From Paenarthrobacter sp. A20 (GTDB lineage Bacteria; Actinomycetota; Actinomycetes; Actinomycetales; Micrococcaceae): a stretch of DNA of 64,000 nt. Both the position numbers and the translations under genes were made by a program. How positions within the stretch are numbered: the first letter of the stretch is position 1; each line of letters opens with the position of its first letter. The notes below the pieces were generated by a model. It ran no database searches, was not told the origin of the DNA, and saw only the letters and a list, made by a program, of their open reading frames with translations. Positions 1-64,000 of this stretch are shown here, piece after piece. The stretch spans positions 1,364,001 through 1,428,000 of the forward strand of contig NZ_JALJWH010000001.1 in the NCBI RefSeq assembly GCF_024168825.1, written 5' to 3'.

Positions 1-20
1 CATTCGACGCCGGAAAGTGA
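1..20 (+). CDS. 3' tail of an upstream gene, probably the partner siderophore permease
   Basis: A reading frame enters from the left edge and ends with the codons for FDAGK and a TGA at 18-20, eight bases before the next ATG. FecCD permeases are usually encoded in pairs just before their ATPase, so this is likely the end of the first permease gene. That identity is inferred from position only, because five residues cannot identify a family. Confidence 0.35.
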
Positions 21-27
21 GCACGCT

Positions 28-1116
28 ATGACATCGGTTGATCAGGCGACGTCCGCTGATCGTGCGTCTTCCATCGACTTCGGTCGTCGCACCTTCGCCG
101 TTCGCCATTTTGGCGGACGCGTCTCACTTCGCGTCGACGTCCGCACCCTGGTTGTCACCGCCGTCCTGTTTGCCGCCGCACTGGCGCTCGCCGTCGTCGC
201 CCTTGGCCTGGGCGAGTTCAGAGTTGCGGTACCGGACGTTGTTTCGGCGCTGCTGGGGCACTCCAGCGGTGCCGTGCACATGGTGGTGGTGGAGTGGAGA
301 TTGCCCCGCGTCCTCCTGGCCCTGTTGTTGGGGGCGGCCATGGGGGTCAGCGGGGCAATCTTCCAATCGCTGACCCGCAACGCGCTGGGAAGCCCGGACG
401 TGATCGGTTTCAACACCGGCGCCTACACGGGAGCGCTGGTGGTCATCCTGTTGATGGGCGGCGGCTACTTTGCCGTGTCTGCCGGTGCGCTGGTGGGCGG
501 GCTGGTGACTGCCGCACTGGTTTACTTGTTCGCCTTCAAGAAGGGCATCCAAGGTTTTCGGCTCATCATTGCCGGCATCGCAGTGAGCGCCATGTTGGCG
601 TCGGTGAACACCTTCATGATCCTCAAGGCGTCCTTGGAGCAGGCCATGTCCGCTGCCGTCTGGGGTGCCGGGTCCCTGAACAAGATCACATGGGACCAAG
701 TTCTGCCTGTGGTGATCGTGTTCGTGGTGCTGCTGGCGGTGCTGTCATTGTACGGGCGGCGGTTGGGGCTCCTGGAGATGGGCGACGACGCCGCCCGGGC
801 CTTGGGCGTCCGGCTGGAAGGCTCGCGGCTGGTCCTCGCAGTGGTGGGCGTGGCTTTGACCGCGATGGTCACCGCCGCGGCTGGTCCCATTGCCTTTGTT
901 TCTTTGGCGGCACCACAGCTGGCCCGCCGCCTGACCCGTTCCGCTTCCGTGGGAATGGTTCCCTCTGCCGCCATGGGTGCATTCCTCCTGGTGGCCAGCG
1001 ACATCGTGGCGCAGAACCTTTTCGCGCCGATCCAACTGCCCGTGGGCGTAGTGACCGTCAGCATCGGTGGCTGCTACCTCGTGTGGCTCCTTGCCCGTGA
1101 GGTGAAGCGGCAATGA
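28..1116 (+). CDS. FecCD-family ferric-siderophore ABC transporter permease
   Basis: This 362-residue polytopic membrane protein is the channel subunit of an ABC importer for ferric siderophores (FecCD/BtuC family). A roughly 40-residue polar N-terminus is followed by about nine or ten hydrophobic segments. Family features include WRLPRVLLALLLGAAMGVSG near residue 90 and the cytoplasmic coupling region around residues 250-270 (GDDAARALGVRLE). The stop overlaps a possible ATG of the ATPase gene and lies just before its Shine-Dalgarno sequence, so the two are co-transcribed. No Fur-type operator can be judged because the promoter lies outside the window. The substrate class is known for the family; the exact siderophore is not visible. 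Confidence 0.93.
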   Translation: MTSVDQATSADRASSIDFGRRTFAVRHFGGRVSLRVDVRTLVVTAVLFAAALALAVVALGLGEFRVAVPDVVSALLGHSSGAVHMVVVEWRLPRVLLALLLGAAMGVSGAIFQSLTRNALGSPDVIGFNTGAYTGALVVILLMGGGYFAVSAGALVGGLVTAALVYLFAFKKGIQGFRLIIAGIAVSAMLASVNTFMILKASLEQAMSAAVWGAGSLNKITWDQVLPVVIVFVVLLAVLSLYGRRLGLLEMGDDAARALGVRLEGSRLVLAVVGVALTAMVTAAAGPIAFVSLAAPQLARRLTRSASVGMVPSAAMGAFLLVASDIVAQNLFAPIQLPVGVVTVSIGGCYLVWLLAREVKRQ

Positions 1117-1139
1117 GTGAAGAATTGAAGGAGATTGCT

Positions 1140-1967
1140 ATGACTGACGTGGTGCTTGAAACGGTTCCTGTTCCTGGGTTGGCGCCGGTTGCCGCACGCC
1201 TCAGCGCCGAGAACGTGAGCCTGGGTTACGCGGGCCGCACTGTGTCTTCGGCGCTGGACGTGCGGATTCCCGACGGCGAATTCACGGTCATCGTGGGCCC
1301 CAATGCCTGCGGTAAATCGACGCTGCTGCGGGCGCTGTCCCGGCTGCTGGAGCCCAGCTCCGGGTCCGTGCTGTTGGACGGCAAGAGCATCTCGTCCTAC
1401 GGTGCCAAGGAGGTGGCCCGACGTCTGGGTTTGTTGCCGCAAACCTCCATTGCGCCCGACGGGATCACCGTGGCGGACCTCGTTGCCAGGGGGCGCTACC
1501 CGCACCAGAAGTTGCTGCGTCAGTGGTCTGAGGCAGATGAGGCCGCGGTCGTTGCCGCCCTGGAGGCCACCAACGTGACCTCGCTGTCCGGCCGATTGGT
1601 GGACGAACTCTCCGGCGGGCAGCGGCAGCGCGTGTGGGTGGCCATGGTCCTCGCTCAGCAAACCCCGCTGCTCCTGTTGGATGAGCCCACCACGTTCCTT
1701 GATATCGCGCACCAGATCGAGCTTCTGGAGTTGTTCCGGCGCCTCAATGGCGAAGGCAACACCCTGGTGGCCGTGCTCCACGACCTCAACCACGCCTGCC
1801 GCTATGCCACCCACCTGATCGCGATGAAGGACGGCGCAGTGGTTGCCGAGGGCCGGCCCGCCGATGTTGTGACGGCCGAGCTGGTGGAGCACGTGTTCGG
1901 GCTGCCGTGCATCGTGATCGACGATCCCGTGAGCCACACGCCGCTGGTGATCCCGCTGGGGTCTTGA
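1140..1967 (+). CDS. siderophore ABC transporter ATP-binding protein (FecE/FepC-like)
   Basis: This is the cytoplasmic ATPase that powers the iron-siderophore importer encoded just upstream. From the ATG at 1140 the protein is 275 residues. It shows Walker A GPNACGKST (about residues 53-61), a Q-loop LLPQ, the signature LSGGQ, Walker B LLLLDE and the H-loop HD. The start at 1140 is preferred because GAAGGAG sits 7 bases upstream; an in-frame ATG at 1113 overlaps the permease stop and would add nine residues. The gene ends 19 bases from the convergent LysR gene. Confidence 0.93.
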   Translation: MTDVVLETVPVPGLAPVAARLSAENVSLGYAGRTVSSALDVRIPDGEFTVIVGPNACGKSTLLRALSRLLEPSSGSVLLDGKSISSYGAKEVARRLGLLPQTSIAPDGITVADLVARGRYPHQKLLRQWSEADEAAVVAALEATNVTSLSGRLVDELSGGQRQRVWVAMVLAQQTPLLLLDEPTTFLDIAHQIELLELFRRLNGEGNTLVAVLHDLNHACRYATHLIAMKDGAVVAEGRPADVVTAELVEHVFGLPCIVIDDPVSHTPLVIPLGS

Positions 1968-1986
1968 TTTACCCGCGGGGTGGACC

Positions 1987-2883
1987 TCAGCCTGCGCCCA
2001 ACAACTCCTCCCGCCGGTTCTCCGTCTCTTCACGCAAGGCCTGCACGACGGCGGCTACCGCGGGGCGGCGCATGGAGTCCGGGCGGAGGACCATCCAGTA
2101 GGGGAGGAGCTCGGCGAAGTCCGACGGCAGGAGCCGCACCAAATCCGCGTGCCGATCGGCCATGAAGCACGGCAGGAACCCGATGCCTGCCCCTGCCCGG
2201 GTGGCCTCGACGTGGACGAACACATTGGTGGAGCTCAGCCCGTCGCGCATGGTCGGGACCAACCTGCGGGGCGCATCCAGGTCGTCCACTTGCAGCATGG
2301 AATCCACGAAGTAGACCAGTTGGTGCTCCGTGAGCTCTTCGACGCTGGCGGGTGACCCGTGGTCCGTCAAGTACGCGCGGGACGCGTACATTCCCAGCCG
2401 GTATTCGCCGAGCCTGATCGCTTGGGCACGGTGCACCTGCGGCGTCCCGACCACCACCTCGATGTCCAAACCGGACCGCTGCTGCAATGCCCGCCGGGTC
2501 ACTGTCACGATCTCGAAACTCAGCCCGGGGTGCGCCCTCCGCAAGCGCGCCACCGCTGGGGCCGCGATATATGCGCTGAAGCCATCGGTCGCGGTCATGC
2601 GCACGACGCCGGTAATCGGGTCTGGTGCGCGGTCGCTGGGTCCCAGCGTGCCCACCGCAGCTTCGATTCGCTCTGCGGCCTGCACGGCTTCGGTGCCCAA
2701 CTCCGTCACCTCCCAACCACCGGCTGCTCGTGCAAGGACCCTGCCGCCCAGCGCCTTCTCCAGCGCCGCTATCCTGCGCGAAACGGTGGTGTGGTTGAGC
2801 CCCAAGGCTTGGGCCGCCGTCGTGAATCTTCCTGAACGTGAGACGGCCAGGAAGATGAGAAGGTCATCGGGATTCGGCTTCAT
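1987..2883 (-). CDS. LysR-family transcriptional regulator
   Basis: This 298-residue protein has the LysR layout: an N-terminal winged HTH (residues about 5-65, containing the FTTAAQALGLNHTTVSRRIAA-type helix pair) and a type 2 periplasmic-binding-like effector domain. It is divergent from the MHS transporter at 3021 and is probably its regulator. The ATG at 2883 gives the usual LysR beginning (MKPNPDDLLIFLAV); a GTG at 2901 has AGAGG eight bases upstream and is an alternative. A dyad TGTGGATCACA at 2969-2979 in the shared upstream region is a possible binding site. The effector is unknown. Confidence 0.9.
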   Translation of the reverse strand: MKPNPDDLLIFLAVSRSGRFTTAAQALGLNHTTVSRRIAALEKALGGRVLARAAGGWEVTELGTEAVQAAERIEAAVGTLGPSDRAPDPITGVVRMTATDGFSAYIAAPAVARLRRAHPGLSFEIVTVTRRALQQRSGLDIEVVVGTPQVHRAQAIRLGEYRLGMYASRAYLTDHGSPASVEELTEHQLVYFVDSMLQVDDLDAPRRLVPTMRDGLSSTNVFVHVEATRAGAGIGFLPCFMADRHADLVRLLPSDFAELLPYWMVLRPDSMRRPAVAAVVQALREETENRREELLGAG

Positions 2884-2968
2884 ATCTGCAATTTTGCACA
2901 CACATGGTGCCTCTTTGGTCATTGAGGCGCGGCAAATCTGCGGCAATACTCAGTGGAGCATTTCGTGT

Positions 2969-2979
2969 TGTGGATCACA
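2969..2979. promoter_or_regulatory. possible LysR operator dyad in the divergent region
   Basis: TGTGGATCACA has 4-base inverted arms and lies between the divergent LysR and MHS-transporter genes, about 40 bases before the transporter start. Position supports a regulatory role. The dyad is short and could be chance. Confidence 0.3.
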
Positions 2980-3020
2980 TCACGTTCACAAGGGTCAAAG
3001 AGGACACTGAGGAGATGGAT

Positions 3021-4409
3021 ATGAGCGTAGAGCAGCGCTCCGCATCAAGAGCCGGGAAAGACGCCGGCAAGGGCTCCGGCCTGAAGAAGATCGTCGCGGC
3101 GTCGATGGTGGGCACCGTGGTGGAGTGGTACGAGTTCTTCCTGTACGCCACCGCCGCCACCCTGGTATTCGGCAAGTACTTCTTCCCCAGCACGGGCAAC
3201 GAACTGGACGGCATCATTCAGGCGTTCATCACCTACGCTGTGGGTTTCGTAGCCCGGCCACTCGGCGGAATCGTGTTCGGCCAGATCGGTGACAAACTCG
3301 GCCGCAAGCCCACCCTGCAGCTGACCATCGTGATCGTGGGCGTCTCCACCTTCCTGATGGGCTGCCTCCCTGGCTTCATGGAAATCGGGTACTGGGCACC
3401 GGCCATGCTGGTGGCTCTCCGCTTCATCCAGGGCTTCGCGCTCGGCGGGGAATGGGGCGGCGCCGTTCTGCTCGTGGCTGAGCACAGCCCCAACAAGTCC
3501 CGCGGCTTCTGGTCCTCATGGCCACAGGCTGCCGTGCCGGTGGGCAACCTCCTGGCCACCCTGGTCCTGTTCGTCATGTCCACCACGCTCAGCAGCGAGG
3601 CCTTCCTCGGCTGGGGCTGGCGCGTCGCGTTCTGGCTGTCTGCCGTGATCGTGTTCGTTGGCTACTACATCCGTACCCACGTCACCGAAGCCCCGATCTT
3701 CCTTGAGGCCAAGGCGCAGGTGGAGGAGTCCAAGGCCATCAGCTACGGCGTGGGCGAGGTCATCCGCAAGTACCCCAAGGGAATCCTCCAGGCCATGGGC
3801 CTGCGCTTCGCGGAGAACATCATGTACTACCTGGTGGTGAGCTTCGCGATCGTCTACCTCAAGAGCGTCCACAAGTACGACACGTCCTCGCTCCTGATGG
3901 CACTGCTGATCGCCCACGTCATCCACTTCCTGGTCATTCCCCAGGTGGGACGACTGGTGGATTCATGGGGACGCAAGCCCGTGTACCTGGTTGGCGCGAT
4001 CGCCGGTGCAACCTGGCCGTTCTTCGCCTTCCCCATGTTCGACACCAGGAACGCTGTGGTGATCGTGCTCGCCGTGACCATCGGCCTCTGCCTGCATGCC
4101 TTCATGTACGCCGGGCAGCCGGCCATCATGTCCGAGCTCTTCCCCACCCGCATGCGCTACTCCGGCGTTTCCCTCGGCTCGCAGGTCACGTCGATCTTCG
4201 CCGGCTCACTCGCGCCGCTCCTGGCGACCCAGTGGCTCAAGGACACCGGCTCATGGGTTCCCACCGCGATCTATCTTGTGGTCGCGTGCGCCATCACCGT
4301 CGTCGCCGTCGTTTCGCTCAAGGAAACCAAGGGCATCGCGCTCCAAGAGGTGGACGAGGCCGACGCGATCCGGCACGGGCTGGTTACTTCATCCGCTTCG
4401 AAAGGCTAG
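3021..4409 (+). CDS. MHS-family (metabolite:H+ symporter) MFS transporter
   Basis: This 462-residue, 12-segment membrane protein belongs to the MFS subfamily that includes shikimate, citrate, proline/betaine and alpha-ketoglutarate proton symporters. Family signatures are the N-terminal ASMVGTVVEWYEFFLYATAA and the loop 2-3 motif GQIGDKLGRK, plus RFIQGFALGGEWGG near TM4. The start at 3021 has GAGGAG six bases upstream; an ATG at 3015 would have no spacing. A 3-hydroxybutyrate dehydrogenase follows after 4 bases, so uptake of a hydroxy acid such as 3-hydroxybutyrate is a reasonable inference, not a demonstrated substrate. Confidence 0.92.
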   Translation: MSVEQRSASRAGKDAGKGSGLKKIVAASMVGTVVEWYEFFLYATAATLVFGKYFFPSTGNELDGIIQAFITYAVGFVARPLGGIVFGQIGDKLGRKPTLQLTIVIVGVSTFLMGCLPGFMEIGYWAPAMLVALRFIQGFALGGEWGGAVLLVAEHSPNKSRGFWSSWPQAAVPVGNLLATLVLFVMSTTLSSEAFLGWGWRVAFWLSAVIVFVGYYIRTHVTEAPIFLEAKAQVEESKAISYGVGEVIRKYPKGILQAMGLRFAENIMYYLVVSFAIVYLKSVHKYDTSSLLMALLIAHVIHFLVIPQVGRLVDSWGRKPVYLVGAIAGATWPFFAFPMFDTRNAVVIVLAVTIGLCLHAFMYAGQPAIMSELFPTRMRYSGVSLGSQVTSIFAGSLAPLLATQWLKDTGSWVPTAIYLVVACAITVVAVVSLKETKGIALQEVDEADAIRHGLVTSSASKG

Positions 4410-4413
4410 ACCC

Positions 4414-5163
4414 ATGGACAACTCCCTGAACGGACGCAAAGCCCTGGTGACCGGTGGCGCGAGCGGAATCGGGGCCGCCTGTGCCCGGGCCCTCGCCGCC
4501 CGCGGGGCGAAGGTAGTAGTGGCCGACGTCGATGCCTCCGGAGCCGCGGCCTTGGCCGACGAGCTGGGCGGCACCGCCTGGACGGTTGATCTGCTGGACG
4601 TGGACGCCCTGGCCGCACTGAGCCTCGACTGCGACATCCTGGTCAACAACGCCGGCATCCAGAAGGTCGCGCCGATCGAGGAGTTTGAACCCGCGGAGTT
4701 CCGGCGGATCCTGGCCCTGATGCTGGAGGCTCCGTTCCTCCTCATCAGGGCCGCGCTCCCGCATATGTATGCCAACGGGTTCGGCCGGATCATCAATATC
4801 TCATCGGTCCACGGCCTCCGGGCCTCCGCCTACAAGAGCGCGTACGTCTCCGCCAAGCACGGCCTTGAGGGACTCAGCAAGGTCACTGCCTTGGAGGGTG
4901 GCGAGCACGGCGTCACGTCCAACTGCATCAACCCGGGCTACGTACGCACGCCGTTGGTGGAGAAGCAGATCGCCGACCAGGCCCGGCTCCACGGCATCCC
5001 CGAGGCCGAAGTCCTGGCCAAAGTGATGCTGACGGAGTCCGCGGTCAAGCGCCTGGTGGAGGTGGAGGAAGTTGCGTCGCTGGCAGCCTGGATGGCCTCC
5101 GACGACGCCGGCATGGTCACCGGCGCGAGCTACACCATGGACGGTGGTTGGTCGGCCCGGTAG
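4414..5163 (+). CDS. bdhA: D-3-hydroxybutyrate dehydrogenase (SDR family)
   Basis: The predicted reaction is NAD-dependent oxidation of D-3-hydroxybutyrate to acetoacetate in the cytoplasm. The 249-residue SDR has TGGASGIG near the N-terminus, NNAG, catalytic Ser in ISSVHG, YxxxK (YVSAK), and the C-terminal TMDGGWSAR typical of bacterial 3-hydroxybutyrate dehydrogenases. The ISSVHGL..S.YKSAY stretch is characteristic of that subfamily. It follows the MHS transporter by 4 bases and should be translationally coupled to it. CoA-transferase and thiolase genes at 58-61 kb could complete conversion to acetyl-CoA. Confidence 0.85.
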   Translation: MDNSLNGRKALVTGGASGIGAACARALAARGAKVVVADVDASGAAALADELGGTAWTVDLLDVDALAALSLDCDILVNNAGIQKVAPIEEFEPAEFRRILALMLEAPFLLIRAALPHMYANGFGRIINISSVHGLRASAYKSAYVSAKHGLEGLSKVTALEGGEHGVTSNCINPGYVRTPLVEKQIADQARLHGIPEAEVLAKVMLTESAVKRLVEVEEVASLAAWMASDDAGMVTGASYTMDGGWSAR

Positions 5164-5187
5164 GCCCGGTCGGCGGGGGAATTCGGG

Positions 5188-5565
5188 CTAACTTTGGCCG
5201 CCGATGATTTCTTCGGCATTATCGAAGGCCCAGGTCACCAGGGGGATCAGCAGTGCCGTGAGCTCGCGGCCGCGTTCAGTCAGGCTGTAGTCCACGCGCG
5301 GCGGGATGACGGGTCGTGCGTCGCGGCGTACCAGTCCGTCCCGTTCGAGCGTTTTCAGGGTTTGGGCCAGCATTTTCTCGCTGATGCCCTCAGCCCGTCG
5401 GCGCAGTTCGCTCCATCGCTGATCTCCTTCGGACAGCGACAGCAGGATCAGCACGCCCCATTTGCTGGTGATGTGGTCCAGTACCGTCCTGCTCGGGCAG
5501 CCGGCTGGGAAGACACCGTCCGCGACGCCGGCAGGGAGGGGAGCCAAGAGGGTACTTACTTTCAT
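5188..5565 (-). CDS. HxlR-family winged-helix regulator
   Basis: This 125-residue protein has the HxlR/MarR-like winged helix with the family's N-terminal Cys (FPAGCPSRTVLDHITSKWG, residues about 20-38) followed by RWSELRRRAEGISEKMLAQTL and the wing around residues 75-95. Such proteins repress a divergent oxidoreductase gene and respond to electrophiles or oxidation through the Cys. It is divergent from the NAD(P)-binding protein at 5672, and three GTAC-containing direct repeats lie across its start. Control of the neighbour is inferred. Confidence 0.92.
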   Translation of the reverse strand: MKVSTLLAPLPAGVADGVFPAGCPSRTVLDHITSKWGVLILLSLSEGDQRWSELRRRAEGISEKMLAQTLKTLERDGLVRRDARPVIPPRVDYSLTERGRELTALLIPLVTWAFDNAEEIIGGQS

Positions 5566-5600
5566 GTCAGTACCTTACCTTTAAGTGCGTACTCTCTTTC
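5552..5600 (+). promoter_or_regulatory. three GTAC direct repeats, candidate HxlR operator
   Basis: GTACTTACTTTC, GTACCTTACCTTT and GTACTCTCTTTC begin at 5552, 5570 and 5589, spaced 18 and 19 bases. They span the HxlR start and the divergent promoter region. HxlR-type regulators are known to use paired GTAC-like half sites. A further inverted repeat GGAAGTTAT (5602-5610) and ATAACTTCC (5647-5655) brackets the leader of the reductase gene. Confidence 0.5.
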
Positions 5601-5671
5601 GGGAAGTTATCCATGAAAGCACTGGTTGTGATCGGTGACCGACCCAATAACTTCCTTGAAAGGAACCAGTC

Positions 5672-6535
5672 ATGAGCATCGTCATTACCGGAGCAACAGG
5701 CCAGCTGGGCCGCCACGTCATAGAGGCCCTGCTCGAGCGCAATGTCCCCGCTGACAGCATTGTTGCCACCGGCCGCTCCATCGAAAAGCTGTCCGGCTTT
5801 GTTGCCCGCGGCGTTCGCGCGGCTGCAATGGACTACGACGACGCTGCTTCGGTGGCCCAAGCGCTTAAGGGTGCCACCAAGGTCCTTCTCATTTCGGGAA
5901 GCGCCGTCGGTCAGCGGGTAGAGCAGCACCGCACGGTCATCGAGGCAGCAAAGGCCGAGGGCGTGGAGCTTCTGGCCTACACCAGCATTGCCAACGCAGA
6001 CACCACCCGCATGAAGCTGGCCGCAGAGCACCAGGCCACGGAATCCATCCTCAAAGAATCCGGCGTTCCCTTCGCCCTCCTTCGCAACAGCTGGTACATC
6101 GAGAACTACACCGATCAGCTGCCGGGAACGCTTGCGCAGGGGGCGCTTGCTGGCAGCGCCGGAAACGGCAAGGTCAGCGGCGCTTCCCGCGCAGACTATG
6201 CACAAGCTGCAGCCGCGGTTCTGGTCGCGGAGCACCAGGCCGGCAAGATCTACGAACTGGGTGGGGACGAGGCCTTTACCTTGGACGAGCTGGCCGCCGA
6301 AATCAGCGCTGCATCAGGGAAGTCCATCGAATACCGAGACCTCCCGGCAGACCAGTACGCCGATCTCTTGACGGGCGCAGGGGTACCGGAAGGCTTCGCG
6401 CAGATCCTGGCCGATACCGATCTGGGCATTGGCCGCGGCGAACTGTTGGTCACCACCGGTGATCTCCGGAAACTGATCGGGCGCCCGGCAACTCCCTTGT
6501 CCGACGCCGTGCGCTCCGCAGCTGCTGCAATCTGA
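5672..6535 (+). CDS. NAD(P)-binding SDR/NmrA-like oxidoreductase (quinone-reductase-like)
   Basis: This 287-residue Rossmann protein opens with ITGATGQLGRHVIEALL (residues 4-20), the atypical-SDR nucleotide site, and has the NSWYIENY segment found in QOR2/NmrA-like proteins. In the family these are NADPH:quinone reductases or redox sensors. The start has AAGGAACC upstream. Divergent pairing with an HxlR regulator suggests a quinone- or electrophile-responsive unit. The gene ends in a perfect 19-bp hairpin shared with the convergent permease gene. Confidence 0.85.
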   Translation: MSIVITGATGQLGRHVIEALLERNVPADSIVATGRSIEKLSGFVARGVRAAAMDYDDAASVAQALKGATKVLLISGSAVGQRVEQHRTVIEAAKAEGVELLAYTSIANADTTRMKLAAEHQATESILKESGVPFALLRNSWYIENYTDQLPGTLAQGALAGSAGNGKVSGASRADYAQAAAAVLVAEHQAGKIYELGGDEAFTLDELAAEISAASGKSIEYRDLPADQYADLLTGAGVPEGFAQILADTDLGIGRGELLVTTGDLRKLIGRPATPLSDAVRSAAAAI

Positions 6536-6556
6536 GCCGAACCCCCTCGCACGACA

Positions 6557-6599
6557 ACAGTTAATGCCAATGTTCCGCGCGAACATTGGCATTAACTGT
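6557..6599. terminator. bidirectional hairpin; member of the IS30-targeted palindrome family
   Basis: A perfect 19-bp inverted repeat (6557-6575 and 6581-6599) surrounds a CGCGC loop between convergent genes. The core ATGCCAATGTTC/GAACATTGGCAT recurs at 26884-26927 and, split by the IS30 element, at 18415-18436 and 19708-19729. A terminator role is inferred from the convergent position and the stability of the stem; there is no clear T-tract. Confidence 0.7.
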
Positions 6600-6616
6600 A
6601 GTTTCGGCGCAGGGAA

Positions 6617-8053
6617 TCAGGCGGTTTCGTCCACCAGCTCTGCCCGGCGCAGCCCTCCACCGCGGACCCACAGTTTGTAGGCCACGAACAGCAGCACCAG
6701 CCACGTGCCACCTACATACAGGGCTACCCGGGTGTCCTCGAAAACGCCGAGGATCACGATCACCATGGCCATGAACGCCATGGTCAGGATGGACGCGGCA
6801 GGCCACAGCGGTGAACCGAATTCCGACGCCGGCAGGCCCTTGCGCTTGATCTCCCGCTTCATGGCGACGTGCGAAGCGAGGATCATCACCCAGACCCACA
6901 CGGTGGCGAACGTGGCGATCGATGCAATCAGCACGAACACGTCCTCTGGAATGACGGCATTCAGGACGACGCCCACCAGCAGGATTCCGCCCATCATCAC
7001 CACGGTCATCCACGGAACACCATGGCGGGAGATCTTGCTGAAGCTCTTGGGTGCGTGGCCCTGCTGGGCCAGTCCAAACAGGATGCGGCCGGCGCCGAAA
7101 ATGTCGCTGTTGATCGCCGAGAGAGCAGCCGTGATGACCACGGCATTGAGGATATGCGGAGCGGCAGGGATGCCCAGTCCGTCAAAGATCTGCACGAACG
7201 GGCTTCCACTGCTGCCGATTTCATTCCACGGGAAGATGCTCATCAGCACGCCCAAGGTCAGGACATAGAAGAGCAGAACGCGGACCGGAACAGTGTTGAC
7301 TGCCTGCGGGATGACCTTCTTGGGATTGGCCGCTTCGCCGGCGGTGATACCGATCGTTTCGATCCCGCCGAAGGCAAACATCACGACGGCGAACGCGGCC
7401 AGTAGCCCCTCGAAACCGTTCGGGAACAAACCGCCGTGGTTCACGAGGTTCCCCAGCCCCGGTGCCACGCCACCGCCGTCGCCCGTTTGGAAGCCGAACA
7501 CGACGATCGCTGCGCCTCCGACGATCATGGCGACAATCGCCACCACCTTGATGAGCGAGAACCAGAACTCGAGCTCACCGAACACCTTCACGCTGAGCAG
7601 GTTCATGGCGCCCAGGAACAGGATGATCGCGAGCACCCAGATCCATCTCTCCACCTGAGGGAACCAGAAGCCCATGTAGATACTGAAGGCCGTGACGTCG
7701 GCAATGGCTACGATCGCCATCTCGAACACGTAGGTCCACCCGGTCACAAAGCCTGCGAACGGTCCCAGATACTTGCTGGCGTACTGGCCGAACGAGCCCG
7801 ACACGGGGTGTCGAACTGCCATTTCGCCGAGGGCGCGCATCACCATGAACACGGCCGCGCCGCCGATGATGTAGGCGAGCAGGACGGCCGGTCCGGCCTT
7901 TTGGATGGCGGAGGCGGAGCCGTAGAAGAGGCCCGTGCCGATCGCGGATCCGAGTGCCATAAAGCGGATGTGGCGGACGTTGAGGCCTCGGCTGAGCGCC
8001 GTACCCGCGGCTTGGAGCACAGAGCTCTCCGCAGCCAGCTTGGTCTGTTGCAT
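6617..8053 (-). CDS. amino acid permease (APC family), probably histidine uptake
   Basis: This 478-residue, 12-segment membrane protein belongs to the amino acid transporter group of the APC superfamily. It shows the TM1 region [20 protein letters not shown] and the conserved [18 protein letters not shown] in TM6/loop. The ATG at 8053 is chosen because GAGAAGG lies about 8 bases upstream; an upstream in-frame extension lacks membrane or family features. It is divergent from the IclR gene of the hut cluster, so histidine or urocanate is the probable substrate by context, as for HutT-type permeases. Other amino acids cannot be excluded. Confidence 0.88.
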
Positions 8054-8188
8054 AGTAAAACCTTCTCGTCTTTGGGAGGGGATCGCTATCCAGCAGATCA
8101 CTTTTGGGCCGCTTGTGATCGGACTCACGGGGGTTTGGTGTCTTTGATCGCAGACACTTCCCGGAAGGCTTGGGTGGCGGGAACGGCA

Positions 8189-8208
8189 ATGTCTGGCATT
8201 TCAGACAT
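8189..8208. promoter_or_regulatory. inverted repeat in the permease/IclR divergent region
   Basis: ATGTCTG at 8189-8195 and CAGACAT at 8202-8208 form 7-base arms with a 6-base spacer. The site is about 110 bases before the IclR start and 136 bases from the permease start. It is a candidate operator for the divergent genes; nothing else in the 265-base interval stood out. Confidence 0.35.
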
Positions 8209-8318
8209 CACCCCGGCGTGGTGGGCTGGCGCCTGCCCTGCCGAGGGTGCACGCTGGAGTACGGGATACCGGACATGCGCTGTTCGACGAGATACCGACC
8301 CCCCAGCAGTGAGGAACC

Positions 8319-9125
8319 ATGACAACGTCGCCAATGGCACCAGGCAAGGCCACCTCCAAAGTCCCTGCCGCCGAAAACACGCTGCGGATCCTGAAACTGT
8401 TGGCCTCGCGCCGTGGTCCCATGGCGGCGTCGAATATTGCCACCGCGCTGGGTCTCCCGCGCTCCAGCGTGTATCACCTGCTGGGTGTGATGGAGGCCAA
8501 TGGCTTCGTCCTGCACCTGCATGAGGAACAGCGTTATGGTCTGGGCATCAGCGCCTTCGAGCTCAGCTCGGCCTACTCACGCCAGGAACCACTGTCGCGT
8601 CTTGGCCGGCCCATGCTTGCTTCGCTGGTGGACGTGATCGGCGAGAGCGCCCACCTCGCCGTGCTCCATGGCCGCGACGTTCTCTACATCGTGGAGGAAC
8701 GCGCCAAGAACCGCCCGAGCCTGGTGACCGACGTCGGGGTCCGCCTGCCCAGTCACCTCACGGCCTCGGGCCGCGCGATTCTGGCCGCCCTGCCAAAGTC
8801 GCAGGTCCGTGCCCTTTACCCCAACGCCGCAGCCTTTACCTCACGGCACGAGGTGGAGTTCCCCATCATGAAGTACTCCGCATTGTCCTCGCATTTGGAC
8901 CAGGTGCGCCAGCGTGGCTACGCCACGGAAAACGGCGAAATTACGCCGGGGTTCTGCTCCATCGCGGCCGCAGTGACGGACCACGTTGGATGGCCGACGG
9001 CGGCAGTCGCCGTCACGTTCTTGGAGGACAAGGTGCCGGCTGAGCAATGGCCGGTGCTGGCTGCCCGCATCCGCAAAGCGGCAGACGAGTTGTCGGTCCG
9101 GATCCACGGGCGCCCTGCCCAGTAG
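8319..9125 (+). CDS. IclR-family regulator of the histidine utilisation genes
   Basis: This 268-residue protein has an N-terminal winged HTH (ENTLRILKLLASRRGPMAAS, then LPRSSVYHLLGVME) and a C-terminal GAF-like effector domain with the family's SGRAILAALP segment. GAGGA precedes the ATG at 8319. It lies between the permease and hutU and is the likely local regulator of histidine catabolism, probably responding to histidine or urocanate. The ligand is inferred from context. Confidence 0.88.
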   Translation: MTTSPMAPGKATSKVPAAENTLRILKLLASRRGPMAASNIATALGLPRSSVYHLLGVMEANGFVLHLHEEQRYGLGISAFELSSAYSRQEPLSRLGRPMLASLVDVIGESAHLAVLHGRDVLYIVEERAKNRPSLVTDVGVRLPSHLTASGRAILAALPKSQVRALYPNAAAFTSRHEVEFPIMKYSALSSHLDQVRQRGYATENGEITPGFCSIAAAVTDHVGWPTAAVAVTFLEDKVPAEQWPVLAARIRKAADELSVRIHGRPAQ

Positions 9126-9254
9126 GAAACGCCGGGCGCGTCTGTAATCCCGGACAGCACCCTTCCAAAAGCCGTTCCGGCCGCGGGATAAAGGGGCTTT
9201 AGTAGAAGCAGAAGATCTTTCCACCACACACTTCCCACAGACGAAGGAGTCACC

Positions 9255-10982
9255 ATGGCACCCGCCGATTTCACCACTGGTGCCCGTCCGGTCAAGGCCG
9301 CCCGGGGTACTGAACTTACTGCCAAGTCGTGGCAGACCGAGGCGCCGTTGCGCATGCTGATGAACAACCTGGATCCCGAGGTCGCTGAGCGCCCGGATGA
9401 TCTGGTGGTGTACGGAGGCACGGGCCGTGCTGTGCGTTCCTGGGCTGCGTTTGATGCGATCACCCGGACCCTGGAAACCATGGAGAAGGACGAGACGCTG
9501 CTGGTGCAGTCGGGGAAGCCGGTGGGTGTGTTCCGCACCCACGAGTGGGCGCCCCGTGTTCTCCTCGCCAACTCCAACCTCGTCGGTGACTGGGCCACGT
9601 GGCCTGAGTTCCGCCGGCTCGAGGCTGAGGGTTTGATGATGTACGGCCAGATGACGGCTGGTTCCTGGATCTATATCGGCACCCAGGGCATCCTGCAGGG
9701 CACCTACGAAACCTTTGCCGCCGTCGGAAACAAGTTGGCTGCTGAGGGACGCCACCCGGCACCCGCCGCGGAGGGTTCCACCGAGGGGCCGCTGGCCGGG
9801 ACGCTGACGTTGACGGGTGGTTGTGGTGGCATGGGCGGGGCCCAGCCGCTGGCCGTGACCCTGAACGACGGCGCCTGCTTGATCGTGGACGTCGATGAGA
9901 CCCGTCTCCGCCGCCGCGCCGGCAAGCGCTACCTGGACGAGGTCGAAACGGACCTGGATGCTGCGATCGCGAAGGTCCAGAAGGCCAAGGACGAGCGCCG
10001 TGGCTGGTCCGTCGGTTACGTGGGTAACGCCGCGGAAGTGTTCCCGGAACTGCTGCGCCGCCACAAGGCCGGCGAGGTCACTTTTGATGTGGTCACCGAC
10101 CAGACCAGTGCGCATGACCCCCTGTCCTACCTGCCCGAAGGCATCACCGTCAACGAGTGGCACACCGAAGCCGAGGCGGATCCGGAAGGGTTCACCAAGA
10201 AGGCCCAGGCTTCGATGGCCCGCCACGTCCAGGCGATGGTGGAGTTCCAGGACGCCGGCTCTGAGGTGTTCGATTACGGCAACTCCATCCGGGATGAGGC
10301 ACGCAAGGGCGGGTACGAGCGGGCGTTCGAGTTCCCCGGCTTCGTGCCGGCCTATATCCGGCCGTTGTTCTGCGAGGGTTTGGGCCCGTTCCGCTGGGTC
10401 GCGCTCTCCGGTGACCCGGAAGACATCGCCGTAACGGACAAAGCCATCAAGGAACTGTTCCCGGAGAACACCCACCTGCACAAGTGGCTCGATGCCGCGG
10501 CGGACCGGGTGGAGTTCGAGGGCCTCCCGGCACGTATTTGCTGGCTCGGGTACGGCGAACGTGCCAAGGCCGGGTTGTTGTTCAACCAGCTCGTGAAGGA
10601 GGGCAAGGTCAAGGCCCCGATCGTGATCGGCCGTGACCACCTGGATTCGGGTTCCGTGGCGTCTCCATACCGTGAGACGGAGTCCATGGCTGACGGGTCC
10701 GACGCGATTGCTGACTGGCCGTTGCTGAACGCCCTGATCAACACCTCTTCGGGCGCTACCTGGGTTTCGATCCACCACGGCGGCGGTGTCGGTATTGGCC
10801 GGTCCCTGCACGCCGGACAGGTTTCGGTCGCCGACGGCACCGACCTGGCTGCCGAGAAGCTCGAACGGCTCCTGACCAACGACCCCGGTATGGGCGTCAT
10901 CCGCCACGTCGACGCCGGCTACGACCGCGCCGTCGAAGTCGCCAACGAACGCGGCGTCCGCATCCCCATGAATGAGAAGTAA
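9255..10982 (+). CDS. hutU: urocanate hydratase
   Basis: Urocanase (EC 4.2.1.49) adds water to trans-urocanate to give 4-imidazolone-5-propionate, the second step of histidine breakdown, using tightly bound NAD+. The 575-residue protein is full length for the family. Visible motifs are [10 protein letters not shown] (NAD-binding loop near residue 190), the [11 protein letters not shown] segment with the conserved Cys, and [17 protein letters not shown] near residue 500. GAAGGAG lies 7 bases before the ATG. hutH follows after 4 bases. Confidence 0.97.
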
Positions 10983-10986
10983 GAAC

Positions 10987-12579
10987 ATGACCATTACATC
11001 CAACGAACAGCTCACCGTCACCCTCGGCTCCAGCGGCGTCACGCCGGAAGACGTCGTCGCCGTCGCACGCCACGATGCCAAGGTGACCATCGCCCAGGAC
11101 GCCCTGGACAACGTTGCCAAGGTCCGCGCCCACATTGACGACCTCGCCACCAGCGATGTCCCCGCCTACGGCATTTCCACGGGCTTCGGCGCGCTGGCCA
11201 ACCGCCACATCCCCAACGACCTCCGCACCCAGCTGCAGAAGTCGCTGATCCGCAGCCACGCTGCCGGCATGGGCCCGGCCGTGGAACGTGAAGTGGTCCG
11301 CGGCATCATGTTCCTCCGCGCCAAGACCCTGGCCTCCGGCCGCACAGGCGTCCGCCCCGTGGTCCTGCAGACCATGGTGGACGTCCTCAACGCCGGCATC
11401 ACCCCGCTGGTCCGCGAGTTCGGTTCACTGGGCTGCTCCGGCGACCTCGCCCCGCTGTCCCACTGTGCGCTGGTCCTCATGGGCGAAGGCGAAGCAATGG
11501 GTCCCGACGGCGAACTGTACGGAACCGCAGGCAAGCCGCCTGTCGCTGAGCTTCTTACGCAGCACGGCATCGAGCCGGTCACCCTTGCCGAGAAGGAGGG
11601 CCTGGCCCTCGTCAACGGCACCGAAGGCATGCTCGGCATGCTGCTGATGGCCATCGCCGATATCCGCTTGCTCCTTGCGACGGCGGATGTCACCGCCGCG
11701 CTCAGCGTCGAGGCGCTGCTCGGCACGGACCAGGTGTTCCTCCCGGAGCTCCACGCCGCACTCAGGCCGCACCCCGGCCAGGCTGCCAGTGCGGACAACA
11801 TGCTGCGGGTGCTGTCCAACTCGCCGATCGTCGCATCCCACCGGATCAACGACACCAAGGTCCAGGACGCCTACTCGCTGCGCTGCGCTCCGCAGGTTGC
11901 CGGCGCTGTCCGCGACACCGTGGACCACGCCGCGCTGGTGGCGTCCCGCGAGCTCGCCGCAGCGATCGACAACCCGGTGGTCCTCCCGGACGGCCGCGTG
12001 ACGTCCAACGGCAACTTCCACGGCGCTCCCGTGGCCTACGTCCTGGACTTCCTGGCCATCGCCGTGGCGGACCTGAGCTCCATCGCCGAACGACGCACGG
12101 ACCGTATGCTCGATCCCGCCCGCTCGCACGGACTGCCGGCCTTCCTCGCCGGAGACCCCGGCGTTGACTCCGGCCTGATGATCGCCCAGTACACCCAGGC
12201 CGGCCTGGTCTCGGATAACAAGCGCCTGGCCGTTCCGGCGTCGGTGGACTCGATCCCGAGCTCCGCCATGCAGGAAGACCACGTGTCCATGGGCTGGCAC
12301 GCTGCCCGGAAGCTGCGCAAGGCCGTGGAGAACCTCCGCCGAGTGCTCGCCGTCGAGCTTGTCACCAGCGCCCGTGCCATTGACATGCGGACGCAAATGT
12401 CCGACGGCGAACTCACCCCGGGTCCCGCCGGTACGGCTGTGCTTGAGGTGCTTCGTGAAGTGGTCCAGGGTCCCGGTACCGACAGGTTCCTGTCGCCGGA
12501 ACTGGAAGCGGCTGACCGTTTGGTCGGCTCCGGAGCGGTCCGCGCGGCCGCCGAATCCGCCGTCGGCATATTGGCCTGA
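10987..12579 (+). CDS. hutH: histidine ammonia-lyase
   Basis: HutH (EC 4.3.1.3) eliminates ammonia from L-histidine to form urocanate. The 530-residue protein contains the MIO-forming tripeptide as Cys150-Ser151-Gly152 (FGSLGCSGDLAPL) where many enzymes have Ala-Ser-Gly; the Cys form is known in other actinobacterial HutH proteins. YGISTGFGAL near residue 61 supplies the catalytic Tyr. The ATG at 10987 is chosen over 10972 because it lies just after the hutU stop with GAGAAG in front and gives the usual N-terminus. It is translated together with hutU. Confidence 0.97.
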   Translation: MTITSNEQLTVTLGSSGVTPEDVVAVARHDAKVTIAQDALDNVAKVRAHIDDLATSDVPAYGISTGFGALANRHIPNDLRTQLQKSLIRSHAAGMGPAVEREVVRGIMFLRAKTLASGRTGVRPVVLQTMVDVLNAGITPLVREFGSLGCSGDLAPLSHCALVLMGEGEAMGPDGELYGTAGKPPVAELLTQHGIEPVTLAEKEGLALVNGTEGMLGMLLMAIADIRLLLATADVTAALSVEALLGTDQVFLPELHAALRPHPGQAASADNMLRVLSNSPIVASHRINDTKVQDAYSLRCAPQVAGAVRDTVDHAALVASRELAAAIDNPVVLPDGRVTSNGNFHGAPVAYVLDFLAIAVADLSSIAERRTDRMLDPARSHGLPAFLAGDPGVDSGLMIAQYTQAGLVSDNKRLAVPASVDSIPSSAMQEDHVSMGWHAARKLRKAVENLRRVLAVELVTSARAIDMRTQMSDGELTPGPAGTAVLEVLREVVQGPGTDRFLSPELEAADRLVGSGAVRAAAESAVGILA

Positions 12580-12611
12580 CGTCGAATAAAACGCTCATTT
12601 GATGGGCATAT

Positions 12612-12660
12612 TTGTCACGCCCCGGTCTTTGTTCGCAACGCAATCACCGGGGCGTGGCAA
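12612..12660 (+). terminator. hairpin after hutH
   Basis: TTGTCACGCCCCGGT (12612-12626) pairs with ACCGGGGCGTGGCAA (12646-12660) with one mismatch and a 19-base loop. It follows the hutH stop by 32 bases and precedes the promoter region of the small gene at 12779. No T-tract follows, so efficiency is uncertain. Confidence 0.55.
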
Positions 12661-12778
12661 ATGTAGTAGAACTTATGGTGTACGTCACGTCCACGCCAAT
12701 GATGTCGTGGGCTTGACGGTCAACCGTTCGAACAACTCAATACACAACAGAGAACATCCACAAAGGGGTAGAAGTTCA

Positions 12779-13027
12779 ATGAAGGCACGCGGAGCAGTCC
12801 TGTCCAGGCGAAACGCTCACTCGGCTACGGTTTCCGACTGGAAGACGCTGAACGTTGGCGAGGCGGTGGAAGTGGTCAAATACGCCCACGTGATCGCCAC
12901 CGGCCGGGTCGAGGAAATTTCCAGCAGCGGGAATGTGGTGTGGCTTGAGCACTCGGGCCCCGGCGTCACCGAAGAGGGCAAGGAACTGTTCATGAAGTCC
13001 GACGGCGTCACTCTCCGCCGGGCATAG
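12779..13027 (+). CDS. small conserved-looking protein of unknown function
   Basis: I do not recognise this 82-residue protein. It begins MKARGAVLSRRNAHSATVSD, has no membrane segment, and contains alternating beta-like segments (VGEAVEVVKYAHVIATGRVE, then VVWLEHSGPG) compatible with a small beta-barrel. The ATG at 12779 has AAAGGGG about 12 bases upstream. The gene has its own leader and a very strong terminator, so it looks like an expressed monocistronic unit. It is unrelated by sequence to the hut genes in front. Confidence 0.7.
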   Translation: MKARGAVLSRRNAHSATVSDWKTLNVGEAVEVVKYAHVIATGRVEEISSSGNVVWLEHSGPGVTEEGKELFMKSDGVTLRRA

Positions 13028-13070
13028 GTACCCAATTGCGACCTGCTTGGGTGGGATAGTTGTTAAACAG

Positions 13071-13133
13071 AAACCGGGGCTCGTTCCCTTCCGCGGGTAG
13101 TAGATGCGGAAGGGAACGGGCCCCGGTTTTTGG
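13071..13133 (+). terminator. strong rho-independent terminator
   Basis: A 24-bp stem (13071-13094 with 13106-13129) with a single T-G wobble, an 11-base loop and a run of T residues follows the small gene at 12779. This is a textbook intrinsic terminator for the + strand. Confidence 0.9.
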
Positions 13134-13162
13134 CGTCGCTGCCAGAAAATACGTTGGGGGTA

Positions 13163-13384
13163 TCAGGCGGCGAGGACTTCGTGGGTCTGACCGAAGGGAA
13201 CGGATTCGTCCAGGGCCACGGTGTAGGTGCCGGGCTCGTGGCGCGTCACCAGAATTCCACAGGCAGCGTCTGCTGCTGCGTTTTCGATCAGGGCATCCAC
13301 TGCGCGGTCGAGTCCGTCGTGGATCTCGTCTGCCTTCGAGAAGGACAGGCGAATTTCGCGTTCTGCAGTCATTGCAGGGGTCAT
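13163..13384 (-). CDS. small hypothetical protein
   Basis: This 73-residue acidic protein (beginning MTPAMTAEREIRLSFSKADE) is not recognised. A consensus AGGAGG lies 6 bases before the ATG at 13384, which decides the start over the longer frame reaching 13432. It reads as a short alpha/beta domain with GILVTRHEPGTYTVALDESV near the C-terminus. It is downstream of nothing obvious and shares no operon with the glutamate dehydrogenase, which ends 54 bases beyond its start on the same strand and would have to be read through. Confidence 0.65.
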   Translation of the reverse strand: MTPAMTAEREIRLSFSKADEIHDGLDRAVDALIENAAADAACGILVTRHEPGTYTVALDESVPFGQTHEVLAA

Positions 13385-13486
13385 TGGGGGCCTCCTATTA
13401 CGTGCCGCATGCGAGGGCGACCCATCAATCATAATCGCTGAGACCCGAAAATATGTAAGATGACTGGCAGGTGAGTGACCTGGGTC

Positions 13487-16400
13487 TCATCTGCGAACCA
13501 TGGCGCGGAGCAGTTTTACCGCCACGGAAAGAGCCGCGATGTCCACCGGACCTGGCTTGATGGCTTCCTGGATGGTCTCCTGGATGCGCGCCAATTGTTC
13601 GATGTTTCCGTGCTCCCAATCCATGATCCGTTCCACGGGATCAGCAGCCACGGTGGACCGCGGAGTATGCCGGACCACCGCCTTGGTCATGTCGGCCAGG
13701 ACCAGATACATGTCGTCCCTCAGCGCTGCCCTCGCCAACGACTCCCAGTGCGTGTCGCGCGGAAGCATGGTGATGTGTTCCAGCAAGGGGATTGCGGAGA
13801 TCCGCTCAAAAACGGCGAAGTACACCTCCGCCACACCCTCTGCCGGCTCCTGCAGTTCCTCGGCGATGGCGGAAATGTCCAGCAGTCCGTAGCTGACCAG
13901 GAGCTCTGAAGCGCGGATCCCCAAAGAGTGCGGCAGGCCGACGGCGTCAGTGTGGGCGAGGCGCTTCAAAGAGTGCGCCAGATTGATGCCATGCAGCAAC
14001 CCGGTGAAATTGGCGCGCATCAAGGACATCGGTTGTTCAAGCCGGGCCAAGGCATCGGAGATCGGCTTGTCACGGAAATCGTGGGTCACGTACCAGCGCA
14101 CGGACCGGTCCAACAGGCGCCGCATGTCCAGGGCCACGGCTGCGCCATGCTCGCTGGGTGTGCTGGCCGGCAGTCGGGCGATTGCCTGCGTTACCGAGTC
14201 CAGATCCCAGACGTTCCGCATCACCACGAACGCGCGTGCTACGGCCGCGGCTGACACGGTGGTCTCTTCCATGGCCCGGAAGGCGAACGCAATGCCACCC
14301 ATATTGATCATGTCGTTGGCCACCACAGTGGCTACGATCTCCCGGCGCAGGGGGTGGGTGGACAGATGTTCGCCGAACCGCTCCGAGACTTGTTGGGGGA
14401 AATAGTCGTGGAGCGTCTGCGAGAACCACGGATCGTCGGCAAGGCCTCCCTCCGTGAGTTCCCGGGCCAGCTCGATTTTGGCGTAGGCGGCCAGCACTGC
14501 GAGCTCGGGGGTTGTCAGCCCCTTGCCCGTCAGGACGCGGGCCTGGAGTTCCTCGTTGCCGGGGAGGAACTCCAGGTCCCGGTCCAGGTCGGTGACTGAC
14601 TCAAGCCAGTCCATGGTCCTTTCGAAGCTGGGGCTCCACTCGACGGCCAACTGCTTGTCATTGAGCAACAGGACGTTCTGGTGGTCATTGGTTTTCAGCA
14701 CCAGCTTCCCCACTTCACCTTGGAGTGAGTGCAGGAATACGGTCCGTTCGGCCGCAGGCATCCTGCCGGCCGCGATCATACGGTCCAGGAAGACCTTGAT
14801 GTTCACCTCATGGTCGGAACAATCCACCCCTGCCGAATTGTCGATCGCATCGGTGTTCACCAGGATGCCCGCCAGCGCAGCCTGGATCCGGCCGCGCTGG
14901 GTGACGCCGAGGTTGCCGCCTTCAGCGATGATGTGGGTGCGGAGCTGGTTGCCATCAACGCGGATGGCATCGTTCGCTTTATCCCCGACGTCGGCATGGG
15001 ACTCCGTGGACGACTTCACGTAGGTGCCAATTCCGCCGTTGTACAGCAGGTCCACCGGCGCCATGAGGATCGCCTTGAGGAGCTCCGGCGGACTCATGAC
15101 CTGCTGGCCGTTGGGTTCGGAGCCTGCTTCCAGCCCTGCACCCTCTTCCAAACCCAGGGCGAGCCGGACCTCCTCGGTAATCACTATTGACTTCGCCGTC
15201 CTCGCGAAGACACCGCCACCCGGGCTCAACCTTCCCGGGTTGTAGTCCGCCCAGGATGACCGGGGGAGCTTGAACAGGCGTTCCCGCTCGGCATAGGACT
15301 CCAGCGGATCCGGTGTGGGGTCCAGGAAGATATGCCGATGATCGAACGCAGCTACCAACTTGATGTGCTTGGAGAGAAGCATGCCATTGCCGAAGACATC
15401 ACCGCTCATGTCCCCGATGCCCACCACGGTGAAATCCTCCGCGGTTGAATCGATCATGAGTTCACTGAAATGGTGGCGCACCGATTCCCATGCGCCGCGG
15501 GCCGTGATGCCCATCTGCTTGTGGTCGTAACCCACTGAGCCGCCGGAAGCGAAGGCGTCCCCCAGCCAGAAGCCGTACTCCTCCGCCACAGCGTTGGCGA
15601 TGTCTGAGAAGGCGGCAGTTCCCTTATCCGCCGCGACCACCAGATAGTAGTCGTCGCCATCGTGGCGTACCACCCGGGGCGGGGTCGCCACCCGGCTGTT
15701 GCTGCCGCCGTCGGGATCCGGCATGAGGTTGTCCGTGACGTCCAGCAGCCCACGAATAAAAGTCCGGTAGCTTTCCTGGCCCTCCGCGAGCCAAGCAGCG
15801 CGATCCTCCGCCGGGTCCGGTAGTAGTTTGGGGAAGAAACCACCTTTGGCGCCGGTGGGAACAATCACGGCGTTCTTGACAGTTTGTGCCTTCACCAGCC
15901 CAAGGATTTCCGTCCGGAAGTCCTCGCGCCGGTCCGACCACCGGAGTCCTCCGCGGGCCAACGGTCCGAAGCGCAGGTGGACCCCCTCAACGCGGGGTGA
16001 GTAGACCCAGATTTCGAATTTAGGACGTGGCGCCGGTGCGGCCGGAATGCCGGACGGATTGAGTTTGAAGCTGATGTACGGCTTGTCCAAGTAGAAATTG
16101 GTGCGCAGGGTGGCGTCCACCAGGCTTGCGAGCGTCCGGAGGAGTCGGTCGGCGTCCAGGACCGGGATGGCGTCAATAGCCTCGCCAAGTCTGGCACGGG
16201 CTGCGTGGATGGCCTGCGTACGATGGCTCAGTTCGCTGCTGCCTTCCTCAAAAACATCGCCGTCAGGCCGGTGTGCGTGGCTGTTGAGTTCGGGATCAAA
16301 CAGGTCCGGCGCGTAGCTGTCCGGATTGAACTTCGCCTCGAAGAGTTCCAGGAGCGCATGTGTTGCCTCCGTGTTCGCCCGGAGTGTGTCCGCGATGAAG

Positions 16401-18385
16401 CCGTAAGAGTTGGTGCTCCCCAATTGCCGCAAGTACTTGGCGTAGGCGCGGAGGATAGCCACCCGCCGCCAACCGATGCCTTCGCGGATGACCAAGGCAT
16501 CGAAGGCGTCCGACTCCGCAGCGCCGCGCATGGCGGCGCAGAACGCGCCGCCCAGCAGTTCGCCCGTGGTCAACGGGTCCACCCCGCGCGGGTACTTCAG
16601 CCCGAGGTCGTACAGAAAGAACTGTCGGCCATCTCCACGCTGGACGTCGAACGGACGCTGGTCCAGTACCTTCAAGCCAAGGTTGTGGAAGAACGGAAGG
16701 ATCTGGGTGAGGCTCTGGGGGCGGGTCAAATACAGCCTGATCCTGGCATCTTCGATGAGAACAGCAGTTCCGGGTCGTTTGTAGACGGTCAGCAGCGGGT
16801 CTGGTTCCTCGCTTTGGCCTGGCGGAAAGCTCTCGAACTTCGAGATGTCCTCCACCGCGTCCTCTACTTCGAAATCGGCTTTGTAACTGGCAGGGAAGGC
16901 CGCGGCCCATTCGCGGGAAAGCCGCCCGGCCTCCTCCAACGGGTAGCGCGCCTGCAGCGCTTCGGCCAGGCCTTGGGCCCAGGTCCTGGTGGCGGCGATG
17001 ATCCGCGGCTCCAGTACCGAGGCATCTACGACGCCGGGAGTCCCCTGACGCGTCGACGCCGCCTGCGGTAACAGCACCCGGAAGAACACCCTGGCCATGG
17101 CGGATTCGCCCAAGCGGAGCTCAAACTCGATGGAGTCCGCACCGAATGCCTCGCGCAGTTCGCGTTCAATGTTGAGCCTGACTGCGGTGCTGTACCGACG
17201 GCGCGGGAGGAACACGAGCGCTGTCATGAACCGTCCATAGGAGTCCGGGCGCAGGAACAGTCGGGTGCTGTGGCGTTCCTGGAGTCGCAGGATTTCGCGG
17301 GCATGGGCGGCGAGCTGTTCGGCGTCGATGTGGAATAGCTCATCGCGGGGATAGCCCTCCATGACGGCCAGGAGTTCCTTGCCGTGATGCGAGCTGGGCG
17401 GGTAGCCAAACGCCCGCAGCACTTCCTTCACGGTGTCCCGGATGACAGGAATCTCCAAGGCCGATTGCGCCGTGGAATTGGGGGAGAAGAGACCAACAAA
17501 GGTTTGTCCGCCGTCCTTCCCCTCCGGGCCGGACGAGGCCACCGTAATCTCGTCGAGGTAGGCGCGGCGCAGGACCGTGGAACGCTGGGCGGACTTGGTG
17601 AGCGTGAGGATCCGGGGTTCTGCCCCCGGAGGATTCCTGTGCAGTTCCTCCGCGTCCATCGGTTCCCGCAGAACGCCTAGCCCGCGGCGCCCGCGAAATC
17701 CGAGGAACACGAAGTTCCCGTCGCCCAGCCATTGCAGCAGCTCGCGGGCTTCCCTGGCTTCAGGATCCGAGCCTGCCCGCTCACCCAAGGCCCTGACCTC
17801 GCGGGCCAGTTCCTCATGGATTGCAGCATGGTCCTCAGCGGCGGTCCGGACATCGTGCAGGACCCTGTGCAGCCGGCCAATGAGGAGTTCCGTCCCGGGC
17901 TCGTCCGGGAGCCTTGGAATCTCGATCGCCATCCACGCCTCGGCGAGTGGTCCGCCGTCGTACTCCTCGTGTTGGGCGGGCACCTGCGCACTGGTGCCGG
18001 CGGCGGAAGCTTCGACGCTGGCGGGGAGCCCGGTGCGGTGCGGTGCCCGCTGGATTTCGGTCAGGCGATGGGTGGCTGGATCGCGGGTGACGCTGAAGGT
18101 GGGATGGACGAGGAGTCGGATGGAGGCGGTATCCCGGGCGATCTCCGCAGTGACGGAGGGGAGGAGGTAGGGCATGTCATCTGCCACGACGGCCACCACG
18201 CTGGCGTCGGACTCATGCAGAACTCCGATGACGGCCTGCCCCGGTTCCCGCCGTTCGGCCAACGACCGGTGGTAGCGGGCGCGTTCCAGCAGCGTTTCCG
18301 GCGTGTAGTTGCGGGCGTCGTCCTCGGCCACGTGCTCGTAGTAGTCGGTCAGGAATCCGTCCGCCGGCTCGGTGCTGGAGGACAT
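13487..18385 (-). CDS. gdh: NAD-dependent glutamate dehydrogenase, large (180-kDa) class
   Basis: This 1632-residue enzyme oxidises glutamate to 2-oxoglutarate and ammonia with NAD+, a catabolic direction. Size and layout match the large bacterial NAD-GDH family: a long N-terminal regulatory region (about 1-700), the catalytic domain with PTGAKGGFFPKLLPDP (near residue 860) and GIGDMSGDVFGNGMLLS (near residue 990), then a long C-terminal helical region. The start at 18385 has only a weak ribosome site. The gene lies beside histidine catabolism genes that release glutamate. The IS30 element sits directly upstream and may affect its promoter. Confidence 0.95.
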   Translation of the reverse strand: MSSSTEPADGFLTDYYEHVAEDDARNYTPETLLERARYHRSLAERREPGQAVIGVLHESDASVVAVVADDMPYLLPSVTAEIARDTASIRLLVHPTFSVTRDPATHRLTEIQRAPHRTGLPASVEASAAGTSAQVPAQHEEYDGGPLAEAWMAIEIPRLPDEPGTELLIGRLHRVLHDVRTAAEDHAAIHEELAREVRALGERAGSDPEAREARELLQWLGDGNFVFLGFRGRRGLGVLREPMDAEELHRNPPGAEPRILTLTKSAQRSTVLRRAYLDEITVASSGPEGKDGGQTFVGLFSPNSTAQSALEIPVIRDTVKEVLRAFGYPPSSHHGKELLAVMEGYPRDELFHIDAEQLAAHAREILRLQERHSTRLFLRPDSYGRFMTALVFLPRRRYSTAVRLNIERELREAFGADSIEFELRLGESAMARVFFRVLLPQAASTRQGTPGVVDASVLEPRIIAATRTWAQGLAEALQARYPLEEAGRLSREWAAAFPASYKADFEVEDAVEDISKFESFPPGQSEEPDPLLTVYKRPGTAVLIEDARIRLYLTRPQSLTQILPFFHNLGLKVLDQRPFDVQRGDGRQFFLYDLGLKYPRGVDPLTTGELLGGAFCAAMRGAAESDAFDALVIREGIGWRRVAILRAYAKYLRQLGSTNSYGFIADTLRANTEATHALLELFEAKFNPDSYAPDLFDPELNSHAHRPDGDVFEEGSSELSHRTQAIHAARARLGEAIDAIPVLDADRLLRTLASLVDATLRTNFYLDKPYISFKLNPSGIPAAPAPRPKFEIWVYSPRVEGVHLRFGPLARGGLRWSDRREDFRTEILGLVKAQTVKNAVIVPTGAKGGFFPKLLPDPAEDRAAWLAEGQESYRTFIRGLLDVTDNLMPDPDGGSNSRVATPPRVVRHDGDDYYLVVAADKGTAAFSDIANAVAEEYGFWLGDAFASGGSVGYDHKQMGITARGAWESVRHHFSELMIDSTAEDFTVVGIGDMSGDVFGNGMLLSKHIKLVAAFDHRHIFLDPTPDPLESYAERERLFKLPRSSWADYNPGRLSPGGGVFARTAKSIVITEEVRLALGLEEGAGLEAGSEPNGQQVMSPPELLKAILMAPVDLLYNGGIGTYVKSSTESHADVGDKANDAIRVDGNQLRTHIIAEGGNLGVTQRGRIQAALAGILVNTDAIDNSAGVDCSDHEVNIKVFLDRMIAAGRMPAAERTVFLHSLQGEVGKLVLKTNDHQNVLLLNDKQLAVEWSPSFERTMDWLESVTDLDRDLEFLPGNEELQARVLTGKGLTTPELAVLAAYAKIELARELTEGGLADDPWFSQTLHDYFPQQVSERFGEHLSTHPLRREIVATVVANDMINMGGIAFAFRAMEETTVSAAAVARAFVVMRNVWDLDSVTQAIARLPASTPSEHGAAVALDMRRLLDRSVRWYVTHDFRDKPISDALARLEQPMSLMRANFTGLLHGINLAHSLKRLAHTDAVGLPHSLGIRASELLVSYGLLDISAIAEELQEPAEGVAEVYFAVFERISAIPLLEHITMLPRDTHWESLARAALRDDMYLVLADMTKAVVRHTPRSTVAADPVERIMDWEHGNIEQLARIQETIQEAIKPGPVDIAALSVAVKLLRAMVRR

Positions 18386-18414
18386 ATTCTCATGATCGCT
18401 TAAACCCCGCGAGA

Positions 18415-18436
18415 TGGCACCTCATGCCACTGTTTG
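18415..18436 (+). repeat. left half of an extragenic palindrome split by IS30
   Basis: These 22 bases, joined to 19708-19729 through one copy of AGC, give a near-symmetric hairpin with 22-base arms and four mismatches. It is related to the intact palindromes at 6557-6599 and 26884-26927. Confidence 0.75.
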
Positions 18437-18439
18437 AGC

Positions 18440-19704
18440 GGCAAAGTCAACTGGTGGGAGCAACGCTGGGGGTTAGGCCGCTTGTAGCAGCTGGTTTAGT
18501 CGGTTGGCTGGTGTTTCGAGGTTCAGGGTTGGTCTGGGTCGGCGGTTGAGTTTCGCTGCGACCAGGCGGAGGTCCTCGGGGGTGTGCACTGAAAGGTCGG
18601 TGCCTTTCTCGAACCAGAACCTCAGGAGCCTGTTGGTGTTCTCGTTGGTGCCGCGTTGCCAGGGTGAGTGCGGGTCGCAGAAATACAGGGTCGTTTCGAG
18701 TGCGGTTTGGATCTTCGCGTAGTCGGCCAGTTCGGTTCCGCGGTCCCAAGTGATCGAGAGTCGCAGGTGATCCGGGAGGGAAGCCATCTCCCGGATCATC
18801 GCAGCGGCAACGGTCTCCGCGGTGTGGTCCCCGGGCAGGTGCAGCAGGATCGTGAACCGGGTCGAGCGTTCCACCAACGTGCCGATCGCGGTCCCGTCGG
18901 TCCCGATGATGAGGTCCCCTTCCCAGTGGCCAGGCACTGCCCGGTCTTGGACCTCGGGCGGGCGTTGGCTGATCTTGAATGCCTCACCGTAAGGGCTGTT
19001 CTTACGGCGGTCACTGGTGTGCGGAACGCGTTGCTTGCGTTTCAGGCTGAGCTTTTCGGCCAGGTCCGCCCGCAGGTTCCCGCGGGTTTGGACATACAGC
19101 GCTTGATAGATCGTCTCGTGGCTCACCTGCATAGTCTGATCGTCGACGAAGTAGTGCGCCAACATTGAGGAGATCAATTTCGGGCTCCACCCGTCATCCA
19201 TCCACACACCGATCAGCCGGCAGAGGTCCTCGTCCTGGACGAGTTTGAACGGTTTGGGCCGGCGCCTGTCCTGGTGCGCTTTGGCGTGGGCGACCGAGGC
19301 GTAATACTTCCCGTCCGCGCTTCTGTGCCGTTTCACCTCCCGCCAGACCACGGACTTATCCCGGCCAATCAATTCACCGATCTTGGCGTAACTGAGCCCC
19401 AGCAGAACACCCATCTGGATCATCCCCCGCTCGCCCAGACCCAAGGCCCGGCCAGGTCCCTCTGCCGAAGGCGCAGGATCGGCAAGACCCCCGACAGCGC
19501 CACGGTTCAACGTCATCATCAGGCCAGACTGAGCCCACCAGTTTCCCCCGGTCGCGTGCACCGCCCCGACACGCCGGGAAGCCTCAAGAACCGAGACCCC
19601 CGCACACACCAAATCAACAAACTCGGCACGCGCACCCGAAGGAAACAACTTGACCATGAAACGCTCCATCAATCAGAGCGTTGCAACGACCCTATGACTT
19701 TGCC
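18440..19704 (-). mobile_element. IS30-family insertion sequence, 1265 bp, intact
   Basis: The element begins GGCAAAGTCA at 18440 and ends TGACTTTGCC at 19704. Its 28-base terminal inverted repeats (18440-18467 and 19677-19704) match at 22 of 28 positions. A 3-bp direct repeat AGC flanks it (18437-18439 and 19705-19707), the duplication size usual for IS30-family insertions. It carries one full-length transposase gene. Flanking sequences are the two halves of a palindrome, a target type known for this family. Confidence 0.88.
18473..19669 (-). CDS. IS30-family transposase
   Basis: This 398-residue DDE transposase has an N-terminal HTH region (SYAKIGELIGRDKSVVWREV near residues 95-115) and a C-terminal rve-like catalytic domain. 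Catalytic residues are visible as Asp in HWEGDLIIG, Asp in ITWDRGTEL and Glu in TNENTNRLLR. The frame is uninterrupted, so the enzyme may be active. ATG at 19669 is used; a TTG lies just before it. Confidence 0.95.
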   Translation of the reverse strand: MERFMVKLFPSGARAEFVDLVCAGVSVLEASRRVGAVHATGGNWWAQSGLMMTLNRGAVGGLADPAPSAEGPGRALGLGERGMIQMGVLLGLSYAKIGELIGRDKSVVWREVKRHRSADGKYYASVAHAKAHQDRRRPKPFKLVQDEDLCRLIGVWMDDGWSPKLISSMLAHYFVDDQTMQVSHETIYQALYVQTRGNLRADLAEKLSLKRKQRVPHTSDRRKNSPYGEAFKISQRPPEVQDRAVPGHWEGDLIIGTDGTAIGTLVERSTRFTILLHLPGDHTAETVAAAMIREMASLPDHLRLSITWDRGTELADYAKIQTALETTLYFCDPHSPWQRGTNENTNRLLRFWFEKGTDLSVHTPEDLRLVAAKLNRRPRPTLNLETPANRLNQLLQAA

Positions 19705-19707
19705 AGC

Positions 19708-19729
19708 CAAACATTGGCATCAAATGCCA
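19708..19729 (+). repeat. right half of the palindrome split by IS30
   Basis: CAAACATTGGCATC at the start of this segment mirrors the left half at 18415-18436. The near-identical stretch AACATTGCCATCAAATGCC occurs uninterrupted in the palindrome at 26884-26927. Confidence 0.75.
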
Positions 19730-19752
19730 CCTCGGTGGAGGGATGGGAGGCC

Positions 19753-20613
19753 TTAGCGCTTGACGGCGTCCAGCTTGAGCATCTTGGCGATCACGCCGTC
19801 GAGTTCGGAGTCGTCGAAGATCTTCTTCCAGTCGTCCTTGATGATGGTGTCCTTGCCGTACTGGATGGCGATTTCGCAGGCTTCGGAGAACGGGTTGGAT
19901 CCGCGCAGGGCGTTGGTGAGGGCGATCTGGACGTGGCCGAACAGCATGGCCTTGGCTGCTTCCTCGGGAACGCCGGCGGTGTGCACGGTCTCGTGGAGTG
20001 CCTCGTTGAGGAGCGTGCCGATCATGCAGGCCACGGTTTCCACCAGGGTGGGTTCCAGGATGGCGAGTTGCTTGACCGTGACCCAGTGAACGTCGATCAC
20101 GGGTGCGTAGATGGTGCGGATGACGGCTTCGGCTACGTCGCGGGTTGCTGCGGGTGCGTCCTCGTCGATCGCGGAGACCACGTTCTGTGGGGCGCCCTGG
20201 CCGCCGAAGGTGTCGGCCCATTCTTCCTTGGTGGTGCGCTCCAGGAACACGGACGGGTGGCAGGGGTGCGCGACCGCCTGGACGACGTCGTCGCGCTTGG
20301 CCAGCAGGCCTGCGTACGCGGCGGCGGGATCGAGAGTCAGCAGGATCGCGCCTGACTTCATCTGCGGGACGACGCCCTCGGAAACGATGCCGAGGACGGT
20401 GTCCGGTACGGCGAGGATGACGACGTCGGCTGTGGGAACGGCGTCGTCGGTGGCGGTGATGTCGCGGCCTTCGGCGCGGACGCGGTCCTGGCCGGCGGGG
20501 GAGTTCTCACTGTAGAAGACGTTGTGGGTGGACTTCTGGAGGTTGCGGGAAACGCGCATCCCCATTTTGCCACCGGCTCCGACAACGGCGACGGTCAATT
20601 GTTCTGCTGACAT
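19753..20613 (-). CDS. apnO: 6-phosphogluconate-dehydrogenase-like oxidoreductase, probable D-apionate oxidoisomerase
   Basis: This 286-residue protein has an N-terminal Rossmann fold with VVGAGGKMG (residues 9-17) and a C-terminal helical domain of the 6-phosphogluconate/3-hydroxyisobutyrate dehydrogenase superfamily. Proteins of this type encoded beside a decarboxylase-like TIM barrel, erythrulose kinase and erythrulose-phosphate isomerases are known as ApnO, which converts D-apionate to 3-oxo-isoapionate with NAD+. That specific role is inferred from gene neighbourhood plus fold. It is the last gene of the minus-strand operon, one base after the preceding stop, and the IS30 element lies just downstream. 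Confidence 0.7.
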   Translation of the reverse strand: MSAEQLTVAVVGAGGKMGMRVSRNLQKSTHNVFYSENSPAGQDRVRAEGRDITATDDAVPTADVVILAVPDTVLGIVSEGVVPQMKSGAILLTLDPAAAYAGLLAKRDDVVQAVAHPCHPSVFLERTTKEEWADTFGGQGAPQNVVSAIDEDAPAATRDVAEAVIRTIYAPVIDVHWVTVKQLAILEPTLVETVACMIGTLLNEALHETVHTAGVPEEAAKAMLFGHVQIALTNALRGSNPFSEACEIAIQYGKDTIIKDDWKKIFDDSELDGVIAKMLKLDAVKR

Positions 20614-20614
20614 T

Positions 20615-21427
20615 TCACTTGCTCCTTAGGAAATCGAGGCTTTGTTGGGTCCACTGGTTTTCGAGGCGGATGGTCTCCGCTTCGGAGTCCTTCCACGGCA
20701 GCCAGTGCTCCACGATTTGGTTGATGTTTCTTTCTTTGGGCTGGATCTTTTCGACCATGTAGTCGTAGTCGAGAAGGCCTTCGCCGAGGGGTGCGCCCGA
20801 GTACGTAAACCCGACCCATCCCTGCTTGCGGCTGAACGCAAAGTCTTTGATGTGCATGTTCAGGACATAAGGCGCGACGGCGTCAATCACCTGCCGCGGC
20901 ATCTCCAGCGCAGCCACGGTGTTGGCGGGGTCGCTGCAGATTCCGAGGTAGGGGCTGTTGACGTGGCGGACGACGTCCAGGATCCGTTCCGTGGGGACCT
21001 GTTCATAGGTCTCGACGGCGATCCTCACCCCGGCTGCCTGGAATTCCGGCAGGATCCCGGTGAAGATCCTGACGGTTTCCTCGGTGTCCGGGGTGTGGCC
21101 GGGGACGTTGAACATGGTCCGCAGCAGGTCCGAGCCCAGCATCTGGGCGATGTGCAGGAACTTCGCCAGGTGCTCCGGACGGATACCCTTGGTCCCCACT
21201 TCCAGGGTGATGCCCAGCTCGTCCGCCGTACTGCGGACGGCGGCGAGCCCGGCGTCGTTCATGTCTTCCAGCGGCGCGTAGTCGCAGATCTGGAAGAGGT
21301 CCACGCCCATATCCGACGCCTTACGCAGCGCGTCATGGATGCTCAGCGGCTGGCTGACCTGGTCCGAGAGCTGCCAGAAGAACGCGTAGCTGCTGAGGCC
21401 GATCCTGCTTTGCGAGGCGCCGTTCAT
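20615..21427 (-). CDS. oiaC: xylose-isomerase-like TIM barrel, probable 3-oxo-isoapionate decarboxylase
   Basis: This 270-residue protein is a sugar phosphate isomerase/epimerase-type TIM barrel. Metal-ligand candidates are Glu in VRIAVETYEQ, Asp in GICSDPANTV and His/Asp in LNMHIKDFAF. In known D-apionate pathways a member of this family (OiaC) decarboxylates 3-oxo-isoapionate to L-erythrulose. The assignment rests on the neighbours: an ApnO-like enzyme downstream and erythrulose kinase and isomerases upstream. It overlaps the lerI-like gene by 4 bases. A plain sugar isomerase remains possible. Confidence 0.68.
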   Translation of the reverse strand: MNGASQSRIGLSSYAFFWQLSDQVSQPLSIHDALRKASDMGVDLFQICDYAPLEDMNDAGLAAVRSTADELGITLEVGTKGIRPEHLAKFLHIAQMLGSDLLRTMFNVPGHTPDTEETVRIFTGILPEFQAAGVRIAVETYEQVPTERILDVVRHVNSPYLGICSDPANTVAALEMPRQVIDAVAPYVLNMHIKDFAFSRKQGWVGFTYSGAPLGEGLLDYDYMVEKIQPKERNINQIVEHWLPWKDSEAETIRLENQWTQQSLDFLRSK

Positions 21428-22248
21428 GCTGCCACCGCCTTAGCGGCCAAGCGCGCGGCGGTCTCGTCCAGGATGGTTTTCAGCGCTGCGGGATGGTGCG
21501 CGAAGCGGCCCAGGAACAAGCCGGCGACGGCGGTGTCCAGTTCCGTGATGAGGCCCGGTCCGGCGCTGCCGCCGTAGATGACGCGGCTCTCTTCCTGGCC
21601 GGGCAACGAACGCAGGTGCTCGTCCAGTCCGCGGACCACGGCGCTGATGTATTCCGGTGTTGCAGGTTCCGGGGCGCCGATGGCCCATTGCGGCTCGTAG
21701 GCCACGATGGTCCGGTCTGTGGGGCCGAGAGTTGCGGCGCGGTTGAGGGCGGCGTCGATTTCGGCCGTGCACTGGGCGATGGCTTCCTCGGGGGAGCCTG
21801 CGATCAGTTCGCCAACGCACAACACCGGGGTGAGCCCGTTGCGGTAAGTGGCAGCGGTCTTCAGGCCGATGATCCGTTCGTCTTCGCCGAAGATCCTGCG
21901 GCGCTCCGCGTGCCCAACCTCAACGTACCGTCCGCCGAGTTCGGCGACGGTTTTGCCGCCTACCTCGCCGGTGTACGCGCCTTCGTCTTCCCAGAAGATG
22001 TCCTGCGCTCCGGTACCAACGCCGGCCGCGCCCAGGATCCGGGCAGCTTCGGGCAGGGCGGGGAGAGTGGGCAGCACGAACAGTTCGATGTCGCCGCCCA
22101 CCACTGCCGGGTGCTTGAAGGCGATGGTGGCGATGTCGCGGCAGTAGTCCACGGAGCGCTGGTAGCCGAAGTACATCTTCAGGCTCACGCCGATCACCGC
22201 ACGTGGTTGCCGGGAAGCCGCGTCGGTGGTCTTAGCAGGAAGTGACAC
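21424..22248 (-). CDS. lerI: triosephosphate-isomerase-like protein, probable L-erythrulose-1-phosphate isomerase
   Basis: This 274-residue TIM homologue keeps the catalytic residues: Lys24 (GVSLKMYFG), His113 ([12 protein letters not shown]) and Glu185 ([10 protein letters not shown]). Substitutions around the usual NWKMN and AYEPVWAIGTG motifs mark it as a paralogue rather than the housekeeping enzyme. In tetritol and apionate pathways such proteins convert L-erythrulose-1-phosphate to D-erythrulose-4-phosphate. The start is GTG at 22248, inside the end of the rpiB-like gene (17-base overlap) with GAGG directly upstream, suggesting tight coupling. Confidence 0.82.
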
Positions 22249-22702
22249 CCTCGTAGTCCTTAATCAGTGTGACCTTCTCGGCCGAGGCAGAGGTTTCGTC
22301 GAAGGTGTAAGTGAGCCATTCCTTGGCCAGGCGGCGGGCGAGTTCCAGCCCGACCACGCGCTGGCCGAACGTGAGGACCTGGGCGTTGTTGCTCAGGACC
22401 GAGCGTTCCACGGAGAAGGAATCGTGGGCGGTGACGGCACGGATGCCGGGGACCTTGTTGGCGGCGATCGCGACGCCCAGGCCGGTGCCGCAGACCAGGA
22501 GTGCCCGGTCGGCCTTGCCGGCGGCGATCAGTTCAGCAGCGGCGATGGCTACGGACGGGTACGGAGTGTGGCTCGTGGCGTCCACTCCGACGTCGGTGAC
22601 GGACTCAACGAGGCCGTTCGCTTCCAAGTCGGCTTTGAGGGCTTCCTTGTACTCGAATCCGGCGTCGTCCGATCCTATGACCAGGCGCAGTTTGGTGCTC
22701 AT
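22232..22702 (-). CDS. derI: RpiB/LacAB-family isomerase, probable D-erythrulose-4-phosphate isomerase
   Basis: This 156-residue protein belongs to the RpiB/LacAB sugar-phosphate isomerase family. The catalytic Cys71 is in LLVCGTGLG, and the N-terminal motif reads GSDDAGF where RpiB has GSDHAGF. In erythritol/threitol and apionate pathways family members interconvert D-erythrulose-4-phosphate and D-erythrose-4-phosphate. Its ATG overlaps the kinase stop by 4 bases. The specific substrate is inferred from the neighbouring kinase and TIM-like isomerase. Confidence 0.82.
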
Positions 22703-24459
22703 GCGTTCTCCTTAACTGGTGTGTTCCCTGCGGTTTGTGTTTCCGCGAAAGTGTTGTGGATGGCCCGGACGATCAATGCCATGGAGACGGCTCCGGCGTC
22801 GGGGGTTCCGAGGCTCTTTTCGGCGTGCGGGCGGGCGCGGCCCATGAGGGGCAGCAGGTTGGCGGTCGCTTCGGCGGATTGCTCGGCGATGGTGGCAGCG
22901 GCGCCCCATGCATCCCGAAGTGTTGCTCCGCCCTGAACTGCCGCGGTGAGTGCTTCGCTGAACGGCGACAGGACGTCCACCAAGGTTTTGTCGCCTACCT
23001 TGGCCTTGCCGAAGTCCATGATGGAACGCTTCGCTTCGGCCACACCCTCGGCCACGGCTACGGCGCTGGGGGCGTCGGTGTCGCCGACGGATTGTCCGAC
23101 GGCGCGCAGGGCCATGCCCCACAGCGCGCCCGAGGTGCCACCGGCTTTGTCCGCCCAGGCGTCGGCGGCCAGGTTCAGGGCGGTCCCTGCCCCTGCACCG
23201 CGTTCGACGGCGTCTGCCGCAGCAGCGACGGCGGCGTGGATTCCACGCTCCATGCCGATCCCGTGGTCACCGTCGCCGGCGATCGCGTCGATCCGGCCGA
23301 GTTCTTCCACGTTGGCGTCAACCACGGCTTTGGCGGCGTTGAGGGCCGCGAGGATGGTGGGCGCTGCGGTTTTGGACTCTTTGCTGGCGTCCGGGATCAC
23401 GGATTGCTGCTCGGCGGCCATGGTGAGCTGGTCGGCGTCGAGCGCTTGAGCGCTGACCGCACCGCGGCGGAAAGCCGGGGCGTCCGCGGGTGCGAGCCAG
23501 AGTTCCTCGAGCTCGGAGTCCAGCCAGAACAGTGTGAGGGAGGTGCCGGCCATGTCGAAACTGGTCACGAGCTCGCCCACCTGCGGGTCCACAGCCTCGA
23601 TACCGGCCTCGGCGAGCAGCTGGGCCACGCGGCGGTAGACCACGAACAGCTCTTCGTATTTGACGCTGCCCAGGCCGTTGAGGATCGGGACCACCCGTGC
23701 GCCGTGCACGGAAAGGGCGTCCGGGATCTCGGCAAGGAGGTCCTTGACCAGCAGTTCGGCGAGTTCATCCGCCGTCGGGATGTTCGTCTCGGCAATGCCG
23801 GGTTCGCCGTGGATGCCCATGCCCACTGCCATGCGCCCTTCGGGAACGGAGAAGAGCGGGTGGTCCGCGCCCGGGAGCGTGCACCCGGTGAACGCGACGC
23901 CGAAGGAACGGGTGCGGTCATTGGCGCGCTCGGCGATCTCCACCACAGCGTCCATGGAGTAGTCGGCCTCAGCGGCAGCGGCCACCACCTTGAAGACTGT
24001 CAGGTCCCCGGCGATCCCGCGGCGCTTGTGTTTCTCGGCCAGGGGAGCCGAAGAGATGTCGTCCGTGACTGCGATGCTCCTGCAGTCGATGCCCTCGGCA
24101 CGGAGTTTTGCCTGGGCCTGGGTGAAGTGCAGGACGTCGCCGGCGTAATTGCCGTAGCCCAGGAGTACGCCGCCGCCGTTATCCGCTGCCTTGGCCACGT
24201 TATAGACCTGCTGTGCCGAGGGTGAGGCGAATAGGTTGCCCATCGCCGCGCCGTGCGCCAGGCCCTGGCCAACCAGCCCGGCGAAGGCCGGGTAGTGGCC
24301 GGAGCCCCCGCCGATCACCAAGGCGACCGAATCCGGCGTCGACCGCGTGCTGCGGGCAACCCCACCGGAGACGCGCCGGACCCACCGGCTGTGCGATGCG
24401 ACGAAGCCTTCGATCATTTCATCAGCGAAGGCTGAGGGCTCGTTGAAGAGGCGGGTCAT
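22699..24459 (-). CDS. lerK: dihydroxyacetone-kinase-family kinase (DhaK-DhaL fusion), probable L-erythrulose kinase
   Basis: This 586-residue protein fuses a DhaK substrate domain (about 1-335) to a DhaL ATP-binding domain (about 370-585). His217 in GMGIHGEPG is the residue that forms the hemiaminal with the ketose, and GGGSGHYP lies at residues 50-57. The DhaL Asp cluster is in [10 protein letters not shown]. Such ATP-dependent fusions phosphorylate dihydroxyacetone or erythrulose; the neighbours favour L-erythrulose. ATG 24459 is preceded by GGAGA at 6 bases; the longer frame to 24528 is not conserved-looking. Confidence 0.88.
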
Positions 24460-24544
24460 GGGGTATCTCCTGGGCTGTACTGAAGGGTGTGAAGTGTGGT
24501 GGTTGTGCCCTCCCTGCTGGAAGGGCACAACCTGCTTGTGGTGG

Positions 24545-25912
24545 TTACGGCTCCGCGTGCTGCCCGGCCCCTTGTGGGTCCAGCGCCTCGGCAGGCGTGC
24601 CAGCAGATGCCTTGCCCTGCTTGCTGAGGGTCACCATGAGGATGGAGGAGAGCAACATGAAGCCGCCGACGACGAACATCGGGACCGTGTAGCCGCCCGT
24701 CAGATCCTTAAGCCAGCCGGTGATGTAGCCGGCGCTGAAGCCCGCCAGGTTGCCCACCGTGTTGATCAGTGCGATGCCTGCTGCTGCGGCTGCGCCGGTG
24801 AGGAACTGCGTGGGGACGGTCCAGAAGTTCGGCAGGGCAGCGAAGATGGACATGGCCGTGACCGTGATGACGGCGATGGTTGCCGCGGGGGATCCGGCAA
24901 ACAGCGCCAGAGGGATGCTGACACCGCCGATGAGGGCCGGAAGGGCGATGTGCCAGGTCTTCACGCCGCGCTTGGTGGCGTCCTTGGACCAGAAGTACAG
25001 GGCAAAGGCTGCCGGCAGATACGGAATGGCCGTGATGAGTCCCTTCTGGAACACATCGAACTTGGTGCCGTAGAGGCCTTCGAAGCCGGCGATGATGGTC
25101 GGCAGGAAGAAGCCCAGCGCGTACAAGCCGTAGATGAAGCCGAAGTAGATCAGGGAGAGCATCCAGACGCGGCCGTTGCCGAACACCGTGCGAACGCTGA
25201 CGTGCTTGTTGCTGGCGGCGGTTTCCTTCTTTTCCTTTTCGAGGGCGCCGGTCAGCCAGGTCTTCTCTTCTGCGGTAAGCCACTTGGCCTTGGAGGGGTT
25301 GTCTGCCAGGTAGAACCAGGCGATGATGCCGACGATGATCGCGGGGATGGCGACTCCGAAGAACATGAAACGCCAGCCCTCGAGGCCAAAGAACATTCCG
25401 TGCTGCTGGATCAAAGCGCCTGCGAGGGGAGCACCGATCACCGTGGTGAGCGGCTGCGCCAAGTAGAAGAGGGCCAGGATCTTGCTGCGGTGCTTGGACG
25501 GCACCCAGAGGCTCAGGAAGAGGATGGCGCCGGGGAAGAAGCCGGCTTCTGCCACACCCAGGATGAATCGGAGAATGTAGAGCTGCTCAACGTTGCCCAC
25601 CCAGGTGAAGAGCAAGGACACGATGCCCCAGCTGACCATGATGCGGGCCAGCCAGCGGCGGGCGCCGAACTTGTGGAGGGCCAGGTTGCTGGGGATTTCG
25701 AGCAGGATGTACCCGATAAAGAAGACTCCGGAGGCGAAGCCGAACTGTGCCGCTGAGAGGGCGAGGTCGTTATTCATGCCGTTGGGGCCGGCGAAAGAAA
25801 TGGCGGTGCGGTCCAGATAGTTGATGAAGAACATCAGGGCGACGAACGGCACAAGCCGGACTGCCACCTTCTTAATTGCGGATTTTTCGACCACCGATTG
25901 TGTGGTGTCCAC
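24545..25912 (-). CDS. MFS transporter, anion:cation symporter (ACS) family
   Basis: This 455-residue, 12-segment transporter resembles the ACS family that takes up sugar acids and other organic anions. It has FINYLDRTAISFAGP near residue 25, the family's EIPSNLALHKFGARRWLARI in TM2-3 and GVAEAGFFPGAILFLSLWVP near TM4. GTG 25912 with AGGAG five bases upstream is the preferred start. It is first in the minus-strand operon and divergent from the FadR-type regulator. An organic-acid substrate such as D-apionate fits the downstream enzymes and is an inference. Confidence 0.88.
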   Translation of the reverse strand: MDTTQSVVEKSAIKKVAVRLVPFVALMFFINYLDRTAISFAGPNGMNNDLALSAAQFGFASGVFFIGYILLEIPSNLALHKFGARRWLARIMVSWGIVSLLFTWVGNVEQLYILRFILGVAEAGFFPGAILFLSLWVPSKHRSKILALFYLAQPLTTVIGAPLAGALIQQHGMFFGLEGWRFMFFGVAIPAIIVGIIAWFYLADNPSKAKWLTAEEKTWLTGALEKEKKETAASNKHVSVRTVFGNGRVWMLSLIYFGFIYGLYALGFFLPTIIAGFEGLYGTKFDVFQKGLITAIPYLPAAFALYFWSKDATKRGVKTWHIALPALIGGVSIPLALFAGSPAATIAVITVTAMSIFAALPNFWTVPTQFLTGAAAAAGIALINTVGNLAGFSAGYITGWLKDLTGGYTVPMFVVGGFMLLSSILMVTLSKQGKASAGTPAEALDPQGAGQHAEP

Positions 25913-26038
25913 ATTGACTCCTAGATGTTGGTGTCCCTGCGGATCCTGCACTGGATGCGCCGGGCTGGTTCGTGGCATGGCCGGCGGGGATCCGGCGATG
26001 GCGAAGCTTGTGATTTAAACCATAGGACTGGATTCTAA

Positions 26039-26054
26039 ATTGGTCAACCGGTTG
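26039..26054. promoter_or_regulatory. operator copy 1 for the FadR/GntR regulator
   Basis: ATTGGTCAACCGGTTG contains the perfect dyad GTCAACCGGTTGAC (26043-26056) and differs by one base from the copy at 26096-26111. Both lie in the 212-base region between the divergent transporter and regulator genes. Confidence 0.7.
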
Positions 26055-26095
26055 ACTGGTTAAAGTTTTTTGGGCGCTGACTAGTCGCCGCAGGG

Positions 26096-26111
26096 ATTGG
26101 TCATCCGGTTG
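26096..26111. promoter_or_regulatory. operator copy 2 for the FadR/GntR regulator
   Basis: ATTGGTCATCCGGTTG repeats operator copy 1 with one mismatch. It ends two bases before a possible -10 element TACGCT (26113-26118), so a bound repressor would block the regulator's own promoter. Confidence 0.65.
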
Positions 26112-26112
26112 C

Positions 26113-26118
26113 TACGCT
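26113..26118 (+). promoter_or_regulatory. -10 element TACGCT for a leaderless regulator transcript
   Basis: TACGCT matches TANNNT and is followed by six bases and then GTG at 26125, the geometry of a leaderless start. No -35 box is clear. Confidence 0.4.
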
Positions 26119-26124
26119 GTGAAG

Positions 26125-26865
26125 GTGTCAGCGAACTCAGCAGCAGCGGCCCACATGACGGCCGCGCTTGCCCCCATGGAGCAGGGCTCCGTTGTGTCCG
26201 AAGTAGCGGAGCGCCTCCTTGCCTACTTCACGAGTGGAGACATCGCCCCCGGCACCCGGCTTCCGGCAGAGCGGCAGTTGGCGGCTTCACTTGGTGTTGG
26301 ACGTTCGGCCGTCCGCGAGGCCCTCGCTGCCCTGGAGATCCTCGGGATCGTGATCGTCCGTCCCGGCTCGGGAACGTACCTGCGCGACGGTGTCTCCGAA
26401 CTTTTGCCGCGGACGCTCAGCTGGGGGTTGATGCTGGGGGAGCCGCGGACCCGCGAGCTGGTGGAATTGCGCAGCGGACTGGAAGTTCAGGCTGTTGAGT
26501 TGGCGGCCCTGAGGGTCACGGATGAAGCCTTGGAACGGATGCGGGCCGACCTTGACGTCATGGAGAGGAACCTCGACGACCTCGCAGCCTTCGTGGAAGC
26601 CGATGCGGCCTTCCACCGCGAGATCGCCGCGGCCTCCGGCAACATGGTCCTGGAAGAACTCCTCCAAAGCATCCGCTCGCTGCTGCGGATCTGGGTGGAC
26701 CGGGCACTGACCGATGAAGGCCACGCCGAGGCTGCCCTGCGCGAACACACTGCCATCTACGAGGCACTTGTTGCCCGGGACGCGTCCGCCGTTTCACAGA
26801 ACATGCGCTCGCACATGGCTACGGCATCGCGGCGCCTGTTGGCGGGCTTCGACGCAGCCCAATAA
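26125..26865 (+). CDS. FadR-subfamily GntR transcriptional regulator
   Basis: This protein of about 246 residues has an N-terminal winged HTH (APGTRLPAERQLAASLGVGRSAVREALAALE, quoted here only by its type and lying near residues 40-70) and an FCD all-helical effector domain with His/Asp metal-site candidates (VEADAAFHREI). It is divergent from the apionate-type operon and flanked by paired operators. GTG 26125 is given because of the -10 element; GTG 26119 and ATG 26155 or 26176 are alternatives, and none has a clear ribosome site. The ligand is probably a pathway intermediate. Confidence 0.88.
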   Translation: MSANSAAAAHMTAALAPMEQGSVVSEVAERLLAYFTSGDIAPGTRLPAERQLAASLGVGRSAVREALAALEILGIVIVRPGSGTYLRDGVSELLPRTLSWGLMLGEPRTRELVELRSGLEVQAVELAALRVTDEALERMRADLDVMERNLDDLAAFVEADAAFHREIAAASGNMVLEELLQSIRSLLRIWVDRALTDEGHAEAALREHTAIYEALVARDASAVSQNMRSHMATASRRLLAGFDAAQ

Positions 26866-26883
26866 TCTCCCGCCAGACGGCGA

Positions 26884-26927
26884 ATAATGCCAATGCCTGA
26901 GCGGAACATTGCCATCAAATGCCATCC
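26884..26927. terminator. palindromic hairpin between convergent gntR and tRNA-Cys
   Basis: AATGCCAATG (26886-26895) faces CATTGCCATC (26907-26916). The segment aligns with both halves of the palindrome interrupted by the IS30 element and with the hairpin at 6557-6599. It sits 18 bases after the regulator stop and before the 3' end of tRNA-Cys, so it could stop transcription from both sides. Confidence 0.6.
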
Positions 26928-26959
26928 CGCGAAGGGGATTCCGGCTCAGGTCCCCCGAG

Positions 26960-27030
26960 ACGTGGTGGCGGGATTCGAACCCGCGTGCGCTGCTTTGCAG
27001 GCAGCTCCCTGGCCTCTCGGGTACACCACG
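26960..27030 (-). tRNA. tRNA-Cys (anticodon GCA)
   Basis: The minus strand folds into a cloverleaf: acceptor CGTGGTG with CACCACG, anticodon stem GCTGC/GCAGC around loop CTGCAAA, T-arm GCGGG TTCGAAT CCCGC. The discriminator base is U, as expected for Cys. The 3' CCA is not encoded. Confidence 0.95.
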
Positions 27031-27191
27031 TGCAAACGACACTAGGCGCCTGGGCGCAGCCGGATCAAAGTTCATTTCGCAGGCTTTCGCAGGGCTACGA
27101 AGCGTTGCCGCAGGTTGCTGCCCGTGACCTCAAAGCTGTCAAATGCGACCCCATCCCCGCGGCCGTACACGGCCCAACAAGCGGTGGGCGG

Positions 27192-27656
27192 TCAGAGGCT
27201 GTGGTTCGCCCTTCGAAGCGGCTGTGCTCGTTTCTGCGCCGCCAGCCTGCTCACACCCGCGGCAATCACAAGTGTGAGGATTGCCGCTGCCATGTGGGTG
27301 TAGAGCAACAGGTGCACGGAGCCACCGCTGGGAGCGGCCCCTGCTGGCACTTCTCCCAGGACCTGGCCGCTGTGTAAGTGGTCCAGCAGTCCGCTGCCGG
27401 CAAAGAAGCCACCGAATGCGACGAAGCCGAAGTGAAGCAGTTGCTGCGCCAGCCCGGAAAACAGCAGCAACAACAGCGGCCCGTGCACCCAACGGGCAAT
27501 GAGCTGGGCGGCGAGTGCAGCCAGCGCAGCGAAGGCCAAGACGACAGGTATGGCCGGAGCGCTGCCGCCCGCGAGCATGTGCGCTGCGAGTCCCAGAACC
27601 ACAGCCACGGGCCCGGCAATCCAGGCCCACTTGTCCTGCACAGGAGTTTCGCGCAT
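27192..27656 (-). CDS. hypothetical four-helix membrane protein
   Basis: I do not recognise this 154-residue protein. It has four hydrophobic stretches (about residues 12-30, 35-55, 58-82 and 112-138) and a basic C-terminus, consistent with an integral membrane protein. The ATG at 27656 is preferred because GGAAGG then sits 6 bases away; ATG 27662 would leave no spacing. It lies 54 bases from hutG on the same strand and may share its transcript. The loop between helices 3 and 4 has several His residues (HLHSG and HLLLYTHM), so a metal role is possible but unproven. Confidence 0.75.
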   Translation of the reverse strand: MRETPVQDKWAWIAGPVAVVLGLAAHMLAGGSAPAIPVVLAFAALAALAAQLIARWVHGPLLLLLFSGLAQQLLHFGFVAFGGFFAGSGLLDHLHSGQVLGEVPAGAAPSGGSVHLLLYTHMAAAILTLVIAAGVSRLAAQKRAQPLRRANHSL

Positions 27657-27710
27657 CGCCATCCTTCCCTCCCCACAGGCTAAGCGGAGGAGGCGGCTGG
27701 CAACAGGGGC

Positions 27711-28655
27711 CTAGGCGAGCAGCGTGTTTACCAGACGTGCCGCTACTTTTGCTGTCCTGGAATCAATGTCGAACTCCGGATTCAGTTCCGCGACGTCCAA
27801 GTGCACCAGCTTCCCGCTCGCAGCGACCTGACGGCAGATTGCGCTGATCACCGGCAACGGCACGCCATATGCGGCAGGCGCGCTCACTCCGGGCGCCACG
27901 GATGCCGGCATGACATCCAGGTCGATCGTCAGGTACAGCGCGTCAACGCCAGCCAGGAAGCCGGCAACAAATACCTCCACGGCCTCCGGGGAGCACAACT
28001 CATCAAGCATGTACTTCACGCCCAGCCGGTCTGCGGTGTCGAAGAGTGTTCGCGTATTGTTCGGCTCCGAAATGCCCACGACGGCGTACTGGAGTTCGCG
28101 CCCGGCGGCCGCTTCAGCGTGGGCCATCTGAAGGAACGGCGTACCCGAGCTCGGCGTGGGTTCATCGCGCAGGTCAAAGTGGGCGTCCAGGTTCAGCACG
28201 CCCAGTCGCTTCCCACGAACGGCTTCAGAGCCGGCTACGCCCAGGTAACTGGCAAACGCGGTCTCGTGGCCGCCGCCCAGCACTACAGTGAGGTTTCCGG
28301 CGTCGAGCAGTCCCGAAATGGCGCGTCCGGCGCGCTCTTGGCCCGCTTCCAGTGAGTCGTCCTCCACAACCACATCGCCGGCGTCGAATACGTCACGGTC
28401 AAGGTGGAAAGCCAGCGGACCCAGCGCCGAGCGGATGGCGGCCGGTGCCGCCGCGGCACCCACGCGGCCCTTGTTGCGGAGGACTCCGGCGTCGCTGCAG
28501 AACCCAAGTACGACGGCGGGACGCGATGCCGTTGCGGGCGCGGGCGACGTCAGGGGTGCTACAGCCTGCCACCACCGGCGGTGCCCGGCACCGTCGCCGT
28601 CAAAGCGGCCGGTCCACGGGGTGGGGCTGACATCTACGGCGAGGGTGGTTTCCAT
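27711..28655 (-). CDS. hutG: formimidoylglutamase (arginase family)
   Basis: HutG (EC 3.5.3.8) hydrolyses N-formimidoyl-L-glutamate to formamide and glutamate, the last step of histidine utilisation. The 314-residue protein is of ureohydrolase length and keeps the binuclear Mn site: GGGHE (about residue 125), DAHFDLRD (about 150) and DLDVMPASVAPG (about 245). The agmatinase and arginase alternatives are less likely because the enzyme resembles HutG in its SSGTPFLQM loop and because hutUH lie in the same window. It is about 15 kb from hutH. Confidence 0.85.
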   Translation of the reverse strand: METTLAVDVSPTPWTGRFDGDGAGHRRWWQAVAPLTSPAPATASRPAVVLGFCSDAGVLRNKGRVGAAAAPAAIRSALGPLAFHLDRDVFDAGDVVVEDDSLEAGQERAGRAISGLLDAGNLTVVLGGGHETAFASYLGVAGSEAVRGKRLGVLNLDAHFDLRDEPTPSSGTPFLQMAHAEAAAGRELQYAVVGISEPNNTRTLFDTADRLGVKYMLDELCSPEAVEVFVAGFLAGVDALYLTIDLDVMPASVAPGVSAPAAYGVPLPVISAICRQVAASGKLVHLDVAELNPEFDIDSRTAKVAARLVNTLLA

Positions 28656-28729
28656 GCTTCAAGCACACCCGAACGGGCACGCGAAAACCAGCCACCCCGC
28701 ACCGCGCGTGTCTGAAACCCCGGATTTCC

Positions 28730-30172
28730 CTATTTGACCCCGAGCAGCTCTTCCACGGTTCCGATGCCGAAGAACAGCAGGAACGCGGCAGCCACAGCCC
28801 ACATGAGCGGGTGGACTTCGCGGGCACGGCCTTGGAACGTGCGGATCAGGACGTAGGAGATGAAGCCGGCGCCCAGGCCGTTGGCGATGGAGTACGTGAA
28901 CGGCATCAGGGCGATGGTCAGGAACGCCGGGATGCCGACGCCCCAGTCCTGCCAGTCGATCTTGCCCACCTGGGAAACCATCATGAAGCCCACGACAACC
29001 AGTGCCGGGGCAACGGCTTCGAACGGAACCAGGTTGATCAGCGGCGTGAAGAACATGGCCACCAGGAACAGCACTCCGGTAACGATCGAGGCGAGGCCGG
29101 TGCGTGCGCCTTCGCCGATGCCCGCTCCGGATTCAACGAAGATCTGGTTGGACGATACGGACGCGCCGCCACCGACGATTGCGCCGAGGGCGTCAACCTG
29201 CAGGACCCGGTCCACGTTGGGGATGTTGCCGTCCTTGTCCACGGTTCCGGCCTCGTTTGCCAGGCCCACCATGGTGCCCATGGCATCGAAGAAGATGCTC
29301 AGGAGGATCACGAAGGCCAGCAAAGCAGCAGCGATGAAACCGAGGTGCTCGAACGCGCCGAAAGGGTTCGCCTTGCCGATCAGGGACAAGTCCGGGGCGC
29401 CCCATTCGGAGAGCGTGGGCGCCACGAGCGACCATCCGCGCGGGTTGACGTTCTTGCCGTCAAAGCTCGGGCCGATGTGGAGCGTGAATTCAAGGATGGC
29501 TGCCAGGGCGGTGGAAACCACGATCCCGATCAGGATGGCGCCGCGGACTTTGCGAACCACCAGGGCGATGGTCAGGATCAGGCCCACCGCAAAAACCAGG
29601 GTGGGCCAGCCCATGAGCTTGCCGTCCACGCCCAGCCCCAGGGGAACCGTGGTGCCGGCGGCGTCCGGGATGCGGCGCACGAATCCGGCATTGACCAGGC
29701 CGATCAGTGCAATGAAGAGACCAATGCCCACCACGATTGCCGTCTTGAGGGCTTCTGGAACGGCTTTGAACACCGCAGTACGGAAACCGGTGAGCACCAG
29801 GATGAGCATGGTGACGCCGGAAAGCACCACGAGGCCCATCATGTCCGGCCAGGTCAGTCCGGGGTGTGAGGCCACGGTGACGGCCACGAACGCGTTCACG
29901 CCGAGCCCCGTTGCAACGGCGAACGGGTGCTTGGCCCACGCGCCCATGAGGATGGTCAGGATGCCCGCCACGAAAGCAGTAGTGGCTGCGACGGCCGTGA
30001 AGCCCAGGGACGCTCCGCTCGAGTCCGCTCCGGAGAGGATCAGGGGGTTCAGCACCACGATGTAGCTCATGGCGAAGAACGTTGCGAAGCCGCCACGAAT
30101 TTCCCGGGAGTACGTGGATCCACGTTCAGTGATTTTGAAGTAGCGGTCGACTGCAGAACCTTGTTTAAGCAT
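28730..30172 (-). CDS. NCS2-family purine permease (AzgA-like)
   Basis: This 480-residue membrane protein belongs to the AzgA-type branch of NCS2 transporters, which import adenine, guanine or hypoxanthine with protons. It has the ERGSTYSREIRGGFATFFAM start, FAVATGLGVNAFVA in TM3 and the FDAMGTMVGLANEAG motif with the conserved acidic residues of TM8. The ATG at 30172 has GGAG seven bases upstream. It reads toward hutG after a 74-base gap. Confidence 0.9.
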   Translation of the reverse strand: MLKQGSAVDRYFKITERGSTYSREIRGGFATFFAMSYIVVLNPLILSGADSSGASLGFTAVAATTAFVAGILTILMGAWAKHPFAVATGLGVNAFVAVTVASHPGLTWPDMMGLVVLSGVTMLILVLTGFRTAVFKAVPEALKTAIVVGIGLFIALIGLVNAGFVRRIPDAAGTTVPLGLGVDGKLMGWPTLVFAVGLILTIALVVRKVRGAILIGIVVSTALAAILEFTLHIGPSFDGKNVNPRGWSLVAPTLSEWGAPDLSLIGKANPFGAFEHLGFIAAALLAFVILLSIFFDAMGTMVGLANEAGTVDKDGNIPNVDRVLQVDALGAIVGGGASVSSNQIFVESGAGIGEGARTGLASIVTGVLFLVAMFFTPLINLVPFEAVAPALVVVGFMMVSQVGKIDWQDWGVGIPAFLTIALMPFTYSIANGLGAGFISYVLIRTFQGRAREVHPLMWAVAAAFLLFFGIGTVEELLGVK

Positions 30173-30286
30173 GAAGGACTCCGGGGATCGAGGGGAGTGT
30201 GCTCTCAAATCCTATGCGGTCGGATACGGGCGCCCCGGACGATTCGCCTAGTCTGTAAGGAAGCCAACACTAGGAGAAACCGCCCC

Positions 30287-30916
30287 ATGCGTACCATCCG
30301 CCCGCTTCTGGCCGCCGTCGTTGCTGCCCTCGCCTTCGCGTCGGCCTTGCTGTTTTCCGCGGCTCCGGCGTCCGCCCATGACGTCGCCGAATCCACCACG
30401 CCGGCCAACGGTGCCAGCGTGACTGTCGTCCCGGCGTCGGTCTCCATCACGTTCAACAACCGGCCGCTGGCCATCGGTTCGGGCGTAACAGTCACGGCGG
30501 GCGGCGAAAACTGGGCAGACGGTCCCGTGGAAATCATTGACAACCAAGCTGTCCAGAAGCTGCGCGAAGGCGCACCCGCGGGCGAGTACACGGTGGTCTG
30601 GCGGGTCGTCAGCAGCGATTCGCACCCCATCGAGGGCACCTTTACGTTCACGGCAGCCGGAGGCGCGACGTCGGCAAGCGGTTCGGCGGTTGCCTCACCG
30701 TCTGCTTCGGCTCCTTCAGCCTCGGTACCGACGGCCGGTACCGGTGCGCCGGGAACGGGCACCAGCGAACCGGCCGCGGATGCCTCCCAGCCGTTCCCGT
30801 GGAGCATCGTGGGACTGGCCGTTGTTGCTATCGGACTCGTTATCTTTCTGGCTGTTACGGCACGTAGGAAACTCGCTGCTTCCAACGACGCGGATGGCGA
30901 GAATCCCGCGGAATAA
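30287..30916 (+). CDS. CopC-domain copper-resistance-type secreted protein with C-terminal anchor
   Basis: The 209-residue protein has a signal peptide (about 1-31) ending in ASA-HD, so the mature protein would start with His, the copper ligand of CopC proteins. A CopC-type beta-barrel (about 32-125) carries SSDSHPIEGTFTF. A Ser/Ala/Pro-rich linker and one membrane helix (about 170-192) follow, with a basic cytoplasmic tail. This actinobacterial form is anchored to the outer face of the membrane and is thought to bind or deliver copper. TAGGAGAAA precedes the ATG. Confidence 0.9.
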   Translation: MRTIRPLLAAVVAALAFASALLFSAAPASAHDVAESTTPANGASVTVVPASVSITFNNRPLAIGSGVTVTAGGENWADGPVEIIDNQAVQKLREGAPAGEYTVVWRVVSSDSHPIEGTFTFTAAGGATSASGSAVASPSASAPSASVPTAGTGAPGTGTSEPAADASQPFPWSIVGLAVVAIGLVIFLAVTARRKLAASNDADGENPAE

Positions 30917-31065
30917 CGGGGTTTTCTACGTACCTGCGAATATCTCGAAACGGTCACCGCGACACGCCAGAAGAGTAGTTCTCGTTACTTAAATGTGACT
31001 TCGGCGTGATCATCGCGTACGGTTGTACCTGTGCCTGTTCCACGTAGCGGGCACTTCCGGCCTGA

Positions 31066-31246
31066 TTGCCTAGCTCTGCCGCAGTCCGGAATCCGTTCGC
31101 AGACAAACCTTACGGCAGAGACGGGGAACCCATTTTAGGTCGCTTTCGAGCGTGCCTTGGGGTGAAGTCACGAAGCTTCCGCTGAACAGCGGGGGATAGT
31201 GACCGGGTGACTCCCATCCGAATCCGACAGCTAACCTCGCAGGCAT
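31066..31246 (+). ncRNA. cyclic di-AMP (ydaO/yuaA-type) riboswitch
   Basis: The 346-base leader before the NlpC/P60 gene contains conserved elements of this riboswitch in order: GACGGGGAACCC near 31120, GGGGTGAAGTC near 31159, and the 3' block CCGAATCCGACAGCTAACCT then CGCAGGCAT ending at 31246. The closing helix can form between TGCC near 31067 and GGCA at the 3' end. In actinobacteria these RNAs usually precede cell-wall hydrolase genes and turn expression off when c-di-AMP is bound. The 5' boundary is approximate. Confidence 0.88.
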
Positions 31247-31262
31247 CGGGAGAGGCTCTTTC

Positions 31263-32039
31263 ATGTCTTCACGCATTCTTCGCGGCCGTCGTAAGGCGGA
31301 CAGCGTACGTCCTAATCCGTTCATCTCCATCTCCAAGGCAGTTGCCAGCAACGCCTCCGGCGCTGGCCGCCAGGCAGCTGTCATCGCAGCAGCCTCGGGC
31401 CTCGTCTTGACCGGCTCCATCGCCGCCCACGCAGCTGAAGCTCCGGTTCAGCGGGACTCCAGCCCCGCCACGGTCGCAGAGACCGCCTCCGAAGCTCCCA
31501 CCCAGGTTGTTACCGCCGCCTCCACGGCGACCATCAACTTCGAGCGCCCTGCCGTTGCTTCCGTAGCGGCTCCGGTCATCGAGAAGCCGGCTCCCGTCGT
31601 TGAGGCTCCCGTAGCCAAGAAGGCAGCAGTCACCACTGCCGCTGCAACGGCTCCTGTCGCCAAGGCCGCAGCTGCCGCTCCGGCTGCTGCTGCTCCCGCT
31701 GCTGCTGCCCCGGCAGTCGGTGGCGTCAACGCAGCCATGGTTGCCTCGGCTTACGCCCAGATCGGCATCATGCAGGACTGCACCGCCATGGTGGAACGGG
31801 CTCTCGGCTCCGCAGGCATCCCTGTTGGTGACCTTGGCCCCATGCAGTTCATGAACTACGGCAAGGTCGTCAGCGACCCCCAGCCCGGTGACATGATCGT
31901 TCAGTCCGGCCACGTCGCCATCTACATCGGCAACGGCCAGGCCATCAGCGGTGGCATCAACGGCAACCAGACGGGCATCCACCCGATCAGCTGGTTGACC
32001 GCAACGGGTCCCCTGACCTACGTACGCGCTGGCGCATAA
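31263..32039 (+). CDS. secreted NlpC/P60-type cell-wall peptidase
   Basis: This 258-residue protein has a long basic N-terminus and a signal-like segment ending near AAHAA (residue 58). An Ala/Pro/Val-rich linker (about 60-155) leads to a short C-terminal NlpC/P60-like domain. The catalytic Cys is in MQDCTAMVERAL and the His in SGHVAIYIGNGQ. NlpC/P60 enzymes cut peptidoglycan stem peptides. The gene is controlled by the c-di-AMP riboswitch directly upstream, linking wall turnover to the osmotic/turgor messenger. GGGAGAGG lies before the ATG. Confidence 0.88.
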   Translation: MSSRILRGRRKADSVRPNPFISISKAVASNASGAGRQAAVIAAASGLVLTGSIAAHAAEAPVQRDSSPATVAETASEAPTQVVTAASTATINFERPAVASVAAPVIEKPAPVVEAPVAKKAAVTTAAATAPVAKAAAAAPAAAAPAAAAPAVGGVNAAMVASAYAQIGIMQDCTAMVERALGSAGIPVGDLGPMQFMNYGKVVSDPQPGDMIVQSGHVAIYIGNGQAISGGINGNQTGIHPISWLTATGPLTYVRAGA

Positions 32040-32054
32040 GCCTCACGCTTCAGT

Positions 32055-32105
32055 CCAAAGGCCGGTGTCTTTGAGGAATCACTCCTCGAAGGCACCGGCC
32101 TTTGG
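32055..32105 (+). terminator. intrinsic terminator of the NlpC/P60 gene
   Basis: CCAAAGGCCGGTG (32055-32067) pairs perfectly with CACCGGCCTTTGG (32093-32105), and the inner bases extend the stem with wobble pairs. It follows the stop codon by 15 bases. Confidence 0.8.
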
Positions 32106-32203
32106 CGTTAAGTTTTGTGCGTAAAAGTTCCAGACATGGACGTACGACGGCGGGTAGGCGCGCCTTTGCCGCGTAGTGGGGCAGGGTGTGCCGGTTGGAT
32201 CGG

Positions 32204-32896
32204 CTAGGCGGTGGCCAGGCCTGGCCCTGCCGGGAGGGCAACCTTGGAAGAGATCGCCTGACCCACTGCTTTGGCCTGCCGAAGGACTTCCTTGGGGGTG
32301 GGCGTAATGAGTTCGCCGACGCCTACAAGATGCATCCCGACTGCCCTCATGGCCGCGGCCAGGTTTTGGCCGATGGCAATCCCGAGTTCGGCCAGCATCC
32401 GGCGCAGCTGGCTCTGCGCACAGCGCGTGACCACGATGTGGTCGGCCAGGAGAACCCCGTTGGCGGTGTGGACTGCCCACTGGCGACGGGTGGATTCGAG
32501 GGGGCCGGATACGTGGAGTCCGGTTCTCAGCCCCGCAGTGGTCATGCTGGCGGCCAAACCGTAGCCAATCTGCTGTGACGGATCCGAGCCCAGGAAATCA
32601 AGGCGCACGGCGCGCGTGGTGCTGCGGACGTCCAGCTGATGGCTTGCCGCGTAGTTCCGCAAGTGGCGGAGGATCTCGTTGCGTTCCTTCATTGCAGCGG
32701 GATCGGCGGCGTCGCAGCGTTGAAGCATACCTGTATGGACCGACGGGCCCGTTGCGGACAACGCACCAAAGCCGTCCACGACGATGGAACCCACGCCATA
32801 ACGGCTGAGCTCACTGGCAACTGCCAAGCCGGACAAGCCGGCTCCGATGACCACGGTGGTGGTGCGTTCCGTGGCGGAATCAGGCGTGAGTGACAC
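32204..32896 (-). CDS. short FAD-binding protein, flavin-monooxygenase-like
   Basis: This 230-residue protein begins with an FAD-type Rossmann motif, VVIGAGLSGLAVASELSRYG, at about residues 14-33. The part LRNYAASHQLDVR resembles the region after the first strand-helix of flavin-containing monooxygenases. The usual RWDSLRLFT-like segment and a second GxGxxG for NADPH are absent, and the protein is about half the normal length. GTG 32896 with AGGAGG eight bases upstream is the chosen start. It could be a reduced oxidoreductase or a decayed gene; the frame is open. Confidence 0.72.
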   Translation of the reverse strand: MSLTPDSATERTTTVVIGAGLSGLAVASELSRYGVGSIVVDGFGALSATGPSVHTGMLQRCDAADPAAMKERNEILRHLRNYAASHQLDVRSTTRAVRLDFLGSDPSQQIGYGLAASMTTAGLRTGLHVSGPLESTRRQWAVHTANGVLLADHIVVTRCAQSQLRRMLAELGIAIGQNLAAAMRAVGMHLVGVGELITPTPKEVLRQAKAVGQAISSKVALPAGPGLATA

Positions 32897-32974
32897 TGCT
32901 TGGTTCCTCCTTGACGTGTGTGCCCTTCGGCATCGCGTGGGGTCGCGTCCGAGTTCCCCAAGCGGCCGCAAATA

Positions 32975-33014
32975 AATGGCCGGAGTGTGTCGTGAAACAC
33001 GTTTGCCGGCCATT
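32975..33014. other. hairpin in the 417-base divergent region
   Basis: AATGGCCGG (32975-32983) pairs with CCGGCCATT (33006-33014). It lies between the divergent FAD-protein and universal-stress genes. No convincing gene was found in 32897-33313; promoters for both neighbours must be here, but none stands out. Confidence 0.4.
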
Positions 33015-33313
33015 CGGTGACTCGAACACTACCGAACTTTTTCGGCCATGGATAGCCTCCCGGATGCGCGTGTTTGGGTTGTTCATCCGGAGCGCAAAAT
33101 GGACCTCCGATAACCGAGCCCGGACCGTTATACACATAGCCCAAAGTCGCCTTGATTCGGCGTTGCCGACCGAGAATAGTGGGCCTTGGAAGGAGAAATT
33201 TCCAGGTTTCTCCTGCCCCGGCCATTGACAATGAAGCAGTCAGGGAATCCGACCCGGAAAACCTCTGGCAGAATAGCCGGAACATCAAGCAGTAGGTGGA
33301 GAGGCGGGCCCCA

Positions 33314-34351
33314 ATGGACCAGCACGGCAGACACAGTGAAGAGCCACAGCGGGGCGACGACCAAGCTGTCGCACCAGGCGGCATCGTCGTTGGAGTGGAC
33401 GGTTCGGAGCACGGTCAGTGTGCCTTGGTTTGGGCCGCGCGGGAAGCAGAGCGCCGGCAGCTTCCGTTGCACATCGTCACGGCCTACTCAGTGCCCATCT
33501 TCGCCGCATCAGGGCTGGACGGTGGCTACGCAACCGTGGACGATTCAGTGATTCGCGAGGGCGCGGATGCGATCGTGAAGCAGGCCATGGACAAGATCTC
33601 CGGCTATGCCATCGACGTCGACGCTTCGGTGGAGAACGGCGACGCTGCAGGTGTCCTGCTGGATCTCTCTGCAGAGGCCGCACTCCTTGTTTTCGGCAGC
33701 CGGGGCCGTGGGGGTTTCGTCGGGCGCCTGTTGGGTTCCGTCAGCAGCGCCTTGCCGGCCCACGCCAAATGCCCCACCGTGACGGTGCCCCTGTATTGCG
33801 CCGACCGGCTGGGGGAGAATACCGAGGACAAACACATCAAGGCCGAGCATGCCAAGGCAGGCCCCCGCACCGTGGAAAACGTGGTTGCAGTGGGCGTGGA
33901 TGGCTCCGAGCAAGCCCGTGTGGCAGTGCTCGAAGCAGCTGAGCAAGCCCAGCGCATGGGCGCCAAGCTCCGAGTGATCTGTGCTGTGCCGCAGTACAGC
34001 GGTTCCCTGGCCTGGGTCCCGGCCCCGTTGGACCGCGATGCTCTGTTTGCGGACATCAGGGTCCAGCTCGACGCAGGTGTCGCGTGGCTTAGGAGCCACT
34101 TCCCGCACCTGACCATTGAGACGGACCTCCGCGATGGATCGCCGGTGGACGTCCTGGTGGAGACGAGCCGCAGCGTGGAGTTGGTGGTGCTGGGGACCCG
34201 TGGCCGCGGCGGGTTCGCTGGCATGCTCCTGGGTTCCACCTCGGACGGCGTCCTGCACCACGCCAAGGGGCCGGTGCTGGTGGTCCCGGACCGTGAGGAT
34301 CCCCGGCTTGCTGACCGCGACAAGTTTGGGCCGATGCTCGGCGCAGCCTAA
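33314..34351 (+). CDS. tandem-domain universal stress protein
   Basis: This 345-residue cytoplasmic protein contains two UspA domains (about 25-165 and 190-335). Each ends with the ATP-binding signature G2xG9xG(S/T): GSRGRGGFVGRLLGS in the first and GTRGRGGFAGMLLGS in the second. Two-domain, ATP-binding Usp proteins are common in actinobacteria and linked to hypoxia or stationary phase. ATG 33314 is preceded by GGAGAGG; a GTG at 33296 is an alternative. The PEP-utilising kinase gene follows after 20 bases and should be co-transcribed. Confidence 0.92.
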   Translation: MDQHGRHSEEPQRGDDQAVAPGGIVVGVDGSEHGQCALVWAAREAERRQLPLHIVTAYSVPIFAASGLDGGYATVDDSVIREGADAIVKQAMDKISGYAIDVDASVENGDAAGVLLDLSAEAALLVFGSRGRGGFVGRLLGSVSSALPAHAKCPTVTVPLYCADRLGENTEDKHIKAEHAKAGPRTVENVVAVGVDGSEQARVAVLEAAEQAQRMGAKLRVICAVPQYSGSLAWVPAPLDRDALFADIRVQLDAGVAWLRSHFPHLTIETDLRDGSPVDVLVETSRSVELVVLGTRGRGGFAGMLLGSTSDGVLHHAKGPVLVVPDREDPRLADRDKFGPMLGAA

Positions 34352-34371
34352 GCCGCGGATTGCCACCTTCC

Positions 34372-37140
34372 ATGGACAGCCAGCAGGCCGGGGAGCAGCC
34401 GCAGGACCAAGGAGCGGACCCAGTCGCGTCCGGGTCGGTGTTCACGCTGGATATTGCCGACATCCGCGCACCTATGCTTCCGGAAGTGGGTGGCAAGGCC
34501 GCGAACCTGGGTGAGCTGGCAAGCGCCGGGTTGCCCGTCCCTCATGGCTTCTGCCTCACCACAGCGGCATACCGGCTCGCGCTCTCGGACATCGGCCTGC
34601 AGGAGGTCATTGCCGCCTTGGAAGCGGCCGGCCCTTCTGATCTTGACCAGTTGAACGGGCTCGCCACCCGTGCCCGGTCCTTGGTGCTCGACGCCGGAGT
34701 CCCGGTTGCGGTGGCTGACGCCGTGCGGTCCGCCTACCAGCAGTTGGGAGGCAACGTCCCTGTCGCCGTCAGGTCGTCAGCTACCGCCGAGGACCTGGCC
34801 TTCGCGAGTTTCGCTGGCCAACAAGACACATACCTGAACGTCGTCGGCGTCGACGCTGTGCTGGAGGCCGTTAGCCGCTGCTGGGCCTCGCTCTGGACAG
34901 ACCGTGCCGTGGCCTACCGGACCACCAACGGCATTGACCATGCTTCGGTGACGCTGGCCGTGGTCGTGCAGGAAATGGTGGATTCCGCTACCGCCGGTGT
35001 CATGTTCACCGCCAATCCGGTCACAGGGAACCGGTATGAGGCAGTGATTGACGCCAGCCCTGGTTTGGGAGAGGCCGTGGTGTCCGGAGCGGTGAATCCG
35101 GACCAGTATGTTGTGGACGTCCGTCGAAGGTCCATTGTGAAAAGGACCATCGGGGACAGGCGGGTGGAGATCCGTTCGCTTCCTGGTGGTGGCACGGAAC
35201 GTGTCGAGCGCCCCGGCCGGGATGGTCCTGGTGCTCCTGCCCCGCACCCTTGCCTCAGCGATCCCCAAGTCCTCGCCTTGGCGGACTTGGGCCGTAAAGT
35301 CCAGAAGCACTACAGCGCTCCGCAGGACACCGAGTGGGCCATCGATGATGATGGAAAACTCTGGCTAACCCAGGCCCGGCCCATTACCACCCTGTATCCG
35401 CAAACCACGCGCACACCTCCGGGCGCCGGCGAGCACGCTTTCCTGAACTTCAGTCTTGCGCAGGGCCTCACCAGGCCACTGACACCCATGGGCCTGGCCG
35501 GTATCCGCCTCATAGCCTCGTCCGTTGCCAGGACTGCGGCGTTCGATGTCCCGGATCCCCGGTCCGGGCCACCGCCGTACTACGAGGCGGGCCAGCGCAT
35601 CTTCTTCGACCTCACTGCGGTGCTGAGGAGCCGGGTTGGCCGGGCAATCGTGCCGCGGGTTTTCGATGTCATGGAGGCCCGGTCAGCCACGCTCATGCGT
35701 GGCCTGTTCGACGATCCACGCTTCACAGTCAGAATCAAGACACCCCTGAAGCTGATTCGCCACGTCGCTCCGGTCGCTGCCAAGTATCGTGTGCCGGAGT
35801 CACTCTTCCGCGGCCTGTTCCGCCCGGCTGCCGCCATGAAACGTCTAGAGGCGCTGACCGCGGAACTTCGCAAAACCCTCGATGTCCCGCGTACGGCAAC
35901 GTCCCATCAGCGGCTCGCCCACGTCCAAAGAATCCTTGGCGAGGAGCTGTTCGCCACAGTGCCGCAGGTACTGCCCCTTCCCGCGCTCGGTTTTGCGATG
36001 CTGGCGCTGGTGAGGCGGATCCTGGGGGATCAAGCCACGTACGACGAACTTCAGACGGTGATCCGCGGCCTGCCCAACAATGTCACCACAGAGATGGATC
36101 TGGCCCTGTGGCAGCTTGCCTCGCAGATCCGCGACGACCCCGACGCCGTTGCCTTCATGGCTGGCCGGACGGCAGCGGCGTTGGCGGAACAGTATCGGGA
36201 CGGAAGCCTCCCACCCGTTGCACAGTCAGGACTGGATTCCTTCCTGAGCCTGTACGGGCACCGGGCCGTTGCCGAGATCGACCTCGGCATGTCCCGCTGG
36301 TCAGACGATCCCACCCACATCCTTGGGGTCGTCGCCAACTACTTGAGGCTCGCGGACGGCGCAGAACCTCCGGATCAGCAGTTCCAAAAAGCCGCTCGGG
36401 AAGCGGATGAGCAGGTTGCGCGCTTCGTGGCGCGGGCCAGGGCGAAGAGCCCGGTGCACGCGGCGATCGTGCGCGTCGCGTTGGACCGGACCAGGAGGTT
36501 CGCGGGGCTTCGCGAATTGCCCAAGTACAACCTCGTCCTGGGACTGGCTGCCGCGCGGGAGCAGTTGCTCTCGGTGGGACGCGAACTGGCAGAGTCCGGG
36601 CGCATTGAGCGTGCTGAGGACATCTTCTTCCTGGATCTTGACGAAGCTGAGGCTGCGCTGGCTGGAGATGACCTCCATGGAAGAGTGGCCGAGCATCGTG
36701 CGGCCTACCAGCAGGAACTCCGGCGCAGGCATATCCCGCGGGTGCTGTTGTCTGATGGAACCGAACCAGAGGCCACGCCGGGGATCAGCGGAAAACAGCG
36801 CCCAGGCACCTTGTCCGGCAGCCCGGCGTCGGCAGGCCTCGTGACAGCACCGGCGCGCGTCATCATGGATCCCGTTGGCGCGCACCTCGAGCCAGGAGAA
36901 ATCCTCGTCGCACCGTCAACGGACCCAGGATGGACGCCGCTGTTCCTTACTGCTGGGGGACTGGTCATGGAGATGGGCGGGCCCAACTCACACGGTGCAG
37001 TGGTGGCCCGTGAATACGGGATCCCCGCAGTGGTCGGGGTTCCGGACGCAACATCGCGCCTTGGGACCGGTCAGCGCGTCACGGTGGACGGGGGCGCCGG
37101 GACGGTCAGCGTTGAGGACGCGGGTGGCGGGACAGCCTAG
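34372..37140 (+). CDS. PEP-utilising phosphotransferase of rifampin-phosphotransferase architecture
   Basis: This 922-residue protein has an N-terminal ATP-grasp/PPDK domain (about 20-345, with VGGKAANLGELASAGLPVPHG and VRSSATAEDLAFASFAGQQD quoted in part), a long helical middle region (about 370-790) and a C-terminal swivelling His domain with the phosphate-accepting His near residue 874 (GGPNSHGAVVAREYG). There is no PEP-binding TIM barrel, so it is not a true PEP synthase. The order ATP domain, ligand domain, His domain is that of rifampin phosphotransferases. The real acceptor is unknown. It is coupled to a universal stress gene. Confidence 0.85.
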   Translation: MDSQQAGEQPQDQGADPVASGSVFTLDIADIRAPMLPEVGGKAANLGELASAGLPVPHGFCLTTAAYRLALSDIGLQEVIAALEAAGPSDLDQLNGLATRARSLVLDAGVPVAVADAVRSAYQQLGGNVPVAVRSSATAEDLAFASFAGQQDTYLNVVGVDAVLEAVSRCWASLWTDRAVAYRTTNGIDHASVTLAVVVQEMVDSATAGVMFTANPVTGNRYEAVIDASPGLGEAVVSGAVNPDQYVVDVRRRSIVKRTIGDRRVEIRSLPGGGTERVERPGRDGPGAPAPHPCLSDPQVLALADLGRKVQKHYSAPQDTEWAIDDDGKLWLTQARPITTLYPQTTRTPPGAGEHAFLNFSLAQGLTRPLTPMGLAGIRLIASSVARTAAFDVPDPRSGPPPYYEAGQRIFFDLTAVLRSRVGRAIVPRVFDVMEARSATLMRGLFDDPRFTVRIKTPLKLIRHVAPVAAKYRVPESLFRGLFRPAAAMKRLEALTAELRKTLDVPRTATSHQRLAHVQRILGEELFATVPQVLPLPALGFAMLALVRRILGDQATYDELQTVIRGLPNNVTTEMDLALWQLASQIRDDPDAVAFMAGRTAAALAEQYRDGSLPPVAQSGLDSFLSLYGHRAVAEIDLGMSRWSDDPTHILGVVANYLRLADGAEPPDQQFQKAAREADEQVARFVARARAKSPVHAAIVRVALDRTRRFAGLRELPKYNLVLGLAAAREQLLSVGRELAESGRIERAEDIFFLDLDEAEAALAGDDLHGRVAEHRAAYQQELRRRHIPRVLLSDGTEPEATPGISGKQRPGTLSGSPASAGLVTAPARVIMDPVGAHLEPGEILVAPSTDPGWTPLFLTAGGLVMEMGGPNSHGAVVAREYGIPAVVGVPDATSRLGTGQRVTVDGGAGTVSVEDAGGGTA

Positions 37141-38057
37141 GCGTGCTGGTGCGATTCGTGCTCGGAGTGGCTCACAGGCTCCAACTGGAAGGTGCAGTGC
37201 TCGGTGTCGAAGTGCCGGCCAAGGCAGGACCCCAGCTGGTCAAGGATGCTGTCCGCCCCGCTGGCGTTGAGGACCGCGTCCTCCACCACAACATGGGCTG
37301 AGAACACGGGCACGCCGGAAGTGATGGTCCAGATGTGAATGTCGTGGGCCTCGACCACCCCATCCACAGCGAGGATGTGCTCGCGGATCATGTTCACGTC
37401 CACGCCCTTCGGGGTGGCCTCCAGGAGGACATCCACCACGTCGCGAAGCAAGTGCCAGGCACGGGGAATGATCATCAATGCGATCACCACAGAGGCGATG
37501 GGGTCTGCCGCGCTGAAGCCCGTGGTCATGATGACGATTGCTGCCACGATGACCGCGATGGAACCCAGGAGATCTCCAAGGACCTCAAGGTAGGCGCCAC
37601 GGACATTGAGGCTTTCCTTTTGTGCACCCTGCAGGATCAGGAGCGAGACAAGGTTGGCCACGGCACCCAGAATGGCGGCCCACAGCATGACATCGGTATG
37701 AATGTCCGGGGATTCCCCGAAACGGCGGATGGCCTCGATCATGATCACAACAGCGATGACAATCAGAATCAGGGCGTTGGCCAGGGCAGCCAGCACTTCG
37801 GCCCGCTGATAGCCATAGGTGCGCTGGTCACTTGCTGGACGCGTAGCAATCCACGCCGCCATGAGGGCGATGAAAACGCCTGCTGCATCAGAGAGCATGT
37901 GGCCGGCATCAGCCAGCAGGGCCAAGGATCCAGACACGACGGCGCCAACAACCTGGATGCCCACCACCCCTAAGGTGATGGCCAGGACGGCAATGAGCCG
38001 CTTCCGATGCTTGCCGGTTGCTGTGACTCCGTGGGAGTGGTTGTGGTCGTGCCCCAT
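37137..38057 (-). CDS. cation diffusion facilitator, probable Zn/Co efflux protein
   Basis: This 306-residue CDF transporter exports divalent metals using the proton gradient. It has a His-rich N-terminus (MGHDHNHSHG), six membrane helices, and a cytoplasmic metallochaperone-like domain ending in a His-rich tail. TM2 keeps HMLSD, while TM5 reads LEVLGDLLGS, with Glu where many zinc CDFs have His. ATG 38057 is chosen because it begins the His-rich motif. Its stop overlaps the convergent PEP-utilising gene by 4 bases. Confidence 0.92.
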   Translation of the reverse strand: MGHDHNHSHGVTATGKHRKRLIAVLAITLGVVGIQVVGAVVSGSLALLADAGHMLSDAAGVFIALMAAWIATRPASDQRTYGYQRAEVLAALANALILIVIAVVIMIEAIRRFGESPDIHTDVMLWAAILGAVANLVSLLILQGAQKESLNVRGAYLEVLGDLLGSIAVIVAAIVIMTTGFSAADPIASVVIALMIIPRAWHLLRDVVDVLLEATPKGVDVNMIREHILAVDGVVEAHDIHIWTITSGVPVFSAHVVVEDAVLNASGADSILDQLGSCLGRHFDTEHCTFQLEPVSHSEHESHQHA

Positions 38058-38067
38058 GGATATAAGG

Positions 38068-38577
38068 CTAGCCCCAGCCGAGCTCATGCAAGCGGTCGTC
38101 GTCTATCCCAAAATGGTGAGCTATCTCATGGACCACAGTGATGGCCACTTCATCAATGACTTCTTCACGCGTGCTGCAGATGTCCAGGATCGGCTGGCGG
38201 TAAATGGTGATCCGGTCAGGCAGGGAGCCCGCCTCCCACCAGGAATCACGTTCGGTCAGCGGGACGCCCTCGTAGAGTCCCAACAACACTGTGTCCGGAT
38301 CTTCTCCGGCTTGCGGCGTGTAGTCGTCCTCAATGAATATCGCTACGTTGTCCATGGCGCTGGCCGCCTTGGGCGGGATCAGTTGGAAGGCGTCACTGAC
38401 TGCCTCTTCAAATTCCTCGGGAGACATTTCGAAAGGCCGGGCCGCTCCAGCCGCGTAGGCCTCGTCCACGGGATTGTGCTCAACGGGACTGTGCACCGCG
38501 TTCCGTTCCCTGAGGGGAGACGAAGGGCGCTCGCCGTCCGGGACGATGGGCAAGCCGGGAGGAAGATTCGCGGGCAT
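38068..38577 (-). CDS. zincin-type metallopeptidase family protein
   Basis: This 169-residue protein carries the minigluzincin-like motif HEIAHHFGIDDDRLHELGW near its C-terminus, with the two His and an Asp/Glu as zinc ligands. The catalytic-like core begins at about residue 50 (MSPEEFEEAVSDAF). Members are widespread in actinobacteria and uncharacterised. The ATG at 38577 has no ribosome site but TAAAGT ends 6 bases upstream, suggesting a leaderless mRNA. Confidence 0.85.
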   Translation of the reverse strand: MPANLPPGLPIVPDGERPSSPLRERNAVHSPVEHNPVDEAYAAGAARPFEMSPEEFEEAVSDAFQLIPPKAASAMDNVAIFIEDDYTPQAGEDPDTVLLGLYEGVPLTERDSWWEAGSLPDRITIYRQPILDICSTREEVIDEVAITVVHEIAHHFGIDDDRLHELGWG

Positions 38578-38583
38578 GATCCG

Positions 38584-38589
38584 ACTTTA
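38584..38589 (-). promoter_or_regulatory. -10 element TAAAGT, leaderless start of the zincin gene
   Basis: On the minus strand TAAAGT (TANNNT) is followed by six bases and the ATG at 38577. Confidence 0.45.
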
Positions 38590-38668
38590 GTCCGCTGCGG
38601 CCGCATCGGCGCCGTGTGTGATGAGAGATACTAAAAGTCAATCTCTTTTCGACAGACACAGGAACCGC

Positions 38669-39592
38669 ATGACCGGCACCTCTTCCCTCGCGCCTGAGCC
38701 CCTCGACGTCGTCGTTGTAGGTGAGGCCTTGATCGACATCGTGCAGTCCTCCGATGGGCAGGTGGAGTACCCCGGTGGTTCGCCGGCCAACGTCGCCTTC
38801 GGCCTGGGCCGATTGGACGTCAAAGCCGGCTTGCTGACCGCCATTGGCCGTGATGCGCGGGGCGACGCCATCGCAGCACATCTGCACAGCGCGGGTGTGG
38901 TGCTGTTGCCCGGCTCCATGTCAGCCGGAAAGACCGCGACGGCGACGGCCCGCATAGCTGCCGACGGTTCTGCTGATTACACCTTCGATATCGATTGGGA
39001 CTTGCCTCCGATTGCCTTGCCCTATGCGCCGAGAATCCTGCACACAGGCTCAATCGCCACCTTCCTTGAACCCGGCGCAAGCGTTGTCCGGAGTTTGCTG
39101 GAGCAAGCTCAGGGTGGGTGCATGGTCACCTACGACCCCAACATCCGCGCCGATCTTCTGGGGAGCCACCACGAGGCCCTGGCGCTCTTCGAGGAAATAG
39201 TGCCGCTGACCGACGTCGTAAAGCTCAGCGGCACCGACGCCCGCTGGCTGTATCCGGGCAAAGCGCTCGAGGATACGGCGAACCACCTCCTCGCCCTTGG
39301 CGCCGGATTGGTAGTGGTGACCCAAGGGGTCAAGGGCTCCCTCATGGCTACCCGGCACATACAGCTCAACGTTCCCGCCGTTCCCGCCACTGTCGCGGAC
39401 ACCATCGGGGCGGGCGACTCCTACACGGCTGCGCTCATCATGGGGCTCCTGCTTCGTGGAAGTGACGGACTGGCTCCTACCGTCATGGAACGAATCGGCA
39501 CCATTGCCTCCATGGCTGCCTCCATCGCCGTCGGCCGGCCGGGCGCCAATCCGCCCACGCACCGCGAACTTTTGGCCGGAATGGCCCGCTAA
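38669..39592 (+). CDS. PfkB-family carbohydrate kinase, fructokinase-like
   Basis: This 307-residue ribokinase-fold enzyme uses ATP to phosphorylate a sugar. It has the N-terminal PfkB signature region (EYPGGSPANVAFGLGRLD) and the C-terminal ATP/anion-hole motif DTIGAGDSYTAAL with the catalytic Asp. Sequence features resemble fructokinases, but sugar identity is not certain. The ATG at 38669 has AGGA upstream; the longer frame from 38618 is less likely. No sugar transporter is adjacent. Confidence 0.88.
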   Translation: MTGTSSLAPEPLDVVVVGEALIDIVQSSDGQVEYPGGSPANVAFGLGRLDVKAGLLTAIGRDARGDAIAAHLHSAGVVLLPGSMSAGKTATATARIAADGSADYTFDIDWDLPPIALPYAPRILHTGSIATFLEPGASVVRSLLEQAQGGCMVTYDPNIRADLLGSHHEALALFEEIVPLTDVVKLSGTDARWLYPGKALEDTANHLLALGAGLVVVTQGVKGSLMATRHIQLNVPAVPATVADTIGAGDSYTAALIMGLLLRGSDGLAPTVMERIGTIASMAASIAVGRPGANPPTHRELLAGMAR

Positions 39593-39599
39593 CGGGAAG

Positions 39600-40541
39600 C
39601 TAACGGGTTCGACGACGGGTCAGGCCGACGCCGATCAGGCACACCACGCCTCCGATCAGCCCCCAGATGGTGGGGACCTCCTGAAGTACGGCCCATGAAA
39701 TCAGGATGGTGGTGCCCGGCACCAGGTACGTGGTGGCAGCCAGCTTTCCCGCCGAAATCAGTGACAGGGCGTAAGCCCACGTGGTGAATGCGATGGCCGT
39801 GGGGAAGATGCCAAGGTAGATCAAACCCAGAGTGGCGGGGAGCGGTGCTGCTTGGACCTCGGAAATCAGCTGCCCTGTCCAAGGCAAGCAGCAGATCGCG
39901 CCCACCATGATCCCGAACCACGTCGCCTGTCCTGCCGTGAACTTCCGGAGCACGGGCTTCTGCAGGATGGCACTCACCGAAGCGAGTACGGCGGCGAGCA
40001 AGCACAACAGCACCCCGGCGACGTCCGCCGTCGAACGCTGTCCCGAACCCAACGCGATCATCGCGACGCCGCAGAATGCCACCCCGCTGCCAATCAGCAG
40101 CCAACGCGGGAAGCCCTCCTTGAGGAAGATTCCGGCAAGGATCGCGATCAGGATGGGCGAGACGTTGATCAGCATGGCGCTGGTCCCGGCGTCCAGCATG
40201 TGCTCCGCAGCGTTCAGAGCTACGTTGTAACCGCCAAACCACATGACACCGTAGGCCACGATCGGCAACCATTCCCGGCCGCTTGGCCAGACTTTCAGCG
40301 TTGGAAGCACCACGATTCCCAGCACGACGGCGGCAACCGCCAAGCGTCCGAGCGTCAAGGAACCGGGGGAGAAGCTGGGGCCGACTGCGCGGATGCCCAC
40401 GAAAGCCGAAGCCCAAAGGACGACGGTGACGATCACGGCCGCGATGCCGAGCTTGCTGATGGCCGGTGCCGGCGCGGGGGTGGTGCGCTGGGGCAGGTCC
40501 GGGGAAGGCTGGCCGGGTTCGGCCGGGGAGGTGGTTGTCAT
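39600..40541 (-). CDS. EamA/DMT-family transporter
   Basis: This 313-residue protein has a Pro-rich cytoplasmic N-terminus (about 1-35) and ten hydrophobic segments forming two EamA repeats, the arrangement of drug/metabolite exporters. WASAFVGIRAVG in TM1 and the paired GY-rich ends of each repeat are typical. The ATG at 40541 has no ribosome site; TAGATT lies 7 bases upstream. The substrate is unknown. Confidence 0.88.
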   Translation of the reverse strand: MTTTSPAEPGQPSPDLPQRTTPAPAPAISKLGIAAVIVTVVLWASAFVGIRAVGPSFSPGSLTLGRLAVAAVVLGIVVLPTLKVWPSGREWLPIVAYGVMWFGGYNVALNAAEHMLDAGTSAMLINVSPILIAILAGIFLKEGFPRWLLIGSGVAFCGVAMIALGSGQRSTADVAGVLLCLLAAVLASVSAILQKPVLRKFTAGQATWFGIMVGAICCLPWTGQLISEVQAAPLPATLGLIYLGIFPTAIAFTTWAYALSLISAGKLAATTYLVPGTTILISWAVLQEVPTIWGLIGGVVCLIGVGLTRRRTR

Positions 40542-40548
40542 AGAGCCA

Positions 40549-40554
40549 AATCTA
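40549..40554 (-). promoter_or_regulatory. -10 element TAGATT, leaderless start of the EamA gene
   Basis: On the minus strand TAGATT (TANNNT) is followed by seven bases and the ATG at 40541. Confidence 0.45.
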
Positions 40555-40788
40555 GCCGTCAGACAGTCGGTGCGGCTGGCGGTTTTCGGACGCGTCAGGG
40601 CAATATCCTGCCAATGTTCGGCGACCGGCCCGATGGCCTCAGCTGTGGGTCCCTGGACCGTGCGCAGACCTCGATTTGGGAATATCGCCATCTATGCTCT
40701 AAAGTTTTAGAGTCCAGTTCGGACGAGCGAGACACGGAAAGAACGCGTAAAGCGTCGCTTTTCTTTGCGAAATCCGAATTGAGTTCAG

Positions 40789-40861
40789 GCCCCCATCGTC
40801 TAGCGGCCTAGGACACCGCCCTTTCACGGCGGCGGCACGGGTTCGAATCCCGTTGGGGGTA
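40789..40861 (+). tRNA. tRNA-Glu (anticodon TTC)
   Basis: Cloverleaf with acceptor GCCCCCA/TGGGGGT, anticodon stem CCGCC/GGCGG around loop CTTTCAC, and T-arm with GGTTCGAATCC. CCA is not encoded. Confidence 0.95.
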
Positions 40862-40945
40862 CGCAAGGAAGTGGTAAATCGGATGAAAAAAGTCTGGTAA
40901 GCTAGAAGCCTTGAAAAAAACGCGGTAGAGATACTGCAAACGCAA

Positions 40946-41019
40946 GGCCCTGTAGCGCAGTTGGTTAGCGCGCCGCCCTGTCACGGCGGAGGTCGCGGGT
41001 TCAAGTCCCGTCAGGGTCG
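40946..41019 (+). tRNA. tRNA-Asp (anticodon GTC)
   Basis: Cloverleaf with acceptor GGCCCTG/CAGGGTC, anticodon stem CCGCC/GGCGG around loop CTGTCAC, and T-arm with GGTTCAAGTCC. CCA is not encoded. It is 84 bases after tRNA-Glu, likely on the same transcript. Confidence 0.95.
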
Positions 41020-41065
41020 CTCTGAGCGCCGAAGAAATTCGGTTCTCAAGGTGACACGTCACCTA

Positions 41066-41141
41066 GGCTCTGTAGCTCAGTTGGTAGAGCGTTCGACTGA
41101 AAATCGAAAGGTCACCGGATCGACGCCGGTCGGAGCCACCA
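41066..41141 (+). tRNA. tRNA-Phe (anticodon GAA)
   Basis: Cloverleaf with acceptor GGCTCTG/CGGAGCC, anticodon stem TCGAC/ATCGA-type around loop TGAAAAT, and discriminator A followed by an encoded CCA. It is the last gene of the three-tRNA group. Confidence 0.94.
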
Positions 41142-41147
41142 CTGGGA

Positions 41148-41178
41148 AGCATCAGTTCTTCGGAACTGGTGCTTTTCT
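41148..41178 (+). terminator. terminator of the tRNA-Glu/Asp/Phe operon
   Basis: AGCATCAGTTC (41148-41158), a TTCG tetraloop and GAACTGGTGCT (41163-41173) are followed by a T-rich tract. The 168 bases from here to 41346 hold no gene that I can support. Confidence 0.88.
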
Positions 41179-41346
41179 TCTTTAACGCGATCAACCCGCC
41201 TGACGCGTAGGGCCGTGTGCGGCCAGCATTTACTCTGATTCTTCGCAGGGGCTGACCCGCCGGATCTCCGGTGTGTCGAAGCTCACGTCAGTTCATAGAG
41301 GGTGGTGGCGGTACGGATACTTCGCCCGCTGGCTCCTCCGCATCCC

Positions 41347-42982
<1,636 letters not shown>

Positions 42983-43155
42983 GACAGGCTCCCCAGCAGC
43001 TGTTTGGCGGTGTGTCGGCCAGTCTAGGTGCGTCAAACGCGCCCACCACAGTCACGAACCGGGTCTTGTGGATAACCCAACCCTTTTCACCGCGGGGTGC
43101 TGGGCGTAGTCTTGCCTCGCTGGCCCGTCAATCGCACGCATCCTATGGGGGAACC

Positions 43156-43686
43156 ATGGTCACCATCCCACGTTCAAGTACGCCCAAGCGCCGCCGCCTC
43201 ATTCCGGTAGCCCTTCTGATTGCCACGCTGACCCTCAGCGCGTGCACCATCCCGTCGCCGGTTGCGCAGCAGTCTCCCAGTGCGTCGTCGGAGGCTCCGG
43301 CCGCGGAGGTGGGAACCAGTTCAGCCGCACCCTCAGAATCGAGCCCGGACGCAACAGCCAGCACCGGCGCCACCACTGGCATGGGCGGAGCCTATGGTGA
43401 GTTCACGTCGATTTCCGAAGCCTGCATCTCGGTCAGCGCCACCATGCTGAGCGTCACCATCCTGCCGTTGGCTGGACTGGTGGGCGGCAATCCCGATGAC
43501 GTGGAGAAGGCCAAGCAGGAGTTGTCCCAAATGCAGGGCAAAGTGCCGGATGAATTGAAGCCCGCCTTCGAAAAGCTCAGGGCTTTCACGGAGTCCGCAG
43601 GATCGGATTTCAGCAAGTATGGCGATGGGAAGTTCGAAGAACTCATGAAGCCCATTCAGGACTGGATGGATAAGAACTGTAAGTAG
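43156..43686 (+). CDS. hypothetical lipoprotein
   Basis: This 176-residue protein has a basic N-terminus and lipobox TLSACT (lipid Cys near residue 29), a Ser/Ala-rich linker (30-75) and a helical C-terminal domain with a Cys in ISEACISVS and a terminal NCK that may form a disulfide. GGGGGAA precedes the ATG. I do not recognise the domain. A small hairpin GACGCTT/AAGCGTC lies about 35 bases after the stop. Confidence 0.75.
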   Translation: MVTIPRSSTPKRRRLIPVALLIATLTLSACTIPSPVAQQSPSASSEAPAAEVGTSSAAPSESSPDATASTGATTGMGGAYGEFTSISEACISVSATMLSVTILPLAGLVGGNPDDVEKAKQELSQMQGKVPDELKPAFEKLRAFTESAGSDFSKYGDGKFEELMKPIQDWMDKNCK

Positions 43687-43776
43687 CCGCCGCGCGCACT
43701 CCCCTCTCGCCTGACGCTTCTCCCAAAGCGTCGGAGCTAGACGCTAGGGTGGTACTCAAGAGAAGGGGAGTGCTCC

Positions 43777-44223
43777 ATGGAAGACCAGAACGTGCAGTTT
43801 GATCCCGTGCCTGGGGGCGAGATCCTTGGTACCGGACGCACCATCATCTCCGAGGCGGCCGTGGCCAAAGTTGCGGGCATCGCTGCTCGAACCGTGCCGG
43901 GCGTCTACTCGTTGGGATCGGGGCCGTCCCGTGCTCTGGGCGCCATTCGCGACGCCGTCGGCAGTTCGGACCATGCAGCGGGCGTCCGCGCAGAAGTCGG
44001 CGAAACCCAGGTGGCCGTGGACATCAATCTGGTAGCCCTTTATGGACATCCCCTGCACAGCGTCGCCAACCAGGTCCGGAGTGCTGTTTTCCGTGCGGTT
44101 GAGGAACTTGTTGGCCTCCAGGTCATTGAGGTCAACATCGAGATCAACGACGTTTACGTGGCCCCATCGGCCAAACCTGTTGGTACCAAGAATGTCCTCG
44201 CTGAAAGGGAGGCACTCCAGTGA
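43777..44223 (+). CDS. Asp23/Gls24-family envelope stress protein
   Basis: This 148-residue protein has the Asp23/Gls24 fold: RTIISEAAVAKVAGIAARTVPGVY (quoted by its first half only in comparisons) near residues 20-45 and VAVDINLVALYGHPLHSVANQ near residues 75-95. Asp23 proteins coat the inner membrane face and need a membrane anchor, which the last gene of this operon supplies. The gene leads a five-gene operon in which each start overlaps the previous stop. Confidence 0.92.
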   Translation: MEDQNVQFDPVPGGEILGTGRTIISEAAVAKVAGIAARTVPGVYSLGSGPSRALGAIRDAVGSSDHAAGVRAEVGETQVAVDINLVALYGHPLHSVANQVRSAVFRAVEELVGLQVIEVNIEINDVYVAPSAKPVGTKNVLAEREALQ

Positions 44224-44411
44224 GCATGACCGTTGTTGGAATTGCGATCGGCGCCTTCGTGGCCTTCATGTCCTTTTCGTTCGGACTCTGGGGTTTCCTG
44301 ATCTCGCTTCTTTTCATGGGCATCGGTGCGCTGCTGGGCCGCGCAGCTGAGGGCAAACTGGACCTCCGCAGCGTCCTGGATGCCATTACGGGCCGGCGCT
44401 CTTCGTCATGA
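44220..44411 (+). CDS. DUF2273-like small membrane protein
   Basis: This 63-residue protein is mostly two hydrophobic helices (about 4-22 and 24-42) with a basic, Arg/Ser-rich tail. Small DUF2273 proteins are regular members of Asp23/AmaP operons. GTG 44220 overlaps the previous stop; ATG 44226 is an alternative. Confidence 0.85.
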   Translation: MSMTVVGIAIGAFVAFMSFSFGLWGFLISLLFMGIGALLGRAAEGKLDLRSVLDAITGRRSSS

Positions 44412-44788
44412 GCGTGGCTGAGGCTGTGGACACCACCACCAGCCTGGCCGGCCACAACCGGATCAGTACCCAGGCATTGACATCCTTGGCGCGCGCTGCC
44501 GCCGCCGAGGCTCTTGGCGTTCCCGCCACCGACATCCGCGCCGATTGGGCGGACGACGACGGCCTGCTGGCTTTGTCGATCGTGGCACCGATCAGCATCC
44601 CGGCTTTGACCGAGGTCCTTCGGGATCCGTTGCGTGTACAGGGCTTCGGGGGATCCATCTGGGATCGTGCGGTGGCAGCCAAGGCAAGTGTTCTTGACAC
44701 GGTCACGAGACTCAGCGGCTCCCAAATAAGCCGGGTAGACATCAGGATCAGTGGAGCGCATGTGACGGAGGGAGGCCGCGTTCAGTGA
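44408..44788 (+). CDS. second Asp23/Gls24-like protein
   Basis: This 126-residue protein is a shortened Asp23/Gls24 relative, with ISTQALTSLARAAAAEALGV near the N-terminus and ISRVDIRISGAHV near the end. It has no membrane segment. Its start overlaps the DUF2273 stop (ATGA), and the next gene overlaps its own stop. It probably associates with the Asp23 lattice beneath the membrane. Confidence 0.82.
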   Translation: MSVAEAVDTTTSLAGHNRISTQALTSLARAAAAEALGVPATDIRADWADDDGLLALSIVAPISIPALTEVLRDPLRVQGFGGSIWDRAVAAKASVLDTVTRLSGSQISRVDIRISGAHVTEGGRVQ

Positions 44789-45420
44789 CACAGGACCAGG
44801 AAACACAGGTGGACTCGAACGCAGGAGCAGGCCCGGTGGCAGGTGAAGACCCAGAAATGAGCCGAATCCTGCGCCGTGAGACCCATTCGTCCCGGGCAGG
44901 GGCATCCGTCATCGCCGCGGTGCTGGTGATCCTTTTCTGCGTCTATGCGCTGCTCGAAGCAGGTGTTCGCGCAGTTGGGCAACCGCCGTGGCTCATCGAC
45001 CCCACCACAGCGGCCGAACGCATTATCAAGCTCCCCGACGGCATTACGCCCCTGCTGTTGGGTGCCAGTGGTGCCGTTATCGCGATGATCGGCCTGTTCT
45101 TTTTCCTGCATGCAGTGCTGCCCGGCAGGCGGGCACGGCATCTGCTCCGGGACCCGCGTACCGCCGTCGTAGTTGATGATGAGGTCCTTGCCTCCGCCCT
45201 GGCACGTCGTGCACGAACTGCTGCGAACGTGACCCAGGAGCAGGTCATGGTGGTTGTCTCGCGCCAAATGGTGGTGGTCAATGTACGGCCCACCTCGGGC
45301 AGCAGGGTCAGTGAAGAGGCTGTTCTGGCTGCGGTGCAAGCCGAACTTGATGAGATGTCGCCGGTACCGATGCCTTCTGTCCGGGTAAACCTGGCGTCGT
45401 CGGGGGTGATTGGCGCGTGA
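44785..45420 (+). CDS. DUF6286-like two-helix membrane protein of the Asp23 operon
   Basis: This 211-residue protein has membrane helices at about residues 45-65 and 90-115 and a cytoplasmic alpha/beta domain (about 125-205) resembling the tail of AmaP. The start is GTG 44785. It is found with Asp23 genes in actinobacteria; the family name is from memory and the function is unknown. Confidence 0.8.
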   Translation: MTQDQETQVDSNAGAGPVAGEDPEMSRILRRETHSSRAGASVIAAVLVILFCVYALLEAGVRAVGQPPWLIDPTTAAERIIKLPDGITPLLLGASGAVIAMIGLFFFLHAVLPGRRARHLLRDPRTAVVVDDEVLASALARRARTAANVTQEQVMVVVSRQMVVVNVRPTSGSRVSEEAVLAAVQAELDEMSPVPMPSVRVNLASSGVIGA

Positions 45421-46028
45421 ACGGAACACCAAGGGCCCTCAACCGTGTACTGCTGTTCATTATTGGCGTGAAACTCCTGGCCGTCGGTCTGCTTCTCCTG
45501 TTGTTGGCCACCGTGCCAGCGGTGGCTGCATGGTGGCATGGCTGGTCCGCCAGTGTCTGGGCTGGCATGGAGACCGCCTTCCGCGAGACGCGCTTCCCAG
45601 GGCGGGAAGAAAGCTGGCTGTGGATTGCGGCCGGCGCGATCCTGGTGGTCATCATCATCGCCATGGTCGCCTGGCTCTCCCAGCAAGGTAAGGGCCGGGC
45701 CAACCTTTTGGTCGCCAGTGACGACGACAGCCATATCAATGGCGAAGTCCGGATTGGTGGAGGGGTCGCCGAGCAGGCGCTCAGGGCGGCCTTGTCTGAG
45801 AGATCAGACCTCGCGGGCGCCTCAGTGGCGACCTATGAAGTGAAGGGCAAGCCTGGCCTGCGTATTCGGATCCAACCGAGGCAAGGAGTGGCGCCGCATA
45901 TCCTCGCGGCCGAGGTGTCGCAGCTTGTTGAAGTATTGGACCAAGTAATTGGTCAGAAGACGCCGGTGCTTGTCCACATGGTTTCCGGAGCCCGGTCCCG
46001 TTTCACTAAGGCGGAACGTGTCCGCTGA
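45417..46028 (+). CDS. amaP: alkaline-shock response membrane anchor protein
   Basis: AmaP proteins hold Asp23 at the membrane. This 203-residue protein has two membrane helices (about 10-35 and 75-98) and a C-terminal cytoplasmic domain (about 105-200) with VRIGGGVAEQALRAAL. GTG 45417 overlaps the previous stop by 4 bases. It closes the operon and is the expected anchor for both Asp23-like proteins. Confidence 0.83.
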   Translation: MNGTPRALNRVLLFIIGVKLLAVGLLLLLLATVPAVAAWWHGWSASVWAGMETAFRETRFPGREESWLWIAAGAILVVIIIAMVAWLSQQGKGRANLLVASDDDSHINGEVRIGGGVAEQALRAALSERSDLAGASVATYEVKGKPGLRIRIQPRQGVAPHILAAEVSQLVEVLDQVIGQKTPVLVHMVSGARSRFTKAERVR

Positions 46029-46130
46029 TATTGCAGAACCCGACACCAAGCCAATAGGTTGAATCCAAAGGGGGAATAACTTCCTTTGGCACGTACTGTC
46101 CCAGATCCAACCGTCACAAAGGAGAGCACC

Positions 46131-46466
46131 ATGAGTGAAGAGACCACGGGAGCCGAAGCGGTCAACGGCGCGGCGGAAAATGCCAAGGATGCCGCTGGCG
46201 ATGCCTTGGAGAATGCCAAGGAATTTGCTGGCGAGGCTGTTGAGAATGTCAAGGAGTTTGCCGGTGACGCTGCTGAGAATGTCAAGGAGTTTGCCGGTGA
46301 CGCAGCCGAGAATGTCAAGGAATTCTTCTCCGGTGATGTAGGAGAAAACGCCAAGGAATTGGCGGGCGATGTCGCGGAGAAATCCAAGGAAATCGCCGGA
46401 GACGTTGCCGAAAACGTCAAGGGTTTGGGCTCGAAGATCGCCGGTCTGTTCAAGGGCGAGAAGTAA
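46131..46466 (+). CDS. LEA/YtxH-like acidic repeat protein
   Basis: This 111-residue protein is built from 11-residue repeats of the form AENVKEFAGDA (about residues 15-100), an amphipathic helical pattern seen in LEA-like and YtxH-type stress proteins. The repeats are also visible in DNA, as near-identical 33-bp units within 46231-46325. The short tail KIAGLFKGEK is basic. AAAGGAG precedes the ATG. Its place after the Asp23/AmaP operon suggests a stress-protective role, which is inferred. Confidence 0.82.
   Translation: MSEETTGAEAVNGAAENAKDAAGDALENAKEFAGEAVENVKEFAGDAAENVKEFAGDAAENVKEFFSGDVGENAKELAGDVAEKSKEIAGDVAENVKGLGSKIAGLFKGEK
46231..46325 (+). repeat. 33-bp tandem repeats inside the LEA-like gene
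   Basis: GAGAATGTCAAGGAGTTTGC recurs at 33-base intervals with few changes. Each unit encodes one 11-residue helix turn set. Confidence 0.8.
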
Positions 46467-46482
46467 CCACGCAAAACAACTG

Positions 46483-46530
46483 ATGGCAGCCCCCACCGCG
46501 GACAACCGACGGGACGGGGGCTGCCATCTT
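46483..46530 (+). terminator. intrinsic terminator of the LEA-like gene
   Basis: ATGGCAGCCCCC (46483-46494) pairs perfectly with GGGGGCTGCCAT (46516-46527), with a T-containing tail after it. Confidence 0.85.
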
Positions 46531-46582
46531 CTTGTCCTTGCCTAGTAGCCTGAGATTCATACGCAATGGACAGGAGACTGCA

Positions 46583-47263
46583 GTGGCTGGAACGACGGTG
46601 CTGGAAACGACCGTGGCCGAACTCATGGACGAGCTGGCCGCTCTGGAGGAACCCCGGGCCCGGGAAGTCAACGAAAAGCACGGCGACGACCACGGCGTGA
46701 ACCTCAGCAAGCTGCGCGCCGTCGCGAAGAGGCTGAAAACGCAGCAGGAGCTGTCGCGCGAACTGTGGTCCACGGGCGACACCGCTGCCAGGCTGCTGTC
46801 ACTCCTGATTTGCCGCCCCAAGGCCTTTGAAAGCGAGGAGCTGGACAGCATGCTCCGTGAGTCCCGGACTCCCAAGCTGCAGGACTGGCTGGTGAACTAT
46901 GTGGTGAAGAAGAGCCCGCACTCCGAGGACCTGCGGGTGGCGTGGTTTTCTGACCCTGACCCTGTTGTGGCGAGTGCGGGGTGGGCGCTGACGTCCGAGC
47001 GGGTAGTCAAGAAACCTGAGGGCCTGGCCCTGGAGCAGCTTCTGGACATCATCGAGGCCGAAATGAAGGGCGCTCCGGACCGCCTCCAGTGGGCCATGAA
47101 CCAGTGCCTGGCCCAGATCGGGATCGAGTTCCCGGAACATCGAGCCAGGGCTTTGGATATCGGCGAGCGGCTTGAAGTCCTCAAGGACTACCCCACGCCG
47201 CCTAACTGCACGTCACCTTTCGCGCCCAGCTGGATCAATGAGATGGTCCGGCGCAAGGGCTGA
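46583..47263 (+). CDS. AlkD-like DNA alkylation repair family protein
   Basis: This 226-residue all-helical protein resembles the AlkD/HEAT-like DNA glycosylase family, with the WLVNYVVKKSPHSEDLRVAW-type helix pair near the middle and a helical repeat pattern throughout. AlkD enzymes remove N3- or N7-alkylated bases. The start is GTG 46583, with AGGAG six bases upstream; an upstream TTG frame is not supported. Key catalytic Asp and Trp positions cannot be assigned with certainty, so activity is not assured. Confidence 0.75.
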   Translation: MAGTTVLETTVAELMDELAALEEPRAREVNEKHGDDHGVNLSKLRAVAKRLKTQQELSRELWSTGDTAARLLSLLICRPKAFESEELDSMLRESRTPKLQDWLVNYVVKKSPHSEDLRVAWFSDPDPVVASAGWALTSERVVKKPEGLALEQLLDIIEAEMKGAPDRLQWAMNQCLAQIGIEFPEHRARALDIGERLEVLKDYPTPPNCTSPFAPSWINEMVRRKG

Positions 47264-47276
47264 CCATCCGCCGGGC

Positions 47277-47678
47277 CTAGCCCCTGTTGCGGTGCATCAT
47301 CCGGTAGGTGAGCTCTGCGAGGAGTTCTTCGTCGGAGAGGTGCGAAGCCCGGGCGATGGGAGCGGCGGGTACTGCTATGCGCGGAGGCCCCTGACGCGGT
47401 TCGTCGCCCGAACGCATGTCGTCGGGGGTGATCATTTCCGGCGCAAAGCTGGATTTTCCTTTGAGGACCTCTGAGACGGAGCCGGCCCGCCAACCCAACG
47501 CGTGTTCCAGCTTGCGCTGGTTGATTTCCTGGGTGCGCCGCGTGCCCGATTCCAACGTGCGGACGGTCTTGATGGCGGTGCCTGCCTGCTTGGCCAACTG
47601 CACCTGGCTCAAGCCTTGCGCCAGGCGTTCTTCCTTGATCAGTCGGCCGATAGTCTGCAGTGCTTCAAGTTCATCCAC
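47277..47678 (-). CDS. XRE-type helix-turn-helix protein
   Basis: This 133-residue protein has an N-terminal HTH (GRLIKEERLAQGLSQVQLAK, then TAIKTVRTLESGTRRTQEIN) of the Cro/C1 type and a disordered, charged C-terminal half. GTG 47678 has AGGAA close upstream. It is convergent with the alkylation-repair-like gene. Target genes are unknown. Confidence 0.85.
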   Translation of the reverse strand: MDELEALQTIGRLIKEERLAQGLSQVQLAKQAGTAIKTVRTLESGTRRTQEINQRKLEHALGWRAGSVSEVLKGKSSFAPEMITPDDMRSGDEPRQGPPRIAVPAAPIARASHLSDEELLAELTYRMMHRNRG

Positions 47679-47831
47679 ACTTCCTACCCTTCCATAGGCA
47701 ACACTGGGTAAACAAATCGGAAGGCTGCCCTGCCGGTCGCGGCGGACTTCCGAAGAGGCGGCTCCAAGGGGTCGCTACTGACCCTCAATCGAGATCAGCA
47801 GACTGCTTGGTATCGATGCGGTTACGTTCGG

Positions 47832-47845
47832 TGTAAGCGCTTGCA
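47832..47845. promoter_or_regulatory. LacI-type operator before the sugar ABC operon
   Basis: TGTAAGCGCTTGCA is symmetric except for one base pair and has the AAGCGCTT centre typical of LacI/GalR-family sites. It lies 86 bases before the binding-protein gene. The LacI regulator at the operon's end is the expected ligand-responsive repressor. Confidence 0.78.
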
Positions 47846-47930
47846 TTTATGCTTCCATCATGGCTAGTGTGAGCGTCACCACATCAATTGCGCCGCCGAA
47901 ATCACTTGTACTCAGCGAGGAGTCTTTAGC

Positions 47931-49277
47931 ATGAAGAAAACCAAGTACCTGCTACCGGTCGCAGCCGCCGGTGTTCTGGCACTTACCCTCTCAGCCTGTA
48001 GCGGAGATGGTGGTGGTGGGGGATCCACCGCCGGCTCGGATAACTGCTCCGCCTACGAAAGCTACGGCAAGCACGACGGCAAGACCGTCTCCGTCTACTC
48101 GACGATCGTCGATATCGAAGCCACCAACCTCGAGGAATCCTGGAAGCAGTTTGAAGACTGCACGGGAATCACCATCAAGTACGAAGGCAGCAAGGAATTC
48201 GAAACGCAGATCGGCGTCCGGGCCCAGTCCGGCACCGCTCCTGACGTGGCAATCTTCCCGCAGCCCGGTCTTCTTGCAACCCAGGCCCGGGCCGGGTACT
48301 TGAAGCCTGCTCCCAAGACCGTCTCCGACCTCGTGGACAAGAACTGGTCCCCGGACTGGAAGAAGTACGGCACCGTGGACGGAACGTACTACGCGGCCCC
48401 GATGCTTGCGAACGTCAAGGGCTTCGTTTGGTACGCGCCCAAGACCTTCAAGGACAAGGGCTGGGAAGTCCCCAAGACGTGGGACGAAATGATCGATTTG
48501 TCCAAGAAGATCGCGGCAGATGACAAGAACATGAAGCCGTGGTGTGCCGGATTCGAGTCCGGTGAGGCTACGGGTTGGCCCGGCACTGACTGGATCGAAG
48601 ACGTCGTCCTGCGTGCCCACGGCCCCGAGGTCTACGATCAGTGGGTTGCCCACCAGATTCCGTTCAACGACCCCAAGATCGTGGAGTCCTTCGATAAGGC
48701 CGGCGACATCCTGCTCAACCAGGACATGGTCAACGGCGGCTTCGGTGACGTCCGCTCGATCCTGAGCACCGGCTTCGCCCAGGCTGGCCAGCCGGTCCTG
48801 GATGGTACGTGCGCGATGCACCACCAGGCCAACTTCCAGGCCGCCAACTGGCCTGCAGGAACCAACGTTGCCGAGGACGGCGATGTGTGGGCCTTCATCA
48901 CCCCGCCGATTGACGAAAGCAAGGGCAAGGCAGTCACCGGTGGCGGAGAGATGGTTGGAGCGTACAAGGACACCGCAGAGGTCCAGTCGTTCCTGGCCTA
49001 CCTGGCAAGCGCCGACTTTGCCAACAACCGCGTCAAGCTGGGCGGCGTTGTCAGTGCAAACAAGGGCCTGGACCCCAACAACGCACAGTCCGACCTCGAC
49101 AAACTGACCGTCAAGATCCTCCAGGACCCCGAGACTGTCTTCCGTTTCGATGGCTCGGACCTCATGCCGAGTGCAGTTGGTTCCAACTCGTTCTGGAAGG
49201 GCATCGTGCAGTGGATCAACGGCACGTCTTCCCAGGATGTTGCCAACAGCATCGAGTCCAGCTGGCCTAAGAGCTAA
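47931..49277 (+). CDS. sugar ABC transporter substrate-binding lipoprotein (alpha-glucoside type)
   Basis: This 448-residue protein has a lipobox LTLSACS (lipid Cys near residue 23), a Gly-rich spacer and a family-1 extracellular solute-binding domain resembling AglE/ThuE proteins that bind alpha-glucosides such as trehalose, maltose or sucrose. Trp and Tyr residues in GFVWYAPKTF and the EATGWPGTDWIED segment fit a sugar site. GAGGAG precedes the ATG. A hairpin after the gene would raise its transcript over the permease part. The sugar is inferred. Confidence 0.88.
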   Translation: MKKTKYLLPVAAAGVLALTLSACSGDGGGGGSTAGSDNCSAYESYGKHDGKTVSVYSTIVDIEATNLEESWKQFEDCTGITIKYEGSKEFETQIGVRAQSGTAPDVAIFPQPGLLATQARAGYLKPAPKTVSDLVDKNWSPDWKKYGTVDGTYYAAPMLANVKGFVWYAPKTFKDKGWEVPKTWDEMIDLSKKIAADDKNMKPWCAGFESGEATGWPGTDWIEDVVLRAHGPEVYDQWVAHQIPFNDPKIVESFDKAGDILLNQDMVNGGFGDVRSILSTGFAQAGQPVLDGTCAMHHQANFQAANWPAGTNVAEDGDVWAFITPPIDESKGKAVTGGGEMVGAYKDTAEVQSFLAYLASADFANNRVKLGGVVSANKGLDPNNAQSDLDKLTVKILQDPETVFRFDGSDLMPSAVGSNSFWKGIVQWINGTSSQDVANSIESSWPKS

Positions 49278-49283
49278 CTCCCA

Positions 49284-49333
49284 AAGTGCTGCCTCCCCTG
49301 ACTGGAATGCCCAGCCGGGGAGGCAGTGCTTTT
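49284..49333 (+). terminator. intra-operon hairpin after the binding-protein gene
   Basis: AGTGCTGCCTCCCC pairs with GGGGAGGCAGTGCT with two wobble pairs, followed by TTTT. Partial termination here is a known way to make more binding protein than permease. Confidence 0.7.
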
Positions 49334-49373
49334 CCCGGAACTCAGTGATTCACTCACGCCCCGGAGGTTGGGT

Positions 49374-50339
49374 ATGGAATTTATCGGAGGAAAACTCCTT
49401 CAAGTAGTGATAGCCCTGGCGATATTCGCAGCGGTTATCGGCATCATCATGCTGGTGGTGGACAGGGCACCGAAATCGGTCAAGGACAGGGTTACCGTGG
49501 CCGGCTTCCTTGCCCCGGCCGCAATCCTTATGCTGGTGGGCCTGGTGTATCCCGCGATCCGCACATCAACGCTGGCCTTCACCGATGCCAGCGGCAATGG
49601 CAACGGATTCGACAACTTCGTCTGGATGTTCACGCAGCCGGAGGCTCTGACCACGCTGCGGAACACCGTCATCTGGACTGTCCTGGTTCCCCTGCTGTCC
49701 ACGAGCTTTGGACTCGCCTACGCAGTCTTCATCGACAAGGCCAGGGGCGAGAAAGTACTGAAGTCCTTGGTCTTCATGCCGATGGCCATCTCGTTTGTGG
49801 GCGCCGGCATCATCTGGAAGCTTGTGTACGACTACCGTGGTCCTGGCATTGAGCAAACCGGTGTCCTCAACTTCTTCCGCGACGCCCTGGGAATGGACCC
49901 GAAGCAGTTCCTCCTGGACGCCCCGGAAAACACGTTCTTCCTGATCATCGTGATGGTCTGGATCCAGACCGGCTTTGCCATGGTGATCCTTTCGGCCGCC
50001 ATCAAGGGTGTCCCGGTGGAACTCGTCGAGGCAGCCCGCCTTGATGGAGCGAACGCCTGGCAGCAGTTCCGCAACGTCACCATTCCGGGTATCCGTGGAG
50101 CACTGGTGGTGGTGCTGACCACCATCACCATCGCCACCCTGAAGGTGTTCGACATCGTCCGGACCATGACTGCCGGAAACTACGACACTTCTGTTGTGGC
50201 CAACGAAATGTACACACAGGCCTTCCGCGCAGGTGAGCCGGGACGCGGTGCCGCATTGGCGCTGGTCCTGTTCCTGATGGTTCTGCCCATCGTCGTGTAC
50301 AACGCTCGAGTCCTTCGCAAGCAAAGGGAGATCCATTGA
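49374..50339 (+). CDS. sugar ABC transporter permease 1 (AglF-like)
   Basis: This 321-residue permease has an extra N-terminal helix followed by the six-helix MalF/UgpA-type core. The EAA loop lies near residue 225 (LVEAARLDGANAWQQFRNVTIPGI, of which the EAARLDGANAWQ core is diagnostic). ATG 49374 has GGAGG 7 bases upstream. It overlaps the second permease by 4 bases. Confidence 0.93.
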   Translation: MEFIGGKLLQVVIALAIFAAVIGIIMLVVDRAPKSVKDRVTVAGFLAPAAILMLVGLVYPAIRTSTLAFTDASGNGNGFDNFVWMFTQPEALTTLRNTVIWTVLVPLLSTSFGLAYAVFIDKARGEKVLKSLVFMPMAISFVGAGIIWKLVYDYRGPGIEQTGVLNFFRDALGMDPKQFLLDAPENTFFLIIVMVWIQTGFAMVILSAAIKGVPVELVEAARLDGANAWQQFRNVTIPGIRGALVVVLTTITIATLKVFDIVRTMTAGNYDTSVVANEMYTQAFRAGEPGRGAALALVLFLMVLPIVVYNARVLRKQREIH

Positions 50340-51298
50340 CAGCCACGCCAGCCCCGAAAGAGGCCTCGAAGGCCACCCGGCAGCGTCCTGGATCCGACCC
50401 TACGGAGGACGCCCAGCCGATCATGCGGAGGGTCAAAACCAAACTGACCTCCAAGTGGGCAACAGCGGCAGCGATCGTTATCGCCGTCGTCTGGTCCGTC
50501 CCGACGTTCGGTCTGTTTGTCACCTCGTTCAGGCCGGCTGCCAAGCAAGTTGGACCCCGGTCCAACGGCTGGTGGAATGCCTTTGTGGACTGGGACTTCA
50601 CGTTCAAGAACTACACGGACGTCCTCACACCGGCCGGCTCACAGTCGGCCAACTTGTCCCAGTACTTCGTCAACTCCATAGCGATCGTCATCCCGGTCAC
50701 CATCTTTGTGCTGGTGCTGGCATCCATGGCTGCCTACGTGTTCGCCTGGGGCAAGTTCAAGGGGCGGGACGCACTGTTCATCTTCGTCTTTGCCCTGCAG
50801 ATCATCCCGCTCCAGATGGCGTTGATTCCGCTCCTGCAGTTCTTCACGCAGACCCTGCACCTGCCGGCGGGCTCGTACGCCCAGCTCTGGATCGCCCACA
50901 CCATGTTCGGTCTTCCGCTGGGTATCTTCCTCCTCCACAACTTCATCTCCGAAATTCCCGGTGAAGTCATCGAGGCGGCAAGGGTCGATGGTGCCGGACA
51001 CAGCACCATCTTCTGGCGGATCATCCTGCCGCTCTCCGTTCCGGCTCTGGCATCCCTGGCGATCTTCCAGTTCCTGTGGGTCTGGAATGACCTGCTGGTG
51101 GCCCTGGTGTTCTCCGGTGGAACAGCGGATGTAGCCCCGATTACGCAGCGTTTGGCGGAGATTTCCGGTACGCGCGGCGCCAGGGACTACTTGAACCCGG
51201 CGGCGGCATTCGTTTCCATCATCATCCCGCTCCTGGTGTTCTTCGGCTTGCAGCGCTACTTCGTGCGCGGCCTGCTGTCCGGCGGCCTCAAGGGCTAG
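50336..51298 (+). CDS. sugar ABC transporter permease 2 (AglG-like)
   Basis: This 320-residue MalG-type permease has six helices after a polar N-terminus of about 40 residues and an EAA loop near residue 215 (EVIEAARVDGAGHSTIFWRI). The start is TTG 50336, overlapping the previous stop, with GGGAGA five bases upstream. No ATPase gene follows; a multitasking MsiK/UgpC-type ATPase encoded elsewhere would be needed. Confidence 0.93.
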   Translation: MTATPAPKEASKATRQRPGSDPTEDAQPIMRRVKTKLTSKWATAAAIVIAVVWSVPTFGLFVTSFRPAAKQVGPRSNGWWNAFVDWDFTFKNYTDVLTPAGSQSANLSQYFVNSIAIVIPVTIFVLVLASMAAYVFAWGKFKGRDALFIFVFALQIIPLQMALIPLLQFFTQTLHLPAGSYAQLWIAHTMFGLPLGIFLLHNFISEIPGEVIEAARVDGAGHSTIFWRIILPLSVPALASLAIFQFLWVWNDLLVALVFSGGTADVAPITQRLAEISGTRGARDYLNPAAAFVSIIIPLLVFFGLQRYFVRGLLSGGLKG

Positions 51299-51303
51299 GA
51301 ACC

Positions 51304-51353
51304 GCAGCCCTCGGCTGCGCAGCGCATTACGACGCCGCGTAACCGAGGGCTGC
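51304..51353 (+). terminator. hairpin after the permease genes
   Basis: GCAGCCCTCGG (51304-51314) pairs perfectly with CCGAGGGCTGC (51343-51353). It separates the ABC genes from the LacI regulator. A T-tract is lacking. Confidence 0.6.
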
Positions 51354-51412
51354 AAACCACCCGTCCACATTTAAGGTGAAGGCGGAGCAACGGCGGCCGG
51401 AGAGGGGAGCCT

Positions 51413-52465
51413 GTGTCACGAACAACGGGTAGGTCCCAACGCGGCGGCCACACCGGCGTCAGTATTGAGGACGTCGCTGCAGCCGCTGGCGTCTCGACGG
51501 CGACCGTCTCACGGGCGGTGCGGGGACTGCCGCGGGTGTCTCCGGCGACCCGCGAAAAGATCCTCGAAGTTGCCAGTTCGCTGGGATACGTGGCGTCGTC
51601 GTCGGCGTCCGGGCTTGCAACGGGCCGCACCCGTACCATCGGCGTCCTGGCACCCTTCGTCAGCCGATGGTTCTTCTCCAAGGCCATCGAGGGCGCGGAC
51701 CGGGAACTGCATTCCCGCAAGTACAACCTTTCCCTGTTCAACCTTGGTGGCCACGGCAGCAACCGTGAGCGGCTCTTCAGTTCCACCATGGTCTACAAGC
51801 AGATCGATGCATTGTTGGTCCTGTGTATGTCCTTGACCGAGGAAGAACTCGAACACCTCCACAAAATCGACATCCCGCTGGTAGTGGTGGGTGGCCATGT
51901 TGAAGATTGCGCCTACATCGGCATCAATGATTACGACGCCGCTTCCACGGCCGTGCGGCACCTCCTGGACCTGGGCCACAAGGACATCGCCCTGCTCCAC
52001 GGCGACGACGAAACGGACCTGAACTTCGACGTCCCCCGGGTGCGGATCCGCGCCTTCCAGGAGGTCATGGCCGACGCCGGGCTGGAAGTCCGCCCCGAAT
52101 GGGACCAGTGGGGCGATTTCACGGTTGCCAGCGGCCAGCAGGCCTTCAACAGGCTTTGGAGCCAGCCGGGGCGCAAGCCCACGGCCATCTTCTGCTCTTC
52201 GGACGAGATGGCGATGGGCGTTATTTTCGAGGCGGGCCGCCACGGGGTCAGGGTGCCGCAGGATCTCTCGGTCATCGGCATTGACGACCACGACTTCTCG
52301 TCCTCCATTGGCCTGACCACCGTGGGCCAACGGCCCGACAACCAGGCCGAACTTGCCACGAAAATGCTCCTTGACGAGCTGGACGGCAACCCGGAAGCCG
52401 TGCATTCGGAAGTTGCCCCCCATGAGCTGATCGTTCGCGAGACAACAGCCCCGCCAAGCGCCTAA
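51413..52465 (+). CDS. LacI-family transcriptional regulator of the sugar ABC operon
   Basis: This 350-residue repressor has an N-terminal HTH (VSIEDVAAAAGVSTATVSRA, residues about 16-35), a hinge helix and a periplasmic-binding-like sugar domain. GTG 51413 follows GGAGAGGGG. It is encoded directly after the permeases and most likely binds the AAGCGCTT-centred operator at 47832. The inducer should be the transported sugar or a derivative. Confidence 0.92.
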   Translation: MSRTTGRSQRGGHTGVSIEDVAAAAGVSTATVSRAVRGLPRVSPATREKILEVASSLGYVASSSASGLATGRTRTIGVLAPFVSRWFFSKAIEGADRELHSRKYNLSLFNLGGHGSNRERLFSSTMVYKQIDALLVLCMSLTEEELEHLHKIDIPLVVVGGHVEDCAYIGINDYDAASTAVRHLLDLGHKDIALLHGDDETDLNFDVPRVRIRAFQEVMADAGLEVRPEWDQWGDFTVASGQQAFNRLWSQPGRKPTAIFCSSDEMAMGVIFEAGRHGVRVPQDLSVIGIDDHDFSSSIGLTTVGQRPDNQAELATKMLLDELDGNPEAVHSEVAPHELIVRETTAPPSA

Positions 52466-52496
52466 AGCCCCCTTCGGCGCCTCAAGCCCCGCCAAG

Positions 52497-53384
52497 CTAG
52501 GAAGCGCGCGCCAACTGCCGGATGGGGATCCACCGCGACGCGAGCCGGCGGTAGGCAGCGGCCGCTCCGGTCATGTCGCCCTCAGCCAAGCACTCGATAC
52601 CCAGCCGCACATCCATGGGCGACTCGTCCGGGTACACCTTGTCGGCCACGGCTCCATAGTCCAGCTCAACCATCGACTGAAGGTGGAACAGCTCCAGCCA
52701 TTCCGTCAGCTGCGTCAGGTCATCCAGCATGTCCAGGTCCGGCGCGGCCAGGGCCAGGTGGGCCACGGCGAAGCGGGCCCGATCCAGGGCCTCCGTCAGG
52801 GGAGTCCACACCCGCACGGTCAGAATGCGCCCCTCGGATTCCACCACGTCCTTGCGGTCCGACTCGGCAAAGAGCGAGAACCAACTGAACGGGATTCCCC
52901 ATGTTGACGCCCGGGTGTGGACGCGCTTGGCGTCTTCCCCGGCATTGATGCGATCGATTCTGACCTGGTGCCTATCCCTTTGAGAGACCGGAATCAGAAG
53001 GTCGGCCAGCGGACTATGCACACCGTCCATGAGCGCGTTCGCCGCCAAGCCGGCCCGAATCACCAGTTGGCTGGGGCAGTAAAGCAGCCGACCGGCGTCG
53101 TGATCTTCTTTATCCGCCCCGGCGGCATGCCGCCCGGCGGGCACCCGCGTCATGCGGACCAGGTCCGTTCGCCCGGTGGGAAAAGGATCGCCGCCGGACC
53201 GCGTGATGCGGCCCAGCGAGGCCTGCAGCTCCGCATTTTCGACGGCGGCCCGGGAACCTATCTTGCCGCCCTCCGCCACGAGTTGGCGCTGCTGTTCGGG
53301 CGGGAACGCTTCGAGCGGCTCATAAATGCGCAGCGACGAAGAGAACGGCAGTCCTGCCTGGCCCCGATACAGGTTTCCAGTCAT
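52497..53384 (-). CDS. hypothetical actinobacterial protein
   Basis: This 295-residue protein has no signal peptide or membrane segment and is not recognised as an enzyme. Its parts are a polar N-terminus, a likely alpha/beta middle (TWGIPFSWFSLFAESDRK) and a helical C-terminal half (ALDRARFAVAHLALAAPDLD, then LTEWLELFHL). GGGGACGG precedes the ATG. It lies tail-to-tail with the LacI gene and 35 bases downstream of exonuclease III on the same strand. Confidence 0.78.
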   Translation of the reverse strand: MTGNLYRGQAGLPFSSSLRIYEPLEAFPPEQQRQLVAEGGKIGSRAAVENAELQASLGRITRSGGDPFPTGRTDLVRMTRVPAGRHAAGADKEDHDAGRLLYCPSQLVIRAGLAANALMDGVHSPLADLLIPVSQRDRHQVRIDRINAGEDAKRVHTRASTWGIPFSWFSLFAESDRKDVVESEGRILTVRVWTPLTEALDRARFAVAHLALAAPDLDMLDDLTQLTEWLELFHLQSMVELDYGAVADKVYPDESPMDVRLGIECLAEGDMTGAAAAYRRLASRWIPIRQLARAS

Positions 53385-53419
53385 GTCCAGCCGTCCCCTT
53401 TCGTCGCGGTGAGCTGTTC

Positions 53420-54226
53420 TTAGTCTGCGAGCTCCACCATCACGGGAGCGTGGTCCGAGGCGCCCTTGCCCTTGCGTTCCTCACGGTCGATGGAGGCACC
53501 TGTGACACGCGATGCCAGCGCCGGGGACGCGAGGCAGAAGTCGATGCGCATGCCTTCCTTCTTGGGGAAACGCAGCTGCGTGTAGTCCCAGTAGGTGTAA
53601 ACGCCGGGGCCGGGAGTGTAAGGGCGGACGACGTCGGTGAACCCGGCGGCTTCGAAGGCGTGGAAGGCGGCGCGCTCGGGTTCGGAGACGTGGGTGTAGT
53701 TGTTGGTGCGGAACAGCTCGATGTCCCACACGTCGTCGTCGAACGGGGCGATGTTCCAGTCACCCATAAGTGCGATCTGGGCGGTCGAGTCGGACTTGAC
53801 CCACTCGGCTGCGTGGCCCTGCAAGACGTCGAGCCACTTGATCTTGTACGGCATGTGTTCGTCGTCCAACGAGCGGCCGTTGGGAACGTAGAGGCTCCAG
53901 ATCCGGATGCCGCCGCAGGTGGCTGCAATGGCACGCGCTTCCTGGGCGGGGTCCTTGCCTGCCTTGCCGAATGCCGGCTGGTCCAGGAAGGTGCGCTCCA
54001 CATCGTCCAAACCCACACGGGAGGCGATGGCCACCCCGTTCCACTGGTTGACGCCGAAGTGTGCAACCTCGTACCCCATGCGCTCAAAGAGCTCCCACGG
54101 GAAGTTCTCGTCCTTGCATTTGGTTTCCTGGATGGCCAGGACATCGCAGTCGCTGCGCTCAAGCCAGGCTTCAACGCGGTCGGCACGGGCGCGGAGGGAG
54201 TTCACATTCCAGGTAGCTATCTTCAC
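53420..54226 (-). CDS. xthA: exodeoxyribonuclease III
   Basis: This 268-residue AP endonuclease/3'-5' exonuclease of the EEP fold takes part in base excision repair. Metal and catalytic residues are visible: Asn in TWNVNSLRA, Glu in IQETKCKD, the Tyr in SLYVPNGR, DWNIAP, and ASDHAPVMVEL at the end. GTG 54226 gives the usual VKIATWNVNS beginning and lies 7 bases after TAAGTT, suggesting a leaderless mRNA; GTG 54232 is two codons earlier. Confidence 0.95.
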   Translation of the reverse strand: MKIATWNVNSLRARADRVEAWLERSDCDVLAIQETKCKDENFPWELFERMGYEVAHFGVNQWNGVAIASRVGLDDVERTFLDQPAFGKAGKDPAQEARAIAATCGGIRIWSLYVPNGRSLDDEHMPYKIKWLDVLQGHAAEWVKSDSTAQIALMGDWNIAPFDDDVWDIELFRTNNYTHVSEPERAAFHAFEAAGFTDVVRPYTPGPGVYTYWDYTQLRFPKKEGMRIDFCLASPALASRVTGASIDREERKGKGASDHAPVMVELAD

Positions 54227-54233
54227 AGCCACT

Positions 54234-54239
54234 AACTTA
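54234..54239 (-). promoter_or_regulatory. -10 element TAAGTT, leaderless start of xthA
   Basis: On the minus strand TAAGTT (TANNNT) is followed by seven bases and GTG 54226. No ribosome site is present. Confidence 0.42.
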
Positions 54240-54286
54240 CCGAACTTGGCGCTGAGCGCATCCCCTCACGGCTTTTTACCGGGATA

Positions 54287-54853
54287 CTAGTGGCCATACA
54301 ACGGCCGGGTATCGGCCAGTTTGCGCAGCCCGATGCCTGAGGCAATGAGCAGCAGGCCAGTCAGGATCGCGAACCCTGCCAGCATCCACACCACGCCCAG
54401 GAAGCCGAGGCCCGGATTCACCAGCACCACAATCCCGAACACCGTGGTGATGAGCCCGGTCAGGAACCAGAGCCCCCAGTTGCTGACGAAGTTCCTGGCA
54501 GCCAAGGACAAGACAATCTGTGAGAGCCCGAGCACCAGGGCCCACAACCCGATGAGGACGCCTACGGCCGCTGCCGTGATCCCGGGCCAGGCGATGGCCA
54601 GGATGCCGGCAGCGATCGAGATGAGGCCACCGGCAATCGACCACCGTGACCGGCCCGCGGGGTCATAAAAGTAATGGGCCAGGCTGGTGATGCCGTCGAT
54701 GATCGCGAAGAACCCGAACATCACAACCACAACGAACGCCGTGGCGCTTGGCAAAGCCAGGATTAACAGGCCAAAAACGATGGCGAGGACACCCCTGACG
54801 ATCAAAGCCGTTCCCGGGGTCTTGAACAATTTTCGATCCGCTGCGTCCGACAT
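54287..54853 (-). CDS. HdeD/DUF308-family membrane protein
   Basis: This 188-residue protein has six hydrophobic helices arranged as three similar pairs, the HdeD/DUF308 pattern (ALIVRGVLAIVFGLLILALP in the first, FLTGLITTVFGIVVLVNPGL in the third). In enterobacteria HdeD contributes to acid resistance; in actinobacteria the role is unknown. ATG 54853 has TACGCT six bases upstream and no ribosome site, so a leaderless transcript is likely. Confidence 0.88.
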   Translation of the reverse strand: MSDAADRKLFKTPGTALIVRGVLAIVFGLLILALPSATAFVVVVMFGFFAIIDGITSLAHYFYDPAGRSRWSIAGGLISIAAGILAIAWPGITAAAVGVLIGLWALVLGLSQIVLSLAARNFVSNWGLWFLTGLITTVFGIVVLVNPGLGFLGVVWMLAGFAILTGLLLIASGIGLRKLADTRPLYGH

Positions 54854-54859
54854 ACGGTC

Positions 54860-54865
54860 AGCGTA
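54860..54865 (-). promoter_or_regulatory. -10 element TACGCT, leaderless start of the HdeD-like gene
   Basis: On the minus strand TACGCT (TANNNT) is followed by six bases and the ATG at 54853. Confidence 0.5.
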
Positions 54866-54879
54866 GCCAACCACGTGTC

Positions 54880-55506
54880 CTACCGCATCCCCTCGCGCCG
54901 GATAGCGGTGGCAATTGCTGCAGCCCGTGTCTCGACACCGAGTTTGGCGTAGATATGGGCGAGGTGGGTTTTGACGGTTGCCTCGGAGATGAACAGGCGT
55001 TTCCCGAGATCGCGGTTGCTGAGGCCCTCGGTCAGCAGGCTGAGCAGTTCGGCTTCGCGCGGGGTGAGGATCTCGTCCGGATTTCGAAGCTGTTGGAACA
55101 GGCGCGAGGCCACTGGCGCGCTCATCACGCTCTTACCCTCCACAGCGCCACGGACCGCTGCGAAGATCTCTGCCGGCGCCGCGTCCTTGAGCAAATAGCC
55201 CATGGCCCCTGCGTCCACGGCACGGACGATATCGGCATCGGAGTCATAGGTGGTGAACACGATGACTGCCTGCTTGGGTCTGCGCTGGCGGAGCTGTTTG
55301 ATGGCTTCGATGCCGTCCATCCCTGCGCCCATGGCAAGGTCCATGAGGACGACGTCGGGTGCGTGCTGCTGGGCCACTTCGAGCGCTTCCTCACCGGATG
55401 CGGCTTCGCCGACGACGGCGATATCAGGTTGGGTGCCCAGAAGCGCCTTGAGTCCGCTCCGGACTACGGTGTGGTCGTCCACGAGCACCACGGAAATGGT
55501 GGTCAC
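54880..55506 (-). CDS. NarL/FixJ-family response regulator (SenR-like)
   Basis: This 208-residue regulator has a receiver domain (VVLVDDHTVVRSGLKALL; phospho-acceptor Asp near residue 56 in VVLMDLAMG; Thr/Ser switch in VIVFTTYDSD; Lys in GYLLKDAA) and a LuxR-type HTH (LTPREAELLSLLTEGLSNRD, then FISEATVKTHLAHIYAKL). GTG 55506 has AGGAGG upstream and overlaps the kinase stop, so kinase and regulator are made together. Divergence from a GlcG/HbpS gene suggests a SenS/SenR relative. Confidence 0.9.
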   Translation of the reverse strand: MTTISVVLVDDHTVVRSGLKALLGTQPDIAVVGEAASGEEALEVAQQHAPDVVLMDLAMGAGMDGIEAIKQLRQRRPKQAVIVFTTYDSDADIVRAVDAGAMGYLLKDAAPAEIFAAVRGAVEGKSVMSAPVASRLFQQLRNPDEILTPREAELLSLLTEGLSNRDLGKRLFISEATVKTHLAHIYAKLGVETRAAAIATAIRREGMR

Positions 55507-56669
55507 AGGGCCTCCTTGGAAGAACTGGCCGGCGGGCTGACAGGCAGCTGCGCCGCGATAATGGTGCCTTCTCCCGGCGCGCTTTCCACCGACAATTCTC
55601 CGCCCAACTGTTCCACCCGTTGCCGCATGGCCCTCAGCCCGTAACCGCCCTTTTCCGACGGCGATGGCAGCGCTGCGGGGTCAAAGCCGCGACCGTCGTC
55701 GAATACGTCCAAGGTCACCGCATCCGGAAGGTACCCAAGCGTCACGCTGGCGTGGTCGGCACTGGCGTGCAGCTTGATGTTGGCCGCGGCGCTCTGGGTC
55801 ACGCGCAGAAGGGCGTGCCGTACCTCGGAGGGAAGGAGCCTCGGGTCTCCGGTGACTTGGACCCGGATGGCATCGACGTACTGACGGGCCGCATGTTCCA
55901 GCGCCTCGGGGAGGGGCGCGGCCTCCAGGCCCGGGGCGGAGAGTTCGTGAACCAGGCTGCGGGTGTCGGCGAGGTTTCGTCGCAGCACATCGGTTGCCTT
56001 GCGCACGTCAGGGTTCGCGGCATCGGGCCAGGACCGCTGTGCTGCCTCCAGGAGGAGCAGGCTGCTAGCCAGGCCTTGGGTGACGGTGTCGTGGATTTCG
56101 CGGGAAACACGCTCGCGTTCCGCGGCGATGCCGGCCTCCCGTTCGCTTACGGCAAGCTGCTCCTGGCCGCGCTCGACCTTGTCATAGATCAACGTGAGCA
56201 TGGCACCGGCGGCGAGCGGGCCCAGGAGCATGGCAACGTCCGTCCACTCGCTCATCCGGAAGAGTCCGACGGCGGTGGCGGCCACTGTTGCGCCGCCCGC
56301 CACATACGCGGCCGGCCCGCGGAAGGCCGTCCGGGTGAGGAAGAAGATGGCGAAGGAACACCACGCGAAGCTCGGGGCGACCACCACCAACGCGGCCCAC
56401 GCTGCAACCAAAGCGATCATCCATGCCAACCACAGCTGGTGCCTGCGTTCGCCGGGTTGCCGCCGATGGGCCAGGAGCGCGGTCACGGTGTACAGCGCAC
56501 AGACTGCTGCTGCCAACGCCACGGTCCAGAGGTTGTCCGCGGGGGAGTGCCGCATGACGTAGCGGACCGCCGAAGCGACCATCAGGACGGCAAAGCCCGA
56601 GTGCACGACGGCGTCGATGCGGCCGTCGATCCGGCTGCTTGTGTCCGGCCGTGGCGCGGCTGCTGGCAT
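55503..56669 (-). CDS. NarL-type sensor histidine kinase (SenS-like)
   Basis: This 388-residue kinase has five or six N-terminal membrane helices (about 25-165), a short coiled linker, a HisKA_3 dimerisation domain with the phospho-His in RVSREIHDTVTQGLASSLLL and an HATPase domain with DDGRGFDP and GGYGLRAMRQRVEQLGG. There is no large extracellular sensor domain. That fits kinases that sense through an accessory protein, such as SenS with HbpS in Streptomyces. ATG 56669 is chosen; upstream in-frame ATGs lack membrane or family features. Confidence 0.9.
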   Translation of the reverse strand: MPAAAPRPDTSSRIDGRIDAVVHSGFAVLMVASAVRYVMRHSPADNLWTVALAAAVCALYTVTALLAHRRQPGERRHQLWLAWMIALVAAWAALVVVAPSFAWCSFAIFFLTRTAFRGPAAYVAGGATVAATAVGLFRMSEWTDVAMLLGPLAAGAMLTLIYDKVERGQEQLAVSEREAGIAAERERVSREIHDTVTQGLASSLLLLEAAQRSWPDAANPDVRKATDVLRRNLADTRSLVHELSAPGLEAAPLPEALEHAARQYVDAIRVQVTGDPRLLPSEVRHALLRVTQSAAANIKLHASADHASVTLGYLPDAVTLDVFDDGRGFDPAALPSPSEKGGYGLRAMRQRVEQLGGELSVESAPGEGTIIAAQLPVSPPASSSKEAL

Positions 56670-56863
56670 GCGTGGTTCCCGTTTCCGATTCTGTAGAGGG
56701 CGTTCTTCCCATGCTAGATGCCCCGCGTTCATTGGTCTCTCCACCTTTTGGCTGATACCGCTGGCGGAAGGTATGAGGCCGTGGCCTGCTTCGGGCCGAT
56801 GCCGCAGCGGTTCCGTCCCGGGAGCATGGAGATGTACCCGATGCTTACTACGAGGAGAACTCT

Positions 56864-57439
56864 GTGAAGAAGTCCAACAAGATGATTGCCGCCGCCGCAG
56901 CCGGAGCACTGTTGCTTACCGGCGGTGTTACAGCCGTGGCCAATGCCGTTGCGCCTGCCGCCGCGCCGGTTGCCGCCCCCGTCAAGGTCGCAGCCGACGT
57001 TCAGCCTGCACCGGAGAACGTCGTGGCCCAGAACCGCATCACCGTGGGAGCTTCGAGCAAGGCCGTGAACGCCGCGCTCGCCAAGTGCCAGGCTGACAAA
57101 CTGCCTTTCGTGACAGTGGCCCTGGTGGACCGGTTCGGCACCGTTCAGGCGCTCCTCCGTGGTGACAACGCCGCCGAGCACACCATTGAGGCGGCCAAGC
57201 AGAAGGCGTACACGGCGGCTGCGTTCGGTGCTCCCACCAGTGAACTGGCCAAGCGCATCAATGGCAACGGACCCTCGATTGCCGACCTCCCCGGCACCCT
57301 GTTCCTGGCCGGTGGCGTCCCGCTGAAGGTCAACGGTGTTTCGGTGGCCGGCATCGGCGTGGGTGGAGCACCGGACGGTGCCCTGGACGAAGCCTGCGCC
57401 ACCGCCGGCGCTGAGGCCTTGGCCGTGGCAGCGAAGTAG
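56864..57439 (+). CDS. secreted GlcG/HbpS-family haem-binding-like protein
   Basis: This 191-residue protein has a signal peptide (about 1-28, cleaved near AVANA) and a GlcG/HbpS domain (about 50-190), with the family's ALVDRFGTVQALLRGDNA and AAKQKAYTAAAFG segments. In Streptomyces, secreted HbpS binds haem and tunes the SenS/SenR system. Here the protein is divergent from such a system, with 194 bases between the genes. GTG 56864 has GAGGAGA upstream. Haem binding is inferred from the family. Confidence 0.86.
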   Translation: MKKSNKMIAAAAAGALLLTGGVTAVANAVAPAAAPVAAPVKVAADVQPAPENVVAQNRITVGASSKAVNAALAKCQADKLPFVTVALVDRFGTVQALLRGDNAAEHTIEAAKQKAYTAAAFGAPTSELAKRINGNGPSIADLPGTLFLAGGVPLKVNGVSVAGIGVGGAPDGALDEACATAGAEALAVAAK

Positions 57440-57441
57440 CC

Positions 57442-58197
57442 ATGAATCCTCGTGGAGTTTTTGTACAGATACCGCCCTTATGGAAGCGTTTTAGGGGCGT
57501 TTTCTGTACAAAAACTCCCGTGGTTGGGGCGGGATTGCTGGTGCTCGCGCTGCTGTCCGGATGTACGACGGCGACAGCCCCGCCGTCCGGCGCGCAGCCT
57601 TCCAGCCCGAGCCCGACTCAAGCAGCTCCCACCTCAGCCGCACCGTCGAGCGTGGGCCCTGGCCCGGCGTCGTCGGCTGCCGCGCCGCCCCAACTGTCAC
57701 CGGAGGCCCAGATCAAAACCGACCGTCTCCTGATCCTCGCCGCGAAAGCCAACGATGTTGTGAAGGTCCGTGAACTGATCGCGGCCGGTGGCAACGTCAA
57801 CGCGAAGGATGACATCCAGGACTCAGCGTTCCTCTACGCGGGAGCCGAAGGATTCAACGAGGTCCTTCAGCTGACGTTGGGTGCCGGGGCGGATGTTCGC
57901 AGCATCAACCGATACGGCGGCACTGCCCTGATCCCGGCGAGCGAACACGGGCACACGGACACTGTGCGCATCCTCATCGCGGCGGGCGTTCCTGTGGACC
58001 ACGTGAACAACCTGGGATGGACCGCCATGCAGGAAGCCATCCTGCTCAACAACGGCGGACCCAACCAGCAGGACGTGGTCCGGCAGCTCCTCGCTGCGGG
58101 AGCCAACCCGGATATCCGTGACCCCCAAGGCCGAACCGCCCTGCAGAACGCAGAGCGGCTCGGGTTTGCGGAGATCGCGGCGCTGATCCGGGGTTAG
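57442..58197 (+). CDS. ankyrin-repeat lipoprotein
   Basis: This 251-residue protein has a lipobox ALLSGCT (lipid Cys near residue 41), a Ser/Pro/Ala linker (about 45-88) and four to five ankyrin repeats (about 92-250; for example LIPASEHGHTDTVRILIAAG and GWTAMQEAILLNN). Ankyrin repeats bind other proteins; the partner is unknown. It starts 2 bases after the HbpS-like stop, so they are probably co-expressed. Residues 5-27 are encoded by a 65-bp palindromic repeat. A GTG at 57520 is a shorter alternative start without the basic n-region. Confidence 0.82.
   Translation: MNPRGVFVQIPPLWKRFRGVFCTKTPVVGAGLLVLALLSGCTTATAPPSGAQPSSPSPTQAAPTSAAPSSVGPGPASSAAAPPQLSPEAQIKTDRLLILAAKANDVVKVRELIAAGGNVNAKDDIQDSAFLYAGAEGFNEVLQLTLGAGADVRSINRYGGTALIPASEHGHTDTVRILIAAGVPVDHVNNLGWTAMQEAILLNNGGPNQQDVVRQLLAAGANPDIRDPQGRTALQNAERLGFAEIAALIRG
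57454..57518. repeat. 65-bp palindromic element inside the lipoprotein's 5' coding region
   Basis: GGAGTTTTTGTACAGA (57454-57469) and its exact reverse complement (57503-57518) flank a 33-base centre that itself contains CGCCCTTA facing TAGGGGCG. The size and structure look like a dispersed extragenic palindrome or small MITE. It lies at the junction between the haem-protein gene and the lipoprotein gene. Confidence 0.85.
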
Positions 58198-59408
58198 ACA
58201 GACTCCAGCACGCTCACGTAGTTCGCGATGCCCACGCCGCCCATGTTCTGCACGGCACCGCGGCGCGCGTTGGGCAGTTGCATGTCCCCTGCGGTTCCGC
58301 TCAGTTGCATGGCCGAGATGACGTGCTGCGAGACACCTGTGGCGCCGACGGGGTGGCCCTTCGCTTTCAGGCCGCCGGAAACGTTGATGGGCAGCTTGCC
58401 GTCCTTGTAGACCCAACCCTCCTGGACGGCACGGCTGCCTTCGCCGCGCGGTGTCAGCCCCATGGCCTCGTACATGATGAGCTCGGCGATGGTGAAGCAG
58501 TCGTGCACCTCGGCGAAATCCAACCCCTCGATGCCGACGCCCGCCATGGTGAAGGCGCGCTCCCACGACGCCCTGGTGGAGGCGAATTCGGTGGGATCGC
58601 GCTTCTCTGCCGGGAAAAAGTCGTTCGCGTGGCCAAAACCAGCCAAGCGCACAGGTGCGGTTGCGCCCCCGGTTGCCGACGTTGAGAGCACGACGGCGGC
58701 GGCACCGTCCGATACCGGCGAACAGTCCGTGCGGCGCAAGGGCTCGGCCACCATGGGGTTCTTGTCGGAAATAGTCCGGCAGAACTCTACGCCGAAGTCG
58801 CGGTGCATCTGGGCGTACGGGTTGTCCATGCCGTTGTGGTGGTTCTTGGCGGCGATGGAACCGAGGATGTCGCCGAGGCCACCGGGGTACTTTTCAGCGT
58901 CGATGCTGGACCCGTAGCGCTTCCCGTAATGCTTGGCCACCTCTGCGAACAAGCCCGTGAATCCGGTGCTGGATGCCTTGCCGGCCATTTCATACGAAGC
59001 ACCGAGGAGGGCTGCTCCCACCACATCTGCGCCGGCGTCGGTCATTTTCTCTGCGCCGATCACCAAAACGTTGCGTGCTGTTCCGGCGAGCACTGCTTTC
59101 ACGCCCTGCTGGAACGCCGCGGATCCTGAAGCGCAGGCGTTCTCAGTGCGGGTGGCCGGGACATTGCCCAGGTCCGCTGAGAGTTGGAGCGCCAGGGACG
59201 ACGTGAATCCCAGGGGCTGCATGCCGGAATTGAACTGGCCCAGGTAGATCTCGTCGATGTCCTTGGGGTCGAGCCCGGAGTTGCTGATTGCTTCCCCCGC
59301 AACCTGGACAATTAGTGATTCCAGGGTGTCGTCCGTCAGCTTGCCGAACTTGCTGTGTCCCCATCCCGTGAGCAGGATGTCCTTGCCGAACTGGTCTTTC
59401 AGGCTCAT
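58194..59408 (-). CDS. thiolase-family acetyl-CoA acetyltransferase
   Basis: This 404-residue thiolase has the acyl-accepting Cys92 ([10 protein letters not shown]), [10 protein letters not shown] near residue 300 and the His/general-base motif [14 protein letters not shown]. The sequence is of the SCP-x/thiolase-like branch rather than the classical PhaA type. It would cleave acetoacetyl-CoA or a related 3-ketoacyl-CoA. It overlaps the CoA-transferase B gene by 4 bases and ends in a 4-base overlap with the convergent lipoprotein gene. Confidence 0.88.
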
Positions 59409-60091
59409 GCGTTGGCTCCTTCAAGCGTGTGTTCTTCAGACGTGTGCGCTTCCGCGAACTCCGCGTCCGTCTTGCTGCGGATCTCCTCCACCGTGACGCC
59501 GGGCGCGAGGCGGGTCAGCAGAAGGCGGGTGCCGCCGTCGTGCGTTTCTTCGATATCGAAAACGGCGAGGTCCGTGATGATCCGGTCAACGCATCCGAGC
59601 CCGGTCAAGGGCAGGGTGCATTCGCTGACGATCTTGGCCGTGCCGTCCTTGGCATTGTGCTCTGTGAGGACCACGACGCGCGGTGTCCCGGCCACTAAGT
59701 CCATGGCTCCGCCCATTCCCTTGACCATCTTGCCGGGGATGGTCCAGTTGGCGAGGTCGCCGGAGCCGGAGACCTGCATGGCACCCAGAATGGCCACCTT
59801 CACGTGCCCGCCGCGGATCATGCCGAACGACGTTGCGGAATCGAAGATGCTCCCGCCGGGGGTGATAGTGACGGTCTGCTTGCCTGCGTTAATAAGGTCG
59901 GCGTCTTCGTCCCCTTCATAGGGGAAGGGGCCCATGCCGAGCAGGCCGTTCTCGCTCTGGAGAACCACCCGCACGCCGTCGGGCAGGTTGTTGGCCACCA
60001 GCGTGGGGATGCCGATGCCGAGGTTGACGTAGTCGCCGTCGTTCAATTCTTCGGCCGCGATGGCGGCCATCTGGTCGCGTGTCCATGCCAT
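59405..60091 (-). CDS. scoB: 3-oxoacid CoA-transferase subunit B
   Basis: This 228-residue subunit carries the catalytic Glu in [12 protein letters not shown] (near residue 47) and the [13 protein letters not shown] segment of ScoB/PcaJ proteins. With subunit A it moves CoA from succinyl-CoA to acetoacetate (or 3-oxoadipate). ATG 60091 gives the normal MAWTRDQMA beginning and follows AAAGGAG. Acetoacetate is favoured because a thiolase is next and a 3-hydroxybutyrate dehydrogenase is in the window; 3-oxoadipate cannot be excluded. Confidence 0.88.
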
Positions 60092-60110
60092 GGTGAATGC
60101 TCCTTTGTTT

Positions 60111-60827
60111 CTAAACCGTGAGGGATTCGCGTCGCGACCGGACCGTACGCTGTTCGATGTCTTTGACGCGATCGGTCGCCTGCACCAGCCGTTGGACGTA
60201 GACGCCCGGGGTGACGATGTGGTTGGGGTCCAGCCCGCCCGGCTGCACAATGACTTCGGCCTCGGCGATGGTCACCTTGCCTGCGGTGGCGACCACGGGG
60301 TTGAAGTTCCGTGCGGTATAGCGGTAAATCAGGTTGCCGTCTGTATCTGCCGTGTGGGCATGGACCAGCGCGACGTCGGCGGTGATGGCGCGCTCGCGGA
60401 CGTACGTGACGCCGTCGAACTCTTCCAGAGGCTTGCCTTCGGCAACCAAGGTGCCCACACCCGTCCGCGTGTAGAAGGCAGGGATGCCTGCGCCACCGGC
60501 GCGGAGGCGCTCGGCCAGCGTCCCCTGCGGCGTGAACTCGACCTCGAGCTGCCCGGCCAGGTATTGCTCGGCGAAAAGCTTGTTCTCGCCGACATAGGAC
60601 GCGATGACCTTCCGGACCTGGCCCGCCTCAATCAGGACGCCCAGGCCCTTGCCGTCCACGCCCATGTTATTCGAGACGATGGTGAGGTCCTTGGCGCCCG
60701 ACTCCTGGACGGCGTCGATCAGGTCTGCGGGGATGCCGCTCAGGCCAAAACCGCCGACGGCGATGATCATGCCGTCTGCCATCAGGTCATGGAGCGCCTG
60801 GGCTGCGCTCGCGTGGATTATGGACAT
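60111..60827 (-). CDS. scoA: 3-oxoacid CoA-transferase subunit A
   Basis: This 238-residue subunit has the N-terminal [20 protein letters not shown] loop that binds CoA, and [19 protein letters not shown] near residue 55. It leads the minus-strand scoA-scoB-thiolase operon and is divergent from the IclR regulator across a 177-base region holding two matching dyads. Confidence 0.9.
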
Positions 60828-60860
60828 TCTGGACTCCTCGTTGAGTGTGGCTGGATGGTA

Positions 60861-60873
60861 TCCACTTTGTGGA
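60861..60873. promoter_or_regulatory. IclR operator copy 1
   Basis: TCCACTTTGTGGA is a perfect 5-base inverted repeat around TTT, 34 bases before the scoA start. The related TCCATATTGTGGA lies at 60971-60983. Confidence 0.65.
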
Positions 60874-60970
60874 CTCGTTGCCTCTGTACTGGAGCCTAGG
60901 TTTCTTCGGGTGGGTGGTCAACGATCAATGGTGTTGGCTACTCACGGTGTGGACGCTACGCTAGAAGGTG

Positions 60971-60983
60971 TCCATATTGTGGA
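60971..60983. promoter_or_regulatory. IclR operator copy 2
   Basis: TCCATATTGTGGA keeps the TCCA/TGGA arms of the copy at 60861 and lies 22 bases before the IclR start, where binding would give autoregulation. Confidence 0.62.
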
Positions 60984-61004
60984 TGAATTCTCCAGGAGGA
61001 TGCC

Positions 61005-61769
61005 GTGGCAGTACAAGGAGCCCAAGTAGTGGGCCGAGTGGCCTTGTTACTGCGCCTGGTGGGTCGGAAGCCCGAGGGCACGTCGTTGGCGGGCTTGGTG
61101 CGCGAATCCGGGCTGACCAGGCCAACGGTTCACCGGCTGCTGACGTCCTTGGCCGCAGAGGGTTTGCTGGAACATGATTCCGCCTCCGGAAAGTGGGTAT
61201 TGGGACCGGAGATCTTCCTGCTGGGATCGGTGGCCGCGGCTCGCTTTCCCATGGAGGACATTGCCCGGCCGTCCCTGCGCAGGCTCGCTGCGGAGACGGG
61301 CGAGAGCGCGTTCTTCTCCATCCGCCGCGGGAACGAAACCGTATGTGTCCTGCGGGAAGAGGGCTCGTTTCCGGTGCGTTCATTCGTACTCCACGAAGGT
61401 GTGCGTTTCCCGCTGGGAGTGGCGTCAGCGGGCACAGCCATCATGGCTTTCCTGTCTTCCGAAGAACAGGAGTCGCTGCTGGCGGATTGGCCGTCGCATG
61501 CGGGCGACTTTGCTGGAGGGCATCCTGCGGACGTGGTGCGGAGTAACCTTTCTCAGACCCGGCTGGCGGGCTTTTCCGTTAATCCCGGGCTGATCCTGGA
61601 AGGCAGTTGGGGGATGGGCGCCGCCGTCTTTGACCAGCAAGGCCGGCCGGCCTGGGCACTTTCCTTGACGGGAATTGAACCCCGGTTCCGTCCGGACCGC
61701 CAGGAATTCCTCGGCAAGCTGTTGCTCGAGGAGGCGCACCGAATGACGGCCCGGTTGCAGGGCGGCTAG
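61005..61769 (+). CDS. IclR-family regulator of the CoA-transferase operon
   Basis: This 254-residue protein has an N-terminal winged HTH (GLVRESGLTRPTVHRLLTSL) and an IclR effector domain with VASAGTAIMAFLSSEEQE. GTG 61005 has a consensus AGGAGG five bases upstream. Divergence from scoAB-thiolase and the paired dyads make it the likely regulator of ketone-body or aromatic ring-cleavage metabolism. The effector is unknown. Confidence 0.9.
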   Translation: MAVQGAQVVGRVALLLRLVGRKPEGTSLAGLVRESGLTRPTVHRLLTSLAAEGLLEHDSASGKWVLGPEIFLLGSVAAARFPMEDIARPSLRRLAAETGESAFFSIRRGNETVCVLREEGSFPVRSFVLHEGVRFPLGVASAGTAIMAFLSSEEQESLLADWPSHAGDFAGGHPADVVRSNLSQTRLAGFSVNPGLILEGSWGMGAAVFDQQGRPAWALSLTGIEPRFRPDRQEFLGKLLLEEAHRMTARLQGG

Positions 61770-62347
61770 CTGAGGTCCAGGCGCATCAGCACCCGGGGGA
61801 AACCGTTGAGCACGGAGGTCGTCTCAGCTACCTTCTTGAAACCTGCCTTCTCGAAGAGCTTCCGCGTGCCTACGTAGGCCATGGTCAGATCAACCTTGCC
61901 GCCCTTATTGTCCACGGGATAGCCCTCGATGGCCGGGGCGCCGTGGCTCTTGGCGAAGTCGATGGCGCCGCGCAGGAGTTCATGGGAGATGCCTTTGCCG
62001 CGATGCCCGGGCCTGACGCGGATGCACCAGACCGACCACACCTCGGCGTCGTCAACGTGGGGGATCTTCCGGTTCTTCGCGAAAGTGGTGTCCGCGCGGG
62101 GGTGGACAGCTGCCCACCCCACCACTTCGTCGCCGTCGTACGCCAAAACGCCGGGAGGAGGGTCCTCGGCCACCAGCTTCTTCACGAACTTTCCACGGTC
62201 CTGCCTCTGGAGTTCTTGGTTGAGTTTGGAGGGGATCCTGTAACTCAGGCACCAACACACATTGGAGTCGGGGCTCTTGGGCCCAACAAGGGCTTTCACG
62301 TCATCGAACACCGTCGCGGGCCGCACTTCGATTGCCATGGCGCCCAT
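61766..62347 (-). CDS. GNAT-family N-acetyltransferase
   Basis: This 193-residue GNAT protein has an acetyl-CoA-binding motif CIRVRPGHRGKGISHELLRG near residue 110, with the R/QxxGxG/A loop as RGKGIS. The substrate is unknown. ATG 62347 is used; ATG 62338 three codons later is also possible. Its stop overlaps the convergent IclR stop by 4 bases. Confidence 0.87.
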   Translation of the reverse strand: MGAMAIEVRPATVFDDVKALVGPKSPDSNVCWCLSYRIPSKLNQELQRQDRGKFVKKLVAEDPPPGVLAYDGDEVVGWAAVHPRADTTFAKNRKIPHVDDAEVWSVWCIRVRPGHRGKGISHELLRGAIDFAKSHGAPAIEGYPVDNKGGKVDLTMAYVGTRKLFEKAGFKKVAETTSVLNGFPRVLMRLDLS

Positions 62348-62348
62348 C

Positions 62349-62379
62349 TTGTCATTGGGTTGAGCCCCTCAGCTAGACT
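62349..62379 (+). promoter_or_regulatory. promoter of the leader-peptide/glyoxalase-fold transcript
   Basis: TTGTCA (62349-62354) and TAGACT (62374-62379) are separated by 19 bases. Transcription would begin at or near GTG 62387, giving a leaderless first ORF. Confidence 0.5.
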
Positions 62380-62386
62380 TGCGGAC

Positions 62387-62443
62387 GTGATGACCGGATC
62401 GGGCTTCTGCCCTGCACGGATCGGCTACCCGGCCGACCTCTGA
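62387..62443 (+). CDS. candidate leaderless leader peptide
   Basis: GTG-ATG start 7 bases after TAGACT, reading MMTGSGFCPARIGYPADL and a TGA at 62441-62443. No ribosome site precedes it. The 102 bases to the glyoxalase-fold gene contain GGCGCCC facing GGGCGCC and TCGATG facing CATCGA, so translation of the peptide could influence downstream folding. The peptide is not matched to any known leader. Confidence 0.4.
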   Translation: MMTGSGFCPARIGYPADL

Positions 62444-62545
62444 CGCGCTGCGGCGCCCACCGTGGTGTTGCCCCGCGGGCGCCTCCTTGTGGATCGATGA
62501 ACCCTTCAGCCCATCGACATAACCCCGCATACAAAGGAGTTCCGC

Positions 62546-62920
62546 ATGCCCGCGTTGTTCAACCACACCATCATCGCGTCCCTCGACCGCACGGCGTCAG
62601 CCGAGTTCTATCGTTCCATCCTTGAAGCTGAGGAAGCCCCAGGCTGGGGGCCCTTCACCAACCTCACGCTGGACGGCGGGGTGATGCTGCAATTCGCCGA
62701 GCCGCCGGTCGAGATCCAGATGCAGCACTACGCATTCCTGGTTGATGACCAGCACTTCGACCGCGCCTATGAGCGTCTGGTGAGTGCCGGCGTCGAACAT
62801 TGGGCGGATCCGCAGATGACCCGCCCGGGCGAGACAAACACCGAACACGGCGGCCGCGGCGTGTATTTCAAAGACCCCGCCGGTCACGCGCTGGAGCTGA
62901 TCACCAAGCCGTACTTCTAA
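62546..62920 (+). CDS. VOC (glyoxalase-fold) family protein
   Basis: This 124-residue protein has the paired beta-alpha-beta-beta-beta units of the vicinal oxygen chelate superfamily: FNHTIIASLDRTASAEFYRS at the start with His7, QHYAFLVDD in the middle and GRGVYFKDPAGHALELITKP at the end with His and Glu metal-ligand candidates. The reaction is unknown. AAAGGAG precedes the ATG. Confidence 0.9.
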   Translation: MPALFNHTIIASLDRTASAEFYRSILEAEEAPGWGPFTNLTLDGGVMLQFAEPPVEIQMQHYAFLVDDQHFDRAYERLVSAGVEHWADPQMTRPGETNTEHGGRGVYFKDPAGHALELITKPYF

Positions 62921-63126
62921 AGGCGGAGCGGCGGCTGTCGAGGGGCCGCGGTGGGGTGGGTATCGCTGGTTTAAAAAACTTTTTCAATCCGGACCCATCC
63001 ACCCCGTCCCATCCTCCGAATAGCTGGTGAGACACAAACCGCCGGTGTAGCAAAAGCCGCACCTGCAGCCCGTGTCCCACCACCCGATGGATCCAACGCC
63101 CTGGTTCCAAAAACAAGGAGAATGAC

Positions 63127-63813
63127 ATGTTGTCCACAAAGCGCCCCGCCCTCGCCTTCGTTGGCCTCACTGCAGCCGCCCTTCTCGGACTCACTGCCTG
63201 TGGTGGTTCGAGCACACCTTCATCCTCGTCGGCAGCTCCGTCCTCCGCGCCGGAGTCGTCGTCGGCCATGCCGTCTGCTTCGCCGTCGGCCTCCATGAGC
63301 AGCGCCGCCATGGATCCGGCCGCTAACCTTGTGGGCCCCGGCTGCGCCGGTTACGCCGCACAGGTTCCGGACGGTGCCGGTTCGGTCATGGGCATGGCCC
63401 AGGACCCGGTAGCCGTAGCAGCATCGAACAACCCGCTGCTCAAGACCCTGACCGCCGCTGTGTCAGGCAAGCTCAACCCCAAGGTGGACCTGGTTTCCAC
63501 CCTGAACGGCAGCGAATTCACGGTGTTCGCACCGGTTGACGATGCCTTCGCCAAGATCGACCCCGCAACAATCGAGACGCTCAAGACGGACGATGCCCTG
63601 CTGAGCAAGATTCTCACCTACCACGTAGTCCCCGGTCAGCTGACCCCGGACCAGATCGTCGGCACCCACAAGACTGTCCAGGGTGGCGAAGTGACGGTTG
63701 CCGGCACCAAGGATGCCCTCACGGTTGACGGCGGAGCCAACGTGATCTGCGGTGGCGTCCAGACTGCCAACGCGACGGTTTACCTGATCGACTCGGTGCT
63801 GATGCCCAAATAA
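63127..63813 (+). CDS. fasciclin-domain lipoprotein
   Basis: This 228-residue protein has a lipobox GLTACG (lipid Cys near residue 25), a Ser-rich linker (26-60) and one FAS1 domain (about 90-228) with the H1-like [18 protein letters not shown] and the H2-like [16 protein letters not shown] motifs. FAS1 proteins mediate adhesion at the cell surface; MPB70/83-type proteins of mycobacteria are relatives. AAGGAG lies before the ATG. Confidence 0.92.
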
Positions 63814-63835
63814 GCCTTAGGGTTTTGGCAGTAGC

Positions 63836-63866
63836 AACAACAAAGCAGTAGCAACAACAAAGCAGG
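63836..63866 (+). repeat. 16-bp direct repeat before the terminator
   Basis: GCAGTAGCAACAACAAA occurs in tandem just after the fasciclin stop; the second copy runs into the left arm of the terminator stem. Confidence 0.7.
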
Positions 63867-63894
63867 CGCCGGGATCCGGCGCCTGCTTTGTTGT
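63854..63894. terminator. strong bidirectional hairpin at the right end
   Basis: ACAACAAAGCAGGCGCCGG (63854-63872) pairs over 19 bases with 63876-63894, with a GAT loop. It separates the fasciclin gene from a convergent minus-strand gene, and both sides have T- or A-rich flanks. Confidence 0.85.
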
Positions 63895-63917
63895 GTTGCG
63901 GAGTGTTGTGGTGAGGC

Positions 63918-64000
63918 CTAGCGGCCGAAGTCACTGTCGACGTACGAGCCGGCCCTGTTGTGTTCCGATCCACACGGGCAGTGGTCAACCTCAATCCGGA
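63918..64000 (-). CDS. 3' end of a gene entering from the right edge
   Basis: An open minus-strand frame ends ...VDHCPCGSEHNRAGSYVD then SDFGR and TAG at 63918-63920. The CPCGS motif suggests a small metal-binding or Cys-containing C-terminus. Placement behind a bidirectional terminator supports a real gene. The protein cannot be named from 26 residues. Confidence 0.5.
   Translation of the reverse strand, partial: RIEVDHCPCGSEHNRAGSYVDSDFGR

Follow-up and report, generated by a model that had tools for sequence, protein, structure and literature searches.

The window analysed here, 64,000 nucleotides of Paenarthrobacter sp. A20, carries seven adjacent ORFs at 19753..26865, just where the original prediction had placed them: six on the minus strand and a divergent gene for a FadR-type regulator, all matching their expected families in a domain search. 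The minus strand holds a candidate ApnO-like D-apionate oxidoisomerase of the PGDH_C family (19753..20613; PF16896, 194.8 bits), an OiaC-like TIM barrel proposed to be a 3-oxo-isoapionate decarboxylase (20615..21427; PF01261, xylose-isomerase-like), a TIM-like isomerase (21424..22248; PF00121), an RpiB-like isomerase (22232..22702; PF02502), a DhaK-DhaL fusion kinase resembling the L-erythrulose kinase LerK (22699..24459, in an ORF open to 24528; PF02733 and PF02734) and an MFS organic-anion carrier, the proposed importer of D-apionate (24545..25912, in an ORF open to 25978; MFS_1 and TIGR00893). Successive gaps within this operon are +1, -4, -17, -4 and +16 bp, and for the carrier the GTG at 25912, which an AGGAG precedes, is a likelier start than the ATG at 25978. 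The regulator, a GntR/FCD protein and proposed repressor (26119..26865, plus strand; PF00392 and PF07729), shares its operator-bearing upstream gap with the operon.

Directly downstream of apnO, and outside the pathway, sits an IS30-family element (18440..19704, minus strand; NF033563, 260.4 bits; ends set by eye), for which the closest relative (L118) has no match at the corresponding place. Damage to apnO by this element was ruled out: the protein ends as it does in relatives, and the element stops, by eye, about 48 bp past the stop codon. A chance neighbourhood was likewise ruled out, as the same genes recur together in two phyla: beyond the Arthrobacter group they occur, with identities of 42-83%, both in Gammaproteobacteria and in further Actinomycetota. 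Genes in relatives were called with a home-made GC-frame caller that misses some of them (the TIM gene in L124, for example), and the counts below therefore rest on tblastn or genome searches; the genome sample comprises 101 same-genus genomes drawn evenly from a larger group.

Enzymes of the proposed pathway

The six-gene operon and its regulator would very probably let the cell take up D-apionate, the acid derived from apiose, and convert it to a sugar phosphate of central metabolism, in reactions that we infer, like the transported compound, from gene families and context. The MFS carrier would bring D-apionate into the cell; ApnO would oxidise it and move its hydroxymethyl group, giving 3-oxo-isoapionate; OiaC would remove CO2 from this product to leave L-erythrulose; and the DhaKL-type kinase would form L-erythrulose-1-phosphate, to be turned by the TIM-like enzyme into D-erythrulose-4-phosphate and then by the RpiB-like enzyme into D-erythrose-4-phosphate, for the pentose phosphate pathway.

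Some relatives of ApnO (among the best 120 of 4799 protein matches) carry the JGI name 'D-apionate oxidoisomerase', and some of OiaC (among the best 120 of 2013) are called '3-oxoisoapionate decarboxylase'. Since assayed ApnO and OiaC sequences were not identifiable by name, we took as reference the oiaX cluster, as named by NCBI, of Rhizobium etli p42f, whose ApnO homologue is 41% identical to that of the window. The GAGGKMG and HPCHP stretches of ApnO are invariant in 11 aligned rows, three of them OiaX/K-linked; in a tree of rows with at least 201 aligned residues (shorter rows were dropped), which holds no ApnO identified as assayed, a very long branch splits six OiaX/K-linked rows from 102 others, and the window ApnO falls outside the six. 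Nothing seen assigns the 19753 and 20615 proteins to a clade whose known substrate is a different one, be it a tetronate, an inositol derivative or the like, and the ApnO clade differs from the rhizobial one. A tetronate pathway, of the LtnD/OtnI/OtnK/OtnC type, can also have organic-anion MFS carriers and FadR-type regulators, but was rejected on gene content and has a likelihood close to nil: the oxidoreductase is of the PGDH_C type, the kinase of the Dak type, and the operon has neither a four-carbon-acid-sugar kinase nor a class II aldolase family.

The TIM-like protein has the predicted Lys24, His113 and Glu185, none of which varies among the 9 aligned rows, and Ser22 where the genome's glycolytic TIM has Asn, Ser being found also in the R. 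etli cluster enzyme; a separate TIM with GNWKM adjoins a phosphoglycerate-kinase-like ORF at C1:3571145. The match of the TIM-like protein to PDB 11ef, 'L-erythrulose-1-phosphate isomerase', reaches 114 bits, a score that canonical TIMs equal. The RpiB-like protein exceeds the cut-off of TIGR02133 (RPI_actino; 206.2 bits against 168.2) and stays below that of NF051858, DerI (143.3 bits against 240), a model named for rhizobia, which the R. etli cluster RpiB protein passes. The kinase consists of Dak1 and Dak2 domains, and the predicted His217, which lies within GIHGEPG and which we take to be catalytic, is confirmed when counted from the ATG at 24459 with its ribosome-binding site (in the longer ORF, which opens with a GTG, it is residue 240).

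In OiaC, Glu139, Asp166, His192 and Glu240 are invariant in 18 of 18 rows, and the fold is nearest to D-tagatose 3-epimerase, an epimerase-type match that does not in itself show a decarboxylase. The window operon has the OiaC-like barrel adjoining ApnO, without OiaX; by tblastn, OiaC shares the locus in 77 of 80 ApnO loci, from two phyla, and OiaX in none of the 80. OiaC also persists in 17 of the 20 loci without a TIM match and 18 of the 20 without a kinase match (contig ends explain some of these), and we therefore regard the ApnO-OiaC pair, not the kinase, as the core. This bears on whether the cluster could serve a tetritol or a tetrulose, with the ApnO and OiaC homologues in a side role. 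The kinase and isomerase kinds do match those for erythrulose from tetritols in excerpts of PMC10733421 and PMC12780249, and the genome holds two further kinase-RpiB pairs, but such a core, in an operon without a tetritol dehydrogenase family, makes that reading very improbable.

The carrier and related systems

The carrier scores 275.8 bits against TIGR00893, below the cut-off of 395. It occurs in 26 of the 101 same-genus genomes, all 26 of them OiaC-positive, and has no match in two of the 28 OiaC-positive genomes. In three Burkholderiaceae plasmid loci the carrier (66-69% identical) adjoins ApnO together with OiaX and OiaK; all four Rhizobium plasmid loci examined hold it (72-73%) with no apionate gene found within 8 kb, an ornithine cyclodeaminase gene being its neighbour in one (L183), and its value as an apionate-only marker is thereby weakened. 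Could the MFS protein carry another anion, or export an intermediate, whilst the enzymes act as proposed and D-apionate enters otherwise? The Rhizobium loci and the two carrier-less genomes speak for this possibility, which overlaps our best explanation, but the carrier's confinement to OiaC-positive genomes in the genus, its place beside ApnO even in OiaX/OiaK loci, and the lack of any other transporter in the operon make it rather unlikely. The original prediction had also supposed that a pathway fed with apionate by an MFS carrier may be undescribed: such clusters are common (65 of the 80 loci, in two phyla), whereas the literature on apionate and related terms, in a coverage that Carter et al. 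2018 lies outside, yielded no paper on them.

Carter et al. 2018 (Nat Chem Biol 14:696) reportedly described a D-apionate branch whose decarboxylase belongs to the xylose-isomerase family, with the enzymes ApnO, OiaC, LerK, LerI and DerI. The window encodes members of those enzyme families, and their proposed sequence of steps, ending at D-erythrose-4-phosphate, matches that of the branch, but no ApsD or ApnL was found in its genome, and its operon includes an MFS carrier, which may be a further difference. The p42f oiaX cluster of R. etli CFN 42 (L187) resembles the window in its ApnO-type, TIM and RpiB genes, followed by a DhaK gene, and differs in having OiaX and a four-carbon acid sugar kinase instead of OiaC, as well as an ABC transporter, a Gfo/Idh dehydrogenase and an ApnL-size gene. 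Loci of Erwinia E602, Pantoea At-9b and Pectobacterium (L032, L033, L075, L079) share the order MFS, DhaKL kinase, TIM, OiaC, ApnO, with RpiB nearby, whereas their regulator gene is of a sugar-binding (SorC-like) kind and their ApnO and OiaC are 62-65% and 50-53% identical. Two Pseudomonas loci (L081 and L084) likewise hold MFS, kinase, RpiB (80-81% identical), TIM, OiaC, ApnO and a regulator, but add ApsD, ApnL and a sugar-binding protein. The tetritol pathway of Mycolicibacterium smegmatis and the erythritol pathway of Brucella, in excerpts of PMC12780249, lead from erythrulose phosphates to erythrose-4-phosphate as proposed here, yet enter from tetritols and not from a sugar acid. Weak points of the apionate reading are the 41% identity of ApnO to the R. 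etli form, the RpiB score under the rhizobial DerI cut-off, and the carrier's presence in apionate-free Rhizobium loci.

Upper pathway and proposed operator

The cluster had been predicted to look complete, and this holds from D-apionate onward; we restrict it so because searches of the genome, at the thresholds given below where stated, detected no ApnL, ApsD, ApnL-linked SDR or apiosidase, which also rules against a route from apiose to D-apionate in this genome. ApnL gave no match at E<=1e-10 (a search positive in 18 other genomes), nor at the looser E<=0.001 (positive nowhere); the ApnL-linked SDR gave none at E<=1e-70 (positive in 11 other genomes), apiosidase none (positive in 2 of 14 control genomes), and ApsD none at E<=1e-40, where 0 of the 101 genomes matched and the search thus had no positive control. 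The route would therefore begin with imported D-apionate.

In relatives, ApsD occurs in 15 of the 80 ApnO loci, all of which also hold ApnL, and ApnL in 21 of the 80 (tblastn); those joining ApsD and ApnL to the core belong to Pseudomonas, Halomonadaceae and Salinisphaera. Within the genus, ApnL homologues (27-38% identical to the rhizobial query) are found in 13 of 28 OiaC-positive versus 5 of 73 OiaC-negative genomes (Fisher p 1.6e-5), and in the five OiaC-negative genomes they adjoin an arginase-family gene. The ApnL loci considered (L153-L170) come from 17 of the 18 ApnL-positive genomes, one counted twice and G091 left out.

A candidate regulatory element links these genes to the operon. 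The gap before the carrier holds a proposed promoter, TTGACC-17-TATGGT (26019..26047, minus strand), from a scan that found two promoter-like sites in the stretch against a mean of 0.1 in shuffles, and a conserved palindrome, GTCAACCGGTTGAC (26043..26056), the predicted operator, overlaps its first hexamer. These 14 bp are identical in 19 of 19 same-genus MFS-regulator gaps (the alignment left out L128 and L133, 2 of 20 relatives, which have no MFS match; L128 has a one-mismatch copy between regulator and kinase genes, L133 none), and TATGGT is kept in 17 of the 19. A possible weaker second copy, with 3 mismatches, precedes the regulator start (26100..26113), and second copies with <=4 mismatches occur in 12 of the 19 gaps. 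The operon's is the sole perfect copy in the genome, where the pattern with <=1 mismatch is no commoner than in a backwards control (2 versus 3 per strand). Among the 13 ApnL loci of OiaC-positive same-genus genomes, the operator precedes ApnL by 37-135 bp in nine and heads a same-strand gene run with ApnL in two more; before ApnL it is lacking in the remaining two, and in all five ApnL loci of OiaC-negative genomes. Within the genus ApnL lies near the cluster and shares its operator, and in L163 the operator-headed run near the cluster includes a PF13204 'Apiosidase' protein. We infer repression and an inducer: the FadR-type regulator, bound to the operator over the promoter, would hold the operon off until a pathway compound releases it.

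This gene company also weighs upon a change of substrate, in which some other C5 sugar acid is degraded, the PGDH_C enzyme being a plain 3-dehydrogenase for a straight-chain pentonate. By our own reasoning the idea is chemically sound, since decarboxylation of a 3-oxo-pentonate also yields erythrulose and would leave the lower pathway unchanged; the long branch between the window ApnO and the rhizobial form, and the failure to find ApnL and ApsD in this genome, fit it as well. The joint presence of ApsD and ApnL with the same core in relatives, and the operator shared with ApnL gene runs, one with an 'Apiosidase' protein, nevertheless make it decidedly unlikely. The same observations uphold the apionate interpretation of the original prediction, which is well supported by gene context, and we consider it highly likely that the operon imports and degrades D-apionate.

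Novelty and meaning

Plant cell walls and many plant glycosides contain apiose, a branched sugar, as an excerpt of PMC11747546 states, and the carbon of apiose therefore reaches soil widely; the same excerpt describes growth on D-apiose of a strain whose cluster is annotated ApnL, ApsD, ApnO, OiaK and OiaX. The type of pathway is already known, whilst the carrier and the regulatory switch may be newly described; possible new points are the supply through a carrier, the operator and, in relatives, an SDR that stands in for ApsD. Tentatively, and with slightly less than even confidence, we posit a conserved, D-apionate-specific MFS carrier through which actinobacteria of the soil and many Gammaproteobacteria associated with plants live on apionate that others release; in the Arthrobacter group this would be governed by a FadR-type regulator, whose operator would also control the upper pathway of relatives: an 'Apiosidase'-domain protein, an apionolactonase, and a short-chain dehydrogenase replacing the Gfo/Idh apiose dehydrogenase. 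If so, the operon would extend the known apiose pathways by an entry that scavenges the acid, provide a carrier candidate together with a regulator of named operator that could act as a sensor, and draw attention to the candidate dehydrogenase in relatives.

The operon and its enzymes

The window lies in a 5.38 Mb genome (G000:C1:1364001-1428000), and its probable apionate operon (19753..25912, minus strand) runs in the order MFS carrier, DhaKL kinase, RpiB-like protein, TIM-like protein, xylose-isomerase-like TIM barrel (OiaC) and PGDH_C oxidoreductase (ApnO), with gaps, from MFS to PGDH_C, of +16, -4, -17, -4 and +1 bp. A GntR/FCD regulator starts divergently at 26119. Judging from the ribosome-binding-site-like stretches that precede them, GTG 25912 and ATG 24459 are the more likely starts of the MFS and kinase genes. 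The residues that the original prediction had named in the TIM-like protein (Lys24, His113 and Glu185) and in the kinase (His217) are indeed found in the sequence.

Arthrobacter and Paenarthrobacter rank first among the organism-named protein matches listed for ApnO and OiaC, and some of the relatives listed bear the JGI labels 'D-apionate oxidoisomerase' and '3-oxoisoapionate decarboxylase', respectively, as annotations only. The structure model of OiaC (mean pLDDT 90) finds its nearest folds in D-tagatose 3-epimerases, a fold by which epimerase and decarboxylase are not distinguishable. Glu139, Asp166, His192 and Glu240, which we take to agree with the metal site of the D-tagatose 3-epimerase-type fold, are unchanged in all 18 aligned rows. 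Where the operon's TIM-like protein has Ser in its N-x-K stretch, Asn stands in the TIM encoded at C1:3571145 of the same genome; Ser is also found in another TIM-like protein of that genome and in the R. etli enzyme from the p42f oiaX cluster. Among PDB entries, the solved L-erythrulose-1-phosphate isomerase 11ef ranks fifth for this protein at 114 bits, with canonical TIMs reaching 120 bits and 3s6d, an unassigned putative TIM, 143 bits. The RpiB-like protein passes the actinobacterial RPI model and scores below the cut-off of the rhizobial DerI model.

Two extra DhaKL-RpiB pairs occur in the window's genome (L194, C1:2198554-2204821; L196, C1:829746-831950), one of them accompanied by another LerI-like TIM and by an MFS at 40%; they may be tetritol or tetrulose modules.

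Downstream of apnO, an IS30-family element (18440-19704) is lodged within a palindromic repeat that resembles a terminator. The closest relative, L118, has an unbroken palindrome of that kind, and a second, 98% identical IS30-family copy in the window's genome is flanked by the halves of a similar palindrome. Beyond the element lies a 1632-aa ORF (13487-18385), presumably an NAD-glutamate dehydrogenase; ORFs of 1635-1857 aa follow apnO in four relatives (L122, L126, L127 and L130), and not in L118.

Gene company across bacteria and the cargo of the carrier

In an ApnO alignment scan with one genome per species, we took the best 80 of at least 365 confirmed loci; close enterobacteria are over-represented because the first alignment row came from Pantoea, and some of the 80 loci are truncated at contig ends. 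OiaC is present in 77 of these 80 loci, an MFS at ≥60% identity in 65, and the kinase, TIM and RpiB in 60 each, while OiaX is found in none. ApnL, the apionolactonase, occurs in 21 and ApsD, the apiose dehydrogenase, at ≥45% in 15, every one of which also bears ApnL. Two Pseudomonas loci (L081 and L084) each hold the whole set, carrier through ApnL, and the plasmid records of Erwinia E602 and Pantoea At-9b share the window's core. A very long branch of the 108-row ApnO tree separates six OiaX/OiaK-linked rows from the 102 others, and the oxidoreductase encoded in the oiaX cluster on R. etli p42f is 41% identical to the window's ApnO.

On plasmids of Paraburkholderia, Cupriavidus and Caballeronia NK8, the carrier (66-69% identical) adjoins ApnO together with OiaX and OiaK. 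That it accompanies ApnO in two different lower pathways argues that its cargo would be the ApnO substrate. Counting against this, the carrier turns up at ≥60% in 12 plasmid records, six of them from Rhizobium, and in the four Rhizobium loci examined no apionate gene was found within 8 kb of it.

In two actinobacterial metagenome genomes, a 468-aa ORF directly follows ApnO (L108 10890-12296; L116 8573-9979); both have an ApnL homologue and lack OiaC and OiaX. The L108 protein has no match in Pfam or NCBIfam, and a ketol-acid reductoisomerase gene lies close to its ORF. We consider the product a candidate for an alternative step after ApnO.

Putative upper pathway and operator within the genus

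Among 101 genomes of the genus, 28 have OiaC at ≥76% identity, and all 26 with the carrier (E≤1e-150) are OiaC-positive, as are 13 of the 18 with an ApnL homologue. A short-chain dehydrogenase (SDR; E≤1e-70) occurs in 11, all OiaC-positive, in each case within 1.1 kb of the ApnL match. At ≥60% it also recurs in three of the best 80 ApnO loci (L109, L113 and L117), all with ApnL and none with ApsD. The SDR, 251 aa long (L153 5997-6752 and relatives), is a candidate D-apiose dehydrogenase. Past ApnL, the relatives L153 and L159 carry an oligopeptide-type ABC transporter, a GH3, a GH43 and an alpha-L-rhamnosidase. L163 encodes a protein matching PF13204 ('Apiosidase'), and ORFs related to it are present in L162 and L164. 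In the window's genome, ApnL, the SDR (E≤1e-70) and PF13204 all went unmatched at the thresholds applied, as did ApsD at E≤1e-40, a query that matched none of the genus genomes; its version of the pathway therefore seems to begin from D-apionate.

The palindrome GTCAACCGGTTGAC, a putative operator at 26043-26056 within the 140-bp gap separating the carrier and regulator ORFs, is unchanged in all 19 such gaps (the window and 18 of 20 fetched relatives, two having been left out for want of an MFS match). A Saccharopolyspora locus (L105) likewise has it between carrier and regulator. In the window, the palindrome partly covers the first hexamer of TTGACC-17-TATGGT, a promoter-like site facing the operon, whose TATGGT is conserved in 17 of the 19 gaps. 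The window's genome has no other perfect copy; allowing up to one mismatch gives two sites there, against three for a backwards control pattern. In the relatives, the regulator gene adjoins ApnL in 9 of the 20, one small called ORF intervening in two of the nine. Across the 13 ApnL loci from OiaC-positive genomes, a further perfect copy of the palindrome stands 37-135 bp before ApnL in nine and at the head of the same-strand run containing ApnL in two more (L162 and L163), and is absent before ApnL in L157 and L164. The simplest reading is that the regulator would act as a repressor that some compound of the pathway releases.

In five genomes (L166-L170) an ApnL homologue occurs without OiaC, adjoining arginase-family and xanthine-permease-family genes (families scanned in L167 only). 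This neighbourhood resembles the window's, and the operator is found in none of the five ApnL loci.

Relation to described apiose pathways

The D-apiose paper of Carter et al. 2018 is said to include the ApnO-OiaC-LerK-LerI-DerI branch. PMC6302742 cites the RuBisCO-like steps of that paper, PMC11747546 describes growth on D-apiose by a strain annotated with ApnL, ApsD, ApnO, OiaK and OiaX, PMC13001218 presents a different route for apiose that involves genes for an isomerase and a transketolase, and PMC10733421 and PMC12780249 deal with steps by erythrulose kinase and isomerase. Among the papers listed from the literature searched, which excludes most subscription papers, there is none on an MFS-fed or actinobacterial apionate pathway. 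The operon is well supported as an instance of an already known kind of pathway, of which three details are possibly new: the carrier, the operator together with the regulon it would define, and, in relatives, the SDR in the place of ApsD.
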